The notes beneath the pieces are model-generated. The model saw nothing but the letters and a program-made list of their open reading frames with translations. It was not told the origin of the DNA and made no database searches. The position numbers and the translations under genes are program-made. Source: Acetobacterium woodii DSM 1030 (lineage in GTDB: Bacteria > Bacillota > Clostridia > Eubacteriales > Eubacteriaceae). Taken from it: a stretch of 64,000 nucleotides of DNA. Shown in pieces: positions 1 through 64,000 of this stretch. Position 1 is the stretch's first letter. Every line of letters starts with the position of its first letter. The DNA lies in contig NC_016894.1 of assembly GCF_000247605.1 (NCBI RefSeq), positions 2,531,732 to 2,595,731 of the forward strand. The letters are read 5' to 3'.

Positions 1-711
1 GGTAATTACCGGAATCTTATTTTTTTCAGCAAATTCCAACAGTTCTTTCTCACCATGTCCCAAAATAACACCACCACCAGCATAAATCACCGGTTTTTTA
101 GATTCCTTAATCTTTTTGATGGCTCTTTTGATCTGACCGCTATGTCCATTTTGGCATGGCTTGTAACCCAGAATATCTACCTTATCATAGGTTAATCCCG
201 TTTTGACATTTTCTAATTGAACATCTCTGGGGATATCAATTAGTACCGGTCCCGGACGGCCGGTTGACGCAATGTGAAATGCTTCTCTAAATATTCTGGG
301 AATATCAGCAGCATCCTTGACTAAATAACTGTGTTTCGTAAAGGGAGCTGTTGCCCCGGTGATATCAGCCTCTTGAAAGGCATCGGTTCCAATAAGTGCC
401 CGGTCAACTTGACCAGTAATGGCAACAATTGGAATGGAATCGAGGTAAGCGGTTGCAATACCAGTTACCAGATTAGTTGCTCCCGGTCCCGAAGTCGCCA
501 AACACACGCCAACCCGACCAGATTCTCTGGCATATCCACTCGCATAATGCGGTGCCGTCTGCTCGTTTCGCACTAAAATGTGTTTAATTGGAGATGATCT
601 AAATGCTTCGTATATCGGTAACAAAGCACCTCCTGGATAACCAAACACAAACTCAACATTTTCTCGTTCAAGACATTTTAAAATTAATTTTGATGCTAAC
701 AGTGGAATCAC
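1..711 (-). CDS. ilvB: Acetolactate synthase large subunit, 3' end beyond window
   Basis: Thiamine-diphosphate enzyme that condenses two pyruvates (or pyruvate and 2-oxobutyrate) in the first common step of branched-chain amino-acid synthesis. About 237 codons are visible. The ThDP-binding glutamate lies in the N-terminal domain motif FVFGYPGGALLPIYEAF, followed by RNEQTAPHYASGYARESG, the segment ATSGPGATNLVTGIATAYLDS and VLIDIPRDVQ, all typical of AHAS large subunits. The frame is open to base 1, so the FAD-binding and C-terminal ThDP domains lie outside the window. The start is uncertain: GTG at 711 abuts a GGGAG sequence, family alignment would also allow ATT at 708, and CTG at 702 has the best spacing. 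It has its own promoter (735-763). Confidence 0.93.
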   Translation of the reverse strand, partial: MIPLLASKLILKCLERENVEFVFGYPGGALLPIYEAFRSSPIKHILVRNEQTAPHYASGYARESGRVGVCLATSGPGATNLVTGIATAYLDSIPIVAITGQVDRALIGTDAFQEADITGATAPFTKHSYLVKDAADIPRIFREAFHIASTGRPGPVLIDIPRDVQLENVKTGLTYDKVDILGYKPCQNGHSGQIKRAIKKIKESKKPVIYAGGGVILGHGEKELLEFAEKNKIPVIT

Positions 712-734
712 TCCCTTTTTAAGTATTTCCTCTT

Positions 735-763
735 ATCTTATTAAATCAGGCCTCTTTTGTCAA
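735..763 (-). promoter_or_regulatory. Sigma-A promoter for ilvB
   Basis: On the minus strand, TTGACA (758-763) and TAAGAT (735-740) are separated by 17 bases. The predicted transcript starts near 728, leaving a leader under 20 bases, so no T-box or attenuator fits in front of ilvB. The -35 hexamer sits in the loop of an inverted repeat (748-787). Confidence 0.7.
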
Positions 764-787
764 TATATTTTTGATTTAAAGAGGCCT
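748..787. terminator. Inverted repeat or terminator after the DUF362 gene
   Basis: AGGCCTCTTT (748-757) and AAAGAGGCCT (778-787) form a perfect 10-bp stem with a 20-base loop, starting 9 bases past the stop of the upstream minus-strand gene. The T-rich run follows on the plus strand rather than the minus, so termination of the upstream gene is not certain. The loop carries the ilvB -35 hexamer. Confidence 0.5.
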
Positions 788-795
788 ATTTTTAC

Positions 796-1989
796 TTATT
801 TTGCTGGTAAATTTTCTTTGTTTTTATAAATCGTTAATTTTCCCAGCAATGGTGTTTTTATTGAAATCGCTCCTACCGGACACATTTCCTGACAACAATA
901 ACAGCGAATACAGCGATTGTAAAAATAAAGCGGGTACTTTCGACGTTTCCGTTCAACGATCCTGATTGCCTTTTTCTCAACCGGACAGCTTTCTTGACAA
1001 ACTCCGCAACCAATACATTTTTCTTTATCGACCACTGGTCTTTGAATAACCAGATCCTGAACAACCTTTAAGGCCGAAAGTGTTGACGGCTCACCTTCAC
1101 CGACAGGTAGTCGGACGACATCAAAATCGGGTTGATAAAATTTTTCGAGCGGTTCTCCCAGGAGCTCAATGTTTTCCGCGGTCCAATATCCCAATTCCAT
1201 TTCTTCTCCGTAAGTTAAGGTGGGAAGAAAACTGGGGTCCAAATTGATCATCCTGGCAAAGGTAGCATCTAAGGCAACCGGATCATCCGATACCAATAAT
1301 ACCTTCATCGGAACTGGTTTTCCCGACGCCGGACCATTACCTTCCATTGCCACAATTCCATCCATTACGAAAAGTCTAACTTTAGGGCTGAGGTAACGGT
1401 TCAAATCAACCAGCATTTTTGAGAAACTTCTGACATCGGGATAATGCGCATGAGACATCCCTTTATTCAGCCCATAAACACAACCAAACTGGTTTTTAAC
1501 CGCCCCAGTAATGCGAGTCAGGCCATGTGTTTTCATCTTCGCAAGACTGATAATCGCATCACTTTCTAAAACGCCCTGCGCGATATCATATTTTTTTGTT
1601 CCAATCCCCAGAAAAAAGTCAATTTGCTGACCATGACTGAATTCTTTTAAGGGAATCTCATACTTCGATGCCACTGCCGCCAAACCACTCTCTTTAGCGG
1701 CGCTGGCTGGCGCTCCAAAACCAGGCGAATCACCATAGGATAAACGATTGTATGTGCCTTCTTGTAATAATCGAATCATTGCTTCAAAAACAGCGGGATG
1801 AGTTGTCACGGCCGCCTCAGCTTTTTTTCCTCTTAATAAGTTTGGCTTAATTAAAATTCGCTCTTGCGGACTGACAAATTGATCAATCCCACCCAGAAGG
1901 TCAATGGCAGCTTTCAATTTTTCATAAACCAACTCATTATCATAAGATTCGCAACCCATGATAACAACGCGAGATTTTTTATTTTCCAT
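796..1989 (-). CDS. DUF362 family protein with C-terminal 2[4Fe-4S] ferredoxin domain
   Basis: The N-terminal part (about residues 5-310) is a DUF362 domain with the segments ILIKPNLLRG and MDGIVAMEGNGP. The C-terminus carries two ferredoxin motifs, CIGCGVCQESCPV and CIRCYCCQEMCPV, so it should hold two [4Fe-4S] clusters and act in cytoplasmic electron transfer; the partner is unknown. ATG at 1989 is preferred over TTG at 1998 because the AGAGG site is too close to the TTG. The gene overlaps the end of cvfB by 11 bases and is probably translationally coupled to it. DUF362 proteins are common in anaerobes, but no reaction can be assigned from sequence alone. Confidence 0.85.
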   Translation of the reverse strand: MENKKSRVVIMGCESYDNELVYEKLKAAIDLLGGIDQFVSPQERILIKPNLLRGKKAEAAVTTHPAVFEAMIRLLQEGTYNRLSYGDSPGFGAPASAAKESGLAAVASKYEIPLKEFSHGQQIDFFLGIGTKKYDIAQGVLESDAIISLAKMKTHGLTRITGAVKNQFGCVYGLNKGMSHAHYPDVRSFSKMLVDLNRYLSPKVRLFVMDGIVAMEGNGPASGKPVPMKVLLVSDDPVALDATFARMINLDPSFLPTLTYGEEMELGYWTAENIELLGEPLEKFYQPDFDVVRLPVGEGEPSTLSALKVVQDLVIQRPVVDKEKCIGCGVCQESCPVEKKAIRIVERKRRKYPLYFYNRCIRCYCCQEMCPVGAISIKTPLLGKLTIYKNKENLPAK

Positions 1990-2818
1990 TTTTTTCAATG
2001 CCTCTTTCTGTGATTTTTATTTTTTTCTCTTTTAATAATTTACCCACTGCCCGCTTAAAAGAACTTTTGCTCATATTAAATTCTTTTTTTATGATAAAAG
2101 CGTCAGTCTTGTCATTATACGGTAAAAAACCTTGACTTTCATTTAATTTTGTCAAAATCACAACCGCATCTTTGGGAATTTCTTTATATGCTTTTTTGTT
2201 AGGGCTTAATACTAATTTCCCGTCATTTCGTATCTCTGAGATCCGGGCATGAATTTTTTCCCCACAATGAATATCTGAATTGGTATCTTTTGTCAGAATT
2301 AAACCATGATATAAATTATCAATTGCGACAAAAGCACCAATTTCAGGATTGATTTGATAAACATATCCTTCCACCCATTCGCCTATTTTATAAGGAGCAT
2401 CGGCTTTTAATAACGGATAAATTTTCATGGTGGCACACAACCGATCGCTTTTGTCCGTATAGAGATTAATGAGATAATTCCGGCCTTTTTGAACCTTTAC
2501 CGTTTGTTCATTGTATGGCAACAACAAATCTTTCTCTAATCCCCAATCGAGAAACGCCCCAACTTTGGTAATATCCACAACTTTAAGTACCGCAAACGCC
2601 CCTAATTCAATTTTAGGTTGTCTGGTTGTCGAGATTAGTCGATCTTTTGAATCACGATATACAAATACTTCAATTTCGTTTCCCACTCGTGAATTTTTAG
2701 GGACTTCTTTTTCCGGTAACAAAACCACATCTTTTTCATTACTGCCATCTGATAGGTATGCTCCAATCGCGGTAATCCGTTCTATTGTTAAGACTTGTGT
2801 TTTTCCAACTGTAATCAT
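1979..2818 (-). CDS. cvfB: S1-domain RNA-binding protein, CvfB/YitL family
   Basis: The length (279 residues) and arrangement match CvfB/YitL: tandem S1-like beta-barrel modules (for example LGAFAVLKVVDITKVGAFLD and IGEWVEGYVYQINPEIGAFV) and a C-terminal winged-helix part (about 235-275, DAFIIKKEFNMSKSSFKRAV). In Firmicutes this family binds RNA and affects virulence-factor expression or translation; a housekeeping RNA role is inferred here. A terminator (2852-2885) precedes it, and the gap to the ATG is only about 33 bases. I see no convincing promoter, so it may depend on read-through. Confidence 0.85.
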   Translation of the reverse strand: MITVGKTQVLTIERITAIGAYLSDGSNEKDVVLLPEKEVPKNSRVGNEIEVFVYRDSKDRLISTTRQPKIELGAFAVLKVVDITKVGAFLDWGLEKDLLLPYNEQTVKVQKGRNYLINLYTDKSDRLCATMKIYPLLKADAPYKIGEWVEGYVYQINPEIGAFVAIDNLYHGLILTKDTNSDIHCGEKIHARISEIRNDGKLVLSPNKKAYKEIPKDAVVILTKLNESQGFLPYNDKTDAFIIKKEFNMSKSSFKRAVGKLLKEKKIKITERGIEKNGK

Positions 2819-2851
2819 TTTTATACCTCTTTTATTTTAAAGAATAAGCAT

Positions 2852-2885
2852 AAAAAAGGCCGTGTTTTTCACACAACCCTTTTTT
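2852..2885 (-). terminator. Rho-independent terminator of the yloU-to-coaD operon
   Basis: On the minus strand an A6-GG stem arm, a G bulge, two U-G pairs and GTGT/ACAC close a GAAAA-type loop and run into a T6 tract. It begins a few bases after the stop of the coiled-coil gene at 2892. Confidence 0.8.
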
Positions 2886-2891
2886 GCCGAA

Positions 2892-3338
2892 TTATTTGAT
2901 GTTTTTTAGTTCGCGTCGATTTTGTTCAATTTGTTCATTCAATTCTTTTAACTGAATCTGGAAATTATAAAGCAATTTATCTGCATAATTCTGAGTTCCT
3001 GTTTTTAAAGCCTTGGCGCTGGCATTGGTATTTTTCATAATCTCGTTAGCATTGGCAGTGGCCGTTTTAGTAATTTCGTGTGTGTCGATTAATTCTCTTA
3101 ATCGCTTTTCTGCTTCCGCTTTGATATGATCAGCTTCGCTCTGCGCTGAAAAGATTATTTTTTTTCGCTCGGCAACAATTTTTTTCGCTTCGGCCAACTC
3201 TTCCGGTAAGGAATCTCTTATTTCATCGATGATCTCAATCACTTCTTCCGGATTTACAAACGCCTTGGATGAAAAAGGAAGCGTGTTTCCTTTCTCCACG
3301 ACTTCTTCTAACTCAGCTAATAAGTCAAGTACCCTCAT
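2892..3338 (-). CDS. Coiled-coil protein of unknown function downstream of coaD
   Basis: A protein of 148 residues without signal peptide or membrane segment. Residues about 45-148 are rich in Lys, Glu, Ala and Arg with heptad-like spacing, so a long coiled coil is likely. The first 35 residues (MRVLDLLAELEEVVEKG) are reminiscent of DivIVA- or V-ATPase subunit H/E-like stalk proteins, and automated pipelines often give it such names. It overlaps the coaD stop by 4 bases (ATGA), implying translational coupling, and a terminator follows it. I cannot assign a function. Confidence 0.75.
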   Translation of the reverse strand: MRVLDLLAELEEVVEKGNTLPFSSKAFVNPEEVIEIIDEIRDSLPEELAEAKKIVAERKKIIFSAQSEADHIKAEAEKRLRELIDTHEITKTATANANEIMKNTNASAKALKTGTQNYADKLLYNFQIQLKELNEQIEQNRRELKNIK

Positions 3339-3832
3339 TTCTTACATCCTTCCTCATACTTCTTATGAATAGCATTCTCAACATTTTTAGGGATAAAATC
3401 TGACACATCTCCCTGATATTTAACAAGTTCTTTTACTAAAGTTGAGCTAATATAAGAATGCTTATTGCTCGTAATCATAAAGAACGTTTCAATCTCATTA
3501 TCAAGATGCTTATTTGTTAACGCCATTTGAAACTCATATTCAAAATCCAAAAAAGCTCGAAGCCCCTTGACAATAATATTGCTATTTCTCATTCTGACAT
3601 AATCAATAAGAAGTCCGTCATAGGAATCGACTTCAACCTTTTCCATTCCATTAAGACACTCATTGATCATTTCCACACGTTCCTTACAGGTAAAAAGATA
3701 ATTTTTGCTGCTGTTAACCATCACACAAACAATCACCTTATCAAATACTTTTGTCGCTCTTTCAATTATATCAAGATGACCTTTTGTAATGGGATCAAAA
3801 CTCCCGGGGTAAACTGCAATTTTCAAGCTCAT
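3335..3832 (-). CDS. coaD: Phosphopantetheine adenylyltransferase
   Basis: Transfers AMP from ATP to 4'-phosphopantetheine, the penultimate step of coenzyme A synthesis in the cytoplasm. The nucleotidyltransferase motif GSFDPITKGH (residues 10-19) contains the T/HxGH signature, and ISSTLVKE near residue 128 is the second phosphate-binding signature. At 165 residues it is of usual family length. The start lies 38 bases inside rsmD but cannot be moved, because the conserved KIAVYPGSFDP begins at residue 4. The order recG-rsmD-coaD is a common Firmicutes arrangement. Confidence 0.96.
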   Translation of the reverse strand: MSLKIAVYPGSFDPITKGHLDIIERATKVFDKVIVCVMVNSSKNYLFTCKERVEMINECLNGMEKVEVDSYDGLLIDYVRMRNSNIIVKGLRAFLDFEYEFQMALTNKHLDNEIETFFMITSNKHSYISSTLVKELVKYQGDVSDFIPKNVENAIHKKYEEGCKK

Positions 3833-4391
3833 AATTCTCCCTAGAATAATAACTTATCGTCGTGATACCATAATGTTTTGATTTGTAACACGTCAATTTA
3901 TTTTTTACTAATGGCATTATAACAGATTTTTCTGTTTCTATCACTAATTTTCCGTTTTCCGAAAGAATTTCTTTTTCCGATACAACTTCCAATAAATGAT
4001 AAATTTCATCTACCTGATGATAAGGAGAATCAACAAAGATAATATCACACCTGATCTTATTCTGCTCAAGCATATCGACGCCATGCAACGCCGATTGATG
4101 AAATACCTTCGCCTGATTTTGATAACCGAGTAAGGTAATGTTTTTTTTAGTAATTTCGATACTTTCCTGAGAAACATCAAAAAAATAGGCTTTTTCAACG
4201 CCTCTGCTCAAAGCTTCCAAACCCATCGCACCAGTTCCTGAAAATAGATCAACAAATATTCTGGCGTCACGTATTTCATTCTGAAGGCTATTAAAAATCG
4301 CCCCTTTAACTTTATCTGTGGTTGGTCTGATTTTGTTACCCGTAATACTGACCAACTTTTTTCCCCGTTTTTCACCGGCAATAATTCGCAT
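3795..4391 (-). CDS. rsmD: 16S rRNA (guanine(966)-N(2))-methyltransferase
   Basis: SAM-dependent methylation of G966 (E. coli numbering) of 16S rRNA. The N-terminal MRIIAGEKRGKKL and RPTTDKVKGAIFNSL are family signatures, and DLFSGTGAMGLEALSRG (from residue 48) is the SAM-binding loop. The catalytic motif IV is usually D/N-P-P-Y/F but reads DSPY at residues 121-124, confirmed by re-reading the DNA. The length (198) is slightly above usual. The C-terminus overlaps the coaD start. Confidence 0.93.
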   Translation of the reverse strand: MRIIAGEKRGKKLVSITGNKIRPTTDKVKGAIFNSLQNEIRDARIFVDLFSGTGAMGLEALSRGVEKAYFFDVSQESIEITKKNITLLGYQNQAKVFHQSALHGVDMLEQNKIRCDIIFVDSPYHQVDEIYHLLEVVSEKEILSENGKLVIETEKSVIMPLVKNKLTCYKSKHYGITTISYYSRENYELENCSLPREF

Positions 4392-4399
4392 GATCGCTC

Positions 4400-6439
4400 C
4401 TAATTAAATGATATTTCTTCTATTTCCTGATAAAATGATTTCAAAACCTTGTTTCTAAAGGTCATCATCTCGCTATTTTTTGATTCAAAAATCGTTTCGG
4501 CAATTAATTTGGTCCGATTGATCATATCCAATTCTTCACTGGGATTAAGTAAACCAAGTTTCGGTAAACCATGTTGTTTATAACCAAAATAGTCCCCCGG
4601 ACCTCGGAGTTTAAAATCTTCATCGGCAATTTTTCGGCCATTGGTATTGTTCACAATCACCTTCATCCGTGCTAAGGTATCGGCACTTTTAGAGTTCGTT
4701 ACCAGAAAACAAAAGGATTGATGATTTCCCCGACCGACCCGTCCGCGTAGTTGATGCAATTGCGATAATCCAAACCGCTCCGCACTAAGAATAACCATGG
4801 TACTGACATTTGGGACATCGATACCAACTTCAATAATGCTCGTTGCCACGAGACAGTCAATTTCTCCGGCATTAAAGGATCGGATAATCGCTTCCTTCGC
4901 CTCGTTTTTTAACCGGCCATGCAGGCAGGCAAGCGTATATTTCGGATTAATCTTTTTATTGAATTCCACATAGACGGTTTCCGTATCCCGAACCTCTTCG
5001 AGCTCTTCGGAGGCTTCAATAAAGGGACAAATGACAAAAGTCTGACGTCCTTTTGCCATTTCATCCTGCATAAAATTGAGAATTTTATGCAGGGTTGCCT
5101 CGTCATAACAATACGTTTTAATTGGTTTCCGTCCCTTGGGTAATTCATCGATATATGAAACTGCTAAATCACCATATAATATTAGCGCCAACGTCCTTGG
5201 TATCGGTGTGGCACTCATCACCATCGTATGTGGCAGATCGCCTTTTTGCGATAGCCGACTGCGTTGTTTGACCCCAAATCGATGCTGTTCATCAGTAATC
5301 ACCAAACCCAAATTATAATAATCAACTGACTTCTGGATTAATGCATGCGTCCCAATAATAACGGACACCTCACCATTTGAAACCTGTTCGAGAATTCTTG
5401 CTTTTTCTTTTGCTTTAAGGCTTCCCGTGATTACTTCTACGGTGATCCCCATATTTTTTAAGAGCTCTTTAAAATTTCTGCCATGCTGTTGCGCTAAAAT
5501 TTCAGTTGGTGCCATATACGCCGTTTGGTAGCCATTTTGAGCCATTAAACAAGCGGCTATAATAGCAATAATCGTTTTGCCGGAACCAACATCACCTTGA
5601 ACCAAGCGATTCATAACCTGTCCGCTTTTTAAATCAGCAATCATCTCATCAATGACCCTTTTTTGGCTTTGCGTTAGTTCATAGGGTAACTTGTTAATTA
5701 ACGGTTTAATTCCAGCAAATAGGTCAAGCTTGACCGTCGAGTACCTTTTTTCTCGCGCATTTGAAATAATGCCAATGTTTATTTTCAGTGCTTCATTAAA
5801 TTTCAGCCGTTCAATTCCCCGTTTTACATCGGCATTTTTTTCAGGAAAATGAATAACCTTTAATGCTGCCGTCAGATCTAATAATTTTTCTGATCGGCGA
5901 ATTTCGGCTGGTAGATCATCTTGAATTTCCAAATCGCCACTAAATATCTGGTCTAACAGTTTCGGAATCACACTTTGAGCAAGCCCTTGGATATTGCGAT
6001 AAACTGGGGTCAACTTAAAAAAATTACCGGGATTTTGGGCCGCAACAAATTGGGGATTTATAATTTTCAGATTGCTATTTGATGTTTTTATCCGCCCATA
6101 AAAATAATACTCACCGTTTTCAATAAACGCATTTTTTAAATACGGCTGGTTAAAAAATACCACCGAGATTTTTTTTTCATCCCATAATGCTGACATTGTC
6201 AAAACTGAAAGATTTCCACGAATACGTTGGACCCGGCCAGTATTTAAAACCATCGCTTTTATCGAAATTTCCTGTTCAAAAGGAAAGTCATCATAATTTT
6301 TCAAATTATTCCGATCAATATATTTGCTGGGATAATAGGTTAACAGATTTCCGATTGTTTTAATTCCGGCTTTTGCTAATGCTTCCCGCCGTTTCGGTCC
6401 CACCCCTTTTAACTGTCCCAGTAGATCATCCCATTTCAT
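4400..6439 (-). CDS. recG: ATP-dependent DNA helicase RecG
   Basis: Branch-migrating helicase that regresses stalled forks and processes Holliday junctions. An N-terminal wedge/OB region (about 60-160) precedes the helicase core with GDVGSGKT (near 285), DEQHRFG (near 383), SATPIPRTL and the motif VI sequence QLRGRVGRG (near 565). All ATPase motifs are intact. The reading frame extends to a TTG at 6460, but ATG at 6439 sits 5 bases after AAAGGA and gives the typical N-terminus MKWDDLLGQLKGVGP, so 679 residues are expected. Confidence 0.96.
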   Translation of the reverse strand: MKWDDLLGQLKGVGPKRREALAKAGIKTIGNLLTYYPSKYIDRNNLKNYDDFPFEQEISIKAMVLNTGRVQRIRGNLSVLTMSALWDEKKISVVFFNQPYLKNAFIENGEYYFYGRIKTSNSNLKIINPQFVAAQNPGNFFKLTPVYRNIQGLAQSVIPKLLDQIFSGDLEIQDDLPAEIRRSEKLLDLTAALKVIHFPEKNADVKRGIERLKFNEALKINIGIISNAREKRYSTVKLDLFAGIKPLINKLPYELTQSQKRVIDEMIADLKSGQVMNRLVQGDVGSGKTIIAIIAACLMAQNGYQTAYMAPTEILAQQHGRNFKELLKNMGITVEVITGSLKAKEKARILEQVSNGEVSVIIGTHALIQKSVDYYNLGLVITDEQHRFGVKQRSRLSQKGDLPHTMVMSATPIPRTLALILYGDLAVSYIDELPKGRKPIKTYCYDEATLHKILNFMQDEMAKGRQTFVICPFIEASEELEEVRDTETVYVEFNKKINPKYTLACLHGRLKNEAKEAIIRSFNAGEIDCLVATSIIEVGIDVPNVSTMVILSAERFGLSQLHQLRGRVGRGNHQSFCFLVTNSKSADTLARMKVIVNNTNGRKIADEDFKLRGPGDYFGYKQHGLPKLGLLNPSEELDMINRTKLIAETIFESKNSEMMTFRNKVLKSFYQEIEEISFN

Positions 6440-6470
6440 ATCAATCCTTTTGTCGATCAATTAATTATCA

Positions 6471-8084
6471 TTATTCGACTGAAACAATATAATAATATAA
6501 CGGTTGTCCGCCATAATGCATTTCGACATCACAATCCTCAAACGTTTCCGAAAGTTCTTCAACCAAAAGAGCCGCATCTTTTTCCGAAACTTCTTCGCCA
6601 TAATAAATCGATATCAGTTCGCTGTCTTCATTCACCATATCATTTAACAGATCTTCGGTAACTTGTTTGATATTTTTCCCGGTAAATTTAATTTCCCCAG
6701 CCGAAAGACCAATCACATTGGATTTTTTTATTTTCAGGCCATTAATTTTAGTATCTCTGACGGCGTAAGTAACTTCTCCGGTAGCGACATGTTTGATCGC
6801 TTCTGACATTCCCGCGACATTCTCATCAGCTTCTATTTCGGGCGAAAATGCCAGCATTGCCGCAATACATTGAGGGATATTTTTAGACGAAATGACATGC
6901 ACTTGTTTATCGGATATTTCACTGGCTTGTTGAGCTGCCATGATAATATTACTATTATTAGGAAAAATAAAGATCGTTTCTGCGTTAAGCTTATCCACTT
7001 CGTTTAAGAAATCCTGAGTACTGGGATTCATCGTCTGACCACCAGTAATAATTCGCGTAACCCCTAAATCCTTAAATAATGTTGTTACTCCGGCCCCCGG
7101 CGAAACCGCAATAAAGCCATAAGGAACAATCGCTTCATTGGCATTGGTCCCTTTCGATAGAAACTGATCCCGCATATTATCTATTTTAATCCGAATCAAA
7201 CCGCCCAGGCTCCCGCCCCGTTCAATCGCCAGACCAGGATTATCAGTATGAACGTGAACTTTAACAATCGCATCATCTTTGACAACCACGACACTGTCTC
7301 CAATTGTATTTAAATAAGTTCGCAACTCACCTTCATCAACTTCGGAAGCTTCTTTAATAATAAACTCCGTACAATAACCAAACGTGATATCTTCAGGGCG
7401 CATATGTGAATCATCAACAAATTTATCTAAGTTGCCGGATTTAACTTCGATTTCAACCCCAAGCTCTTCGTTTAAAAGTGCCTTAAGGGCCCCTTCAGCA
7501 ATGCAAATAAGACCTTGTCCCCCCGCATCAACTACGCCTGCTTCTTTTAATACCGGAAGCAGATCCGGCGTTTTTGCCAGGGTCGCTTTCCCATGATTAA
7601 TCACATCGGTTATAAAGGCTTCAAAGTCGTTGTAAGTATTGTACTTTTCAACCGCAAACTCCCCCATTTCTCGGGCAACCGTCAGAATGGTTCCTTCAGT
7701 TGGTTTCATCACCGCCTTATAAGCCACATCCGCCGCTAATTTCAGGGCGTTTGCCAAAGCTGGAATATCCAATTCTTCATTAACCTTACATCCTTCTGCA
7801 AATCCTCTTAATAATTGTGAGAGAATAACTCCAGAATTTCCCCGTGCTCCAATTAAAGCTCCGGATGAAGCACTTTTTGCAACACTATAAACATTCAATT
7901 TCTCTATTTTATCAAATTCTGATACTGAATGACTAAAAGTTAATGACATATTTGTTCCGGTATCCCCATCGGGCACTGGAAAAACATTGAGTTCATCCAC
8001 TATTCGCTTATTAATCTCTAAATTTTTTGCTCCATAACGAAACATTTTTACAAGCATTTCTCCATCAATTGTCTGGCTTTTCAT
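6471..8084 (-). CDS. fakA: DAK2-domain protein, fatty acid kinase FakA/YloV family
   Basis: The N-terminal DhaK-like ATP-binding domain contains NVFPVPDGDTGTNMSLTF (near residue 35) and SGALIGARGNSGVILSQLLRG, the hallmark of the DAK2/FakA family. Middle and C-terminal domains follow, giving the full two-part architecture. In Firmicutes FakA phosphorylates fatty acids bound by a FakB (DegV-type) carrier and feeds phospholipid synthesis; no fakB lies in this window. ATG at 8084 is chosen because GGAGG ends 5 bases before it, while the upstream ATG at 8096 has no site. It directly follows yloU, as in B. subtilis (yloU-yloV). Confidence 0.88.
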   Translation of the reverse strand: MKSQTIDGEMLVKMFRYGAKNLEINKRIVDELNVFPVPDGDTGTNMSLTFSHSVSEFDKIEKLNVYSVAKSASSGALIGARGNSGVILSQLLRGFAEGCKVNEELDIPALANALKLAADVAYKAVMKPTEGTILTVAREMGEFAVEKYNTYNDFEAFITDVINHGKATLAKTPDLLPVLKEAGVVDAGGQGLICIAEGALKALLNEELGVEIEVKSGNLDKFVDDSHMRPEDITFGYCTEFIIKEASEVDEGELRTYLNTIGDSVVVVKDDAIVKVHVHTDNPGLAIERGGSLGGLIRIKIDNMRDQFLSKGTNANEAIVPYGFIAVSPGAGVTTLFKDLGVTRIITGGQTMNPSTQDFLNEVDKLNAETIFIFPNNSNIIMAAQQASEISDKQVHVISSKNIPQCIAAMLAFSPEIEADENVAGMSEAIKHVATGEVTYAVRDTKINGLKIKKSNVIGLSAGEIKFTGKNIKQVTEDLLNDMVNEDSELISIYYGEEVSEKDAALLVEELSETFEDCDVEMHYGGQPLYYYIVSVE

Positions 8085-8096
8085 TCTGTCCTCCAT

Positions 8097-8441
8097 TTAC
8101 ACACGCACGCTTACAACATTCACACTGATTCGTTTCACTTTTAAAGATGTTTCTTTTTCTACTCTATATTTAACATTTGAGATGATATTTTCTGCCACAA
8201 CAGATATTTTAATCGCATATTCTACAATAACGTAAAGATCGATAATCAATCGATCGTCTTCAATAATGACGCCAACACCTTTATTGGCCTGATCGCCTGA
8301 AAGAATTTCGATCAAACCATCTTTTCCTCGTTTATGGGCCATCCCTACTAAACCATAACAATCCATCGCCGCGTTTCCGGCGATATCAGCAATTGCCTTT
8401 CGGGTGATATCAATGTATCCTAAGTTATTTTTTATTTTCAT
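8097..8441 (-). CDS. yloU: Asp23/Gls24 family envelope-stress protein (YloU type)
   Basis: A 114-residue Asp23/Gls24 protein: the N-terminal GYIDITRKAIADIAGNAAM and the C-terminal segments LIIDLYVIVEYAIKI and VNVVSVRV match the family fold. Members are associated with cell-envelope stress and sit beside the DAK2 gene in many Firmicutes. It has no membrane segment. The stop abuts the start region of fakA, so the two are co-translated. It is the first gene of the operon, 30 bases downstream of the -10 at 8471-8476. Confidence 0.88.
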   Translation of the reverse strand: MKIKNNLGYIDITRKAIADIAGNAAMDCYGLVGMAHKRGKDGLIEILSGDQANKGVGVIIEDDRLIIDLYVIVEYAIKISVVAENIISNVKYRVEKETSLKVKRISVNVVSVRV

Positions 8442-8470
8442 CGAATTGCTCCTTTAATTTTTCTTTCTCT

Positions 8471-8499
8471 ATTTTACATAATAATTCTGTTGAAGTCAA
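8471..8499 (-). promoter_or_regulatory. Sigma-A promoter for the yloU-fakA-recG-rsmD-coaD operon
   Basis: TTGACT (8494-8499) and TAAAAT (8471-8476) on the minus strand are separated by 17 bases. It is divergent from the rpmB promoter about 35 bp away. Confidence 0.7.
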
Positions 8500-8507
8500 A
8501 AATTCTG

Positions 8508-8537
8508 TTGCTTTATTTTTTATATTCATGATATAAT
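8508..8537 (+). promoter_or_regulatory. Promoter for rpmB
   Basis: A consensus TATAAT (8532-8537) is preceded by TG with one base between, an extended -10. A weak TTGCTT (8508-8513) lies 18 bases upstream. The strong ribosome binding site AAGGGAGG follows at 8565-8572. Confidence 0.7.
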
Positions 8538-8579
8538 ACACCTTGTTTTATAAAAGGTAAGCGTAAGGGAGGTTATGTC

Positions 8580-8768
8580 ATGGCTAAAGAATGTTTTGTA
8601 TGTAAAAAAACCGTTGTTAGTGGCAACCAGGTTAGTCATTCAAATAAACACAATAAACGAGTTTGGAAACCCAATTTGCAAAGAATTAAAGTTGTAATTG
8701 AAGGTACACCACAACACGTTAGTGTTTGCACACGTTGTTTAAGATCCGGAAAACTCGAAAGAGCTTAA
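8580..8768 (+). CDS. rpmB: 50S ribosomal protein L28
   Basis: 62-residue basic protein of the large subunit. Two cysteine pairs, CFVCKK (residues 5-10) and CTRC near 52, form the zinc-ribbon of the C+ type of L28. The motif GNQVSHSNKHNKRVWKPNLQ is diagnostic. It is a single-gene unit on the plus strand with its own promoter and terminator, divergent from yloU as in many Firmicutes. AAGGGAGG, 7 bases upstream, fixes the ATG at 8580 over the out-of-frame ATG at 8575. Confidence 0.97.
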   Translation: MAKECFVCKKTVVSGNQVSHSNKHNKRVWKPNLQRIKVVIEGTPQHVSVCTRCLRSGKLERA

Positions 8769-8792
8769 TTCTCGATTTTCGGAAAAATAGTT

Positions 8793-8822
8793 AAAGAGTC
8801 TTTTTAAGACTCTTTTTTCTTT
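8793..8822 (+). terminator. Terminator of rpmB
   Basis: AAGAGTC (8794-8800) and GACTCTT (8808-8814) form a 7-bp stem around a TTTTTAA loop, followed by a T-rich tract. It lies 25 bases after the rpmB stop and faces the convergent thiN. Confidence 0.85.
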
Positions 8823-8892
8823 TACATTGATGGCTTTAAAACCGCTCATCTTAAATACCACTTGTAAAGATATTTTAGTTCAATTATGGTTA

Positions 8893-9528
8893 TTAGTCCT
8901 TCGGAAGAATCATTAATAACATTCCTTTTTTAAAATCAATAACCTGCTTTGCCTGATTTGTAACATTACTCACCCCATAAGGGTTATTCATCGTCATTTT
9001 TCCGTTGTTAATCGGATATTCAAAACCACTGATTGTCAGTTCTTCAACATCACCTCCAATCGGTAACAATGAAATGATTGTTCCTACCGGGAATTCAAAG
9101 GTAGCTTTGTTACCAATTAAGCGAATGACATTTTTTTCATTAACAATTTCGGCCTCAATATTTTCATCTAACAGACGTTTTAATAAATATATATTTGCTA
9201 AACTATGATCCATTCGCGATCCCAATCCACCTAAAATTGTCACTTTAGTGGCGTTATTTTTTATCGCATAGGCAATCGCTAATTCGGTATCGGTCTCGTC
9301 TTTTTGAGTAGGAAAAGATAAAAACGTTGTCTCCCGATAAAAAGCTTTTGTTTCTTCATTAATTGAATCCATATCACCTAAAATAAGATCCGGTTTAAGC
9401 TTAAGTTCACGTGCGTAGTTAGCCCCACCATCGGCACAAATGATATAATCCACTGGTGTTTTTGCAATATACTGTTGATAAAATGCCATGTCTTGATAAG
9501 TGCCGTTCGTAAAAATAATAATATTCAT
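8893..9528 (-). CDS. thiN: Thiamine pyrophosphokinase
   Basis: Converts thiamine plus ATP to thiamine diphosphate, the cofactor of IlvB and pyruvate:ferredoxin oxidoreductase. The N-terminal segment YIICADGGANYARELKLKPD and LILGDMDSI (about 30-65) with KDETDTELAIAYAI form the catalytic core, and GGLGSRMDHSLANIYLL follows. ATG at 9528 overlaps the rsgA stop by one base (TGATG) and is preferred over the TTG at 9531. The pairing rsgA-thiN is typical of Firmicutes (rpe usually lies between and is absent here). Confidence 0.93.
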   Translation of the reverse strand: MNIIIFTNGTYQDMAFYQQYIAKTPVDYIICADGGANYARELKLKPDLILGDMDSINEETKAFYRETTFLSFPTQKDETDTELAIAYAIKNNATKVTILGGLGSRMDHSLANIYLLKRLLDENIEAEIVNEKNVIRLIGNKATFEFPVGTIISLLPIGGDVEELTISGFEYPINNGKMTMNNPYGVSNVTNQAKQVIDFKKGMLLMILPKD

Positions 9529-10415
9529 CAATAATGTTCCTTTTTTATTTCATCAAGCATATTTAAATAATGCTCATAGCGAACCGAACTAATTTCGCCG
9601 TTCGTTACCGCTTTTTTGACGTCACATCCCGGCTCATTTTTATGCAGACAACTCTTAAATCGGCATTTTCCGCGCGGAAATTCCGGAAAATATTCACGAA
9701 GCTCTTCCGGCTCAATCATTTCTGATATTTTGTAAGATGAAAATCCCGGTGTATCCAATAAAAAGCCGCCATTTTTTGTTTCCAACAACTCAACATGACG
9801 CGTTGTATGTTTTCCCCGTTTAAGCTTACGACTTAACGCTCCGGTTTCCATCGTTTGATCGGCACAAAGATAATTTGCCATTGTTGATTTACCAACCCCC
9901 GAGGGGCCCGCCATAAAAGCCGTTTTTCCCCCTATTTCAGCGATAATTTCATCCATCGTATGATTATCATTCTGACTGAAAAAAAATAGCTTGTAGGGCG
10001 TTTTTTGATAAATTTCTTTGATCTCTTTTTCTTCCGCTGTACTGGTCAGATCCCTTTTGGTAAAACAAACAATTGGTTCAACATTTTGACTTTCCGAGCT
10101 AACTAAAAGCATATCAAGTAGCAATAGATTTGGTTTTGGATTTGTCATTGAGAAAACAATCAATCCAATATCAACGTTCACAACTGGTGGTCGCAAAAAA
10201 ATGTTTTTTCTTGGTAAAATCGACTCAATCATCCATTCCCCAGGATTATCCGACTGGATCATAACCTCGTCACCAACCGTCGGAATAATTTTTTGATGTC
10301 TTAACACCCCTCGTGCTTTACATTCGATAACCTCATCATGGTCATCTGTTTTAACGTAATAAAACCCGCCAATTCCTTTTATTATTTTTCCCTGCACTTG
10401 TTCCTGAGCTACCAA
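9528..10415 (-). CDS. rsgA: Ribosome small subunit-dependent GTPase A
   Basis: Circularly permuted GTPase that assists late 30S maturation. OB-fold N-terminus (about 5-65), then G4 as TKRDL, G1 as GPSGVGKST, G3 as DTPGF and a zinc-binding C-terminus (CRFKSCLHKNEPGCDVKKAV). The frame opens with an ATG at 10430, but this lacks any upstream ribosome binding site; GGAGG overlaps that ATG and ends 8 bases before an in-frame TTG at 10415, which I take as the start (295 residues). It lies downstream of prkC across a structured 161-base gap. Confidence 0.93.
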   Translation of the reverse strand: MVAQEQVQGKIIKGIGGFYYVKTDDHDEVIECKARGVLRHQKIIPTVGDEVMIQSDNPGEWMIESILPRKNIFLRPPVVNVDIGLIVFSMTNPKPNLLLLDMLLVSSESQNVEPIVCFTKRDLTSTAEEKEIKEIYQKTPYKLFFFSQNDNHTMDEIIAEIGGKTAFMAGPSGVGKSTMANYLCADQTMETGALSRKLKRGKHTTRHVELLETKNGGFLLDTPGFSSYKISEMIEPEELREYFPEFPRGKCRFKSCLHKNEPGCDVKKAVTNGEISSVRYEHYLNMLDEIKKEHY

Positions 10416-10466
10416 ATAGGAAACCTCCATGTCTATTTTTGATTTTTAGTTGAATTATATTATTTT

Positions 10467-10593
10467 TTAAATTTAAATACGGGTTTTTATCATCACTTAA
10501 CCATCGTCTCAGACGAACCTTTCAGCGAAATGTGCGAATTGAGGAAAGTAATTGTAATATAAAAACCCGTATGATTGATTAAAAATTTAAATT
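10467..10593. other. Structured intergenic element between prkC and rsgA
   Basis: A perfect 14-bp inverted repeat, ATACGGGTTTTTAT (10477-10490) and ATAAAAACCCGTAT (10559-10572), brackets 68 bases. Inside, TCGTC-TCA-GACGA (10504-10516) forms a tight hairpin and CTTTC/GAAAG (about 10520-10548) a second arm; read as minus-strand RNA this gives a three-way junction. The stem can be lengthened by ATTAC pairing with GTGAT. No T-tract follows, so it is not a simple terminator. I could not match it to a known riboswitch; a CUGAGA string is present but the other TPP-box conserved parts are not. Confidence 0.5.
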
Positions 10594-12511
10594 AAAAATC
10601 GATAGATCCGGTTCCAACACTTGAACCATCGATAAACACTTCGTATGTTTCACGTCCATAACCCTGAACATTAACTGAGAAAATATCGTCTGACTTATTC
10701 GTTCCCTCGTAGATAACCGTATCAGTATTATCATTAGCCGTTAAGACGACTTTTACCTTAACCGATTTTGCCGGTGTTGTTTGTATATAGTCACTTAAAT
10801 CAATCGTCAGTTTTTGAGTGGTTATTTTTCCACTACTAACGACTATTGACACTTCGGAATTTTTAGCAACCTGACTACCATCTTTGGGTGTTTGTCTAAT
10901 GACGATGCCCTTATCATAATCACCATTCGCCTCATAAGTAACATCACCAACGGTTAATCCCGCATTTGTAATCGTATTTTTAGCATCCGCAAGGGCTTGC
11001 CCAACAACGCTTGGGACAGTGCCTAAATCTTCACCTTTACTGACGTAAATGGTGACCTTGGTTCCTTCATTGGCGGTGGTATTACCATTCGGATTCATTT
11101 GAAAAACAACATCAGCATTATAGTTGCTATTGTATTCGCGTTTTATTTCTCCAACAACAAAATTAGCAGCCTCGATGGCTTTAACCGCTTCCGATTCACT
11201 CATTCCAATAACGGAGGGGATGTTTCCGGTTTTTACGCCTTTACTGACTGTAACTTTGATCGTTTTCCCACTACTTAATTCTTTGCCGTTTTCAGGATTT
11301 TGAGTTATGATTAAACCCGCTTCAACATCAGCGTTATAAACTTCTTTTTCGACTTCCAATACTAAACCTAGATTATCAAGTGTTGTTGTTGCCGCTGCGA
11401 CTGTTTTGCCTTTAATATCCGGAACTTCTACTGTTTTACCGGAATAAAAAGCAAAAACCATCACGCCAATTATTGCTATTGCCACAACAGCCAATACTGA
11501 AATGAGAATGATCTTGCGTTTCTTTTTCCTCGCTGCGGTTTCTTTAGGCGTTTCATAATAATATTCGTCATCATCCTCTTCTTCCTCAGGATGGACAGTT
11601 GCATGGCTTCCGGTATTTTCAACGTGAAAAAGTCCTTCGCGGATAATGTGCGTGTCATTACCCAAATGATTTCCGTCACCACTTCCAAAACTTTGGTTTT
11701 CCAAAACAGCTTCGAGATCTTCCATCAGTTCGTCGGTATTTTGGTAACGTTCATCCGGTTTTTTCTGGGTCAATTTGATAACAATTTGATTGACTTTTTC
11801 TGGTATCTTGGGTTCTAATATCCGTGGAGGAACGATTTCTTCCTGAATATGTTTGATTGCAATGGTTACCGTATTTTCTTCGTCAAAAGGTAACTTTCCG
11901 GTCAATAACTCATAATATAAAATTCCCAATGAATAAAGATCTGAACGTTCATCAACAAAGCCACCTTTAGCTTGTTCCGGAGAGATATAATGAACTGATC
12001 CCATCGTTTGGTTCGTCATCGTTACGGTTGAACTTGTTATTGCTCTGGCAATTCCAAAGTCAGCCACCTTGGGCACTAAATCCCGGGTTAATAAAATATT
12101 ATGCGGTTTAATATCCCGATGGATAATTTTATTTTCATGCGCACAACGTAAAGCATTGGATATATCCATCACAAATCGCGTCGCTTCGGTGTAATCGAGA
12201 CGGCCTTTGCGATTCAGATATTGTTTTAAGGTGATCCCATCAACATATTCCATAATAATATAATAAATGTTATCCTGTACGCCAACGTCGTACACTCCGA
12301 CAATATTGGGATGAGATAAACAGGCAACCGCTTGGGATTCCCGATCAAATTTCTTAATAAACTGCTCATTTTCCGTATACTCTTCACGCAGTACTTTTAC
12401 GGCCACATAACGATTCAGTTTTAAATCCCTGGCCTTATAGACGTAAGCCATACCGCCTCGTCCAATCAACTCCACAATTTCATATCGTTTTCCCAATATT
12501 CTACTGAGCAT
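10592..12511 (-). CDS. prkC: PASTA-domain Ser/Thr protein kinase (PrkC/Stk1 type)
   Basis: Membrane kinase thought to sense muropeptides or lipid II and to phosphorylate cell-wall and translation factors. Kinase domain about 10-270 with VAVKVL, HRDIKPHN and DFGIA; a single membrane helix about 328-353 (ILISVLAVVAIAIIGVMVF); three extracellular PASTA repeats about 355-560; then a beta-rich tail of about 77 residues that is not a PASTA repeat. The frame extends to 12544, but ATG at 12511 lies 4 bases after AAGGAGTG and gives MLSRILGKRYEIVELIGRG, the usual N-terminus (639 residues). It overlaps the stp stop by 11 bases. Confidence 0.95.
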   Translation of the reverse strand: MLSRILGKRYEIVELIGRGGMAYVYKARDLKLNRYVAVKVLREEYTENEQFIKKFDRESQAVACLSHPNIVGVYDVGVQDNIYYIIMEYVDGITLKQYLNRKGRLDYTEATRFVMDISNALRCAHENKIIHRDIKPHNILLTRDLVPKVADFGIARAITSSTVTMTNQTMGSVHYISPEQAKGGFVDERSDLYSLGILYYELLTGKLPFDEENTVTIAIKHIQEEIVPPRILEPKIPEKVNQIVIKLTQKKPDERYQNTDELMEDLEAVLENQSFGSGDGNHLGNDTHIIREGLFHVENTGSHATVHPEEEEDDDEYYYETPKETAARKKKRKIILISVLAVVAIAIIGVMVFAFYSGKTVEVPDIKGKTVAAATTTLDNLGLVLEVEKEVYNADVEAGLIITQNPENGKELSSGKTIKVTVSKGVKTGNIPSVIGMSESEAVKAIEAANFVVGEIKREYNSNYNADVVFQMNPNGNTTANEGTKVTIYVSKGEDLGTVPSVVGQALADAKNTITNAGLTVGDVTYEANGDYDKGIVIRQTPKDGSQVAKNSEVSIVVSSGKITTQKLTIDLSDYIQTTPAKSVKVKVVLTANDNTDTVIYEGTNKSDDIFSVNVQGYGRETYEVFIDGSSVGTGSIDF

Positions 12512-13247
12512 TCGGCACTCCTTCCAAAGGCTTGAATAGGACAACGGTTATATTGTCTTTGCCTCCGTTTATGTTTGCCAGGTCGATGAGTTTTTTGGCC
12601 GCATCTTCCAGACTATTTTCCATTATTATTGTCTTCATGTCTTGATCACAAACCATGTTAAAAAGACCATCTGAACAAATCAAATAGATCGCTTCCGGGT
12701 TTATTTCATAGCGATAAAAATCGACATTTAAGGTATTATCCGTTCCTAATGCTCGGGTGATCACATTTTTTTGCGGATGTATCTCAGCCTCTTCCTGCGT
12801 GATTTTCCCTTCATCCACCAGAATTTGAACCAAAGAATGATCTTTTGTCAAACGCAGAATCTGATCTTTTGTAATGCTATAGGTGCGACTGTCTCCAACG
12901 TGACAAATACATAGATAATTTCCATCAACAATACACATGGTTAGCGTTGTTGCCATACCTAAACGAGTCGGTTCGTCATTTCCTACTTTTTTCAACTCTG
13001 TATTAATTGATTTTACAAATGACATCATTTCTTCGGGATCAAAATAGTTTTTAATTCCGGATAAATTATTTTTTATAAAATCGACTGCAGTTTTACTGGC
13101 AATGTCGCCACTGGGGTGTCCACCCAAGCCATCTGCTACTGCAAAAACATAAGAAATGCGATCAACGTTTTTTATCGTTGCTGCCAAATATGCATCTTGA
13201 TTGACCTTTCTTTGTGATCCAACGTTGGATCCGTAGGCACATTTCAT
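12501..13247 (-). CDS. stp: PP2C-family Ser/Thr protein phosphatase
   Basis: Metal-dependent phosphatase that reverses PrkC phosphorylation. The PP2C motifs are present in order: NQDAYL near residue 16, VADGLGGHPSGDIAS near 40, HVGDSRTY near 115, LICSDGLFNMV near 190 and GGKDNITVVLF near the C-terminus, giving all expected Mn/Mg-binding aspartates. At 248 residues it is standard length. It overlaps rlmN upstream by 4 bases and prkC downstream by 11, the conserved rlmN-stp-prkC-rsgA order of Firmicutes. Confidence 0.96.
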   Translation of the reverse strand: MKCAYGSNVGSQRKVNQDAYLAATIKNVDRISYVFAVADGLGGHPSGDIASKTAVDFIKNNLSGIKNYFDPEEMMSFVKSINTELKKVGNDEPTRLGMATTLTMCIVDGNYLCICHVGDSRTYSITKDQILRLTKDHSLVQILVDEGKITQEEAEIHPQKNVITRALGTDNTLNVDFYRYEINPEAIYLICSDGLFNMVCDQDMKTIIMENSLEDAAKKLIDLANINGGKDNITVVLFKPLEGVPNAQ

Positions 13248-14275
13248 ACACTCACCTTATCCTCATATCTTTTTTTTCGAAGCTGACCACATGCTGCGTC
13301 AATTTCTCTCCCCATTTTTCGTCGCATTGTCACGTTAATTCCCTGTTTTTCCAGTTGATTCAGAAAATAACCAGCACGACTACTCTCCTTATATTGCGAT
13401 TCCTTTATCGCATTCAATCCAATCAGATTTAAATGGTTTTGATTTCCTTTTAAAAGCTTGACTAATCCAATGATATCCTCATCTCGATCATTAAACTCAT
13501 CAATTAGGGCGTACTCATAGGTAATCCGCCTTCCGGTCTTTTTAAAATAAGCATTACAAGCCTCCATCAATGCTTCAAAATCATATTTGCTTGCGATCGG
13601 CATTAATGCTTTTCGACGATCCGGAAAAACCGAATGTAAAGATATCGCCAGATTAATTTGAAGATCTTCTTCAGCTAACGCTTGAATTCCTGGAATAATC
13701 CCACACGTTGAAAGACTGATTTTTCGTTGTCCAATCCCATAACCGGTATTGGCGATTCGAATAAATTTAATCACTTCATCATAATTTTCAAGCGGTTCCC
13801 CAATGCCCATAATGACAATGTTGGAAATTCGTAATTTTTCTTTATCTTCGACAAGATATATTTGATCTAATATCTCTGCTGCGCTTAAATCTCTGATTTT
13901 CCCGCCTTTTGTCGACGCACAGAATTTACACCCCATATTACATCCAACCTGTGTTGACACACATAAAGAGGCACCATGTTCATAGTGCATTAACACAGCT
14001 TCTATGTATTGACCATCGTAAAGTTCAAGTAAATATTTTGTTGTGTTATCTTGCGAATCTTTTTGAATCTCATCAATTCGACAATGCCATAAGACATATT
14101 TTTCTGTCAATTTAGCTCTTAGCTGACAGGAAAAATTAGTCATATCATTGAGATCCTTACATTTCTTCTCATATAACCATTGAAACAACTGATGCCCACG
14201 ATACTTAGGTTCACCAAGGTCCTTCATGAGCTTGATACACTCATTTATGTCTTTGCCAAAAATATTTTCCTTCAT
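13244..14275 (-). CDS. rlmN: Dual-specificity rRNA/tRNA adenine-C2 methyltransferase RlmN
   Basis: Radical-SAM enzyme that methylates C2 of A2503 in 23S rRNA and A37 in some tRNAs. The CX3CX2C cluster motif is CNMGCKFC (C112, C116, C119). VIMGIGEPLENYDEVIKFI binds SAM, and the second catalytic cysteine lies in the C-terminal MGREIDAACGQLR. Length 343 is normal. It heads the rlmN-stp-prkC run behind a strong promoter (14338-14366) and a leader hairpin. Confidence 0.96.
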   Translation of the reverse strand: MKENIFGKDINECIKLMKDLGEPKYRGHQLFQWLYEKKCKDLNDMTNFSCQLRAKLTEKYVLWHCRIDEIQKDSQDNTTKYLLELYDGQYIEAVLMHYEHGASLCVSTQVGCNMGCKFCASTKGGKIRDLSAAEILDQIYLVEDKEKLRISNIVIMGIGEPLENYDEVIKFIRIANTGYGIGQRKISLSTCGIIPGIQALAEEDLQINLAISLHSVFPDRRKALMPIASKYDFEALMEACNAYFKKTGRRITYEYALIDEFNDRDEDIIGLVKLLKGNQNHLNLIGLNAIKESQYKESSRAGYFLNQLEKQGINVTMRRKMGREIDAACGQLRKKRYEDKVSV

Positions 14276-14288
14276 GTTTACTCCTAAA

Positions 14289-14333
14289 CTATCAGCGAAG
14301 CATTGCGTTCAATGAGATGCTTTACATAGATAG
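14289..14333 (-). other. Leader hairpin of rlmN
   Basis: In the approximately 55-base leader, an outer GATAG/CTATC pairing encloses CATTG-AACG-CAATG with flanking AAG/CTT pairs on the minus strand. The ribosome binding site AGGAG follows directly. It could modulate translation or mRNA stability; no known regulator is recognised. Confidence 0.4.
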
Positions 14334-14337
14334 CTAT

Positions 14338-14366
14338 ATTATATCAAAAAAATTGATCGAATTCAA
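14338..14366 (-). promoter_or_regulatory. Sigma-A promoter for rlmN-stp-prkC
   Basis: TTGAAT (14361-14366), a 17-base spacer and TATAAT (14338-14343) preceded by TGA. The predicted transcript begins near 14331 at the leader hairpin. Confidence 0.75.
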
Positions 14367-14447
14367 TTTTTTCAATATTCTTTTTAACTTATGTTGATAA
14401 TTCACTACCTATCATAAACTTAACAACAAAAATAAGCTATTACATTT

Positions 14448-15773
14448 TTAACCGTTTTTTAACAAACACATAAAAAAACTATCACAACCATCCATTAATG
14501 GGCTGGTATACGTATAGTCATTTCCATTTTCATCCGGTATAATCTTTAATTCCGGGTACTTCATAATAATTTTTTTTATCTGGTTTTCATTTTCATCTTT
14601 ATTGACCGTACAGGTTGAATAAAGCAATTCGCCACCTGGTTTTAAATATCTGACCGCATTTTCAAGCAGCACTTCCTGAATCTTTACCAGTGCTTTACGA
14701 TCTTCTTTGCTATGATGATATTTTATTTCCGGTTTTCGCCTGATAACCCCCAAACCAGTGCAAGGAGCATCAACTAAAATTTTATCAAAAGTCGCTTGAT
14801 CATCATTAATAAACACCGTGCCGTCTTGATCTTCAAGTATTATATTGGTACACCCTAAACGCCTTAGCTGTTGTTTAATCAGCTTCAACCGATGTGGAAA
14901 AACATCTCTTGCAATTATTTCGCCTTCATTATTCATTAATTGACTCAGATAAGTCGTTTTTCCACCCGGTGCTGCACACATATCTAAAACCCGCTGACCT
15001 GGTTTCGGATCGAGCCGTTCAACAGTTATCATTGCGGCCTGATCCTGAATTAAAAACTGCCCTTCCCGGTACAACGAATCCTCTTCTATATTACTTTCAA
15101 AGATTCCTAAATTTGCAAGTTGGATCGCATTAGATGAGTATTTTCCGCGAACTGCTTCAACCCCAAATTTTTCGATACTTTTAATTAATTGATCGACCGT
15201 TGTCTTCATCGTATTACACCGGATTGTAAAAGGCGGCTTTTCATTTAACATCGGGATAATTGCTTCGGCGTCTTTAACTCCAAATATTTCATAATATTTG
15301 TGGACTATCCAAAGCGGTACCGAATACCGGATTGCCAAAGCTTCCTTTTCATTATCCCAGTTTTCAAATTTAAAATCTTTGCCGTCTTTTTCTGTTTTTC
15401 GGATAATATTTCGGATAACGCCATTGATAAACCCTTTCGCTTGGGGTTGAAATTCGTTAGCTAAATTTACGGATTCATTAACGATAGCATAATTGGGAAT
15501 TTTATCCAAAAAATATATTTGGTAGATCGCTATTCTTAATATTTCACTAACTTCTTTATGTAGTTTATTTACGGGACGATTGCTTTGTTGCTTGATAATA
15601 TAATCCAGGTATGTCTGATTTTGAAGGCAGCCATAAACAAGATTTAAATATAATCGTCGGTCTTCATCTTTTAAAAAACGATTTTTTAAGACCGATTTAA
15701 TTTCCAGGTTTGAATACGCACCTTCGTAATTCACTTTTAAAAGTGTTTCTAAAGCCTGTCTTCTACTATTCAT
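14448..15773 (-). CDS. rsmB: 16S rRNA (cytosine(967)-C(5))-methyltransferase
   Basis: Adds a methyl group to C967 of 16S rRNA. The N-terminal NusB-like domain (about 1-140, RRQALETLLKVNYEGAYSNL) is followed by a Rossmann methyltransferase domain with VLDMCAAPGGKTTYLSQLM, the first conserved cysteine in DAPCTGLG and the catalytic cysteine in LLYSTCTVNKDENE. Length 441 is normal. Its ATG overlaps the stop of the upstream peptidase gene by one base (TGATG). Confidence 0.96.
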   Translation of the reverse strand: MNSRRQALETLLKVNYEGAYSNLEIKSVLKNRFLKDEDRRLYLNLVYGCLQNQTYLDYIIKQQSNRPVNKLHKEVSEILRIAIYQIYFLDKIPNYAIVNESVNLANEFQPQAKGFINGVIRNIIRKTEKDGKDFKFENWDNEKEALAIRYSVPLWIVHKYYEIFGVKDAEAIIPMLNEKPPFTIRCNTMKTTVDQLIKSIEKFGVEAVRGKYSSNAIQLANLGIFESNIEEDSLYREGQFLIQDQAAMITVERLDPKPGQRVLDMCAAPGGKTTYLSQLMNNEGEIIARDVFPHRLKLIKQQLRRLGCTNIILEDQDGTVFINDDQATFDKILVDAPCTGLGVIRRKPEIKYHHSKEDRKALVKIQEVLLENAVRYLKPGGELLYSTCTVNKDENENQIKKIIMKYPELKIIPDENGNDYTYTSPLMDGCDSFFMCLLKNG

Positions 15774-16474
15774 CAGTCTCTTGAACCTCTTAAAATAAGC
15801 AATCGTAAAAGTGTTAATAAAGACATTAAGGCGGCCGCTACATAGGTCAGGGCGGCGGCTCTTAAGACCTTTTTTACCCCAATTACTTCGCCCGGTTGAA
15901 TCAGATTATTATCGACTAGCGCCGCAATCGCCCGTTTACTGGCATTAAATTCTACCGGCAACGTAACAACACTAAAAAACAGACTAAATGAAAATAATAT
16001 TATCCCTAAATTCATAAAAGTAAGTCCCCAATTTGAAGCTTGCCCAAAGAAAAGCCCAATAAAAAAAATAGGCCAAGCTAAATTTGATGCAAATCCGGTA
16101 ACTGGCACAATAAAACTTCTAAACCGCAGCGGCCAATACCCTTCTTTATCTTGAATTGCATGACCGGTTTCATGGGCGGCAATGCCAACCGCAGCAACAC
16201 TGGCTTGCTGACCAACGCCAGATGATAAACGCATCACTTTATTACTGGGATCATAATGATCAGAAAGATTTCCCGCGACATTTTCAATACCAATCGTACT
16301 TAGTCCATTAGCATTTAATAATCGCCTTGCCGCTTCAGCTCCGGTCATCCCATTTTTGGTTGGCACCCTGCTATATGCCTTATAAGCACTACTGACCTGA
16401 TGTTGAGCATAAGCTGCAAAAATGATGCCCGGAACAAGGATCAGATAAGTCCAATAATACGATACAATAAACAT
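15773..16474 (-). CDS. yugP: Zinc-dependent membrane metallopeptidase, YugP family
   Basis: A 233-residue integral membrane protein with an N-terminal helix (about 5-23) and two or three helices between about 120 and 220. The zinc motif HETGH lies at residues 101-105 (AAHETGHAIQDKEGYWPLR). Family members are neutral zinc metallopeptidases of unknown substrate, conserved between fmt and rsmB in many Clostridia, which is the arrangement here. The ribosome binding site GAGGAGG precedes the ATG. The 167-base gap upstream holds a short AACATT/AATGTT hairpin (16500-16526) and no promoter I trust. Confidence 0.87.
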   Translation of the reverse strand: MFIVSYYWTYLILVPGIIFAAYAQHQVSSAYKAYSRVPTKNGMTGAEAARRLLNANGLSTIGIENVAGNLSDHYDPSNKVMRLSSGVGQQASVAAVGIAAHETGHAIQDKEGYWPLRFRSFIVPVTGFASNLAWPIFFIGLFFGQASNWGLTFMNLGIILFSFSLFFSVVTLPVEFNASKRAIAALVDNNLIQPGEVIGVKKVLRAAALTYVAAALMSLLTLLRLLILRGSRD

Positions 16475-16641
16475 TGTTTCATCCTCCTCTTACTTTTATA
16501 ACATTTCATCGGTAATTGCGAATGTTTCGTGTACCTTGTTACCAATTTATCAAAAACAACAAAGTAACTGCTACTAATTTTTTGCGGTCCCACAATCGCT
16601 TAATCCAAAGCTTAACACGAGTTCCTAAATATCTGCTTAGA

Positions 16642-17583
16642 TTAGTTTAAAATTGTTCCGACTTCCATTTTTTTTCCTCGCAGAAACACTTTTGCGTCCA
16701 TTCTCGTTTTCCCGGGAAATTGGAGTGATCCAATTTTTATTGCCGCATCTTTTGTTTTGACAATTAGGCCTTCGCGGTCATTTGCGATCAAAATCGTTCC
16801 CGGCTTTTCGTTGCGATCGCAATTAATCACCTTAGGTAAAAATATTTTGATTTTATTTCCCTGATAAAACGTATATGCACCAGGGATTGGATCGGTTCCA
16901 TTAATCAAGGATAAAATCTCTTTGCTGTTTCTCGACCAATTAATCGCGCCGGTGTCTTTTAAAATCTTCTCTGCATAAGTTGCCAGACTATCATTTTGAG
17001 GTTTTGGTTTAATTTCACCGGATAAGTGATTTGTTAAGGTGTCAATTAATAAATCGCCCCCCAAAATTGCTAGTTCTTCATAAAGGCTTCCAAAAGTAGT
17101 CGTTTCTGTGATCGAACATTCGGCTTTAGCTAACATCTCCCCAGTATCCATGCCTTCACTCATTTGCATAATCGTGACCCCGGTTTTTGTTTTTCCATCA
17201 ATGATCGCCCGTTGTATCGGTGCCGCTCCCCGATACTCGGGAAGTAATGAGCCATGAATATTGATTGCCCCGTAAGGCGGTATTGTTAAAATTTCCTTAG
17301 AAAGAATTTGGCCGTAAGCAGCGACAATAAAGATGTCGGCCTGATAACTTTTTAATTGCTCGACGATAACCGGATCTTTAATATTTTCTGGTTGTAAAAC
17401 AGGTATCCCCAATTCCAGCGCTTTCTTTTTTAAAGGCAGGATTTCAATTTTTTTGCCTCTCTTATTCGGTCGGTCAGGCTGACAAATAACTGCCACAACA
17501 TCAAATTTTGCAGACACCAATTTTTCCAGTGCCGGAACGCCAAAATCCGTGGTTCCCATAAATATTACTTTTATCTTGTTCAT
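16642..17583 (-). CDS. fmt: Methionyl-tRNA formyltransferase
   Basis: Formylates initiator Met-tRNA using 10-formyl-tetrahydrofolate, a pool that in acetogens is shared with the Wood-Ljungdahl methyl branch. Catalytic residues are visible: N108 and H110 in AINIHGSLLPEYRGAAPIQRAI, and D146 in MSEGMDTGEM. A C-terminal OB-like domain follows. Length 313 is normal. It overlaps def by 4 bases, the conserved def-fmt pair. Confidence 0.96.
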   Translation of the reverse strand: MNKIKVIFMGTTDFGVPALEKLVSAKFDVVAVICQPDRPNKRGKKIEILPLKKKALELGIPVLQPENIKDPVIVEQLKSYQADIFIVAAYGQILSKEILTIPPYGAINIHGSLLPEYRGAAPIQRAIIDGKTKTGVTIMQMSEGMDTGEMLAKAECSITETTTFGSLYEELAILGGDLLIDTLTNHLSGEIKPKPQNDSLATYAEKILKDTGAINWSRNSKEILSLINGTDPIPGAYTFYQGNKIKIFLPKVINCDRNEKPGTILIANDREGLIVKTKDAAIKIGSLQFPGKTRMDAKVFLRGKKMEVGTILN

Positions 17584-18020
17584 TTTTCAACACGATCAAT
17601 AAAGAGAATCCCATCAAGATGATCTGTTTCATGACAAACAGCTCTTGCTAATAAGTCCGAACAAAACAGCTGAAAAACTCTACCATCCAAACCAGTCGCT
17701 TCAACCACCAGCGATTCTGGCCGCTTCACCACTCCTGATTGCTCTGGAAGACTTAAACACGCTTCCTCATCTTCGGCTTCTCCTTCAGTGGAAAGAATGG
17801 TTGGATTGATAAATACCATCGGTCCATCACCGACATCAACCACAAATAAGCGTTTTAAAACCCCTACCTGAGGGGCTGCTAAGCCAACGCCTTCTGCTTG
17901 TTTCATCGTTTCAATCATATCTTCACTCAAGGTTACAACGCGTTCATTTATTTCGTCGATCAACCGGGATTTCTTTCTAAGAATCGGATCATCATCAATT
18001 CTTATTTGTCTAATTGCCAT
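17580..18020 (-). CDS. def: Peptide deformylase
   Basis: Metallo-enzyme that removes the formyl group from nascent proteins. The three motifs are GVGLAAPQVG (44-53), EACLSLPE with metal ligand C88, and HETDHLDG with H130, E131 and H134. Motif 2 is usually EGCLS; here Gly is replaced by Ala, which need not abolish activity. At 146 residues it is at the short end of type 1 enzymes. It ends in a 4-base overlap with fmt. Confidence 0.95.
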   Translation of the reverse strand: MAIRQIRIDDDPILRKKSRLIDEINERVVTLSEDMIETMKQAEGVGLAAPQVGVLKRLFVVDVGDGPMVFINPTILSTEGEAEDEEACLSLPEQSGVVKRPESLVVEATGLDGRVFQLFCSDLLARAVCHETDHLDGILFIDRVEK

Positions 18021-18066
18021 TTATTACTTCCTCCTCAACAATGTTATTTATTATTACGCTGCTTCA

Positions 18067-20460
18067 TCAATTTATTTCGATTGAGACCTTTGATTTTAAC
18101 TTTTCAATAATTCCCAGTTTTATAATTTTAGGCATCAAGTTTTGAAATACACTTTGTTCCGATAATTTTAAAATGACTTGATAGGTGATGTTTCCACCTG
18201 CTGAAACCCCCATTCGAACGGGTTTAAATATCGCATATGATACCTCTGACGCTTTCAGCTCTTTTTTTAACTCAACGTATAAATGAAAAGCGTCATTTTC
18301 AGCCGCTTTTTCGTTTTTCTGGAAAATTCCAAAACTGATCATAGTAATAACGGGCGGATAATTCATTAACTTCCGATATTGAATTTCGTCGCGATAAAAC
18401 TCCTGGAAGCTATCATTTATAATTGAATAAATTGTCTCATTCTCCGGTTCATGGGTTTGAATCAGCCCAATTGTCTGGTCGTCCATCGCTTTTTCAAAAA
18501 AACGCCGATATGTTTGATAAACGGTTTCCGATGCGTAATAATTTCCCTGATTGAGATCGCGATCAATCAGCACCGCCGCCGCTACACCAACATTCGTTAA
18601 ATTAAAATGTTTAATAATAACCTGTGTTCCAATTAAAATATCAATTTCTGACCGCGTCAAGTCCTTATTAATCTTATTTATTTCGGTTCGATTCATATTT
18701 CCCTGAACGGTGATTATCCGTTTGTCAGGAAAAATTTTCTTTAAATACTCCAGTAATTGGTCAATCCCAAAACCCATCAGTCTGATTTTATCACTTTTAC
18801 AAACCGGACACTGCTGCGGAACCGGGGTTTTATAACCACAATAACGGCAATGAAGCGACCGGTCATGATTAAAATATTTCATCGCAATTCCACAATTCGG
18901 ACACTTTTCAAGATGTCCACAATTTCGACAAAAGACACTGTTTGCATAACCGGTATTATTAACAAACAACACACTTAAGCGCTTTTGGTCAAATGCTGTA
19001 CGCATTTCTGTTAACAATCGCTGGCTCAACAATCCCATGTTGCCGCGATGCATTTCCTTTTGCATATCAACTATTTGGATTTTTTTTTGTAAGCCTTTAT
19101 TTTCACCAATTTGCAGTTTGTTTAATTCTTTTTTTTCGATTTGATACCAAGTTGTTATCCGCGGTGAATCATCGGCAATGATTAAAGCCGCTCCCATAAT
19201 TTTACTCGCTTTTTTGGCAACATCAGAGATATGGAATTTCGGTGTTGAAATGCTCACGTGGGATGTATCATGTTCATCATCAATAATGATTAAGCCGAGC
19301 TTTTTAAATGGTAAAAAGATCGCCGATCTTACCCCAATCACCACCTGTAATTCACCATCCTGAACCTTATAAAAAAGGTCAGCTTTTTGTTTTGCGGTTA
19401 AACGACTATGAAAAATTCCCACCCGATCACCAAAATACTTATAAAACACTTCCATTCTCTGAAAGGTCATATTGATCTCTGGAAAAATAACAACCGTCGA
19501 GTTACCCACTTTTAATTGCTCCGCAATCGCTTTAAAAAATATTTTATATTTACTAACCCCATCAAAAACATGAAAAAACACTGCAATTTTATTTTGGATC
19601 AATTTTGTATAGTCATGATAGTATTTTTCTTCTTTAGCGTTTAAAACAACAGCTTGTGGGAGTATTTCTTTTATTGGTAATTCAGCTTTTTGATCAATTT
19701 TTAAGGCGCTGTTTTTTTGTATATAGTTTTTTTCAATCAGGGGCTTTAAACTTTTTTCAAATTGTTTCGAAATCATTTTAAGATCCGCAGTTGTCATATC
19801 TTTATGTAACAGACAGTCCATCATCATACGCTGATTTTTCCCAATTGATTTATCTTTTTTTATTAATGCTTTTCGACCCTCTTCAGTTAACGAATATATT
19901 AAATCAGGGGTAACCGCTTTACTGCTTCTACCAACTGTTGGTACCCACTTTTTTTCTAAGCTAATAACTTTTTTATTAACAAGTTCTGCTAAAATGGTTT
20001 GATCTTCAGGTTTGATTTTTTTTAACAACACCACTTCATTTTCTGTGGTAAAATAATGCTCAATAAACCAGGTTTCCCTTAGATCCAAAGCAAAGTTGCC
20101 GCCCTTTTTAGTATAACAAATTTCCAATTTTATCTTTACTGAGCTGGTAAAATAAGATAAAGCTTCATAAAATAAAGAACAATAGGCGGTCTTCATCCAA
20201 AGACACAATTCTATTTGTTCTTTATTTAATACTGGCGCTATATCAATATTCTCGATAATTTTTTTTATTTTCCCAGAAAATGTGGTTGTTTCTTTAATTA
20301 ACACCACAAAACCCTCAACCTGGCGATTTCCGATACCAAATGTTACCACCGTCCGCATTCCAACTTTTATTACCGCTTCCAATTCTTTGGGAATTTCATA
20401 ATCGTAGCTATGGTCAATACGCTTGTTTTTCTGATTTAAAAAAACTTCGGCAATTTTCAC
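18067..20460 (-). CDS. priA: Primosomal protein N' (PriA) with degenerate helicase motifs
   Basis: A 797-residue protein with PriA layout: DNA-binding N-terminus, helicase-like core, the zinc region CRNCGHLEKCPNCG...CRYCGY...CPVC (about 495-545) and a C-terminal domain. The core is altered. The Walker A loop, normally GVTGSGKT, reads FDGVSKYK (near residue 300), lacking the Gly-Lys-Thr triad. Walker B reads IIIDDEHD (near 393). The motif VI sequence, normally AGRAGR, reads FEKAMDDQ (near 655). The reading frame is otherwise uninterrupted and the cysteines are intact, so replication-restart scaffolding may survive while ATP-driven unwinding probably does not. Actinobacterial PriA has a comparable loss. 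Confidence 0.9.
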   Translation of the reverse strand: MKIAEVFLNQKNKRIDHSYDYEIPKELEAVIKVGMRTVVTFGIGNRQVEGFVVLIKETTTFSGKIKKIIENIDIAPVLNKEQIELCLWMKTAYCSLFYEALSYFTSSVKIKLEICYTKKGGNFALDLRETWFIEHYFTTENEVVLLKKIKPEDQTILAELVNKKVISLEKKWVPTVGRSSKAVTPDLIYSLTEEGRKALIKKDKSIGKNQRMMMDCLLHKDMTTADLKMISKQFEKSLKPLIEKNYIQKNSALKIDQKAELPIKEILPQAVVLNAKEEKYYHDYTKLIQNKIAVFFHVFDGVSKYKIFFKAIAEQLKVGNSTVVIFPEINMTFQRMEVFYKYFGDRVGIFHSRLTAKQKADLFYKVQDGELQVVIGVRSAIFLPFKKLGLIIIDDEHDTSHVSISTPKFHISDVAKKASKIMGAALIIADDSPRITTWYQIEKKELNKLQIGENKGLQKKIQIVDMQKEMHRGNMGLLSQRLLTEMRTAFDQKRLSVLFVNNTGYANSVFCRNCGHLEKCPNCGIAMKYFNHDRSLHCRYCGYKTPVPQQCPVCKSDKIRLMGFGIDQLLEYLKKIFPDKRIITVQGNMNRTEINKINKDLTRSEIDILIGTQVIIKHFNLTNVGVAAAVLIDRDLNQGNYYASETVYQTYRRFFEKAMDDQTIGLIQTHEPENETIYSIINDSFQEFYRDEIQYRKLMNYPPVITMISFGIFQKNEKAAENDAFHLYVELKKELKASEVSYAIFKPVRMGVSAGGNITYQVILKLSEQSVFQNLMPKIIKLGIIEKLKSKVSIEIN

Positions 20461-20473
20461 AATCGTACAGATC

Positions 20474-20770
20474 CTAATCCTTTATTTGTGATGATCCGTC
20501 ATGTTCGTCAACATCAAAAAGCATTACGTCTGATTCTTCACTCACTTCAATTAACTCCGGATCATCTTCAACCTGATGTGTTTTATGGACGCAATGAATC
20601 ATCGCTTCAGAAATCTCATTGGTTGCTATGGTCACGGGATTATCAATTTTTATTTTTACTAGTGGTTCATCCCCTTCCACTATTTCTCTTGCCCGTTTTG
20701 CTGTTGCCAATACCAGTGAATATTTATTCCCTGCTTTACTAATTAAATCGTTTAATGCTGGATATCGCAT
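20474..20770 (-). CDS. rpoZ: DNA-directed RNA polymerase omega subunit
   Basis: 98 residues. The N-terminal MRYPALNDLISKAGNKYSL and VLATAKRAREIVEG are the conserved omega helices that latch the beta-prime C-terminus; the tail is acidic and variable. It follows gmk by 2 bases and precedes priA by 13, as in other Firmicutes, except that coaBC, often found between rpoZ and priA, is absent. Confidence 0.94.
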   Translation of the reverse strand: MRYPALNDLISKAGNKYSLVLATAKRAREIVEGDEPLVKIKIDNPVTIATNEISEAMIHCVHKTHQVEDDPELIEVSEESDVMLFDVDEHDGSSQIKD

Positions 20771-20772
20771 TT

Positions 20773-21453
20773 TTACCTCCCAAGTATATCTTCGATTTTA
20801 TTTTTCAATCTTTCAGTTCGACATTTTTCAGCGGTGATGATACTTTGCACGCGTTGCGCGGCATCTTCAAGTTCGTCATTAATGACAATATAACTGTAAT
20901 CATCCGCATTCTTCATTTCCTCATAGGCGCAATTCAAGCGCATTTCCATTTGTTCTTTACTTTCAGTACCCCGTTCTTCGATTCGTCGTTTGAGCTCCTG
21001 CATCGAAGGTGGCACGATAAAAATATAAATACCCTCTTTATAGTTCGTCCGAACTTTTGCAGCTCCTTGAATATCTATTTCTAATATCACATCAAAACCT
21101 GATTCCAATAAATTTTCCACGTAATCTTTAGGTGTTCCATAATAATTTTCGTAAACGGTAGCATATTCCAGGTATTGTCCTTGCTCAATTCGCTTTTCAA
21201 AACATTCTTTAGAAATATAAAAATACTCTCGCCCGTGTTTCTCATTGTTTCTTGGCTGTCGTGTTGTTTCTGAAATTGACAACCGAAGATCCGGATTTTT
21301 ACGACAAATGATTTTACACACACTACCCTTGCCCGCACAAGACGGTCCCGATATAACAATAAGAATACCTTTTTCGCGCTCAAAAAAGAGCTCTGACGAC
21401 TCTTTTAATTCGTGGTTTACTACTGGACAATCGCTCATAGACTTATTTAACAC
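20773..21453 (-). CDS. gmk: Guanylate kinase
   Basis: Phosphorylates GMP to GDP. The P-loop is GPSCAGKGS (36-44), with Cys where Gly is usual in GPSGAGKGT. The GMP-binding part TTRQPRNNEKHGREYFYIS and the lid IEERGTESKEQMEMRL are present. The N-terminus is about 28 residues longer than usual; the start is either GTG at 21453 or ATG at 21438, since no other start codon occurs before the P-loop. It starts 2 bases after yicC; the small remA gene usually found between them is missing. Confidence 0.93.
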   Translation of the reverse strand: MLNKSMSDCPVVNHELKESSELFFEREKGILIVISGPSCAGKGSVCKIICRKNPDLRLSISETTRQPRNNEKHGREYFYISKECFEKRIEQGQYLEYATVYENYYGTPKDYVENLLESGFDVILEIDIQGAAKVRTNYKEGIYIFIVPPSMQELKRRIEERGTESKEQMEMRLNCAYEEMKNADDYSYIVINDELEDAAQRVQSIITAEKCRTERLKNKIEDILGR

Positions 21454-21455
21454 CC

Positions 21456-22334
21456 CTACTCAATATTTTGTATTTGTTCTCTAATTTTTTCAATCTCACT
21501 TTTTGCATCAACGACAAGATTTGCAATTTCTAAATCATTTGCTTTTGATCCAATGGTATTGATCTCTCGATTTACTTCTTGAATCAAAAAGTCAAGCTTC
21601 CGTCCCACTGGCTCGGTTTCTTCGGTCATACTTTCTAAGCGATTCAAATGGCTTTGCAATCGCGTTAACTCTTCATCAATATTCAGTTTATCAGTCATCA
21701 GGGCAATCTCAGTTAATAGCCGTTTTTCGTCAATTTCCACGGATTCTACATAAGATGATATTTTAGCTCGTAGCTCCTCCCGATATCGTTCCAGCATCTC
21801 CGGACTTTTTTCTTTAATCAAGCGAACATTTTCGCGAATACAACCACAACGATTAATCACATCTTGTTTTAAGGCATTTCCTTCACGTTCGCGACTGGCT
21901 TCTACTTCACGAATTGTTTTTAACAACAGCGGTTCAATTTTTGCCCAAACACTTTCGTAATCATCAATATCCTCTTCAATCATAATGACTTCGGGAAATT
22001 TAGAAATCAGGGATAAGCTCAGATCATCTCCAATCATCGAATCGAGTCGACGAATTTCGTTTAATACCGAAATATAGTTTTTGGCCAAATCCCGATTAAA
22101 AACGATCCGACGATTTTTGGTCCCTAATTCAGTATACTTTATAAAAATCTCAATCCGGCCTCTGGCAATGTTTTGCGAGACCGTATTTCTTATTTTTTCT
22201 TCGATTGGATTAAGCGTTTTTGGAATTTTAACAAAAAAATCTCTGAACCGATGATTAATTGTTTTAATCTCAATTGAACAATCAATTTCCTCATCACGAT
22301 AATCTTTTCGCCCGAAACCTGTCATACTTTTCAT
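21456..22334 (-). CDS. yicC: YicC/YloC-family endoribonuclease
   Basis: 292 residues starting MKSMTGFGRKDYRDEEIDCS, the signature N-terminus of the family, and ending with the conserved LIQEVNREINTIGSKANDLE region. YicC proteins are reported to be RNA endonucleases acting on mRNA or small RNA. First gene of the yicC-gmk-rpoZ-priA-def-fmt run, behind a strong promoter and a structured leader of about 170 bases. Confidence 0.93.
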   Translation of the reverse strand: MKSMTGFGRKDYRDEEIDCSIEIKTINHRFRDFFVKIPKTLNPIEEKIRNTVSQNIARGRIEIFIKYTELGTKNRRIVFNRDLAKNYISVLNEIRRLDSMIGDDLSLSLISKFPEVIMIEEDIDDYESVWAKIEPLLLKTIREVEASREREGNALKQDVINRCGCIRENVRLIKEKSPEMLERYREELRAKISSYVESVEIDEKRLLTEIALMTDKLNIDEELTRLQSHLNRLESMTEETEPVGRKLDFLIQEVNREINTIGSKANDLEIANLVVDAKSEIEKIREQIQNIE

Positions 22335-22408
22335 AATGTATCCCCATTTCCATTTTAATCCACCCGGTTAATTTCGATCTGTTGCTATTGATTGGCTGCC
22401 GCAAACAA

Positions 22409-22480
22409 AAAGTCATAACCCGGTCACCGCATTTGTAGTTACATTTATTCAATTGTAAGACTGTTAGGTACTATGACTTT
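22409..22480 (-). other. Structured 5' leader of yicC
   Basis: AAAGTCATAACC (22409-22420) pairs with GGT-AC-TATGACTTT (22467-22480), giving 12 bp with a 2-base bulge. Inside, AGTTACA and TGTAAGACT form a second arm. On the minus strand the closing arm ends in T5 followed by GTTT, so the stem could act as an attenuator or the P1 stem of a regulatory RNA. I recognise no known riboswitch class. Confidence 0.45.
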
Positions 22481-22514
22481 ATCTGCTCATATTTCATAGT
22501 TATCTAATTTATAC

Positions 22515-22543
22515 ACTATATCTAATTCTTATAAAAAAGTCAA
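22515..22543 (-). promoter_or_regulatory. Sigma-A promoter for yicC operon
   Basis: TTGACT (22538-22543), a 17-base spacer and TATAGT (22515-22520) on the minus strand. The start would be near 22508, about 174 bases before the yicC ATG. Confidence 0.75.
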
Positions 22544-22694
22544 TATTTCCCGACTTATTGAACACTAAATAGAATTTAACTTGACAATCCTTAAGTAATT
22601 CTTAGTTGCCCACGCTTAAAATCCTTTTATAACCGGAAAGAACGTGATAAAATCAGCACATCGAAATTAACTATGTCAAAGGAGTATTATTAAT

Positions 22695-24464
22695 ATGGCT
22701 TATGATGGTGTTACCCTATATCATTTAATAAAAGAATTTAAACCGCTCTTAATCGGCGGACGGATACGTAAAATTTATCAACCTGAAAGCGATGAAATCA
22801 GACTTTTAGTTAACCTGGGGAATCAAAAACATCATGTTTTGTTATCCGCTAATGCAAGCAACCCCAGAGCTTATGTGACTGCTAAAATAAAAGAGAATCC
22901 TAGTTCCCCCCCCAGTTTTTGCATGGTTTTAAGAAAATATATCTTAAATGGAACGATAGTTGATATTGCCCAACACGAAACCGATCGCGTCATGGAAATA
23001 TCTATTTCGTCCAAAAACGAATTTAACGAAACCGTTGTCCGAAAACTTCTGGTCGAAATCATGGGTCGTAACAGTAATGTTATTCTCGTTGATGAATCCA
23101 TGAAAATCCTCGATTCGATGAAAAAAGTCGGCTCAACTTCCAGTCGGTACCGTCAAATTCTACCTGGCCGGAATTATGTCTATCCGCCCGAAAACGGACG
23201 ACTGAGTTTTTTAGATCTTGATATCGAGAATTTTATGACGCTGCTATCGGGCCACGCTGAATTAAGTGTTGAAAAATTTTTCATGCAGATCTTTTTAGGA
23301 ATTAGTCCTAACATCAGTAAGGAAATCGCCTTCCGTAGTGGTATCGACCCCCAGACCAACCTCGCTGATCTCAACAAGAAGCAAAAACAATTTCTATTTG
23401 AAAGTTTTTCCCAGCTGACCACCACCATTAAGGAAAAATTCGAACCGGGGATTCTCTATCTGGGTCGAAAGATGGTCGATTATTCAACCGTCGATCTGCA
23501 TTATTTACGACATGATCATCGTTTTGAACGTTACTCGTCGATTTCGGTCATGTTAGAAGACTACTATTTCAAGCGTGATAAAGCACTTCGCTTTAAGACT
23601 AAAGCTGCTAATCTTCGCCACCAGCTTGATACCCTGGTTAAAAAGAATATCAAAAAACTGGAAAACCTGAATCATGATGTAGAAACATCCCATAAAAGCG
23701 AAAAATTCAAACTCTATGGCGATCTGATTACAGCCAATATCTACAATCTCAAAAAAGGCCAGGAAATAGCGACGTTGGTTAACTATTTTGATCCTGAACT
23801 TCAAACCATCGAAGTCCCTTTAAAAGTAAATCGAACGCCAGCTCAAAACGCTCAACACTATTATAAAAAATACAATAAAAGTAAAATCGCCTTAAAACAT
23901 TTAGCTGGTTATATTATTGAAACCGAAGAAAAAGTATACTACCTGGAAAGTTTGATCAATAGCTTAAACCATTCGACCGAACTAACCGAATTAGATGAAA
24001 TTCGGCATGAATTTTTGCACTCAGAATTTAATCATAAAACAATTTCAAAAGAAGACAAAAAAAAGCAGGCACCTTCCAAACCGTTACATTATATTTCTTC
24101 CGAAGGTTTTCACATTTTTGTCGGCAAAAACAATTACCAAAATGATTTTATTTCGACTAAGATGGGCACCAATGAAGACTGTTGGCTTCATGTCAAAGAC
24201 GCTCCCGGCTCACATGTTTTGATCGTTGCCGGCGGCCGTTTTATCACTGAAAAAACGCTTCTTGAAGCCGGTAACCTGGCCGCTTGGTATAGTAAGTCGA
24301 GAGGCTCGGGAAATGTCCCGGTTGACTATCTTGAGTTTAAATATTTAAAAAAACCAAGCAAAGCAAAACCCGGTATGGTTATCTTCACGAATCAAAACAC
24401 CATGTATGTAACCCCCACGCAAGATGCTGTCGAAACTATGAAGGTCGTTGTTGAAACAGCTTAA
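22695..24464 (+). CDS. rqcH: Ribosome quality control protein RqcH (NFACT family)
   Basis: Binds stalled 50S subunits and adds C-terminal alanine tails to the nascent chain. NFACT-N domain from residue 1 (MAYDGVTLYHLIKEF); the Asp-Arg pair needed for tailing is at 97-98 (HETDRVMEI), the same numbering as B. subtilis RqcH. HhH and coiled-coil parts (about 290-450) precede the NFACT-R domain (from about 470, GFHIFVGKNNYQNDFISTKM, then WLHVKDAPGSHV). Length 589 is normal. Older annotation calls it fibronectin-binding protein. AAAGGAG lies 10 bases before the ATG. Confidence 0.95.
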   Translation: MAYDGVTLYHLIKEFKPLLIGGRIRKIYQPESDEIRLLVNLGNQKHHVLLSANASNPRAYVTAKIKENPSSPPSFCMVLRKYILNGTIVDIAQHETDRVMEISISSKNEFNETVVRKLLVEIMGRNSNVILVDESMKILDSMKKVGSTSSRYRQILPGRNYVYPPENGRLSFLDLDIENFMTLLSGHAELSVEKFFMQIFLGISPNISKEIAFRSGIDPQTNLADLNKKQKQFLFESFSQLTTTIKEKFEPGILYLGRKMVDYSTVDLHYLRHDHRFERYSSISVMLEDYYFKRDKALRFKTKAANLRHQLDTLVKKNIKKLENLNHDVETSHKSEKFKLYGDLITANIYNLKKGQEIATLVNYFDPELQTIEVPLKVNRTPAQNAQHYYKKYNKSKIALKHLAGYIIETEEKVYYLESLINSLNHSTELTELDEIRHEFLHSEFNHKTISKEDKKKQAPSKPLHYISSEGFHIFVGKNNYQNDFISTKMGTNEDCWLHVKDAPGSHVLIVAGGRFITEKTLLEAGNLAAWYSKSRGSGNVPVDYLEFKYLKKPSKAKPGMVIFTNQNTMYVTPTQDAVETMKVVVETA

Positions 24465-24485
24465 ATCTATTTTAGATTTTTTAAG
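24463..24485 (+). terminator. Terminator of rqcH inside the 3' end of the convergent gene
   Basis: AAATCTA (24463-24469) and TAGATTT (24473-24479) form a 7-bp AT-rich stem with a TTT loop, followed by a T run. It covers the rqcH stop and the last codons of the convergent rluD-type gene, whose stop is 2 bases away. Confidence 0.55.
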
Positions 24486-25381
24486 ATGGTCTGAAAATCT
24501 TTTGGCAATGGTGCTCTAAAAACAAGATTTTCGCCAGTTCTTGGGTGGATAAAGCCCAATGTATGGGCATGGAGACATTGCCCCGATGTTTTAAAAGGGT
24601 TATTTTTGTCTCCTTTTCCATACAGCGGATCTCCCGCAAGAGGATGGCCAATTTTTTCCAGATGAACTCGAATCTGGTGTGTTCGTCCCGTTTCCAACTG
24701 AAAACGCAGGAGTGTATACTGCGCGTAACGTTTGACCACTTCAAAATGCGTAATTGCCGGTTTAGAGTTTTTTTCGACGACTGCCATTTTTATTCGTAAC
24801 TGCTCGTGCCTCCCAATGGGCATATCGACTGTGCCCCGATTCGGTTTAACCGTTCCCTTGACTAAACCATAATAACGTCTGAGGATAGTATGTTCTTTGA
24901 GTTGTTCCGACAAAATTCGGTGGGCCTGATCATTTTTCGCCACCATCAATAACCCTGACGTATCCTTGTCAATACGATGAATGATTCCAGGTCGCAAGAC
25001 ACCATTTATGTTTGATAAGTTTTTTGTATGAAAGATCAGTCCATTTACGAGTGTGCCGCTTAAATTCCCCGGAGCCGGGTGAACTACCATACCCTGAGGT
25101 TTATTGACCACAATCACATCCTCGTCTTCAAAAACGATATCCAGTGGGATATCCTCCGCCTGCATATGGCATTCGATCGGATCAGGAATCATCAAACTTA
25201 TCGTTTCGCCACCTTTTAGTCGTAAACTTACTTTCTTTTTTTGCCCATTAACTAATACATCACCGGCGCCAATTAATTTTTTAATATATTCTCGTGAATA
25301 ATCACCTGGCAAAGTACAACAAAAATGATCCAATCGTTCATCTATTTCCGCTGGTACGATATATTCATACTGTTTATTCAT
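24467..25381 (-). CDS. Large-subunit-type pseudouridine synthase, RluA/RluD family with S4 domain
   Basis: Isomerises uridine to pseudouridine in structured RNA. N-terminal S4 domain (about 15-75), then the catalytic domain with HRIDKDTSGLLMVAKN, where D138 is the nucleophile, and LETGRTHQIRVHLE near residue 230. Length 304 fits RluD/YlyB. The neighbours (ylmH, yggT, sepF) match the B. subtilis ylyB area, although lspA, normally next to it, is absent. The exact target site is not inferable. Confidence 0.9.
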   Translation of the reverse strand: MNKQYEYIVPAEIDERLDHFCCTLPGDYSREYIKKLIGAGDVLVNGQKKKVSLRLKGGETISLMIPDPIECHMQAEDIPLDIVFEDEDVIVVNKPQGMVVHPAPGNLSGTLVNGLIFHTKNLSNINGVLRPGIIHRIDKDTSGLLMVAKNDQAHRILSEQLKEHTILRRYYGLVKGTVKPNRGTVDMPIGRHEQLRIKMAVVEKNSKPAITHFEVVKRYAQYTLLRFQLETGRTHQIRVHLEKIGHPLAGDPLYGKGDKNNPFKTSGQCLHAHTLGFIHPRTGENLVFRAPLPKDFQTILKNLK

Positions 25382-25399
25382 AACAAGCGATTCTCCTTT

Positions 25400-26137
25400 T
25401 TATCTATATTGATCAACTTCCAAACGGATATTTCCTTTTTTAGTCCGTTCGTTCATGCTAACAATTCGTGCTTTTCCCTTACCTCTCAATGAAATAATAT
25501 CGCCCGGTTGTAATCTGAAGTCGTTTTTTCCAATTTCTGTATAATTCACCCGAACTTTCCCCTGCTTAATATACACTAAACTGTTTTGTCGCGAAAAGCC
25601 CCATATTTTATTAATAATTCCATCTAATCGATTAGAGGCCACGATAACCGACAAGCGTTTAAATTCTTTTTGAAAGCCACTGATCTGCGCATATTCTTTA
25701 AGCCGAACATTTATTTCGCGCCCTTTAACCTGATTAAAATTGGTCCATAAATAGTCATGTAACCGTTGATGGACTAAAATCTGAACCGTTTTATCGCCAA
25801 TGTTGATATCCCCAACACTTTCTCTTGTGATTCCCAAATGCATCAGCTCCCCCAGGACGTTGCGATGATCAAGCGGAAACGTTTTATCAAATTCGATAGC
25901 AAAGATTGGCCAGTCAAGTTCTGCTTCTAAAAGATATTCCGGATAAATACATAACATTTTTCGTTCCGCATCTGAGTACCCTCCAAAAAATAGATAAGGG
26001 ACACCACTATTATTAATGGTGTCCACTATTTTTTTTTGTAACATTTCATCATAAAAATCAAAAAACTGAGGTTCATAATTCCGCTGACAAGCAGCTGTTA
26101 TCCGTGATAATAAATAGCGATCTTTTTTATCTGTCAT
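25400..26137 (-). CDS. ylmH: S4-domain RNA-binding protein YlmH
   Basis: 245 residues. The C-terminal S4 domain (about 170-240, RLSVIVASNRLDGIINKIWGFSRQNS then INPGDIIS-like LQPGDIISLRGKGKA) binds RNA; the N-terminal part with the AVLGELMHLGITRE-like VLGELMHLGITRESVGDI motif is family specific. YlmH is associated with division-cluster genes and, in B. subtilis, with rescue of stalled ribosomes. That would fit with rqcH being encoded nearby on the opposite strand. Confidence 0.9.
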   Translation of the reverse strand: MTDKKDRYLLSRITAACQRNYEPQFFDFYDEMLQKKIVDTINNSGVPYLFFGGYSDAERKMLCIYPEYLLEAELDWPIFAIEFDKTFPLDHRNVLGELMHLGITRESVGDINIGDKTVQILVHQRLHDYLWTNFNQVKGREINVRLKEYAQISGFQKEFKRLSVIVASNRLDGIINKIWGFSRQNSLVYIKQGKVRVNYTEIGKNDFRLQPGDIISLRGKGKARIVSMNERTKKGNIRLEVDQYR

Positions 26138-26169
26138 TAGTCGTCCCTTCTCCTTAACGTTATCTTTTC

Positions 26170-26442
26170 TTAAAATATAAGAACGATTAGCATTCGATAA
26201 AGCGGAAATATAACCATTTGCATTAACAAGATTGCAGCAAAAGCTGATAAATCCAATGGACCTATAACTGTAAAACGACGTAATGGTGATAAAATTGGTT
26301 CAGTTAAACCATAAATAGTCTTAACAATGATATTATTTGGATCTGGTCTAACCCAGCTGAAAATAATATTGATAAAAATTAATAGCGTAACAAATTCAAA
26401 TAGCAAATTACCAGCCTGAAGAAGAATTCCCTGGATCATAAG
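26170..26442 (-). CDS. ylmG: YggT family membrane protein (YlmG)
   Basis: A small protein with two membrane helices (about residues 8-27 and 60-85) and the conserved IIFSWVRPDPNN and LTEPILSPLRRF between them. ATG at 26442 is chosen over ATG at 26463, because it follows the sepF stop by 4 bases with an AGG-rich site before it and gives the typical short N-terminus (90 residues). Members are linked to division or envelope assembly without a defined reaction. Confidence 0.88.
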   Translation of the reverse strand, partial: LMIQGILLQAGNLLFEFVTLLIFINIIFSWVRPDPNNIIVKTIYGLTEPILSPLRRFTVIGPLDLSAFAAILLMQMVIFPLYRMLIVLIF

Positions 26443-26446
26443 AAAC

Positions 26447-26935
26447 CTATTCCATATCCTCATCCCACTCTAAAATTGGCGCATTAAAATCTAAGTCGTC
26501 CTGGAGCGGATTGGTTAATACGGCTACCGCTTTGGGAGCTAAAATAAACACATTATCAGCAATCTTATTAATTGATCCATCGAGTGCAAAAAGAGCACCA
26601 CTTAAAAAATCAAAAATTTTCCGGCCATTTTCATAATCAGTATTTTTTAAATTTAATACGACTGTTTTATTGGAGCGAATTTTATTACAAATACTGGGAG
26701 CATCTTTAAAAACTTCAGGTTCCAGCACTAAAACTTCCGGACCATCTTCAAAGGAAACATCACTACGTCGTGAAGTTGTTGGCTTCTTAGCTTTTGGAGC
26801 ACTAAAAGCACTTTTTGTGTCTTCAACGTCATCATCATAAACATCTTCTTCATAAATCTCGTCGTAGCCATCCTCATTATCCACTTCCATGCCAAAAACC
26901 TTAATAATTTTATCTTTAAATTTTTCTGCTGCCAT
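26447..26935 (-). CDS. sepF: Cell division protein SepF
   Basis: Cytoplasmic FtsZ-interacting protein that bends protofilaments and tethers them to the membrane. The N-terminal helix (about 1-18, MAAEKFKDKIIKVFGME) is the amphipathic membrane anchor; an acidic linker follows; the conserved C-terminal domain starts near residue 65 (VLVLEPEVFKDAPSICNKIR) with VVLNLKNTDYENGRKIFDFLSGA. Length 162 is normal. Confidence 0.95.
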   Translation of the reverse strand: MAAEKFKDKIIKVFGMEVDNEDGYDEIYEEDVYDDDVEDTKSAFSAPKAKKPTTSRRSDVSFEDGPEVLVLEPEVFKDAPSICNKIRSNKTVVLNLKNTDYENGRKIFDFLSGALFALDGSINKIADNVFILAPKAVAVLTNPLQDDLDFNAPILEWDEDME

Positions 26936-26949
26936 TGTATATCTCCTAA

Positions 26950-27597
26950 CTAACTAAATATTTTACGTCCAACTCTTATCATATTGGAACCTGCTTCTAT
27001 TGCAATGGTATAATCATCAGTCATCCCCATGGACAGGTAATTCATTTGTACAACCGCATCCACAGAATTCCCTTTTATTCTATCATAAATTTTCTTTAAT
27101 TCCACAAAAATATCACGAATTTTATCATTATTTTGAGTTAATGGGCCGATTGCCATCAATCCTTTTACCTTTACAAATTGATATTTTGGCAATGCTTCCA
27201 ATACCGCATCCAAGTCTTCTATCAGTATCCCCGATTTGCTGTCTTCACGTGCTAAATTGAGTTGCAGCAGCACGTCTGTGACGACTCCCTGTTTTTTACT
27301 TTCCCGTTCGATTGTATCGAGCAATTCGATTGAATCTACAGAATGAATGAGAAATGTTTTTCCGATGAGATATTTTACTTTGTTTTTCTGTAAATGCCCG
27401 ATAAAATGCCATCGTGGCCGGTCTCCCAACACCTCATACTTTTTTAAGAAATCTTGAACCTTGCTTTCCGCCAGATCATCGACTCCAGCATCTAAAACAG
27501 CTTTTGTATCTTCGATACTTTGATACTTCGATACTGCAACGAGGGTCACGAAATCTGGTATCTCCGATTTTATTCGTTTAATGTTATCTGATATCAC
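26950..27597 (-). CDS. yggS: YggS/PLPBP family pyridoxal-phosphate-binding protein
   Basis: Single-domain fold-type III PLP protein that keeps PLP homeostasis; it has no known substrate. The PLP lysine is K24 (VAVSKYQ). FIGHLQKNK, SVDSIELLD, GLMAIGP, LSMGMTDDYTIAIEAGSNMIRVGRKIF are family signatures. At 215 residues it is slightly short. The position before sepF is conserved in Firmicutes (ylmE). Confidence 0.95.
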   Translation of the reverse strand: MISDNIKRIKSEIPDFVTLVAVSKYQSIEDTKAVLDAGVDDLAESKVQDFLKKYEVLGDRPRWHFIGHLQKNKVKYLIGKTFLIHSVDSIELLDTIERESKKQGVVTDVLLQLNLAREDSKSGILIEDLDAVLEALPKYQFVKVKGLMAIGPLTQNNDKIRDIFVELKKIYDRIKGNSVDAVVQMNYLSMGMTDDYTIAIEAGSNMIRVGRKIFS

Positions 27598-27611
27598 TTG
27601 TTTTCACATCC

Positions 27612-28849
27612 TTAAGGAAAAATACTGATACGCGTACCACTACTTAAACTGGGATTATCCACAGACTTTAAAACAGCATTACCTTTGTTATACTTCTCTA
27701 CCACAACCGGTAACGAGTCGCTGAAATATCCTTTTGTGACGGTATCAATCATTGTTTCGTCATCTTTTTTATAAACAGCACTTTTAGGAATCTCAAAGGC
27801 GCTGTAATCTTGAATATATACTTCCGATTTTCCAATAACGACTTCCGAAAAATCATTCACGTAGTCCTTAAGCATCAGCACAATTATTTTCTGATCGCCT
27901 TCCTTTGACACATTAACAAAATATCCTGAGTAAACTTTATTTCCATATTCAAATCTTAATTTGGGATAATAGTAAAGTTGATCAACCCGTTTGATTAAAA
28001 AATCATAATAGCTCTGATCAATCCCGCTATCTGCCGTGCCCATCAATTCGGTTTTTAGCGAAACAACCTCGTCTTCTCCCATAACCGCCTTATTGGCTGG
28101 AATCGAAAAAGCAACATAGATATGGTCATTGTTAACAACTTTTAAAACACCCTCCGACTCCTGATCAACTTTACCAACCGTTTTTAAAAAGGTCGTGTTG
28201 ATGTAGGGTAGGATGCTTTCACTCAATGTTTTTTCGACTGGTTTTATGGTCGTATAAACGTAGCCGCTTGATAACAAACCTAAATCATTAAGGGCAATAT
28301 TTCGTGAATTTCCACCTAAAAGGCCCACTAATATTTGCCTTTTTTGTTGCAATGTCGGCAAATCTAATCCCATATACTGAACTGATTCGATTAAAAATTT
28401 CTTTTTTTCTCGCTCAGTTTCGCCAATTTGGTTCGTAATATTTGTAATTCCCTGATAATTAGAAACAATGTCTCCAACGATCCGACTCCAATTATTATAA
28501 TATTCTTCAGCTATAATTTTATCAATCACTGCTATCTGTTCATTTAAATTATCGACATTAATAACTTTAGGTGTTTTTGTTAAAGGTGTGTAACCATTCG
28601 CTTTTTCACCTTCAAGTAACGAAAGTTCGCTCGCCTGAAAATTATCAATAACCCGATAATTAATATCTTTAAAAAAGTACATTTCGGTGCTATAAGATTC
28701 TGTATATTCTTTTTTCTCAAGCAACATACTCATACTACTTCGATAACTCGAAATAATGATTATTGCTACAATAAAAAAAAAACGATGCCAACAATAATTC
28801 TTCTTAATGAATTGACCCGTCTATTATTTTTTCTCTTAATTTGTCCCAT
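27612..28849 (-). pseudogene. HlyD-like membrane-anchored protein, frameshifted at a ten-A run
   Basis: The intact part (27612-28733) encodes 373 residues with a long N-terminal region, a coiled-coil segment and a beta-barrel-like C-terminus; Clostridia often carry such a HlyD-type adaptor-like gene next to yggS-sepF. Upstream, an ATG at 28849, with AAGGTG 5 bases before it, opens a frame encoding a basic head and the start of a membrane helix (IIVGIVFF). The frame is broken at ten A's (28773-28782, plus strand); one more A would join it exactly to IVAIIIISSYRSSMSMLLEKK. Either the run was miscounted, or it slips in the cell, or the anchor is truly lost. Function is unknown. Confidence 0.7.
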
Positions 28850-28868
28850 ATTTTCACCTTATATAAAA

Positions 28869-28945
28869 TGGTCTGAGTGAGAGGACTTGAACCTCCGGCC
28901 TCTTGACCCCCAGTCAAGCGCGCTACCAAGCTGCGCTACACCCAG
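28869..28945 (-). tRNA. tRNA-Pro (anticodon GGG)
   Basis: 77 bases with all arms. Acceptor CTGGGTG pairs with CACTCAG (one G-U pair), discriminator A and an encoded CCA follow. D arm GCGC-AGCTTGGTA-GCGC, anticodon stem CTTGA/TCAAG with loop CTGGGGG (anticodon GGG, reading CCC and CCU), variable loop, and T arm with GGTTCAAGTCC. The end lies 20 bases before the start of the HlyD-like gene. It has its own promoter. Confidence 0.95.
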
Positions 28946-28956
28946 ACAGTAAATAC

Positions 28957-28985
28957 ATTATAATGAAAAAGAATGAATTAATCAA
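28957..28985 (-). promoter_or_regulatory. Sigma-A promoter for tRNA-Pro
   Basis: TTGATT (28980-28985), a 17-base spacer and a consensus TATAAT (28957-28962). The transcript should begin a few bases before the mature tRNA 5' end. No terminator separates the tRNA from the division-cluster genes. Confidence 0.8.
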
Positions 28986-29027
28986 GTTTTTTTTCATTTA
29001 GATCATCATAATTTATTTAAACTTAAG

Positions 29028-29053
29028 AGTATCCGGCCTTAATTCCGGATACT
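29028..29053 (-). terminator. Hairpin after rseC
   Basis: AGTATCCGG (29028-29036) and CCGGATACT (29045-29053) form a 9-bp perfect stem with an 8-base loop 10 bases after the rseC stop. Only a short, interrupted T-rich stretch follows, so termination may be partial. Confidence 0.65.
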
Positions 29054-29062
29054 CTTCGTGAT

Positions 29063-29533
29063 TTAATGCCCCATTCTTGATTCCATGGGCGTTTTTATCG
29101 TCTCTTTTTTTTCGATAATCGCCGTCACTATCGGTTGATATTTGCTATTGAAGCGTCCTTTTCGATCAAGTTTTCGGATAACAACGTAGGCGACCGCGGT
29201 CAGACAAATACCCGCCAAAAATGACGATACCACTTGATCCCAACCAATATTTAACGCCCCGACCAAAAAATAAACCCCACTGCTTCCCAAAACGAAAGCA
29301 ACTAACGGTATTCCATACATAATAAAGGCCGCAACAAATACATTGGCAAACTCCATTTCAACTTCGACCGTTTCCCCGATTTTGGCCTTAATGGGGTTAT
29401 TTGCCGTTGTTAGCATGACCGATTGATCTTTACTAACATGACAAGCGCCACAATCGCCACAGGCCGTATTTCGTTTGATTTCTATTTCGGCATTTTTTCC
29501 TTTTAATGCTTTAACGGTGCCGATTTCTTTCAT
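29063..29533 (-). CDS. SoxR-reducing system protein RseC family
   Basis: 156 residues. An N-terminal cysteine cluster (C25, C28, C31 in CGDCGACH) precedes two membrane helices (about 68-88 and 93-115). RseC-type proteins are encoded with Rnf-like complexes in several bacteria and are thought to pass electrons at the membrane; given the Rnf complex of this organism, a link is plausible but the genes are 30 kb apart. The start overlaps the aspS stop by one base (TAATG), so it is co-translated with aspS. Confidence 0.82.
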   Translation of the reverse strand: MKEIGTVKALKGKNAEIEIKRNTACGDCGACHVSKDQSVMLTTANNPIKAKIGETVEVEMEFANVFVAAFIMYGIPLVAFVLGSSGVYFLVGALNIGWDQVVSSFLAGICLTAVAYVVIRKLDRKGRFNSKYQPIVTAIIEKKETIKTPMESRMGH

Positions 29534-31302
29534 TACAATTCCTCCACATTAATACCTAAATCAATCAACTGATCCAAACTCGCAATCGCTGGTGCGTCCA
29601 TCATCAGACAACCATGATTCTGAGTTTTGGGAAACGCAATTACATCACGGATATTATCATTATCGGTAAGAAGCATCACTAATCGGTCCAATCCAAATGC
29701 TAAACCGCCATGAGGAGGCGTTCCGTATTTAAGTGCTTCTAACAGAAAACCAAATTGTTCCCATGCCGATTCTTGGGTGAATCCCAATGCTTTAAAGACC
29801 TTTTCCTGAATATCGCGATTATGGATACGAATACTTCCGCCACCGAGTTCAACCCCGTTTACAACCATATCATAGGCATCGGCGCGAACTTTTAACAGAT
29901 CAGTTTCCAAATATTTCAAATCTTCCTCAAGCGGCATTGTAAAGGGATGATGTTTGGCCGTATAACGTCCCGCTTCGGCATCATATTCGAGTAATGGAAA
30001 ATCGGTAACCCATAAAAAGTTATACTTTCCACTTAAATCAAATTCCAGTTTGCGCGCCAGTTCTAATCTTACTTGGCCGAGGGCATTACAAACAATCTCA
30101 TTAGAATCTGCAATAATAAAAATTAAATCACCTGGTTCGGCGTCCGTTTTCGCAAAAATTGCTTTTCTTTCCTGATCCGAAATAAATTTTATAATCGGAG
30201 ATTTCATCTCCCCCTCGGAAACATCAATCCAGGCTAATCCCTTGGCTTTATAAATTTTTGCAAAACTTTCAAGACCCTTAATTCCTTTTTTGCTTAGTTT
30301 TGCTTGCGCCCCTTTGGCATTAATCGCACGGACGCTGCCGCCTTTTTTAACGGCTCCGGAAAATACTTTAAACTCAGAATTTGCGACAATTTCTGATAAA
30401 TCAATTAATTTCATCTCAAAGCGGGTATCCGGTTTATCTGAACCATATTGATCCATCGCTTCCTGATAGGTCATCCGAGCCATTGGGACTTGAACCTCAA
30501 TTGACTTCACTTCTTTCATGATTTTCGCGATCATTTCTTCGTTGATTGCAATAATATCATCTTTGTCGATAAAAGACATTTCCATGTCAATTTGGGTAAA
30601 TTCCGGTTGTCGATCCTGTCGCAGATCTTCATCTCGAAAACATTTCGCAATTTGATAATAGCGATCCACCCCAGAAATCATTAAAATTTGTTTATAAAGT
30701 TGTGGTGACTGTGGCAGTCCAAAGAATTTTCCTTTTTGAACCCGCGATGGGACCAGAAAATCGCGTGCTCCTTCCGGTGTTGGTTTTGCCAAAAGTGGCG
30801 TTTCAACTTCGAGAAATCCTTTTTCATTCAGAAAATTTCTCGCAATCGCGGCTGTTTGATGACGAATTCTCAGAATTTTTTGGTACTTGGGTTTTCTTAA
30901 ATCAAGATAACGATATTTTAAACGAACGGCTTCTTTTGTTTGATCATTATCTTCAATGTAAATTGGTGGTGTTTCCGATGAATCAAGAATTTTAATTTTA
31001 GTTATGTCGATTTCAATTTCACCTGTGGGAATGTTTGTATTAATATTTTCCGGGCTTCTTAACTTGACTACCCCTGTAACTGATAATACATATTCATTCC
31101 TAACTTTTTCGGCAATTTCAAAAAGTGCTTGTTGTTCTTCATTAATAACCAGTTGAATTTTCCCTGAGCGATCGCGTAAATCGATAAATAAAACCCCGCC
31201 CAGATTTCTGCGATTATCGGTCCAGCCTGCTAATTCTACAGTCTGACCGACGTTTGCTGCTGTTATTTCTCCGCACATTGTATTTCGATAATATGTATTC
31301 AT
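29533..31302 (-). CDS. aspS: Aspartyl-tRNA synthetase
   Basis: Class II synthetase of bacterial type, 589 residues: an N-terminal OB anticodon-binding domain ([21 protein letters not shown]), catalytic motifs ([39 protein letters not shown]) and the bacterial GAD insertion (about 290-410). A canonical promoter (31354-31383) lies about 50 bases upstream; the leader is too short for a T-box. Confidence 0.97.
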
Positions 31303-31353
31303 TCTACCTCCGACGTATTATATAGTAATTTATTTTATCTTCTTAACCTTTAT

Positions 31354-31383
31354 ATTATAATGAAGTTGTTAGGAGTATGTCAA
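31354..31383 (-). promoter_or_regulatory. Sigma-A promoter for aspS-rseC
   Basis: TTGACA (31378-31383) and TATAAT (31354-31359) with an 18-base spacer, both exact consensus. Confidence 0.82.
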
Positions 31384-31476
31384 GGAAGAATCACGGAAAA
31401 CAATTTTAAACATCACCTTTATTTAATTAATTCCAGCTTCTTTTCATCATCATCAATAGCAACAAGTCATTTAAAA

Positions 31477-31500
31477 AATCGGGATAACAATATCCCGATT
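31477..31500 (-). terminator. Terminator of the recJ-to-hemZ run
   Basis: AATCGGGATA (31477-31486) and TATCCCGATT (31491-31500) form a 10-bp stem with a 4-base loop; on the minus strand it leads into a T6 tract. It starts 8 bases after the hemZ stop. Confidence 0.88.
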
Positions 31501-31508
31501 TTCAGTTT

Positions 31509-32981
31509 TTAAAATTTGTTGTTCTTGTGATTAAAATAAATTTGATAGGCCTTGATTTTTTTCGTAACGATTTCTTCAAATCGTTCATTATAAGTTTTTA
31601 CATCTTTAACCGTAAAAACCTTCTGCACCTCGTCTGTTTCCTCGTAATAAAGGTTCCCTGTGGCACCAGCCCCGATTCCAATGGTAGCCTGACATTCAGA
31701 CATCATCAAAATGTTGTAGATTCCTTCGTGACCAGGTTTCGCATACCCAATATTTTCGCTATTATCTTGGGTATATTTTAACCGATATAGGTAATACGGT
31801 TGATAATTTTCTAAATTTAGACGTTGTTTTACCGCCTGATAAAAAGCTTCCCCATAACCTTCTTTAACGACAATGCCCATTTGATCTTTGATCCGTGAAC
31901 CTTTTTTAATGGAAAGATTATGAATTGTGATATTTTCCGGTTCAAGTGCGATCACCATTTCCAATGATCGCCGGAAATCATCAGCTGTTTCATCACCTAA
32001 TCCCACGATCAAATCCATATTCAACGTTTTAAATTTGAATGATTTGATCAGTGCTACTTGTTTTTCAATTAAGCCTGCTTCCCATGGCCGTTTTACATTA
32101 ATAAGCGTTTGTTGATTCATTGATTGTGGGTTCAAACAAACCCGTTCGACCCCATGCGCTTTTGCTGCTGCCAACTTTTCGCGATTAATTGTTTCCGCTC
32201 GGCCCGCTTCCAAAGTATATTCTCGCAACTGCGACAAATCAAATGCGTTCTCCAGAGCTGTCATTAGTTGGTCTAGTTGACGAGCATTTAAAACGGTTGG
32301 GGTACCTCCCCCAATATAAAGCGTATCAATGCGAAAACCTTGCGCTTTAACAACTTCTCCGGTTCGCTGAATTTCAGCTAATAAATGGGTAAAGTATTTT
32401 GTCAAGTTATCAGCATTTTTATCAACAATCGTTGAAACAAACGAGCAGTAATCACATTTAGATGGACAAAGTGGGATCCCTACATAGATGCTGATTGATT
32501 TATTCAAACCTTTTTTTTGTGTCGGTACAATAAAATCCGCCTGGCGATTGGCAATGCTTAACATCAGATCAATCCGATCGTAACTTACGCGATAATATTT
32601 ACTGAACCGTTCTCGGATGGCTGATTGACTCCAGCCTTTGTTTAAATATTTAAACACCATTTTAACCGGTTTTATGCCGGTAAGTGTTCCCCATTCCAAC
32701 TTTTTATCAAAGTATTCACATAAAAAATCATAAAAAAACCCCTTGTAAACACTGTTATCAAGAGGATCATCATTTTTCATAAATTGATAAGTGCGCGTTA
32801 ATTTTTTTTCATCGTACCAGTTCAGTTGCAGTGTGACCGTATCCTCTTCAGTTTTTTGGAGTAAAACCCCATCTGCATTCCCAGACAGAATATTTTTAAC
32901 TCCCGGATCAAAGGCCTGGTATAACTCATGAAAATAATATTCCAATTCCGGACGTTGCAGATCAAAACGAAGTATTCTCAT
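31509..32981 (-). CDS. hemZ: Radical-SAM coproporphyrinogen III oxidase-like protein HemZ
   Basis: 490 residues. The radical-SAM cluster motif is CPSKCDYC (C172, C176, C179) followed by YIGGGTPTVL. The N-terminal 160-residue extension and the overall arrangement match HemZ of Firmicutes rather than the shorter HemW. True oxygen-independent coproporphyrinogen oxidase activity is unproven for this group; HemW-like heme chaperoning is an alternative. Last gene of a run with the MBL hydrolase and dtd. Confidence 0.85.
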   Translation of the reverse strand: MRILRFDLQRPELEYYFHELYQAFDPGVKNILSGNADGVLLQKTEEDTVTLQLNWYDEKKLTRTYQFMKNDDPLDNSVYKGFFYDFLCEYFDKKLEWGTLTGIKPVKMVFKYLNKGWSQSAIRERFSKYYRVSYDRIDLMLSIANRQADFIVPTQKKGLNKSISIYVGIPLCPSKCDYCSFVSTIVDKNADNLTKYFTHLLAEIQRTGEVVKAQGFRIDTLYIGGGTPTVLNARQLDQLMTALENAFDLSQLREYTLEAGRAETINREKLAAAKAHGVERVCLNPQSMNQQTLINVKRPWEAGLIEKQVALIKSFKFKTLNMDLIVGLGDETADDFRRSLEMVIALEPENITIHNLSIKKGSRIKDQMGIVVKEGYGEAFYQAVKQRLNLENYQPYYLYRLKYTQDNSENIGYAKPGHEGIYNILMMSECQATIGIGAGATGNLYYEETDEVQKVFTVKDVKTYNERFEEIVTKKIKAYQIYFNHKNNKF

Positions 32982-32991
32982 TGATGGGCTC

Positions 32992-33621
32992 CTAAAAACG
33001 GCCCTTTAAAAAAGGATTATTCCTTTTTTCATAACCGATAGTAGTATTTTCACCATGTCCCGGTAAAACGGTTATTGCATCATCCAAAACAAATAATTTT
33101 TGTACAATCCCGTTAAGTAGTTCATTCAAATCACCATCAACAAAATCAGTTCGACCGATTGAGGTATTAAATAAAGTATCTCCCGCAAAAAGCTGATCTT
33201 CAGCCAAAAGGCAGACGCCACCTTTTGAATGACCAGGGGTATGGATCACCCGAATTGTGATGTCACCTAATGAAATTGTCTCAGCTTCTGTCAGAAAACC
33301 ATCTGCCGGTTCTAATACCAAAGCCATTCCGATTAAGTCCGAAAGATTTCGCTGAGAACTGGTCAAACAATCCGCATCATTTTTATGGATAAGGACCTTG
33401 GCATTCGTTAGTTTTTTAAGTTGACTAACTCCACCCAGATGGTCAAAATGACCATGGGTTAATAGAATATACTTAACGTTTAAGTGATTTTCATTAATAA
33501 TCTCGATAATCCGTTGATCCTCAAATCCCGGATCGATAATTGCCGCTGCTAAGGTTTTTTCATCCCAAAGCACATAGCAGTTGGTCCCCATTTGTCCGAG
33601 CGATTTTTTTATTATTTTCAT
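32992..33621 (-). CDS. MBL-fold metallo-hydrolase (glyoxalase II-like)
   Basis: 209 residues. The metal motif THGHFDHLGG gives H56, H58, D60 and H61; HTPGHSKGG (near 135), GDTLF and PGHGENTTIG complete the binuclear site. The order relA-dtd-MBL-hemZ is common in Clostridia. The substrate is unknown; the family includes hydroxyacylglutathione hydrolase-like thioesterases, but the absence of glutathione in most Clostridia makes that reaction unlikely. Confidence 0.88.
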   Translation of the reverse strand: MKIIKKSLGQMGTNCYVLWDEKTLAAAIIDPGFEDQRIIEIINENHLNVKYILLTHGHFDHLGGVSQLKKLTNAKVLIHKNDADCLTSSQRNLSDLIGMALVLEPADGFLTEAETISLGDITIRVIHTPGHSKGGVCLLAEDQLFAGDTLFNTSIGRTDFVDGDLNELLNGIVQKLFVLDDAITVLPGHGENTTIGYEKRNNPFLKGRF

Positions 33622-33640
33622 CTTTTCTCCCTGAATTATC

Positions 33641-34093
33641 CTAAAATTCTTTTTCGCTGTCTAACAGCAAGGTTACTGGGCCGTCATTTTCAATTAAAAC
33701 CTTCATTTCCGCTTGAAATATACCTGTTTCAATTTTTTTTATTGGTTGCTTTTTTAATTTCTCAACAAACAACGTATATTTTTGTTCGGCCTCATCAACT
33801 GGCCCGCACCGACTAAATCCCGGGCGCCGGCCTTTTCGACAATCTCCATAAAGTGTAAATTGAGAAATGAGCAACAATTCACCATCAACGTCAAGAATTG
33901 AGCGGTTCATTTTTCCTTCATCATCTTCAAATATTCTCAAATTTACCAATTTATTAATAATATAATCGATATCTGATTCGTTGTCATTTTCTTTAATCCC
34001 GAGAAGCACATTTAATCCCATGCCAATTTTTCCAATTGTCTCTTGGTTGATCTGCACCTCGGAATACGATACTCTTTGTATAACTGCTCGCAT
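33641..34093 (-). CDS. dtd: D-aminoacyl-tRNA deacylase
   Basis: Removes D-amino acids mischarged onto tRNA. SQFTLYGDCRKGRRPGF and the C-terminal Gly-cisPro motif NDGPVTLLLD are diagnostic. The first motif usually reads YADxxKGRRPSF, so the Ser of RRPSF is Gly here. Length 150 is normal. It follows relA by 9 bases, a widely conserved pair. Confidence 0.95.
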   Translation of the reverse strand: MRAVIQRVSYSEVQINQETIGKIGMGLNVLLGIKENDNESDIDYIINKLVNLRIFEDDEGKMNRSILDVDGELLLISQFTLYGDCRKGRRPGFSRCGPVDEAEQKYTLFVEKLKKQPIKKIETGIFQAEMKVLIENDGPVTLLLDSEKEF

Positions 34094-34102
34094 TGTTTCT
34101 CC

Positions 34103-36274
34103 TTAGACCCGATAAATCTGGATGATTTCTTTTATTTTGTTCAAATTTTTAATCAGCAGATTTAATTCGCGGCGACTTTTTACTTCAAAAGTCGCTGAAA
34201 AGAAATCATATTCATTTTTTTCATTCTTAGCATTGAGTGCGGTAACCGGAATCCCCATTTCAAGAAATGTCTTAGAAATTTGAATAATCGTTCCTTGTGC
34301 TTCTCTTGCTTTAATATGGATTTCAGCGGTAAACGAACCGGTACTGTATTTATTCCATTCTACTTCGACAATCCGGTTGGGATCAACTAAATTTAAAACA
34401 TTTGCACAATCAGCACGATGAACAGAAATCCCCCGGCCTTTGGTAATATAACCAACGATTGTATCTCCCGGAACAGGGTTACAACATTTAGAAAAATGCA
34501 CATCAATTTCGTGATAGCCGGCAACAATCACAGTACTCCCATTTTTTTTCGGTTCTTTTGAGGGCTTTTTAAGTACAATCTCTTCAACTTCCTCCGGAAA
34601 TTCCTTTGGAAATAAAAGTTTCATTTTCTGAAAAACAGTGCCAATTTTTATTCCATTATATCCAATTGCCGCATAAAAATCATTGAGTGTTTTATAACTG
34701 CATTTCTCCGCCAAAAGCTCTAAATTGTTGAGATTTAACAGATTCGATTGCTGCAAGCCTTCGCGTTTAATCTCACGTTCCAAGATGCTGCGGCCTTTTT
34801 GGACATTTTCATCTTTTTCTTCTTTTTTAAAATACTGTTTAATCTTATTTCGGGCATGAGGACTTTTTACAAAACCAAGCCAATCCCGACTGGGTCCATT
34901 GGAGTTTTTGGATGTCATTATTTCAACAATGTCACCACTTTTCAGCGGACTGTTCAGCGGCACAATTTTGTTGTTGACTCGCGCTCCAACACAATTATTA
35001 CCAATATCACTATGAATACGATAGGCGAAATCCAAAGGACATGAGCCCGCCGGAAGTGGTACGACAGCACCTTTTGGTGAAAATACATAAACTTCTTCAT
35101 TGAGCAGATCAACTTTAATTGTTTCAACCAATTCACCGGCATCTTCCGAATCTCTTTGCAATTCAAGCATTTGTCGAAGCCAGGACATTTGAACTTCATA
35201 TTTGTTGTCTTTAGCATCCATTCGGCCTTCTTTGTATTTCCAGTGAGCGGCTATTCCATATTCTGCCGTTTCGTGCATTTCTCTCGTTCGGATTTGAATT
35301 TCAAACGGTTCACCTTTTGGGCCCATCACCGTCGTATGAATGGATTGATAAAGGTTTGGTTTAGGCATCGCAATATAATCTTTAAACCGCCCGGGAATTG
35401 GGGTCCATTGAGAATGGACGATTCCCAACACGCCATAACAATCTTTTAAGGAATCAACAATCACTCGAACCGCAATCAAATCATAAATTTCATCAAAACT
35501 TCTGTTTTGACTCTTCATTTTCCGATAAATACTATAAAAATGTTTTGAGCGCCCATAAATCTCGGCATGGGTTCCCACTTTTTCTATTTCTTTTGCTAAT
35601 ACCGCAATTACATCGGCAATATAAGCCTCGCGCGCGCTTTTTTTCACTTTAATTTTATGGACTAAATCATAATATCCATCAGGATCCAGATATTTTAAAG
35701 CAAGATCTTCCAATTCCCACTTAATCGTCGAAATCCCCAGTCGATTAGCCAAAGGGGCGTAAATATCCAAAGTCTCTTTGGCTTTTTCAATTTGTTTAGT
35801 CTCTCGCATGTATTCCAGCGTACGCATATTATGCAGTCGATCAACGAGTTTTATTAATATCACCCGAATATCTTTTGACATTGCCAATATCATTTTCCGA
35901 AGATTTTCTGCCTGGCTTTCTTCTTTTGATTGAAACCCAATTCGTCCGATTTTGGTAACACCTTCAACCAAATTTGCGATCGTTTCATTAAATTCTTCCT
36001 TAATGTAATCATAAGAATAGATTGTATCTTCAATTACATCGTGTAAAATGGCAGCAACAATTGTTTCGGTATCCATTTGCATTTCTGCCAAAATATATGC
36101 AACAGAAACAGGATGAATCACATAATCTTCTCCAGAAAGACGTTTCTGATCCTTATGCGCTTCTTTCGCTAAATTATAAGCTTTATAGATCATTTCCGTA
36201 TCAGCTTCCGGATTATTTGCTTTTACCAGGTTTATTACATTGTCAATTTTTCCTTTTACTGCATCATTATCCAT
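34103..36274 (-). CDS. relA: Bifunctional (p)ppGpp synthetase/hydrolase
   Basis: Long RSH protein, 723 residues: HD hydrolase domain with H78-D79 (AAILHDVIEDT) intact, synthetase domain (about 235-350, YDLIAVRVIVDSLKDCYGVLG), TGS domain (about 390-450, VYVFSPKGAVVPLPAGSCPLDFAY), a zinc-finger-like region with CCNPVPGD, and a C-terminal ACT domain (about 645-723). Intact HD and synthetase parts suggest it both makes and degrades (p)ppGpp. It lies between apt and dtd, the standard Firmicutes order. Confidence 0.97.
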   Translation of the reverse strand: MDNDAVKGKIDNVINLVKANNPEADTEMIYKAYNLAKEAHKDQKRLSGEDYVIHPVSVAYILAEMQMDTETIVAAILHDVIEDTIYSYDYIKEEFNETIANLVEGVTKIGRIGFQSKEESQAENLRKMILAMSKDIRVILIKLVDRLHNMRTLEYMRETKQIEKAKETLDIYAPLANRLGISTIKWELEDLALKYLDPDGYYDLVHKIKVKKSAREAYIADVIAVLAKEIEKVGTHAEIYGRSKHFYSIYRKMKSQNRSFDEIYDLIAVRVIVDSLKDCYGVLGIVHSQWTPIPGRFKDYIAMPKPNLYQSIHTTVMGPKGEPFEIQIRTREMHETAEYGIAAHWKYKEGRMDAKDNKYEVQMSWLRQMLELQRDSEDAGELVETIKVDLLNEEVYVFSPKGAVVPLPAGSCPLDFAYRIHSDIGNNCVGARVNNKIVPLNSPLKSGDIVEIMTSKNSNGPSRDWLGFVKSPHARNKIKQYFKKEEKDENVQKGRSILEREIKREGLQQSNLLNLNNLELLAEKCSYKTLNDFYAAIGYNGIKIGTVFQKMKLLFPKEFPEEVEEIVLKKPSKEPKKNGSTVIVAGYHEIDVHFSKCCNPVPGDTIVGYITKGRGISVHRADCANVLNLVDPNRIVEVEWNKYSTGSFTAEIHIKAREAQGTIIQISKTFLEMGIPVTALNAKNEKNEYDFFSATFEVKSRRELNLLIKNLNKIKEIIQIYRV

Positions 36275-36311
36275 ATTGTTTCTGCCTTTTTATTTAATGA
36301 TTATTTTAGCT

Positions 36312-36830
36312 TTAGTAAGGGTAGGTCACAATTGAGTGTACAAAGTAGTCTTTAAGCAGCTCCCGACCGCCCAGTTCGGTCAGTTCAATCAGCGTAATAA
36401 TTCCGGATATTTCGCCACCCAAGTTTTCAATCAACTTAGTTGCCGCCATCATCGTTCCGCCAGTTGCCAATAAGTCATCGACGATAATAACCCGATCGCC
36501 AGGTTTAATGGCATCCTTTTGAATTTCGACAATATTTGATCCGTATTCTAAGTCATAAGATTCGGATGTGACTTCACCAGGAAGTTTTCCGGGTTTTCGC
36601 ACCGGCACTAAACCCGCTCCAATTAAATAAGCCAGTGGTGTACCAAAGATGTACCCTCTCGCTTCCGGAATAACGACTATGTTGGCATCAAGCGCTTTAG
36701 CAACTTTTGCCATTTCATCAATTGCATATCGAAATGCTTTAGGATTTAAAATCAGACTGTTGATGTCTTTAAAGCTGATCCCAGCTTTAGGAAAATCTGC
36801 GAAGATGCCAATATTTTTTTTCAGATCCAT
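36312..36830 (-). CDS. apt: Adenine phosphoribosyltransferase
   Basis: Salvages adenine to AMP with PRPP. The PRPP-binding loop VIIVDDLLATGGTM is at about 114-127; IPEARGYIFG near residue 54 and VPVRKPGKLPGE are substrate-site signatures. Length 172 is normal. It lies between recJ and relA with short gaps (15 and 37 bases). Confidence 0.97.
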   Translation of the reverse strand: MDLKKNIGIFADFPKAGISFKDINSLILNPKAFRYAIDEMAKVAKALDANIVVIPEARGYIFGTPLAYLIGAGLVPVRKPGKLPGEVTSESYDLEYGSNIVEIQKDAIKPGDRVIIVDDLLATGGTMMAATKLIENLGGEISGIITLIELTELGGRELLKDYFVHSIVTYPY

Positions 36831-36845
36831 TTCTTATCTCCTTTA

Positions 36846-38942
36846 TTATTCACTAATCATTTTTACTAATTTTATCATTAGTTTCGTCTTTTGAATATCC
36901 TTTTTTTCTTTGGTTTCTAATATTTTAGAAAAAATCAATCCTTCTTTTAACCGATAGGCGATTAAGCCAACTTCTCTTAATATTTCACATGACATTAATA
37001 AATGAAACGGTGATATTTGGGCTTTATCTCCAGCATCGAGCGCTACTCCATGATCATTTGATTTTTTTAAAAGCAGGTAAACTTTTTTAACGATCTCGCG
37101 GTCTAAATAAAGATCTGCTAAATTTATTGCCACTGCTTCGAAATCAATTTCTGCTTTGGGATTTTGTTGTTGAACGATCGTTTTTACTAAAACCATTGCC
37201 GTGTCGATTTGCCAAATCGGATTAATTTTGATATCTTTGATTAATACTTGCAGCGTTTTATTTCCCTGATAATCATTTACATCCAACCGACATAACATTT
37301 TTACCGTATTTGAAACACTTTTAGGTAATTCTTGAAATTTTTCATTAAAATCACCTAAACCAAACCCCACCCCACGAATGTCATTTTTCAACATTAGCCG
37401 AAGGTGATTATTTTCCTTTCCCATTGTTCCCATTGATTTTATCTCGGGATGATTTAATACGAGTTGGACCCCCGGATTTCCAATTCCGCAAGGTTCAAAA
37501 CGAGCACATTCATTTAACAGCTCCCAAGTAATTTCTGCATCATCGATGATTGCATCATATGAATAAGTCTTCACCAAATATTTTTTTATGCCGACTGATT
37601 CGCCATAAGCTTTTACCCGGACGCTCATCTCTTTGATATTCTCGGTTTTAATACTAAAACCAGCCGCCTGATCATGACCACCAAAACTGGTAAAACAGTC
37701 ACTACATGAACTCAACGCAGCAAAAATACTAAACCCTTCAACGCTGCGGCATGATGCTTTGCCGATATTATTTTCAACACTAATCACAATAACAGGATTA
37801 AAATACTTCTCCTGAATACGACTCGCGACGATGCCAATTACCCCAGGATGCCAGTTTTCCCCAACCACGATAATAATATCATCACGAAACAGTTTTTCGT
37901 TTTCAACTAAAGCTAACGCTTCTGCGAGAATTGTTGCCTCCAAATCCTGTCGTTTACGGTTTTCCTCACTGAGATAGTGGGCCAAATCCATTAACTTAAC
38001 CGAGTCTGATCCCGTTAACAACGCAACAATATGATTTGCTTCCCCTAAACGTCCGGCCGCATTAATCTTTGGACCTAAGACAAAACCAAAATGCCAGGCT
38101 TTTAACTCGGTTAAATCACTAACTGTCATTAACGCCCGGATTCCCAAGTTACTTGGATTCGTATTTAAATAATTTAGCCCGATTGAAACCAGACTCCTAT
38201 TTTCATCTTGCAGAGAAACCAAATCAGCGACCGTCGCTAAAGCAACACACTCAATCGCATTCTGAATGTCCATTTCTACCTGAAGCCGCTGGCTTAGCGC
38301 CTGAACCAATTTAAAAGCCACCCCAGCGCCGCATAAATCCTTAAACGGATACGTTGAACCCGGAACTTTAGGGTTAATTATACCATAAGCTTGGGGTAAA
38401 ATACCGTGACACTCGTGATGATCCGTCACAATCACATCCAAATGATTAAGATTACAAAAATCAATTTGTTCATTGGCGGAAATGCCATTATCAACGGTAA
38501 TCAAAAGCGTAATACCTTCATCGATGATCGTCTGAAGCGGAGTTTGATGTAACCCATATCCGGTAATCAGGCGATTGGGAATAAAAAAAGAAACATTAAA
38601 ACCATTACTTTGCAGGAAATTTAATAATATCGCAACCCCTGTCGTTCCATCCGCGTCATAATCACCATAAAGACAGATTTTTTCATGTGTTTCTTGTGCT
38701 TTTAAAATTCGTTCAACAACTTTTTCCATGTCCTCAAACAAAAACGGATCATGTAAATCAGCCAGTGATGGATTAAGATAACGGGTAGCTGCTTCAACCG
38801 ACTGTATGCCCCGATTTATCAGTATTTCTGAGCTTCGATTTCCTAACTGAAGTTTTGTCATAATTTCTTTTTGTAAAGCAGCATATTGATTTTTCCCCAA
38901 TTGATCCTCTTTTTTGTTTCGGTATAGCCATTTTGTTTTGAT
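36846..38942 (-). CDS. recJ: Single-stranded-DNA-specific exonuclease RecJ, probable AUC start
   Basis: 5'-to-3' exonuclease of recombination and repair. DHH domain with VTDHHECHG (near 175) and DxD-type YGDYDADGTTG (near 90), DHHA1 domain with GGHDQAAGFSI (near 420), then an OB fold and a C-terminal extension. The only canonical start is TTG at 38900, which lacks a ribosome binding site and cuts off the conserved KTKWLYRN N-terminus. That segment is in frame upstream, preceded by ATC at 38942 placed 9 bases after AAGGAG and just after an in-frame TGA. AUC initiation gives 698 residues. Confidence 0.9.
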   Translation of the reverse strand: MKTKWLYRNKKEDQLGKNQYAALQKEIMTKLQLGNRSSEILINRGIQSVEAATRYLNPSLADLHDPFLFEDMEKVVERILKAQETHEKICLYGDYDADGTTGVAILLNFLQSNGFNVSFFIPNRLITGYGLHQTPLQTIIDEGITLLITVDNGISANEQIDFCNLNHLDVIVTDHHECHGILPQAYGIINPKVPGSTYPFKDLCGAGVAFKLVQALSQRLQVEMDIQNAIECVALATVADLVSLQDENRSLVSIGLNYLNTNPSNLGIRALMTVSDLTELKAWHFGFVLGPKINAAGRLGEANHIVALLTGSDSVKLMDLAHYLSEENRKRQDLEATILAEALALVENEKLFRDDIIIVVGENWHPGVIGIVASRIQEKYFNPVIVISVENNIGKASCRSVEGFSIFAALSSCSDCFTSFGGHDQAAGFSIKTENIKEMSVRVKAYGESVGIKKYLVKTYSYDAIIDDAEITWELLNECARFEPCGIGNPGVQLVLNHPEIKSMGTMGKENNHLRLMLKNDIRGVGFGLGDFNEKFQELPKSVSNTVKMLCRLDVNDYQGNKTLQVLIKDIKINPIWQIDTAMVLVKTIVQQQNPKAEIDFEAVAINLADLYLDREIVKKVYLLLKKSNDHGVALDAGDKAQISPFHLLMSCEILREVGLIAYRLKEGLIFSKILETKEKKDIQKTKLMIKLVKMISE

Positions 38943-39012
38943 TTCTACTCACTCCTTTTCCTAATCCAATCTTTTTAAACGGTCACTTCTTCCATCTAAT
39001 GCCTAAAATGAA

Positions 39013-39040
39013 AGCGTCAGGGAGTTTCCTCCATGACGCT
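39013..39040 (-). terminator. Terminator after secF
   Basis: AGCGTCA and TGACGCT arms with inner GGAG/CTCC pairs and a GAAA tetraloop; a T-rich stretch (TTCATTTT) follows on the minus strand. It starts 38 bases after the secF stop and separates secDF from recJ. Confidence 0.8.
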
Positions 39041-39078
39041 AATCGTAATTTATGCTATCTTACTGATAATATCAATAA

Positions 39079-39972
39079 CTAGTTTTTAACTGCTGTTTTC
39101 TTGCTAAATTGAAATTCTTTAATTTTACACCAAAGCGCACTGGCGATAAAGATCGATGAATAAGTCCCACTGATAATACCGACCATTAATGGCAAGGCGA
39201 AATCTTGAACTGCCGGAACGCCAAAAACATAAAGTGATCCAATCGCTAACAAAGTTGTAAATGAGGTGTTAATACTTCGTCGCAGCGTTTGTGAGACACT
39301 GGTATCGATTAAGGCCGCATAATCATATTTGCCAAACTTAAGGCGATTTTCTCGAATTCGGTCAAAAACAACAATGGTATCATTAATTGAGTATCCTAAT
39401 ATTGTCAATAGTGCTGCAATCAAAGGTGAATTGACTTGAATTTGAAAAACCGAATAAACGCCTAAAACAATGATCAAGTCATGCACTAATGCTACAACTG
39501 CCGTTAGACCAAACATAAATTCAAAACGGAAAGTAATATAAAGTAACATCAATAATACCGCAACAATCGCTGCTATCATTGCACTATTTGTCATTTCGGC
39601 ACCAATTGAAGGACTTACTGTATCAATCGATAACAGATCACTATTTTCGAGATTGTACTTTTCCTGAAATTTATCAAATAAAGCTTGTCGCTCTTCCGAT
39701 GACAAATCATCTTTAGTAGAAATAATGACTTGGGTTTTTGCATCGCCAGCATAGGTTACATCGGCACTAGAATCAAATTCGTCAATCAGAGCTTTTGCAT
39801 CACTTGTTTCAAATGGAGTGTGCAACTCAATAGTAACAATCGTACCGCCAATAAAATCAATCCCAAAATTCAACCCGTTTATAAAAAGCGATCCAATACT
39901 GATCGTAATGAGGATTAATGAGAAAGCAAACCATATTTTGCTTTTTTCTGCAATTTGTATGTTTTTTTTCAT
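39079..39972 (-). CDS. secF: Protein translocase subunit SecF
   Basis: RND-type accessory subunit that uses ion motive force to help SecYEG export. Six membrane helices; the periplasmic P1 part (about 35-120) lies between helices 1 and 2. GLNFGIDFIGGTIVTIEL near the N-terminus and GYSINDTIVVFDRIRENR near 195 are signatures. Length 297 is normal. In Na+-energised acetogens the coupling ion could be Na+, but the sequence does not decide it. Confidence 0.96.
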   Translation of the reverse strand: MKKNIQIAEKSKIWFAFSLILITISIGSLFINGLNFGIDFIGGTIVTIELHTPFETSDAKALIDEFDSSADVTYAGDAKTQVIISTKDDLSSEERQALFDKFQEKYNLENSDLLSIDTVSPSIGAEMTNSAMIAAIVAVLLMLLYITFRFEFMFGLTAVVALVHDLIIVLGVYSVFQIQVNSPLIAALLTILGYSINDTIVVFDRIRENRLKFGKYDYAALIDTSVSQTLRRSINTSFTTLLAIGSLYVFGVPAVQDFALPLMVGIISGTYSSIFIASALWCKIKEFQFSKKTAVKN

Positions 39973-39985
39973 TATGGTCTCCTAT

Positions 39986-41254
39986 CTATATTCCGTAAAA
40001 AGCATTGCTTTTAAACAATTCCGTTTTTACCAGCAAAATAACCAGATGTTTTGTAATCACGACTGCCGTAAACATACTCACCAAAATCCCTAAAATCAAA
40101 GTGACGGCAAATCCCTGCACGCTTCCACTACCTAAAAAGAAAAGTACAACACCCGCAATCAGAGTCGTAACATTTGAATCTAAGATGGTCGAAAACGCTC
40201 GTGAAAAACCAGCATCAATGGCCGTTAATAAAGATTTCCCCAGTCGTGCTTCTTCCTTAATTCGTTCAAAAATAATTACATTCGCATCGACCGCCATCCC
40301 AATCGATAAAATCAGTCCCGCAATCCCCGGCAAGGTCAAGGTTACATTGAGTGCTGCCATAATTGTCATAAAAATAATAATATAAATGATCAAAGCTAAA
40401 TCTGCAATAATTCCCATTCCACGATAAAAAACCAGCATAAAGAATAGCACCAGTCCAACCCCAATCATCCCAGCCAAAATACTTTTTGATAATGAATTTT
40501 GACCTAGAGTCGGTCCAATTGTCCGGACTTCAACCGGGTTTAATTTAACCGGCAAAGCTCCACCGCGGATTAATGAAGCTAAATTGCCGGCTTCGGTAAT
40601 ATCCGCCATTCCTTCAATAACCGCTTCCCCGTTCGTAATGGCAACATTAACCGTTGGCGATGAAATAATTTCATCATCCAATTTAATTTTAATCACTTGA
40701 CCAATATATTTTTGAGTGGCCTCAGCGAATAGTTTTGTTCCTTCGTCATTAAATTTTAATGTGACAACGGCCTCTTCAATACCATTATCATTTTTTTGCA
40801 TCACACCTTTTGAATCAGTTACATCTTTTCCCGTTAAAATAACGGTATCATCTGGCGCCAGAAACTCAAGTTGCGCCGTTTTTCCGATCAGATTCAAGGC
40901 TTCTTGCTGATCATTCACTGATGGTATCGAAACACGTATTCGATTATCACCTTGCTTGGTAATTGTTGGTTCTGAAACCCCCAGAGTATCAATTCGCTGG
41001 CGAATTGTCAGCATCGCGGAATCAATTTTTTCTGCTGTCACCGGATTTTCATCTGTTCCTTCAGCTTCCAAAACGACATTTACCCCACCGGTTAAGTCCA
41101 ATCCATAGTTTATGCTTTGACTGATATTACCAATATCGTAAACTCCTACTGATATTCCACTAAAGAGGATATATCCAACAACGGCAATCAATAACGTTAT
41201 CAGGATTAACTGGATTCCACTTTTGCTTCTACTGCTTGATTTTTGTTTACTCAT
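39986..41254 (-). CDS. secD: Protein translocase subunit SecD
   Basis: 422 residues: helix 1 (about 14-33), large extracytoplasmic P1 region (about 40-245) opening with the D1 motif GLDLTGGVNVVLEAE, then five helices with GMAVDANVIIFERIKEE. It pairs with secF 13 bases downstream and follows gltX by 26 bases. Confidence 0.96.
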   Translation of the reverse strand: MSKQKSSSRSKSGIQLILITLLIAVVGYILFSGISVGVYDIGNISQSINYGLDLTGGVNVVLEAEGTDENPVTAEKIDSAMLTIRQRIDTLGVSEPTITKQGDNRIRVSIPSVNDQQEALNLIGKTAQLEFLAPDDTVILTGKDVTDSKGVMQKNDNGIEEAVVTLKFNDEGTKLFAEATQKYIGQVIKIKLDDEIISSPTVNVAITNGEAVIEGMADITEAGNLASLIRGGALPVKLNPVEVRTIGPTLGQNSLSKSILAGMIGVGLVLFFMLVFYRGMGIIADLALIIYIIIFMTIMAALNVTLTLPGIAGLILSIGMAVDANVIIFERIKEEARLGKSLLTAIDAGFSRAFSTILDSNVTTLIAGVVLFFLGSGSVQGFAVTLILGILVSMFTAVVITKHLVILLVKTELFKSNAFYGI

Positions 41255-41280
41255 GTACTTTCCTCCCTTGATTCATTTAT

Positions 41281-42759
41281 CTATATTTCCATAACCGATG
41301 CTATTGATTTGATCCGGCTCAGCACCTCATCTTTTCCCAGCACATCCATGATTAATGTCAGATCCGGCCCATGCATTTCACCGGTGATCATGATTCGGCT
41401 TGGCATGAAAAGCAATTTCCCTTTAATTTTTTCTTCTTTTTGAATTTCCTTAAGAATTGCCTTCCCTCGAACTGCATCCAATACGTCTGACGCTTCAATT
41501 TTGGTAATAAGGGCCTGATAAAGCCGCTTCGAAGATTCTTCTTTTAAGAAAACCTTCGCTTCCTCATCTTCAATCGTATCAAATCTTTTCAGAATTGCTT
41601 CCAATTCCTGTGGTGCTTGAGCAAAATATTCGATCCGATCTTTTAATATTTCAGCTACTTTTAGCAGCCAATCATGTTTTGTTTCTATTTCATCCTGACT
41701 GATTATTTCAGCGTCAACTAGAAAAGGAGTCATCTTTCCGACAAATTCATCCGCCTTTAATTGTTTAATATAATGAGCGTTCATCCAGTTAAGTTTATTC
41801 CGATCAAAAACGGCACCCGATTTATTGATTCTATTTAAATCGAAGACTTGAATGAGTTCATCAATTGAAAATATTTCCTGTTCCGTCTCGGGACTCCAGC
41901 CCAGCAGTGCCAAAAAATTAACCAATGCCTCTGGCAAATAACCCTTTGCCAGAAAATCGCCGACCGAAACATCCCCTTGCCGTTTACTCAGTTTTTTTCG
42001 GTCATCATTTAAAATATTTGGCAAATGAACAAATTGCGGTTTTTGCCATCCCAAACATTCATATAAATATACATGTTTAGGGGTAGATGGTAGCCATTCT
42101 TCACCTCTGATAACATGGGTAATTTTCATTAAATGATCATCGACCACTACTGCCATATGATACGTTGGAAAACCATCTGCTTTTAACAGCACCTGATCAT
42201 CCAAATCGTTGGTATTCATTTCAATAACCCCTCGAACCATGTCATCAACACGAATTACATGATCTTCCGGCAATTTTAATCGAATCGTATACGGAATGCC
42301 AGCTGCAATATTTGAGGCGATTTCCGGCTCGGTCAGGGTCCGGCATTTTCCATCGTATCGCGGTGTTTCGCCATTTTCTTTTTGACTGTTACGAACATTT
42401 TCTAAACGTTCCTTCGTACAGAAACAATAATAAGCTTGTCCGTTTTCTAAAAGCATATCAATATATTTTCTGTAAATATCAAGTCGTTGTGATTGAATAT
42501 AAGGACCATATTCGCCGACTTGACAAATAACATCATCTTTTTTAGTCAAGCCTTCATCAGGAATGACGCCCGTCATATTCAGTGCGTCCAGCAAATTATC
42601 TACTGCCCCCAATTCAAGTCGTGTCTGATCGGTATCTTCAAGACGAAGTAAAAATTCGCCCCCCATTTTTTTAGCATATAAATAATTATAAAGTGCTGTC
42701 CGCAGGCTCCCAATGTGGACATTTCCGGTTGGACTTGGCGCAAATCGATCTCGTACCAT
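41281..42759 (-). CDS. gltX: Glutamyl-tRNA synthetase
   Basis: Class I synthetase. The HIGH-type motif is SPTGNVHIGSL (8-18) and the KMSKS-type motif is KKLSKRQG (near 245). The C-terminal anticodon-binding half is all-helical. Length 492 is normal. Gram-positive enzymes of this type often also charge tRNA-Gln for later amidation. A TATAAT (42812-42817) upstream may be its -10, but the matching -35 is poor. Confidence 0.96.
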   Translation of the reverse strand: MVRDRFAPSPTGNVHIGSLRTALYNYLYAKKMGGEFLLRLEDTDQTRLELGAVDNLLDALNMTGVIPDEGLTKKDDVICQVGEYGPYIQSQRLDIYRKYIDMLLENGQAYYCFCTKERLENVRNSQKENGETPRYDGKCRTLTEPEIASNIAAGIPYTIRLKLPEDHVIRVDDMVRGVIEMNTNDLDDQVLLKADGFPTYHMAVVVDDHLMKITHVIRGEEWLPSTPKHVYLYECLGWQKPQFVHLPNILNDDRKKLSKRQGDVSVGDFLAKGYLPEALVNFLALLGWSPETEQEIFSIDELIQVFDLNRINKSGAVFDRNKLNWMNAHYIKQLKADEFVGKMTPFLVDAEIISQDEIETKHDWLLKVAEILKDRIEYFAQAPQELEAILKRFDTIEDEEAKVFLKEESSKRLYQALITKIEASDVLDAVRGKAILKEIQKEEKIKGKLLFMPSRIMITGEMHGPDLTLIMDVLGKDEVLSRIKSIASVMEI

Positions 42760-42832
42760 TTATTCCTCCATGTTTAATTTAATTAAATGTAAAAAGTTCT
42801 TTAACTCGGTTATTATAACATTTAATATTCAA

Positions 42833-43777
42833 TTAATCATTTTTTTTTTTATTTTTCAAAACTAATTCTGCATTTCGCAAAAAAACTTTTTTACCGCGCC
42901 AGCCACTCGCCGTTTCGTGATATGCTTTTTTATAGGAATTATTAGTAAGTTCCAGCACATCTATCAGTTTAGGACTCGCTACTTCTGCCTCAATCCAAAA
43001 TGACTTTTCATTTGTTTTCTGTAAGTTCTGGTTATAAGGGCATACTTGCTGACAAATATCGCAACCGTAAAGATATTTTTTTACATATCCTTCTTCCAGC
43101 GGCGAAAGGTTTTTTTTCTGAGTCAAAAACGAAATGCATTTTGATGGATTTAGCTCATATCCATCGCCAAGAGCCTGACCGGGACAGGCATCAAGACATC
43201 GTCGGCAGTCATGACAACCATTTTCGACTGGCGCAACATCAGAAATCGAAACTTCATATCCCCATAATATTTGTCCAATAAAAAAATAAGAACCGAACTG
43301 AGCATTAATTAAACAATTATTTTTACCAAAAAAACCCAATCCCGCCCGATATGCCGAACCGCGATCTACGAGCGGACTATTGTCAACAAATATTTTATAT
43401 TCCGAACATGCCTCTCCATTTTTTTCTAATTCTAAATTAACTGCTGTCATCAATTCATTCATCCGTCGTTTAAGGACCTTGTGATAATCTTCACCCCATG
43501 AAACCGAAGCAATATGCCCTCTTTCCTGGTCATCATCCAGTTTTTTAAACGTCTGAAAATTATTAATGCCAATTACGATCCCTGTTTTTGCCAATGGGAA
43601 CTGCTTGTAAAAATTAATCCGTTCAACTGCTGGAGCTCCTTCAAAACCGGTTGAAAAGCCCTTGTTTTCTCTTTTACATAAATATGGCAAACATTCCATT
43701 AGCGGTTCCACTGAAAAAAAACCGATCAGATCGATATCGATTTTTTTTGCCAGCGCCCGAATTTGTTCTTCAGTCAT
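42833..43777 (-). CDS. queG: Epoxyqueuosine reductase
   Basis: Cobalamin- and iron-sulfur-dependent reductase that makes queuosine from epoxyqueuosine in tRNA. Two ferredoxin-type motifs, CHDCRRCLDACPGQAL (near 190) and CDICQQVCPYNQ (near 240), follow the cobalamin-binding N-terminal domain (NNFQTF, VDNSPLVDRGSAYRAGLGFFG). At 314 residues it lacks the C-terminal HEAT repeats found in longer QueG proteins. It follows a terminator by 28 bases, so it is either read through or has an unseen promoter. Confidence 0.92.
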   Translation of the reverse strand: MTEEQIRALAKKIDIDLIGFFSVEPLMECLPYLCKRENKGFSTGFEGAPAVERINFYKQFPLAKTGIVIGINNFQTFKKLDDDQERGHIASVSWGEDYHKVLKRRMNELMTAVNLELEKNGEACSEYKIFVDNSPLVDRGSAYRAGLGFFGKNNCLINAQFGSYFFIGQILWGYEVSISDVAPVENGCHDCRRCLDACPGQALGDGYELNPSKCISFLTQKKNLSPLEEGYVKKYLYGCDICQQVCPYNQNLQKTNEKSFWIEAEVASPKLIDVLELTNNSYKKAYHETASGWRGKKVFLRNAELVLKNKKKND

Positions 43778-43805
43778 TTTCTTTTCCTTTTGGATGATTG
43801 TTAAA

Positions 43806-43840
43806 TAGTAAAAAGCTTCCGGTCAGGAAGCTTTTTACTA
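43806..43840 (-). terminator. Terminator that includes the engB stop codon
   Basis: A 15-bp stem, TAGTAAAAAGCTTCC and its complement, with a short loop (43821-43825 region) and T-rich end. On the minus strand its first three bases are the TAG stop of engB (43838-43840), so the stem starts within the coding region. Confidence 0.85.
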
Positions 43841-44422
43841 TTTTAACACGTTTTCGATGTGTTCCCATACCACTTCTTTTCCCAACTTTGTTTCCGACGA
43901 AAATAGAATTACTTCTTGAGCACTCCTTAGATTTAAGATATTGGCAATCCGGTTAACCGATTTTTTTTGATTGATCTTAGAAATTTTATCGGCCTTTGTA
44001 CCAATAATCAGGGGGTTCAAACCATAATGTACTAGCCATTCATACATCAATATGTCATCTTCAGATGGTTCGTGTCGGGAATCAATAAGCTGAAATATCA
44101 ATGTCGCATTGTTACGATTTCTGAGATATTTTTCGATCATTTTCCCCCATTTTTCACGTTCCGTTTTTGACGCTTTGGCGTAGCCATAACCAGGCATATC
44201 AACAAAATGAAACTGATCATTGATGCGATAGAAATTCATTGTTTGCGTTTTTCCTGGTTGGGAACTGGTTCGGGCCAAACCCCGACGTTCAATTAACGTG
44301 TTGACAAAAGTTGATTTTCCGACATTTGAACGTCCGAGCAAAACTATTTCCGGCAGATTATCATCGGGGTACTGAGCTTCAGCTACTGCACTGATAACGA
44401 TCTCTGCTTTTGTTACTTTCAT
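43838..44422 (-). CDS. engB: Ribosome biogenesis GTP-binding protein YsxC/EngB
   Basis: Essential GTPase of 50S assembly. G1 is GRSNVGKS (30-37), G3 is DMPGYGYAKASKTE, G4 is TKADK. The motif LARTSSQPGKTQTMNFY is the switch I region. Length 194 is normal. The lon-engB order is the conserved B. subtilis lonA-ysxC pair; its stop codon is part of the terminator stem. Confidence 0.97.
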   Translation of the reverse strand: MKVTKAEIVISAVAEAQYPDDNLPEIVLLGRSNVGKSTFVNTLIERRGLARTSSQPGKTQTMNFYRINDQFHFVDMPGYGYAKASKTEREKWGKMIEKYLRNRNNATLIFQLIDSRHEPSEDDILMYEWLVHYGLNPLIIGTKADKISKINQKKSVNRIANILNLRSAQEVILFSSETKLGKEVVWEHIENVLK

Positions 44423-44459
44423 GAACTATCTCCATTTCTTTAGAGTCCGGTCATGCACT

Positions 44460-46844
44460 CTATTGCAGCTGTTTAAATACGATTTCGGTAACCTCACTCA
44501 TTTTTGAAACGGGTTGAATATGTAATGCTTCTAAAACTACCGCCGGAACATCTTCCAAATCTTTTTCATTTTCCTTCGGTAAAATAATCTCTTTAATACC
44601 CGCTCGATGAGCAGCAGTGAGTTTTTCACGAAGACCACCAATCGGTAGCACTCGACCACGTAGCGTAATTTCACCGGTCATTGCCAAGTTTTGGGGAACC
44701 GGTTTGTTAATAAGCGAAGAAATGAGCGCCGTTGTCACCGTAATACCGGCTGACGGTCCATCTTTGGGAACCGCACCTTCCGGCACATGTAAATGAATAT
44801 CCTTTTTAGAATAAAAATCTGATTCGATACCCAGCTCATTTGCCTGGGAACGAATATAACTGATTCCAGCTTTAATTGATTCTTTCATGACATCACCCAG
44901 CTGTCCTGTTATTTCTATTTTGCCGGTTCCATCAACGACGATTACTTCAATTTGTAGGGTATCACCACCAACCGGTGTCCAGGCCAGCCCATTAACCAAA
45001 CCGATTTCTTTTTTATCAGCAACGGTTTCGTAAGAAAATCGATGTTTGCCAAGGAATTTCTCAAGATTTTTCTGGGTAACACTGATACTCTTTTTCTTGC
45101 TTTCGACAATTTCTTTGGCTGCAACTCGACAAATCTGTGCGATTTTACGTTCAAGTTCACGTACGCCGGATTCGCGTGTATAATATTCAATGGCATTCTT
45201 AATCACCGTTTCACTGAATTTACACGTTGATTTTTTTAAACCATGGATTTCCAATTGCTTAGGAATCAGATAACGTTTAGCAATTTCGACCTTTTCACTT
45301 TCGACATAACCATTTACTTCAATGATTTCCATTCGATCTAATAGCGGTCTGGGAATCGTCGAAAGTGAATTAGCAGTGGTCAAAAACAACACCTGCGATA
45401 AATCAAAGGGCAATTCCAAATAATGATCAGTAAACGTATTGTTTTGTTCGGGATCTAATACTTCTAATAGTGCCGAAGCCGGATCACCATTAAAATCCTG
45501 TCCCAGTTTATCAATTTCATCTAATAAAAACAAAGGGTTTCGGGTTCCACATTTTTTAATATTATAGATAATTCGTCCCGGGATGGCGCCGATATAAGTT
45601 CGTCGATGCCCTCTAATTTCTGCTTCGTCGCGCATCCCACCTAATGACATTCGCACGTACTCACGGTTTAATGCACGCGCAATTGACTTAGCAATCGATG
45701 TTTTTCCGACTCCCGGAGGTCCAACTAAACAAATAATTGGAGACTTCATCCCTTTTGATAGTTGTAGCACCGAAATATATTCTAAAATTCGTTCTTTGAC
45801 CTTTTTTAAGGCATAATGATCTTCATCTAATATTTTTCTGGCAATTGAAACATCGACCGTTTCCTCAGTTAAGGTATTCCAAGGCAAATCCAATATCCAT
45901 TCCACATAGGTTTGAATCAAACCGGCTTCTGAAGACCCCTGAGGAACTTTATTTAATCGATTGAGTTCGCCCAATACTTTATCACGAACTTCATCCTGCA
46001 AATCAAGAGCCGCCAAACGCTCCCGATAAACGTCCAATTCATTTTGAACATCACCTTCACCCAATTCATTTTGAATGACTTTGATTTGCTCTCTTAAATA
46101 GTATTCCCGTTGATGTTTGTACATTTCACTTCGTACTTTTTCATCAATATTATGTTCTATTTTGATCATTTCAACTTCTTCAACCAAAATTTCATAGGTG
46201 AGTACCAGACGCTTATTAACATCGGTTTCCTGAATCAAACGTTGACTATCTTCGAGATCTAAAAATAAATTAGCCCCAATAATGTCGATCAATTGATCGG
46301 GGTCATCTAAAGAATCCATGGCTAATATAAGATCTGTTGCAACTTTTCTGGTCACATTCATATAATTTGCAAAAGATTCGCGAATCATCCGTATTAATGT
46401 CCGGTTTTCTTTGGTATCATAATAAGCCGAACGTACCGGTTTAGTTGTTACCAAAAAGTACGGGTCCAAACTTTCAAATCCAGTAATCTCACGTCGTTCG
46501 TGAACTTCAACCAGAACCCTCACCAAATTATCGGGCATTTTTAGTAATTGCTTTACTTTAACTCGGCAACCAATTGTATAAAAATCATCTGGTGTGATAT
46601 CTTCTTTAATCACTTCTTTTTGCGTCACCAAAAAAGCCATTTGGTCACGTTCCATCGCTTCTTCTAAGGCTTTTACCGATTTTACTCGTCCCACGTCAAA
46701 ATGAACAACCATTCCTGGAAAAACACTCATCCCACGAAGCGGTATTAGTGGTAAGGTTTCTTTCTCTTGAACAAATAATTCTGGTTCAGCCATTTCAAGA
46801 TGTTCAGCACTTGCTTCTGGACTATCTTTTTTTTCAATACTCAA
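44460..46844 (-). CDS. lon: ATP-dependent protease Lon
   Basis: Hexameric AAA+ serine protease. N-terminal LON domain (about 25-225, [20 protein letters not shown]), Walker A GPPGVGKT (near 375), Walker [10 protein letters not shown], and the C-terminal protease domain with catalytic Ser in [11 protein letters not shown] and the Lys about 40 residues on. The frame extends to a TTG at 46853 that touches AAGGAG; the second TTG at 46844, 9 bases after AAGGAG, is the better start (794 residues). Confidence 0.96.
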
Positions 46845-46964
46845 CGTTATCAACTCCTTACCTCTTTTTCAAAATTATGATTTTTTCTTCATATTTGATT
46901 TTTTAATTGCTATTTTTTTATATACCCAAATTTTTAAAAAAAGCCGGACAAAATTTCAAATACG

Positions 46965-46979
46965 TGGTATCAGATACCA
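46965..46979. promoter_or_regulatory. 15-base perfect palindrome between clpX and lon
   Basis: TGGTATC-A-GATACCA, seven bases each side of one central base, 38 bases downstream of the clpX stop and 120 bases upstream of lon. It is too tight to be a hairpin terminator and looks like a dimeric-repressor operator. It does not match the CtsR direct repeat or the HrcA CIRCE element. Position relative to a lon promoter is uncertain because none is clear. Confidence 0.4.
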
Positions 46980-47017
46980 GAAGGTAATTTGATTTTTTGA
47001 ACGGCAGTTAATAATAT

Positions 47018-48289
47018 CTATGAAACTACGTCGTTATGTTCATCTTTACAATCATTTTTCTGTCCTAAGATCATAATCGGTTCCACCTGTTTCTCCACTA
47101 CTTCATTGGTGATGATTACTTTTTCAATATTTTCATTTGAAGGTACTTCGAACATAATGTCAAGCATGATATTTTCGATAATGCCACGTAAACCTCGGGC
47201 CCCAGTTTTTGTATCTAAAGCTTTTTTGGCAATCGCAACTAAGGCATCCTGATGAAATTCCAGCTCAACCCCTTCGATTTTAAACATTTTGATATATTGT
47301 TTTACCAATGCATTTCTTGGTTCCGTCAATATTTGTATTAAAGCTTCTTCATCCAAATGCTCAAGTGAAGCGATAACCGGTATTCGTCCAATGAATTCAG
47401 GAATCAGGCCGTATTTTAATAAATCCTGTGGTTGTACCGAATTGAGCGTATTATCTTCGGTTTCTTTCTTATTATTGCGAACTTCTGCTCCGAATCCCAT
47501 TGAACTTTTATCGGTTCGTTGCTCAATCAACTTATCCATCCCGTCAAAAGCTCCACCACAGATAAATAGCACATTGTTGGTATTTATTTGAATGAAATCC
47601 TGATGCGGATGTTTACGTCCGCCCTGAGGTGGCACATTTGCTACCGTCCCTTCCAGAATCTTTAATAGAGCCTGTTGAACCCCTTCACCACTGACATCTC
47701 GGGTAATTGAAGGATTATCGCCTTTTCGGGCAATTTTATCAATTTCATCAATATAGATGATCCCTTTTTCAGCTTTTGCAACATCAAAGTTAGCTGCCTG
47801 AAGAAGTTTAAGAAGGATATTTTCGACATCCTCGCCGACATAACCCGCCTCTGTTAATGAAGTCGCATCGGCAATTGCAAAAGGAACATTTAAAACTCGC
47901 GCTAATGTTTGCGCTAATAAAGTCTTCCCTGATCCGGTTGGTCCAATCAATAAGATATTACTTTTTTGTAACTCTACTTCAGGATCATTTTCATCCATCG
48001 ATGTAATGCGCTTATAATGATTGTAAACAGCCACGGACAACGCCCGTTTCGCGTGATTTTGGGCAATGACATATTCACTGAGTTTTTTCTTTATTTCTTT
48101 TGGTTTCGGGACATCATCAAAGACAATGTCATCGGGCATATTATCAACATCCATAATTTCTTCACAAAGCTCGATACATTCATTACAAATATAGACCCCC
48201 GGACCCGCAACCATTCGTTTAACCTGGGACTGGCTTTTACCACAAAAGGAACAGCGGGCATTTTCGATGCTGTCTTCATTTCTTGCCAT
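47018..48289 (-). CDS. clpX: ATP-dependent Clp protease ATP-binding subunit ClpX
   Basis: Unfoldase partner of ClpP. N-terminal zinc-binding domain with C13, C16, C35, C38 (CSFCGKS and CNECIELC), AAA+ domain with GPTGSGKT (near 115), [10 protein letters not shown] and RGRR-like sensor parts, and the IGF-type loop region. Length 423 is normal. GGAGG lies 7 bases before the ATG. The order tig-clpP-clpX-lon-engB is the conserved Firmicutes cluster. Confidence 0.97.
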
Positions 48290-48300
48290 TTTTAAGCCTC

Positions 48301-48942
48301 CTATCTCGACACAATGATCTCATCAATCAATCCGTAGAGCTTCGCTTCATCAGGATCCATAAAATTATCACGATCTGTATCCTTAGCGATCGTTTCCAGA
48401 GGTTGACCGGTTCGTTCGCTAAGAATTGAATTTAATTTTTCTCTTGTTTTGATCAATCTTTTAGCATAAATCTCCACATCAGTACTTTGTCCTTGGGCAC
48501 CACCAAGTGGTTGATGAATCATAATCTCGCTATTAGGCAAAGAGAATCGTTTTCCTTTTTCTCCAGCCGCCAGTAAAAAGGCGCCCATTGATGCTGCCAA
48601 TCCGACACAAATTGTCGAAACATCACAACTGACAAAATTCATGGTATCATAGATTGCCATACCTGCAGTCACTGATCCTCCAGGACTATTGATATAAATT
48701 TGAATATCTTTTTCAGCATTATCGGCTGCTAAAAAAATCAATTGCCCGACAATTATTGACGAAACATTTTCGTTTATTTCTCCATTTAAAAATATAATTC
48801 GTTCTTTCAATAACCTTGAAAATAGATCATAAGATCGTTCTCCGTGACCTGTTTGTTCGACTACCATCGGTACTAAGTTATTTGAAATCAACGATTGTGT
48901 TGTTTTACTCGTTAGCATGAACTCACTTTCCTGCTTTCTCAT
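48301..48942 (-). CDS. clpP: ATP-dependent Clp protease proteolytic subunit
   Basis: Serine peptidase of the tetradecameric ClpXP complex. The catalytic triad is S118 (GLAASMGAF), H143 (MIHQPLGG) and D192. The N-terminus is about 15 residues longer than typical; the alternative ATG at 48918 would remove eight residues. It follows tig by 4 bases. Confidence 0.96.
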
Positions 48943-48946
48943 CTTA

Positions 48947-50245
48947 TTATTCAGTTATTTTTGTAACAGCCACATCAACCAACATTTCTACCGTTTTTCG
49001 TCTGATGATATTTGCTTTAATGTAGTCTAACATTCTTTCTTGAAGACCTTTTTTATATTCTTCAAAGTCATGTCCATAAGCATCAGCAAAAATCTTAATT
49101 TCCTCGTCTATTTCAGCTTCGGTGGCATCTAAAGTTTCCACCTCTCCGATTTTTGAAAGAATTAATTCCGTTTTAATATTTCTTTCCGCATCGGTCTTCA
49201 GGTTTTCTCTAAATTCATCCCGATTGACATTAGTATATTTGAAATAATCATCCAACGATAATCCCTGCTGTTGCATTTGCGATTCGAAATTCTTCAAATT
49301 ATTATCAACTTCTTCTTCAATCATCAAATAAGGAACATCAACTTCAGCATTTTCGACAGCAAAATTAACCGCGGCGACTTCTGCGGCCTTTCTCAATTCA
49401 GCCGTTTTAGCATCTTTTAAGCGTGTTTCAATATCGGCTTTTAACTCATCAAGGGTATCAAATTCGCTGGTATCTTTGACAAATTCGTCATCCAAAGCGG
49501 GTAATTCTTTTTCTTTGATGGCCTTAACCAGTACCTTAAATACAGCTGCCTGACCTTTAAGATTTTCAGCATGATATTCATCTGGAAAAGTGACATTAAC
49601 AACCGTTTCTTCCCCAATTTTAGTGCCAATTAATTGTTCTTCAAAGCCGGGAATAAAGGTTCCACTGCCAATGATTAAATCATGATCGGTATCTTTTCCG
49701 CCTACAAAGGGTTCATCCCCGAGAAAACCTTCGTAATCAATGGTCACGGTATTGCCATCTTTTACTTCGCCGGTTTCCAGTGTGACCAGTCGTGCATTTT
49801 GATCTTGCATTTTTTCTAATTCTGCCGTAATTTCTTCTTCGGAAATGACGGCTTCAAGTGGCTCAACTTCGGCCCCTTTATATTCGCCCAATTTAATTTC
49901 TGGTTTTACGCCAACTTTTACAATAAAGGTAGCCCCTTCTTGTTCACTTATTTTTTCAATGTTTTCAAGATCAGGTCGAGTCACTGGGTTAATTTCTGTT
50001 TCTTCTAATGCACTTGCGTAAGCTGGTGCAAAGGCAAAATCAATGGCATCTTCCATAAAAACGTTTTTGCCATAATACGATTCAACAACCGTTTTAGGCA
50101 CCTTCCCTTTTCTGAATCCTGGAACCGAAAAACGTTTTTTATTTTTATCATAGGACTTTTTAACAGCCTTTGAGTAATCCTCCGGACTAATTTCGATTTT
50201 TAAGGTTGCAATATTTTTTTCAATACTTTCTACTGTTGCACTCAT
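48947..50245 (-). CDS. tig: Trigger factor
   Basis: Ribosome-bound chaperone and peptidyl-prolyl isomerase. The N-terminal ribosome-binding domain contains the signature GFRKGKVPK (about 45), the FKBP-type domain lies at about 150-240 and the C-terminal chaperone arms follow. ATG at 50245 is chosen over the longest frame (50266) because GGAGG lies 5 bases before it and the product starts [11 protein letters not shown] (432 residues). Confidence 0.96.
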
Positions 50246-50295
50246 GTTATCCTCCGTATCTTTCACTATAAATTATATTCACATTCAATTTTAAC

Positions 50296-50324
50296 AGTAT
50301 ATCATAGGTATATTTTCATATCAA
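50296..50324 (-). promoter_or_regulatory. Sigma-A promoter for tig-clpP-clpX
   Basis: TTGATA (50319-50324) and TATACT (50296-50301) with a 17-base spacer and a TGA before the -10, on the minus strand. No CtsR- or CIRCE-type site is seen at the promoter. Confidence 0.75.
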
Positions 50325-50397
50325 GGATGAAAATTAGGCTGTTTAAGAATTATTTTAGCCACTACCACCAAATTTATTTAAGTTGTAACATCCCACT

Positions 50398-50425
50398 AAA
50401 AAACTGCCTCAATCGAGACAGTTTG
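50398..50425 (-). terminator. Terminator of the liv operon
   Basis: AAACTGTCTC-GATT-GAGGCAGTTT on the minus strand: a 10-bp stem, one mismatch, with a T-run. It begins a few bases after the livF stop. Confidence 0.85.
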
Positions 50426-50430
50426 AAACT

Positions 50431-51135
50431 TCAGCCACCTAAATATGCTTGTTGTACTTCCGGATTTACCAATAGCTCTCTGGCATTTCCGGAGAGCTTA
50501 ATATATCCGGTTTCCAGAACATAAGCCCGATTAGCAATATGTAATGCTTTATTGGCATTTTGTTCAACCAAAAGTACCGTCGTCCCGGCATCGTTCACCG
50601 TTTGAATCATATTAAAAATTTCATCTACTAAAAGCGGTGCCAACCCCATCGATGGTTCGTCTAATAAAATCAGTTTTGGTCGTGTCATCAGTGCACGACC
50701 CATTGCTAACATTTGTTGCTCTCCACCACTAAGTGTTCCGGCAATTTGTTTGATTCGTTCTTTAAGTCGGGGAAAATTCAAAAATATTTTTTCCATATCT
50801 TCTTGGATTTGGTCTTTATCTTTTCGGATATAAGCCCCCATCTGCAGATTTTCATAAACCGTCATTTCTGCAAAAATACGCCGTCCTTCCGGAACATGGG
50901 CAATTCCTAAAGTCGGTATTTGATGCGCGGGAATCTTGTTCAAATTTTCACCTTCAAACGAAATCATCCCTTCACTCGGCTTCAAAAGTCCTGAAATAGT
51001 TTGTAGAATCGTCGTTTTCCCAGCCCCATTCGCTCCAATGAGCGTTACAATCTCACCTTCATTAACTTCAAAGTCAATCCCTTTGATGGCATGTATTTTT
51101 CCATAGTGTACATTTAAATCCTTAACTTTTAGCAT
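50431..51135 (-). CDS. livF: Branched-chain amino acid ABC transporter ATP-binding protein
   Basis: 234 residues. Walker A GANGAGKTT (near 35), signature LSGGEQQML (near 135) and Walker B LILLDEPSMGLAP identify an ABC ATPase of LivF type. It ends the five-gene livJHMGF operon and precedes a terminator. Confidence 0.95.
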   Translation of the reverse strand: MLKVKDLNVHYGKIHAIKGIDFEVNEGEIVTLIGANGAGKTTILQTISGLLKPSEGMISFEGENLNKIPAHQIPTLGIAHVPEGRRIFAEMTVYENLQMGAYIRKDKDQIQEDMEKIFLNFPRLKERIKQIAGTLSGGEQQMLAMGRALMTRPKLILLDEPSMGLAPLLVDEIFNMIQTVNDAGTTVLLVEQNANKALHIANRAYVLETGYIKLSGNARELLVNPEVQQAYLGG

Positions 51136-51145
51136 TTATGGTCAC

Positions 51146-51904
51146 CTAATCTCCTAAATATGCGCGAATAACATCAGGGTTCTTCTTGATTTCGTCGGGA
51201 GCACCTTCGGCAATTGTTTTACCATAATCTACGACAATAATTCGTTCGCAAATACCCATAACCAGCTTCATATCATGTTCGATCAGTAAAACAGTAATGT
51301 CAAATTTATTGCGAATAAAATGAATTGTTTCCATGAGTTCCGCTGTTTCATTTGGGTTCATCCCCGCCGCCGGTTCATCTAGCATCAAAACTTTGGGATC
51401 TGATGCCAGTGCTCTGGCGATTTCTAATTTTCGTTGCTGTCCATAAGGCAGGTTTTTTGCCAGCGTATCGGCGTATTCTCCCATATCAAAAATATCCAAT
51501 AATTTCAAACATTCGTCTTGCGCTTTTTTTTCTTCTGTCCAGAATTTCTTGGTTCGAAACATTCCTTGAATAAGATTATAATCGATGTAATTGTGAAAAG
51601 CGATTTTAACATTTTCAGCCGCTGTTAAATCTTTAAATAAACGGATATTCTGAAAAGTTCGACTAGCTCCCAGTTTAACAATTTCGTGCGGGCTTTTCTT
51701 AATGATGCTTTGATCATTAAGCGTAATTTCTCCCATCGTGGGCACATAAACGCCGGTAAGCATATTGAAAATAGTCGTTTTTCCGGCGCCATTGGGTCCA
51801 ATCAGACCAACCAGTTCATTAGCATCCAATTCCAGATTAAACTGATCAACCGCTGTCAAACCGCCAAATTGCATGGTGATATTTTTTGCTGATAAAACGG
51901 TCAT
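51146..51904 (-). CDS. livG: Branched-chain amino acid ABC transporter ATP-binding protein
   Basis: 252 residues. Walker A GPNGAGKTT (near 35); the signature motif is NLPYGQQRKLEIARAL, as is usual for LivG; Walker B VLMLDEPAAGMNPNE. The C-terminal segment is the LivG-type extension. The start overlaps the livM stop by 4 bases. Confidence 0.95.
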   Translation of the reverse strand: MTVLSAKNITMQFGGLTAVDQFNLELDANELVGLIGPNGAGKTTIFNMLTGVYVPTMGEITLNDQSIIKKSPHEIVKLGASRTFQNIRLFKDLTAAENVKIAFHNYIDYNLIQGMFRTKKFWTEEKKAQDECLKLLDIFDMGEYADTLAKNLPYGQQRKLEIARALASDPKVLMLDEPAAGMNPNETAELMETIHFIRNKFDITVLLIEHDMKLVMGICERIIVVDYGKTIAEGAPDEIKKNPDVIRAYLGD

Positions 51905-52908
51905 GATGCTTCACCTCCACCAATGGATTTTTTTACGTTTTTTCGCTGAATCAGTGATTCAATGAAAGCGGTCAACGAGAATTCTGAACGTCCAAATATA
52001 CCCTGGGGTCGGAAAATCATCATAATAATCAATACCAGCGAATAAACCAATAACCGATATTCTGAAAAGCTTCTCAACATTTCAGGTAACACCGTCAAAA
52101 CAATTGCCGAAACAATTGACCCTGTCAAACTTCCCAGGCCGCCTAAAACAACGATAACAAACATTTCAATTGAAAACATGAAACCAAATTTACTGGGTTC
52201 CAGAAATGATTGGTAATGCGCATACAGCGCTCCGCCAATTCCTGCAAAAAAAGCTGCTAACGAAAAGGCCAATACCTTATAACGTGTAGTCGGAATTCCC
52301 GCCGCTTCCGAAGCAATCTCATCTTCTCTGATTGAAATAATTGCTCGACCATGTTTGGATCGTCCTAAAGTAAAAATCAGAAAAGCCACAACAATCGTGA
52401 TCCAATAGACATTATTGAAATTGACTAATCGAGCGATCCCTTTTAACCCGGCAGCTCCGCCTGTCGGTCCAAAATTAATAAAAAAGATGCGAATAATTTC
52501 AGAAAAACCAATAGTCACAATCCCGAGGTAATCGCCACGAAGGCGTAGTGTCGGCGTTCCAATTAAAAAACCAAAAATACCCGATACAACCCCACCAACA
52601 ATCATTGCTAATACTAAGATTATGATATTTGGCAACGCTACTCCACTATCAACCACCGCAATTGAAAAACTCGCCGATGCATAAGCCCCAATTGCCATAA
52701 AACCGGCGTGTCCTAATGCCATTTCACCTAAAAAACCAGCAACGATATTTAAACTCATTGCCATAATGATCATAATTCCGGTCAAGATCGCAATTCCGAT
52801 GAAATAATTATTCATAATTTTAGTCTGGATTAACACAAAAAAGATAAGGTAGAGCACAATAATGGAAATTGTGTTAATAATGTATGCTTTTTTCTTATTA
52901 AAATCCAT
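51901..52908 (-). CDS. livM: Branched-chain amino acid ABC transporter permease
   Basis: 335 residues with 8-9 predicted membrane helices. GHAGFMAIGAYASA and GDYLGIVTIGFSEIIRI are LivM signatures. AGAAGG lies 8 bases before the ATG. It is 3 bases after livH. Confidence 0.95.
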   Translation of the reverse strand: MDFNKKKAYIINTISIIVLYLIFFVLIQTKIMNNYFIGIAILTGIMIIMAMSLNIVAGFLGEMALGHAGFMAIGAYASASFSIAVVDSGVALPNIIILVLAMIVGGVVSGIFGFLIGTPTLRLRGDYLGIVTIGFSEIIRIFFINFGPTGGAAGLKGIARLVNFNNVYWITIVVAFLIFTLGRSKHGRAIISIREDEIASEAAGIPTTRYKVLAFSLAAFFAGIGGALYAHYQSFLEPSKFGFMFSIEMFVIVVLGGLGSLTGSIVSAIVLTVLPEMLRSFSEYRLLVYSLVLIIMMIFRPQGIFGRSEFSLTAFIESLIQRKNVKKSIGGGEAS

Positions 52909-52911
52909 TGT

Positions 52912-53790
52912 TTATACCTTCTCTCTCGTGTTTTTACCCAGAATACCCGTTGGTTTGAAAAGCAGCACAATGATCAAAATTGCAAAAACAATCGCATCTG
53001 CCCAAGTTGTTGAAAGATACGCTTTCGTCATCGTTTCAACCATTCCAATGATAAAGCCCCCCAACATGGCTCCCGGGATGATACCAATACCGCCTAAAAC
53101 AGCCGCAATAAAGGCCTTTAAGCCGGGCATAACACCCATTGTCGGATAGACTTGAATATAGGCCACACTGTATAAAACGCCCCCCAAAGCTCCCAATGCC
53201 GATCCCACCGCAAAGGTCAGCGAGATTGTCCGATTAACATTTATTCCCATCAGAATCGCAGCATCCTTGTCCTCTGATACGGCACGCATGGCACGACCCT
53301 GTTTTGTTTTTCGGATATAAAAGTCTAACAGAACCATAAAAAATAACGACAATCCAATCGTTATCAAAGTAGTCGAACTGATTTCTATTTCGCCTAACCG
53401 ATAGATCGTTTCCGGAAATATTTTTGGCATAACCTTCGGATCGGGTTTAAAAATAATCAGAGCTAAATTTTGCAAAAATAAACTCATCCCAATGGCGGTG
53501 ATTAAAGCCGATAATCTGGGCGCATTTCGCAGTGGTCGATATGCGACAAATTCAATCACTACCCCAATAACTGCCATTATTACCATCGATGACAACAACA
53601 CTGCCCATACCGGCAGTTGAAAGCTGGTTGTCGCTATGAATGCAAAATAAGCACCAAACATCATGATTTCACCATGGGCAAAGTTGATAAGTTTTATAAT
53701 GCCATATACCATGGTATAACCGATTGCGATGAGCGCATAGATACTCCCTACGTTTAGCCCGTTGATCAGCTGTTGCAGAAATAAATTCAC
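52912..53790 (-). CDS. livH: Branched-chain amino acid ABC transporter permease
   Basis: LivH family permease with about 8 helices. MVYGIIKLINFAHGEIMMFGAY and SEDKDAAILMGINVNRTI are signatures. The frame begins at 53826, but GTG at 53790, 7 bases after AAAGGAGG, gives the usual N-terminus (292 residues). Confidence 0.95.
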   Translation of the reverse strand: MNLFLQQLINGLNVGSIYALIAIGYTMVYGIIKLINFAHGEIMMFGAYFAFIATTSFQLPVWAVLLSSMVIMAVIGVVIEFVAYRPLRNAPRLSALITAIGMSLFLQNLALIIFKPDPKVMPKIFPETIYRLGEIEISSTTLITIGLSLFFMVLLDFYIRKTKQGRAMRAVSEDKDAAILMGINVNRTISLTFAVGSALGALGGVLYSVAYIQVYPTMGVMPGLKAFIAAVLGGIGIIPGAMLGGFIIGMVETMTKAYLSTTWADAIVFAILIIVLLFKPTGILGKNTREKV

Positions 53791-53898
53791 GATGTATCCT
53801 CCTTTATAAAATATATAGAATAACATAAAATGGATATAGAAGAGAACGACTCTCCTATATCCTTTGTAATTAATATTATTTTCTGATTCTTTCAGAAA

Positions 53899-55044
53899 CT
53901 AATTATTTACAACCGTGGTTTCATATTTAAGTTCTCCGCCATCGATCTTGATAATTGTAACTTCCTTGTCTTTAGGATTTCCTTGATCATCAAATTTCAA
54001 ATTTCCTGTCACACCAGCATAATCTGTATTATTCAAGGCTTTGATAATCGCTTCAGAGTCGGTTGATCCTGCTGCTTTAATCGCATCAGCCATCGCATAA
54101 ACGGCATCATAACCAAGTGCGGCAAATGAATTTGGCACGCTGTTATATTCAGCTTTATATGCAGTTATAAAATTTTGAACAATTTCAGATGGTGAATCGG
54201 CAGCATAATGATTTGTGAAATAATTTCCTTGAGCAGCGTCAGCATATTCTTCCTGTACGCCATCCCAGCCATCAGCACCAACAAATTTAGCGGTAATACC
54301 CATTTCTTTTGCTTTTTGAAGGATTGGTCCCACTGTTTGAACATAATCTGGCACAAAGACAACATCAGGATTCATTTCTTTGATCTTTGTTAGTTGCGCA
54401 CTAAAATCTTTATCGGTCGTTCCGTAAGATTCACTCCCAACAATCGTGCCACCTTTAGCTGTGAAAGATGTTTTAAACGCATCTGATACACCTTCAGAAT
54501 ATGGATTTCCGGTTCCAATTAACAAAGCCGCCGTTTTAGCACCCAAAGTCCCAAATGCAAAATTTCCGGCTGCTTGTCCCTGATAGTCATCCAGGAAACA
54601 CGCTCTGAAAATATTTGGTGCATCCTGAGTTACTTCAACCGCGGTTGCCGTCGGAGTTAATACTGGCATTTTATCGCTAACCATGATGTCTTTCATGGCC
54701 AACGTTTCACCACTTAAAGTTCCACCAATCACCGCAACAACACCATCTTGATCTCTTAATCGATTATAGGCATTAATGGCTTCGGTTTGATCTGCTTTTG
54801 AATCATAGGCAATCAGCTCAATATCTTTTCCATCAATACCACCAGCGGCATTAATTTCCGTTACTGCTAATTTTGCTCCTTCTTCTGCGGAACTACCATA
54901 AATGGCAGCATCCCCCGTCATTGGCCCGATAAAGCCAATCTTAACAACCTTTGCACTATCACCGGACGTCGAACAACCGGCAAATGCAAAAATTGAAGCG
55001 GTGAACATAACTGCGAGTAAAACACTAACAACTCTTTTTTTCAT
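53899..55044 (-). CDS. livJ: Branched-chain amino acid ABC transporter substrate-binding lipoprotein
   Basis: 381 residues. A signal peptide with the lipobox FAGC (C24) anchors it outside the membrane. IGFIGPMTGDAAIYGSSAEEGAKLA is the family start, and the type I periplasmic-binding-protein fold follows. It probably binds leucine, isoleucine or valine, but small amide or other amino-acid ligands are possible. AAAAAGGAGG precedes the ATG. First gene of the liv operon. Confidence 0.95.
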   Translation of the reverse strand: MKKRVVSVLLAVMFTASIFAFAGCSTSGDSAKVVKIGFIGPMTGDAAIYGSSAEEGAKLAVTEINAAGGIDGKDIELIAYDSKADQTEAINAYNRLRDQDGVVAVIGGTLSGETLAMKDIMVSDKMPVLTPTATAVEVTQDAPNIFRACFLDDYQGQAAGNFAFGTLGAKTAALLIGTGNPYSEGVSDAFKTSFTAKGGTIVGSESYGTTDKDFSAQLTKIKEMNPDVVFVPDYVQTVGPILQKAKEMGITAKFVGADGWDGVQEEYADAAQGNYFTNHYAADSPSEIVQNFITAYKAEYNSVPNSFAALGYDAVYAMADAIKAAGSTDSEAIIKALNNTDYAGVTGNLKFDDQGNPKDKEVTIIKIDGGELKYETTVVNN

Positions 55045-55068
55045 TTCTTTTCCTCCTTTTTTCTTTTC

Positions 55069-55118
55069 AGTGATTATTTCTAGTGATTATCATAAACCAT
55101 TCTTAAGAAAAATACAAG
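55069..55118 (-). promoter_or_regulatory. Candidate promoter and direct repeats upstream of livJ
   Basis: TTGTAT, a 17-base spacer and TATGAT (about 55090-55118) form a weak sigma-A promoter on the minus strand. Just downstream, AGTGATTAT occurs twice (55069-55077 and 55082-55090), 13 bases apart start to start. The repeats could bind an amino-acid-responsive regulator. Confidence 0.45.
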
Positions 55119-55143
55119 AAATAATTACTTTAAGCGGTTAATA

Positions 55144-55776
55144 TTAGAAATTTTGGGTGCCATAATTACACCTTTTCAGTAACGCACAATTAACGCAATT
55201 CGGATTTCGAGCCGTACAACATTTCCTTCCATGCCAGATCAACCAATGGTGGGCCATTGACCATTTCTCTTTGGGGATGTTTTTCATCAATTCTTTTTCA
55301 ACTTCTAAAACTGTTTTTCCACTGGCCAAACCAATCCGTTTGGAAACTCGGAATACATGGGTATCGACGGCAATTGCCGGCACCCCAAACGCATTGCTAA
55401 GCACAACATTAGCCGTTTTTCGCCCAACCCCTGGAAGCGTTATCAGCTCTTCCATCGTGGCCGGTACGACGCCATTAAAATTGGTCAAAAGTTGCTCGCA
55501 AGTTAAAATGATATTTTTAGCTTTCGTGTTTGCTAAACCACAGGTCTTAATTTTCCCAACCAGTCCGGCTTCGCCTAAGGATAAAATAGCTTTTGGTGTA
55601 TCATACGTTTTAAACAACTCATTCGTAACAATGTTAACGCGAACATCGGTACATTGGGCAGAAAGAATCGTCGCAATCAACAATTCGAAGGGCGTCTTAA
55701 AATCTAAGCCACACTGTTCCCCTCCATAAAGGTCTTCCAGTGTGGCTAAGATAAGTTTTATATTTTTTTTTGTCAT
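55144..55776 (-). CDS. nth: Endonuclease III
   Basis: DNA glycosylase/AP lyase for oxidised pyrimidines. Helix-hairpin-helix LPGVGRKTANVV with catalytic K120, and D138 in VDTHV; the [4Fe-4S] cluster is held by C187, C194, C197 and C203 (spacing 6-2-5). Length 210 and numbering match E. coli. It follows the cupin gene by 5 bases. Confidence 0.96.
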   Translation of the reverse strand: MTKKNIKLILATLEDLYGGEQCGLDFKTPFELLIATILSAQCTDVRVNIVTNELFKTYDTPKAILSLGEAGLVGKIKTCGLANTKAKNIILTCEQLLTNFNGVVPATMEELITLPGVGRKTANVVLSNAFGVPAIAVDTHVFRVSKRIGLASGKTVLEVEKELMKNIPKEKWSMAHHWLIWHGRKCCTARNPNCVNCALLKRCNYGTQNF

Positions 55777-55781
55777 TACGT

Positions 55782-56126
55782 CTACTTTAAAATCAGTGCG
55801 ATAAACACTAAATCTTCATCACCGGTATTGATAACGCTATGGCTGGCATTGTCAGGCGTTATCATTACATCGCCAGTACGAATCTCGGCCTTTTTGCCAT
55901 TATCAATCACAATTCCGTTTCCTTGAATAAAATAGAATATTTCCTGTTCCCCAAGATGTTGATGTTCCCCAATGGAATCTCCCGGTTTTACTCTAATTTG
56001 CGAAAATAATCGACAATGCTCACCTAATACACCACTTTCAGCAATATGCGTTAGCTCAATGTCACCTGCACCGCCTCGCATATTGTGTTTAATTTCCAGT
56101 TGTTCGGGATTTTTTTTGATAATCAT
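55782..56126 (-). CDS. Small cupin-domain protein
   Basis: 114 residues with a single cupin_2 barrel. Motif 1 is GDSIGEHQHLGEQEIFYFIQG (two His and a Glu for metal binding) and motif 2 is GDVMITPDNASHSVINTG (His). Such proteins bind a metal and small ligands; no substrate can be assigned. It lies between the PBP1A gene and nth, possibly in one transcript. Confidence 0.87.
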   Translation of the reverse strand: MIIKKNPEQLEIKHNMRGGAGDIELTHIAESGVLGEHCRLFSQIRVKPGDSIGEHQHLGEQEIFYFIQGNGIVIDNGKKAEIRTGDVMITPDNASHSVINTGDEDLVFIALILK

Positions 56127-56155
56127 AGTATCCTCCTTTAAGTTATTATGTCAAT

Positions 56156-58381
56156 CTAATTCGTTGGTGTTGCCGGATCTGTTGGTGTTGTTGGATCTGT
56201 TGGTGTTGTTGGATCTGTTGGCGTCGTTGGATCCGTTGGTGTTGTTGGATCCGTTGGCGTCGTTGGATCCGTTGGCGTCGTTGGATCCGTTGGTGTTGTC
56301 GGCTCCGTTGGTGTCGTTGGCTCCGTCGGCGTTGTCGGCGTAGTTGGTGTTGTCGGTTTTGTCTTATCTTCCTTAGTGGTATCATCTTTTTTAGTGTCAT
56401 CCACTGTTTTTTCCTTAGCTCCGGGATCAAGTGTCGCTGCTCCTGATGTTTCACCTTCATCCGAGGTTCGTTCCATTTCCGTTGTGGTCAACAAGTCCTG
56501 ATTAATCACTTGTCTTAAGTAACTTCCATAGATAGCTGCCGACATATAACTACCACCACCAAGAATGTAATTTTCCGGGCTTCCTAGCCATATTGAAGTC
56601 GTTAGATTCCCCGTAATTCCGGTAAACCATAAATCTTTTTCCTCTTCTGTTGTTCCTGTTTTACCACCCGTTGTATAAATCTGTGAAGCTCCGCTACCGG
56701 TACCATAACTTACTTCATCAACTAAAATGCTCATCATATTAGTCGCGGTGGTATCTGTCATCACTTTGCGCGTTACCGCATTCGATGCATTCCTTTCAAA
56801 AATGACATCACCATTTATTTGTTCAATTTTCGTCACAAAATATGGTTTATTATAAACCCCGCTATTATTAAAAATGTTGAATGCCCCTGCCATTTCGAGT
56901 GGTTTGATCCCATAGGTCATTCCCCCTAAAGCCGTTGCTAAATTATAATCGGAGTCTTCAAAAGTTGAAATTCCCATAGTCTGCATAAAAGCAACCGCCG
57001 CTTCTGGCCCAAGTTTATTGTAAATTTTAACCGCCGGAATATTATATGAATAAACAAGCGCTTGCCGAACCGTTACTATTCCATGATAGCCACCGCCATA
57101 ATTATGGGGAGCATATCCGCCAAAATCGGTTGGTGCATCAAGAATGGTCGTTGACGGTGTAATTAAACCTTTTTCCATCGCTGCTGAATAAAAAAGCGGT
57201 TTAATATTGGAGCCTGGTTGTCTTGGCGTATTTGCCATATCAATTTGCGTATTCCCACCGTAATAAGCTCTGACAGCACCGTCAAGATCAACACTAACAA
57301 CTGCACCGGTTTCGTCAGTCAAACCATAATTGTCCAGTCCGGTGTACAGACTGTCAATCGCATCGGCCTGCATGTTCGAATTAATTGTCGTATATATTCG
57401 GTAGCCGCCACTGGCAATATTTTCCTTGATGTAATCAATTGCCTGATCTTCAGTAATCCCCCGTTCCTGCATTACCGAAGAAGCTTTTAATGTCGCATAT
57501 TCATCCAGTGCCCGTCCCACAAACGCTTCATATCCGTCAACAATCTGATCGTTGCTATTAAGTGTTGCCGGATCTCTAATAACTAGTTCCTCTGCATAGG
57601 CGGCATCTGCTTCTGCTTGCGTAATATATTTTTCTTTAACCATTCGGGTCAGAACTTCCAATTGACGTTTTTTTGCTGCCTCGAAATCGGTATTTGGGGC
57701 ATAAGCACTGGGCGCCTGCGGCAACCCCGCTAACATTGCTGCTTCGGCCAGATCTACGTCTGACACCGACTTATTGAAATAGGTTTTTGACGCTTCTTCA
57801 ATTCCATACGCACCTGAGCCAAAATAATACTCATTAAAATACATTTCCAGGATCTGGTCTTTCGTGTATTTTTTTTCCAATTGAAGTGCTATCGAGATTT
57901 CCTTAAGCTTTCTCACAACCTTTTGTTGAGTTGTTTGTTCTGTTGCAATATCGGGCAGAAACAACACCCTGGCGAGCTGCTGGGTGATGGTACTCGCACC
58001 TTCACTTATTCCATTACTGGCGATATTGGCGAAAAATGCTCGCACAATCCCCATCATGTCAATCCCAAAATGCTCGTAAAATCGCGAGTCTTCAACTGAA
58101 ACCAAGGCATGTTGCAATTGAATTGGAATCTGATCAATAGTTACATTCGTGCGGTTCTCTGTATATAATTCAGCAATGACCGTGTTATCCGCTGAATAAA
58201 TTTCCGTTTTATCTTTCGCCATATACTGATAATCGGATATATCAACGCGATTAGCGGCATATATTGAATAGACAACACCAACCCCCAGAATACCCAAAAC
58301 TAAAAGAACAATGAGCACTTTTACCCCAATATGCTTTTTTTTCTTCCGTCTTTTTATTCCTTTTTTTTGCTTTTCACTCAT
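56156..58381 (-). CDS. pbpA: Class A penicillin-binding protein with proline/threonine repeat tail
   Basis: 741 residues. Cytoplasmic basic head, membrane helix about 21-43, GT51 transglycosylase domain (EDSRFYEHFGIDMMGI, GASTITQQLAR), transpeptidase domain with active-site Ser in PGSNIKPLF (near 390), SYN-type motif and KTGTTEEE (near 575). After about residue 660 the tail is acidic then repetitive, seven PTTPTD units plus related PTTPTE copies. Makes and cross-links peptidoglycan. It follows the RluA-type gene by 14 bases. Confidence 0.93.
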   Translation of the reverse strand: MSEKQKKGIKRRKKKKHIGVKVLIVLLVLGILGVGVVYSIYAANRVDISDYQYMAKDKTEIYSADNTVIAELYTENRTNVTIDQIPIQLQHALVSVEDSRFYEHFGIDMMGIVRAFFANIASNGISEGASTITQQLARVLFLPDIATEQTTQQKVVRKLKEISIALQLEKKYTKDQILEMYFNEYYFGSGAYGIEEASKTYFNKSVSDVDLAEAAMLAGLPQAPSAYAPNTDFEAAKKRQLEVLTRMVKEKYITQAEADAAYAEELVIRDPATLNSNDQIVDGYEAFVGRALDEYATLKASSVMQERGITEDQAIDYIKENIASGGYRIYTTINSNMQADAIDSLYTGLDNYGLTDETGAVVSVDLDGAVRAYYGGNTQIDMANTPRQPGSNIKPLFYSAAMEKGLITPSTTILDAPTDFGGYAPHNYGGGYHGIVTVRQALVYSYNIPAVKIYNKLGPEAAVAFMQTMGISTFEDSDYNLATALGGMTYGIKPLEMAGAFNIFNNSGVYNKPYFVTKIEQINGDVIFERNASNAVTRKVMTDTTATNMMSILVDEVSYGTGSGASQIYTTGGKTGTTEEEKDLWFTGITGNLTTSIWLGSPENYILGGGSYMSAAIYGSYLRQVINQDLLTTTEMERTSDEGETSGAATLDPGAKEKTVDDTKKDDTTKEDKTKPTTPTTPTTPTEPTTPTEPTTPTDPTTPTDPTTPTDPTTPTDPTTPTDPTTPTDPTTPTDPATPTN
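56160..56345. repeat. 18-bp tandem repeats encoding the PBP1A tail
   Basis: About nine to ten copies of an 18-bp unit (plus strand GGATCCGTTGGTGTTGTT-like), with GGATCT/GGATCC in seven and GGCTCC in two. Third-base variation among copies shows they are old, but the last copies are nearly identical. The unit is a multiple of three, so copy number can change without shifting the frame. Confidence 0.85.
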
Positions 58382-58395
58382 TTTATCACCTTTTT

Positions 58396-59325
58396 CTATT
58401 TATAATCTACTAGACGTTTTCTAAGGTCTAGAAACGCATTGCTATATTCAGCCTGAACAAATAAATGTTTTTTACTGGGCAGCGATAACTCAAGACTCCG
58501 TGCATGAAGCGCCTGATGGGCCATTTCAAAATTATTGGTTTGTTCCTGATCATCTAAGCCGTATAGTGGGTCACCTATAATTGGATTTCCTAAATATTTC
58601 AGATGTACACGAATTTGATGTGTCCGTCCGGTTTCAAGCACCAGTTCGACTAATGATGCATTTTTATATTCTTCCAGTACTTTATAGTTGGTAATCGAAG
58701 GTTTCCCCGATTCCATTACCACGCGATGTATACTATCTTCATAAGGTTGTCCAATCGGAGCCGTGATCACACCTTCATGGCTAGGTAAGCGACCATGAAC
58801 TAAAGCATGGTAAACTTTTTTCACGTTACCTAAGTCCGCTTCCTTTTGTACAAAATGATGAACATATTTGTTTTTGGCAATCGCTACAATACCTGTTGTA
58901 TCACGATCCAATCGATTGATAAAACGAATCTTTGCCGAAATACCATTATTCATCCAGTAATAACTGATATAATTTGCCAAAGTATCCAACTGATGACTTT
59001 TGGTCGGATGGGTTACACAAAACGGTGGCTTATTAACCACCAGCAATTCGTCATCTTCATAAACAATATCAAGTTTACCAAAAATCGGCTCTCCATCAAT
59101 TTGCTCCAGCGGCATTTTAATTTCAATAATATCCCCAGGTTTAATATTCTGGCCCAGAAAACATTCTTTATGGTTTAAACTCACCTTACCAATTCGTTTA
59201 ATTTCTCTAATTAATCGACTGGAGTAACAGTATCGCTTAACAAGCTCTTCTCTGACTAGCTTTTCATGATTTTCCGCAATGCGATATGTATAAATAAGAC
59301 TAATATCCTTACCTCCCAGTTTCAT
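58396..59325 (-). CDS. RluA family pseudouridine synthase
   Basis: 309 residues. S4-like N-terminal part (about 25-75), then the catalytic domain with NRLDRDTTGIVAIAKN (D140 nucleophile) and LETGRTHQIRVHLKYLG. This is a second, distinct RluA-type enzyme in the window; the target is unknown. It has its own promoter (59380-59409). Confidence 0.91.
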   Translation of the reverse strand: MKLGGKDISLIYTYRIAENHEKLVREELVKRYCYSSRLIREIKRIGKVSLNHKECFLGQNIKPGDIIEIKMPLEQIDGEPIFGKLDIVYEDDELLVVNKPPFCVTHPTKSHQLDTLANYISYYWMNNGISAKIRFINRLDRDTTGIVAIAKNKYVHHFVQKEADLGNVKKVYHALVHGRLPSHEGVITAPIGQPYEDSIHRVVMESGKPSITNYKVLEEYKNASLVELVLETGRTHQIRVHLKYLGNPIIGDPLYGLDDQEQTNNFEMAHQALHARSLELSLPSKKHLFVQAEYSNAFLDLRKRLVDYK

Positions 59326-59379
59326 TTTTTTATTGCAATAATTTCATCACTTTTTTAATATCCTACTAAAACATGAACT

Positions 59380-59409
59380 ATTATATCTCAAAAATCAGTA
59401 ATGTGTCAG
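59380..59409 (-). promoter_or_regulatory. Sigma-A promoter for the RluA-type synthase and PBP1A run
   Basis: CTGACA (59404-59409), an 18-base spacer and TATAAT (59380-59385) on the minus strand. About 55 bases upstream of the ATG. Confidence 0.7.
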
Positions 59410-59437
59410 CCTTTTTGTTTTTTTGTCAAATTATTCG

Positions 59438-60145
59438 CTATAAAAGCCTTTCCTGTTTAAAACTTAAGAAAGAACCGCGGCCAATGATAATATGATCAAT
59501 CACTGATATCCCTAACAGTTCGCCGGCATCAACAAGTCGTTTCGTAATATGTTTATCTTCCGTACTTGGTTCGGGATCACCAGAAGGATGATTGTGCGCT
59601 AAAATGATGGCGGCTGCATGTTGGCGAATTGCTTTGATAAAAACTTCACGCGGATGAACTAATGCCGCATTAAGGATTCCAACGCTGATCCCCTCAACTT
59701 TAATAATCTGGTTTTTGGTATCTAAAATGATGATCTTAAAACTTTCCTGTTTGAGATATTGCATTTCATCCATTAATAAATCAACAACATCGCTGGGACT
59801 TGAAACTTTCACATTAATGCTATTTTTTTGTTTTACGCGTATTCCCAGTTCAATCGCTGCTTTAATTTGACAGGCTTTGACAATGCCGACTCCTGCTAAA
59901 TTGGGATTACGTTTGAGTTCCAGCACATCAACCTGGTGAAAATAAGACAAATCATTATCTATAAATTCAATGATCTTTCGGCTAACCTCAACTGATGTTG
60001 CATCCTTAGTTCCGGTTCGAATGATGATCGCAAGGAGCTCTGCATTACTTAAACTTTTCGCCCCAAAGCGAATCATTTTTTCCTGTGGTCGTTCATCTTC
60101 TGGAAGTTCTTTGATCGAAACATGATAAGCAGTCTTATCTCCCAC
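59438..60145 (-). CDS. radC: RadC/JAB-domain protein
   Basis: 235 residues. N-terminal helix-hairpin-helix-like part (LSNAELLAIIIRTGTKDATS, LAGVGIVKACQIKAAIELG) and a C-terminal JAMM metal site HNHPSGDPEPS (near 183). Cellular role is unsettled. The start is GTG at 60145 with GAGGAGG 6 bases before it. Confidence 0.94.
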   Translation of the reverse strand: MGDKTAYHVSIKELPEDERPQEKMIRFGAKSLSNAELLAIIIRTGTKDATSVEVSRKIIEFIDNDLSYFHQVDVLELKRNPNLAGVGIVKACQIKAAIELGIRVKQKNSINVKVSSPSDVVDLLMDEMQYLKQESFKIIILDTKNQIIKVEGISVGILNAALVHPREVFIKAIRQHAAAIILAHNHPSGDPEPSTEDKHITKRLVDAGELLGISVIDHIIIGRGSFLSFKQERLL

Positions 60146-60266
60146 ACTTAGCCTCCTCGCACCTACAATAGTACTATTTTAACAGAATTCTTATTCATTT
60201 TATACATGTTTCCTAAAATTCTCATTAAAATTTTGATTAAAAACTTAATTGTCATAATTTTTTAAG

Positions 60267-60302
60267 AAAAAGACCTCCCATTGAAAAATGAGAGGTCTTT
60301 TA
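60267..60302. terminator. Terminator of the rnf operon
   Basis: AAAAAGACCTC and GAGGTCTTTT arms with inner CAT/ATG pairs; T-runs on both sides make it bidirectional. It lies about 135 bases after the rnfB stop. Confidence 0.88.
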
Positions 60303-60360
60303 ATATTACCATTATTAAAAAATTGTTTGTTGATTCTTTTCAAACTTTGTTTTATCCAAT

Positions 60361-60391
60361 GATCACTTTCACTTAATCAAGTTTGGTGATC
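60361..60391. other. Stem-loop in the rnfB 3' untranslated region
   Basis: GATCAC (60361-60366) pairs with GTGATC (60386-60391), and within it ACTT (60371-60374) pairs with AAGT (60379-60382) around an AATC tetraloop, separated by a 4/3-base internal loop. It stands between the rnfB stop (60434) and the terminator and could protect the 3' end of the mRNA. Confidence 0.5.
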
Positions 60392-60433
60392 TAAGCTAAC
60401 ACCTTCTGCTAGTTTTTTGATATGTTTAAATAT

Positions 60434-61435
60434 CTATTTGGTTTTATTTGGACGCATTTCAATCGCACTTTTTCGGCATTTGTCAAAACAGATGCCACAA
60501 CCAATGCACATATCATGATCAATAACATAAGGTGGTTTTTTAATTTCACCAGTAATTGCGTTTACCGGACAATTTTTAGCACACAATCCGCACGCAATAC
60601 AATTTTCTTCAATAATATAAGCCGTTGATTTTCCATATTCCACGTCGCCGGAAATACAATTCATCGGACACTTATCAACACATTCGTAACATTGACGACA
60701 CTTGTCATAATCAATTTTCGCACAATTATTTTCGACTGTAATTGCATCAAACCGACAAGCTTTAACGCAAGCGCCACAAGCAATACATGCCGTAGTACAT
60801 GATAATCGGGCAATTTTACCTTTATCAAAATTATGACATTTAACAATTACTTCCTGAGCTTCAGGGACTAACGTCATAATTGATTTTGGACAAGCCTCGA
60901 CGCATTTACCACAAGAAGTACATTTTTCCGGATCTACCTTTGGCAGACCATCTTCGCCAATAACAATTGCATCAAATGGGCAAACGGCTTTACAGGTTCC
61001 ATATCCCAGACAACCATAGCGACAGCCTTTTGAACCACCTGAAGCGATCATGGCTTCACGACAATCCATTTCACCATAATATTCGGCGCGGTTAGGTGCC
61101 GTCTCGCAGGTTCCCTGACAAATGACCGTGGCCACTTTTTTAACGGCACTGCCCGCTTCCATTCCCATAATTTCGGCAACAGCAGCAGCACAAGATGCCC
61201 CACCAACAGGACAGGCATCAATTGCCGCAGATCCACCAACAATATTGGCTGCCAAAGCATCACAACCTGGTAAACCGCAACCACCACAATTTGCTCCAGG
61301 CAGGGCAGCTCTAACTAAAGGCACCCGTGGATCTTCATATACTTCAAATACCTTAGCAGCAATAGCAAGACCAATTCCAAAAATTAATCCGAATACGCCG
61401 AGGATACCGACCGGAACTAAAATCGCATTTAACAT
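60434..61435 (-). CDS. rnfB: Rnf complex subunit RnfB (iron-sulfur protein)
   Basis: 333 residues. N-terminal membrane helix (about 3-25), then GANCGGCGLPGC for the first cluster, a four-Cys stretch GCRYGCLGYGTCKAVCP and five ferredoxin-type motifs (CTSCGKCVEACP, CIACGACVKACR, CRQCYECVDKCP, CIACGLCAKNCP, CIGCGICFDKCR). It is the entry for electrons from reduced ferredoxin. The length and number of clusters match Acetobacterium RnfB. Last gene of rnfCDGEAB. Confidence 0.97.
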   Translation of the reverse strand: MLNAILVPVGILGVFGLIFGIGLAIAAKVFEVYEDPRVPLVRAALPGANCGGCGLPGCDALAANIVGGSAAIDACPVGGASCAAAVAEIMGMEAGSAVKKVATVICQGTCETAPNRAEYYGEMDCREAMIASGGSKGCRYGCLGYGTCKAVCPFDAIVIGEDGLPKVDPEKCTSCGKCVEACPKSIMTLVPEAQEVIVKCHNFDKGKIARLSCTTACIACGACVKACRFDAITVENNCAKIDYDKCRQCYECVDKCPMNCISGDVEYGKSTAYIIEENCIACGLCAKNCPVNAITGEIKKPPYVIDHDMCIGCGICFDKCRKSAIEMRPNKTK

Positions 61436-61447
61436 TTCAATATCCTC

Positions 61448-62026
61448 CTAACCTAATTTCATTCCGGAGAATCCCAAAAATGCAATCGCCATTAAACCAG
61501 CGGTTAATAATGCAATCGGGAACCCTTCAAGTGCTTTTGGCACTGCCGAAGTTTCAAGTCGTTCACGAATACCGGCAAAAAGAACAATTGCAAGCGTGAA
61601 ACCTAATGCTGCACCAACACCATTAAAAATGGTTTCGATGAAGTTGTATTCATTTTGAATATTAATTAACGCCACCCCAAGTACCGCACAGTTGGTCGTA
61701 ATCAAAGGAAGATATACACCCAGCGCCTGATACAAAGAGGGACTAGACTTCTTGATAATCATTTCTACTAATTGCACCAAAGCCGCAATAATTAAAATAA
61801 ATGCAATTGTTTGAAGATAACCAAGACTCAGTGGATCGAGAATTGCATATTGAACCACATAAGTGATCGCCGAAGCTAAAGCCATAACAAAGGTTACAGC
61901 AACCCCCATCCCAACAGCGGTTTCGACTTGTTTAGAAACCCCTAAAAACGGACAAATACCTAAAAATCGCGACAGTACAAAGTTATTAACAAAAATCGCA
62001 CTGATCATTATAAAAATTAAAGTCAT
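61448..62026 (-). CDS. rnfA: Rnf complex subunit RnfA
   Basis: 192 residues, six membrane helices. NNFVLSRFLGICPFLGVSKQ near the N-terminus contains the cysteine that, with its partner in RnfE, holds a membrane [2Fe-2S] cluster in characterised complexes; ITTNCAVLGVALIN carries the second conserved Cys. Pairs with RnfE in inverted topology. Confidence 0.97.
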   Translation of the reverse strand: MTLIFIMISAIFVNNFVLSRFLGICPFLGVSKQVETAVGMGVAVTFVMALASAITYVVQYAILDPLSLGYLQTIAFILIIAALVQLVEMIIKKSSPSLYQALGVYLPLITTNCAVLGVALINIQNEYNFIETIFNGVGAALGFTLAIVLFAGIRERLETSAVPKALEGFPIALLTAGLMAIAFLGFSGMKLG

Positions 62027-62038
62027 CGATATCTCCCC

Positions 62039-62629
62039 CTATGCCTTTTTTGTTTTCCAGTTAATGAGACCAATTAAAAGACCAAGGGTTAAAAATGCCC
62101 CAGGAGGCAGGATCATTAACAATACCGGTTCATAAGCTGCCCCGAATAAAGAAAATCCAAAAATACTGCCAGCCCCTAAAATTTCACGGATCGATCCCAA
62201 AATGGTTAATGCCAACGTAAAACCAAGACCCATTCCGACGGCATCGGCAAACGAGTCAGCAATCCCATTCGAAAAAGCAAACGCTTCGGCTCGAGCCAGA
62301 ATAATACAGTTAACAACAATCAATGGAATAAAAATTCCCAGTGCCGCATCCAAGGCTGGTACATAAGCTTTCATCAACATCCCAACAATGGTAACGAACG
62401 ATGCAATAACAACAACAAAGGCCGGTATTCGGATATTATCCGGTATTACTTTCCGTAATGCCGAGATAGCGACATTTGAGCCAATCAATACCAGCATCGT
62501 TGCCAGCCCCATCCCCATACCATTGATAGCTGATGTGGTAACCGCCAAAGTCGGACACATCCCCAATACAAGTACAAAGGTGGGATTTTCTCGAATAATT
62601 CCTCGAGTAAGATTCTTCATAAAATTCAT
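62039..62629 (-). CDS. rnfE: Rnf complex subunit RnfE
   Basis: 196 residues, six membrane helices. [23 protein letters not shown] and [17 protein letters not shown] contain the conserved cysteines. Membrane electron path together with RnfA. It follows rnfG by 15 bases. Confidence 0.97.
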
Positions 62630-62644
62630 CTTTACTTTTCCCTC

Positions 62645-63268
62645 CTATTTCGACAAATTCTGGTAAACTTGAATCGACATGTTTACCCCGGAAGTAACTG
62701 CTTTTGAAGTAATGGTGGAACCAGTAATTGCCTGAATCTCGTTACTTCCTTCTTTTGTGGTACCTTTTACAACAACCAATTCTTCTTTTGCAGATTTCCC
62801 AGTAAATTGATCATTCCAGACTCCTGAAGCTTTCGCGCCCAAACCTGGGGTTTCATTACTTTTAATAATTGTAATGCCCGTGATAACGCCATCTGCGGAA
62901 ATACCGGTCAGCACTTGAACTTCTCCGGCATAACCACTGGTAGGTCCGGTTTTTACGGTGTATCCAACAACTTCACCATTACTTTTTCCGATATATACTT
63001 CCAGCAATTCTTCTGGTTTTTCCATTCCGATTTCACTTGCTATTTTTTCAACATCTTTAGCAGGTACGGCTTCAAAATCAGCCGCTTTCGGAAGTACTTC
63101 CTGACGAGCCACCGTATTGGTTTGAACATTCATTTCCTCAATGGTTCCTGCCGTTACGTAATTGGTTAATGCCAGCGCACAGGCTGCTACCGCAGAAATA
63201 ACAAATAAAATTAAACCAAGTTTAAAAACAACTTTCCAATCGATTTGTACTTTTTCTTTGGTTTCCAT
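62645..63268 (-). CDS. rnfG: Rnf complex subunit RnfG (covalent flavoprotein)
   Basis: 207 residues. One N-terminal membrane helix (about 15-37), the rest outside. ETPGLGAKAS precedes the FMN attachment motif GSTITS, where T185 is the likely FMN-phosphoester threonine. The start overlaps the rnfD stop by one base (TAATG). Confidence 0.96.
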   Translation of the reverse strand: METKEKVQIDWKVVFKLGLILFVISAVAACALALTNYVTAGTIEEMNVQTNTVARQEVLPKAADFEAVPAKDVEKIASEIGMEKPEELLEVYIGKSNGEVVGYTVKTGPTSGYAGEVQVLTGISADGVITGITIIKSNETPGLGAKASGVWNDQFTGKSAKEELVVVKGTTKEGSNEIQAITGSTITSKAVTSGVNMSIQVYQNLSK

Positions 63269-64000
63269 TATGCTTTAGCCTCCTTCTTGATCTTGGTTAC
63301 ACCATAGATTCGTTCTTTGGTGAAGCGCTCAATTAGAGGTGTTGCAACATTCATAAGTAGTATTGAATAAGAACATCCTTCTGGATATCCACCATATAGA
63401 CGAATAATCATGGTAATCAAACCACAACCGATTGCATAGATAATTTGACCTTTGGCGGTAACTGGTGACGAAGCATAGTCAGTTGCCATAAAAAATGCCC
63501 CTAACATCACTCCACCGGATACCATATGCACAATTGGATCTTGTCCGACAAGAAGCGCAAAGATCGCAATTGTCAATAAATAAATGGTTGGAATCCGCCA
63601 ACTAATAATGCCTTTATAAATAAGATAAAGTCCACCAATTAACAAAGCTAAAGCCGATATTTCACCAATACAACCGTAAACCCCATTTAATCCCGTGAAT
63701 AAATCCAGCGTTGAAGGCATACTACCTGTTTCTCCAGCTTTTAATAAAGCTAAAGGTGTCGCCGTAGTGACTGTATCAGTTAACGGAATATAAGCGGTGC
63801 TGGTCATATGACCTGGCCAGGAAGCCAATAAAAAGGCTCGAGCAGCAAGTGCCGGATTGATAAAATTCTGACCTAAACCGCCAAAACATTGTTTAACAAT
63901 CGCAATTGCAAAAACTGATCCAACAACACCAATCCACCAGGGTGCATTAATCGGTAAATTGAAAGCTAACAACACACCTGTTACAACCGCACTCCAATCA
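63268..64000 (-). CDS. rnfD: Rnf complex subunit RnfD, 5' end beyond window
   Basis: Multi-helix subunit with a covalent FMN. The frame is open to the window edge; it begins here with DWSAVVTGVLLAFNLPINAPWW, an internal RnfD segment, so the GTG at 63975 is not the start. The FMN threonine lies in DTVTTATPLALLK. GCSYSILLMNVATPLIERF is near the C-terminus. Together with RnfG it should conduct electrons; the complex couples ferredoxin oxidation to Na+ (in Acetobacterium) export. Confidence 0.96.
   Translation of the reverse strand, partial: DWSAVVTGVLLAFNLPINAPWWIGVVGSVFAIAIVKQCFGGLGQNFINPALAARAFLLASWPGHMTSTAYIPLTDTVTTATPLALLKAGETGSMPSTLDLFTGLNGVYGCIGEISALALLIGGLYLIYKGIISWRIPTIYLLTIAIFALLVGQDPIVHMVSGGVMLGAFFMATDYASSPVTAKGQIIYAIGCGLITMIIRLYGGYPEGCSYSILLMNVATPLIERFTKERIYGVTKIKKEAKA

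Follow-up and report, generated by a model that had tools for sequence, protein, structure and literature searches.

The priA gene of Acetobacterium woodii raises the question of what becomes of a replication restart protein once its helicase motor motifs have been replaced. The gene lies within a stretch of 64,000 nucleotides of the A. woodii DSM 1030 genome, here called the window, and its features are collected in Table 1. PriA of Actinobacteria is likewise not known to carry recognisable helicase motifs. A preliminary description of the A. woodii locus proposed that a Firmicute lineage had independently lost PriA unwinding while keeping the DNA-binding and loading scaffold. The evidence assembled below addresses the identity of the protein, the extent and age of the loss, the selection acting on what is left, and the partners with which it might operate.

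Table 1. Features of the priA locus and other genes of the window that are referred to in the text (positions are those of the window; residues are those of PriA).
Feature	Position	Strand	Basis or remark
priA, motor motifs lost (PriA pseudohelicase)	18067..20460	-	797 aa, GTG start, no internal stop
3'-DNA-binding domain (3'BD), residues 1-106	20143..20460	-	Pfam PF17764, E 1e-18
Linker and winged-helix region, residues 107-268, most variable part	19657..20142	-	bounds set from alignment and model
Former motif I / Walker A, residues 298-305, VFDGVSKY	19546..19569	-	canonical GVTGSGKT
Motif II / Walker B site, residues 394-398, DDEHD (IIIDDEHD)	19267..19281	-	alignment
Former motif III, residues 430-433, DDSP	19162..19173	-	D430 where SAT has Ser
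Cysteine-rich region, residues 511-554, eight Cys	18799..18930	-	Cys pattern
Former motif V, residues 611-621, GTQVIIKHFNL	18598..18630	-	GT(Q) kept, KGxDF lost
Former motif VI, residues 648-660	18481..18519	-	Y651, F654, F655 beside lost arginine motif
C-terminal domain (CTD), residues 691-797	18070..18390	-	alignment of model with solved PriA reaches residue 797
fmt, methionyl-tRNA formyltransferase, downstream neighbour	16642..17583	-	NCBIfam and locus comparison
def, peptide deformylase, downstream neighbour of priA	17580..18020	-	NCBIfam
rpoZ-like gene, upstream neighbour, 13 bases from priA	20474..20770	-	ORF and locus comparison
gmk, guanylate kinase, upstream neighbour	20773..21453	-	NCBIfam and locus comparison
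recG, RecG helicase, same window	4400..6460	-	NCBIfam

The protein scores 380.1 bits against the NCBIfam priA model TIGR00595, for which the cut-off is 230.35, and stays below the far higher cut-offs of the PRK05580 models (455.5 against 813 at best). Pfam models match the 3'BD, the PriA zinc ribbon and two helicase lobes. The domain set of PriA is present as a whole, comprising the 3'BD, an eight-cysteine zinc region, two RecA-like lobes and the CTD. All eight zinc cysteines are retained, at residues 511, 514, 520, 523, 538, 541, 551 and 554. The AlphaFold2 model (mean pLDDT 81, pTM 0.78) has the PriA fold: its alignment with the E. coli PriA structure 6dcr gives a Z score of 29.0 over 615 residues at an rmsd of 3.8 and covers model residues 8-797, and the best non-PriA fold, Mfd, reaches a Z score of 17.8.

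As far as sequence can tell, A. woodii PriA does not carry the motif set of an active PriA helicase (I, II, III, V and VI). In addition to the replaced Walker A, motif III reads ADDSP against a canonical GSATP, motif V reads GTQVIIKHFN against GTQM..KGxDF, and motif VI reads YRRFFEKAMDD against Q..GRAGR. The changes at motifs I and VI given in the preliminary description, along with its reading of Walker B and its retained GTQ and eight zinc cysteines, agree with the sequence. Its account of the extent was too modest, since the alterations also reach motifs III and V and the loss covers an entire family (38/38).

That family is the GTDB family holding Acetobacterium and Eubacterium callanderi, represented here by 40 genomes in nine genera and called the Acetobacterium family below. 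Each of the 40 genomes contains a PriA. Together they gave 41 PriA sequences, 38 of them full length, and two genomes (G008 and G009) contributed fragments only. Motifs were defined by the patterns G.TGSGKT (I), DE[EQC]H (II), [ST]ATP (III), KG.DF (V) and Q..GR.GR (VI). None of the 38 full-length proteins matches motif I, II, III or VI. The lone match to the motif V pattern, in the A. woodii protein, is positioned outside motif V. The motif VI pattern is missing from all 41 sequences, 40 of which reach the site (two fragments included), and is present in 23/23 canonical PriAs. These canonical proteins come from four other families of the same order (f2-f5), whose 27 genomes yielded 23 full-length PriAs, two fragments and two cases without PriA; every one of these motifs is intact in the 23 that could be evaluated. 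Five of six loci checked outside the family (L112-L115, L118) also have canonical or near-canonical motifs. Species with the loss include Acetobacterium wieringae, A. paludosum, A. tundrae, A. fimetarium, A. bakii and A. dehalogenans, and the motifs are equally lost in PriA of E. callanderi and E. barkeri. Motif II is near-canonical in Acetobacterium and degenerate in the rest of the family. The eight-cysteine pattern persists in 40/40 family sequences that reach the region, as it does in 23/23 canonical PriAs and in 8/8 motorless PriAs found elsewhere in the phylum. Relatives that are 51-69% identical read the same through the motif region, which excludes chance as the source of the replaced motifs, and also a Walker A site altered by sequencing error or by a shifted frame.

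A second, intact priA was the objection that the preliminary description itself had foreseen. The A. woodii genome is complete in one contig of 4,044,777 bases and encodes one full-length PriA; its only other PriA match (E 7e-4) covers 62 residues of helicase core inside the recG gene of the window. No second PriA was found in the other 39 family genomes, some of which are incomplete. Additional PriA matches in family genomes are accounted for by the 3'BD portion of the one priA, by a second G009 fragment, or by short helicase-core matches to other proteins.

Gene order supports the same identity. The order yicC-gmk-rpoZ-priA-def-fmt occurs in 12/12 loci of the Acetobacterium family, so that the gene is orthologous by context, and rsmB follows in 11 of the 12, the remaining contig stopping short of it. 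The gene between gmk and priA, which we take from its sequence to be rpoZ-like (RNA polymerase omega), has no NCBIfam match at E 1e-10. The full order recurs in f2, f4 and f5, and in f3 from rpoZ on, with one locus compared in each; about 1.4 kb separates rpoZ from priA in the f4 locus. Across the 16 loci compared, def adjoins priA in every one. Because the Acetobacterium family and its sister families share the priA cluster, the motif loss is vertical. By context and domain content, A. woodii PriA is a true PriA orthologue, the motor of which was evidently lost in vertical descent.

A protein that has lost its motor motifs may simply be a dying copy in a lineage where PriA is dispensable. Accelerated evolution would fit such decay, and so would the very divergent PriAs of the genera g2 and g9 (24-28% identity). 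The whole-gene record of selection speaks against it. The dN/dS of priA is 0.096-0.165 in 12 family pairs and 0.050-0.134 in five canonical pairs, with some dS values saturated and pairs partly sharing sequences. No PriA match in the 40 family genomes, two of which offer fragments only, contains an internal stop. The loss is also as old as the family, and the position in the gene cluster is conserved. Given this purifying selection, the modelled PriA fold and the new fixed residues in the dead site, the gene is not decaying, and we consider decay hardly credible.

Selection has also been redistributed within the protein. The 3'BD has a mean pairwise identity of 0.52 among the 38 family proteins against 0.35 among the 23 canonical ones. 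The lobes show the reverse, with 0.35 against 0.53 for lobe 1 and 0.41 against 0.57 for lobe 2. Family and canonical pairs were also matched by CTD identity, which took in 669/703 family and 241/253 canonical pairs, the remainder lying below 0.20 CTD identity. The family 3'BD was more conserved and both lobes were less conserved in six of six bins, although individual sequences enter several pairs, which makes the pairs non-independent, and just 5 and 2 canonical pairs fall into the two highest bins. The ratio of 3'BD to lobe identity is 1.47 in the Acetobacterium family and 0.55-0.88 in canonical groups; values of 1.29 (f74, six pairs) and 1.24 (f110) were obtained for two of the other families with motorless PriAs. 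The f110 value comes from a single pair, as does one value for f85. The constraint has thus moved from the motor lobes to the 3'-DNA-binding domain. The zinc region, despite its retained cysteines, has a mean pairwise identity of 0.47 in the family against 0.57 in canonical PriA and is less conserved in each CTD-matched bin. It follows the lobes and not the 3'BD, indicating that not every part of the scaffold gained constraint.

The same shift bears on the possibility that PriA has left replication restart and taken on another function, such as that of a DNA-binding regulator or a structural factor. Relative to yicC, def and fmt, family PriA diverges 2.10 times as much (36 pairs), about twice the rate of its neighbours, against 1.11 times for canonical PriA, a figure from three pairs after one of four loci, in which yicC was not found, had been dropped. 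This acceleration speaks for reuse, as do the residues newly conserved at the sites of motifs III and VI. Set against them are the stronger constraint on the DNA-binding domain, the zinc cysteines in 40/40 sequences, a DnaD-type gene in 15/15 family genomes tested, and the lack of any other PriA, in the genomes searched, that could take over restart. Reuse outside restart therefore has only a slender chance of being correct.

The former ATP site has changed in a consistent manner. Position 430, in motif III, is Asp in 35/38 and Glu in 3/38 family proteins, compared with Ser in 22 and Thr in one of the 23 canonical PriAs. At the motif VI site, where canonical PriA differs, the family has Tyr651 (36/38), Phe654 (34/38) and Phe655 (35/38). 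The corresponding pattern Y.[RLKAS]FF is matched by 34/40 family sequences, by 0/8 of the other motorless PriAs and by 2/23 canonical PriAs; the two canonical matches lie elsewhere in the protein, because motif VI itself is canonical in both. The dead ATP site has acquired conserved residues of its own.

Some of the old residues are left. Position 304, the Walker A lysine, is Lys in 19/38 and Arg in 11/38 family proteins, and the acidic residues of Walker B are partly retained. With these in place, the sequence leaves room for weak nucleotide binding. It is conceivable, then, that PriA kept its role in restart as a divergent motor, with an altered pocket that binds ATP or hydrolyses it slowly. 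Such a motor would draw on the acidic motif II residues and the Lys/Arg304 (30/38) found in most members, and on the two-lobe fold retained in the AlphaFold2 model. The other P-loop positions, however, are mostly varied: Gly298 is retained in 4/38 proteins, and Thr305 is replaced in 33/38 by Tyr, Phe, Trp or Leu. The arginines of the GR.GR segment in motif VI are gone, and a Lys-to-Arg change at the same lysine alone abolishes the ATPase of E. coli PriA, as stated in the accessible portion of PMC4504706. A working divergent motor is accordingly judged quite improbable.

The loss extends beyond one family. A survey of 398 genomes drawn evenly across the phylum was scored with a profile of canonical motifs I-III. 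Motifs were read in 18 genomes besides A. woodii, namely the 17 weakest scorers and the canonical relative G317, and the other 379 were judged by profile score alone. PriA is present in 17 of the 18 (G286 lacks it). Eight of these proteins lack motifs I and VI and show variable degeneration of II, III and V. They belong to four other families, designated f74 (G142, G275, G396, G446), f110 (G281, G419), f114 (G302) and f146 (G462). The remaining nine, including G317, itself a member of f74, keep motif I and have otherwise canonical or near-canonical motifs. The preliminary description was right about a loss in one Firmicute lineage and underestimated its scale.

A tree of 46 PriAs, built with the motif columns removed and including 14 of the 38 full-length family proteins and 15 of the 23 from the order, places the Acetobacterium family in a single clade (support 100/100). 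This unrooted tree requires no fewer than four switches between motor and motorless PriA, a count that could shift because of long end branches (L080, L039, L070, L037, L075) and uneven letter make-up in 27 of the 46 sequences. A single origin of all motorless PriAs is rejected, since the tree that unites them in one clade has a log-likelihood 155 lower (p-AU 0.00037). An unrooted tree gives no direction, and we infer loss because it is implausible that the full set of motifs was regained. The PriA motor was thus probably lost repeatedly in Bacillota. With motif counts of 0/38 against 23/23, this tree and the constraint on the 3'BD, the earlier proposal of an independent loss in Bacillota with the DNA-binding scaffold kept is supported.

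If PriA does not unwind, the surrounding machinery becomes informative. A gene matching PF07261 (DnaD/DnaB-type) is present in all 15 family genomes tested (of 40) and in 17/17 canonical members of the order, with B. subtilis matched as a control; loss of the DnaD-type gene was therefore not seen in the family genomes tested. The search did not find PF07261 in the two f110 genomes. This gene represents the DnaD/DnaB part of the Bacillota restart primosome (PriA-DnaD-DnaB-DnaI).

The preliminary description also held that restart may rely on another helicase. In a strict form of this idea, the motor would be replaced in trans by an intact helicase that was acquired or retained on that branch and for which PriA serves as loading partner. 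RadA/Sms of B. subtilis can be cited in support, as it can unwind the nascent lagging strand and so make the substrate of PriA, according to the part of PMC10804225 that is available. RadA/Sms is present in 15/15 family genomes, in 7/8 of the other genomes with motorless PriA, in 11/17 canonical members of the order and in the one canonical f74 genome, which amounts to 12/18 genomes with canonical PriA. It is absent from both f5 genomes, from four of six f3 genomes tested and from the motorless f114 genome, and is present in f2 and f4. A role as substitute motor is suggestive at most, and it is confounded by phylogeny because the presence of RadA follows families and not motor loss. RecQ shows no link with the loss, exceeding the cut-off in 8/15 family against 6/17 canonical genomes, and was rejected as a general substitute. 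RecD2 shows none either, being present in 15/15 family and 17/17 canonical genomes of the order; it is missing from each of the five f74 genomes, including the canonical one, as well as from both f110 genomes and the f146 genome. No candidate among these three tracks motor loss. The comparison does not show reliance on another helicase, and replacement in trans is best regarded as unlikely.

The reading we prefer, with a probability of about 0.78, is that PriA became an ATP-independent pseudohelicase platform in the ancestor of the Acetobacterium family, with helicase loading through DnaD-type proteins and unwinding carried out elsewhere or avoided. A branched fork or D-loop would be recognised by the 3'-DNA-binding domain, the winged helix and the zinc region. 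PriA would then act as a static platform on which DnaD-type proteins and a loader place the replicative helicase on the lagging-strand template. Where needed, the nascent lagging strand might be cleared by RadA/Sms, PcrA, RecG or a nuclease; alternatively, PriA may act only on forks that are already gapped. Absence of ATPase and unwinding, the loading role and the identity of the unwinder are the inferred parts of this scheme. A further, tentative combination goes beyond it. If the PriA motor has been repeatedly expendable in Bacillota, the rebuilt cleft, with Asp430 and the trio Tyr651/Phe654/Phe655, could possibly lock the lobes in a fixed, fork-competent pose and turn PriA into a permanently 'on' loading clamp that works through its N-terminal DNA-binding domain.

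As a kind, the PriA pseudohelicase is already known from Deinococcus. The accessible portion of PMC4504706 reports that D. radiodurans PriA lacks ATPase and unwinding and yet binds forks and DnaB, that E. coli PriA without ATPase (e.g., K230R) assembles primosomes on model substrates, and that Deinococcus-Thermus are notable exceptions to PriA motif conservation, based on logos from 100 genera in 18 phyla. An engineless platform is plausible because these ATPase-less E. coli and D. radiodurans proteins keep scaffold functions. The E. coli alleles are laboratory point mutants and do not have the further changes of the Acetobacterium family. Like Deinococcus PriA, for which DNA binding is kept and a restart platform has been proposed in the accessible text, A. 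woodii PriA is an orthologue with degenerate motifs, and it combines these with purifying selection, a criterion that is added here. The Deinococcus protein belongs to another phylum, carries Arg for the Walker A Lys and matches motifs I and II poorly, as far as the same text describes it. In A. woodii PriA, by contrast, the replacement extends to each of motifs I, III, V and VI, and new residues have become fixed. Its restart partner is likely of the DnaD type, unlike that in Deinococcus. Moreover, the Deinococcus protein has been assayed, whereas the A. woodii protein was analysed from its sequence. We take the two origins to be separate.

Other comparisons are less close. The preliminary description had turned to Actinobacteria for precedent. 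Their putative PriA orthologue appears in the visible part of PMC1193525 only as smaller and very divergent; it belongs to a separate phylum and is likened by description only, which leaves Deinococcus (PMC4504706) as the nearest tested case. With canonical Bacillota PriA of the B. subtilis type, A. woodii PriA shares orthology, the gene cluster of sister families, domain order, zinc cysteines and a DnaD-type gene. It differs in the missing motor motifs and in the ranking of its domains, with conservation highest in the 3'BD and, the linker and winged helix aside, lowest in lobe 1. In E. coli, the PriA-PriC-DnaT restart route requires the PriA helicase, according to the excerpt available of PMC13220808, and this counts against the platform reading. 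So does work by Masai in 1999, cited in the same paper, which going by its title links the ATPase/helicase activity of PriA to inducible stable replication. For B. subtilis, the accessible part of PMC10804225 describes conflicting results on whether the PriA motor is crucial for restart.

Among the literature matches listed, in several cases the best 8-12 of 14-82 papers, from a search outside which most subscription papers fall, none reports a motorless PriA in Eubacteriaceae. As far as these listings show, what is new comprises a motor loss that spans a whole family of Bacillota and recurs in the phylum, new fixed residues in place of motifs III and VI, and the inverted constraint.

These observations amount to a natural motor-loss experiment, performed several times in the phylum and once across a whole family with cultured members. 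With the motorless PriAs of these species, fork recognition and helicase loading could be studied apart from unwinding. Within the protein, the shift in constraint indicates which domain carries out the essential work, and the residues newly fixed at the motif III and VI sites provide precise targets for mutation. Taken at the level of the organism, the evidence suggests that members of the Acetobacterium family, the acetate-producing Acetobacterium among them, restart stalled replication with PriA as a passive platform.

Motorless PriA, in which the helicase motifs are lost and the eight zinc cysteines are kept, extends to eight further loci (L077 to L084) spread over four more families of the phylum (f74, f110, f114 and f146). 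One of these proteins, L077 of genome G142, reads DQEH at motif II and SPTP at motif III and, judged by its sequence, looks like an intermediate form. When aligned, a distant PriA-like protein from a Candidatus Paceibacterota MAG (L119) is likewise missing motifs I, II, III and VI. PriA was not detected in G286 (f67), G047 (f3) and G054 (f3), with stated completeness of 96%, 92% and 86%, respectively; these absences may be assembly gaps.

RadA/Sms, a candidate substitute helicase, was detected at E 1e-50 in 34 of the 41 genomes tested and in 10 of 14 control genomes. At this threshold, no match was found in G049, G055, G056 and G058 (f3), G063 and G066 (f5), or G302 (f114). In G446, a single-contig genome, radA appears in two frames, owing to a frameshift or else to a mistake in the assembly.

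Location of the radA gene that appears in two frames
Feature	Genome	Contig	Coordinates	Observation
radA	G446	C1	2139962-2141307	appears in two frames

The DnaD/DnaB-type domain PF07261, the presumed restart partner, gave no match in the two f110 genomes G281 and G419, both of which also carry a motorless PriA. A different loader may be in use in these bacteria.
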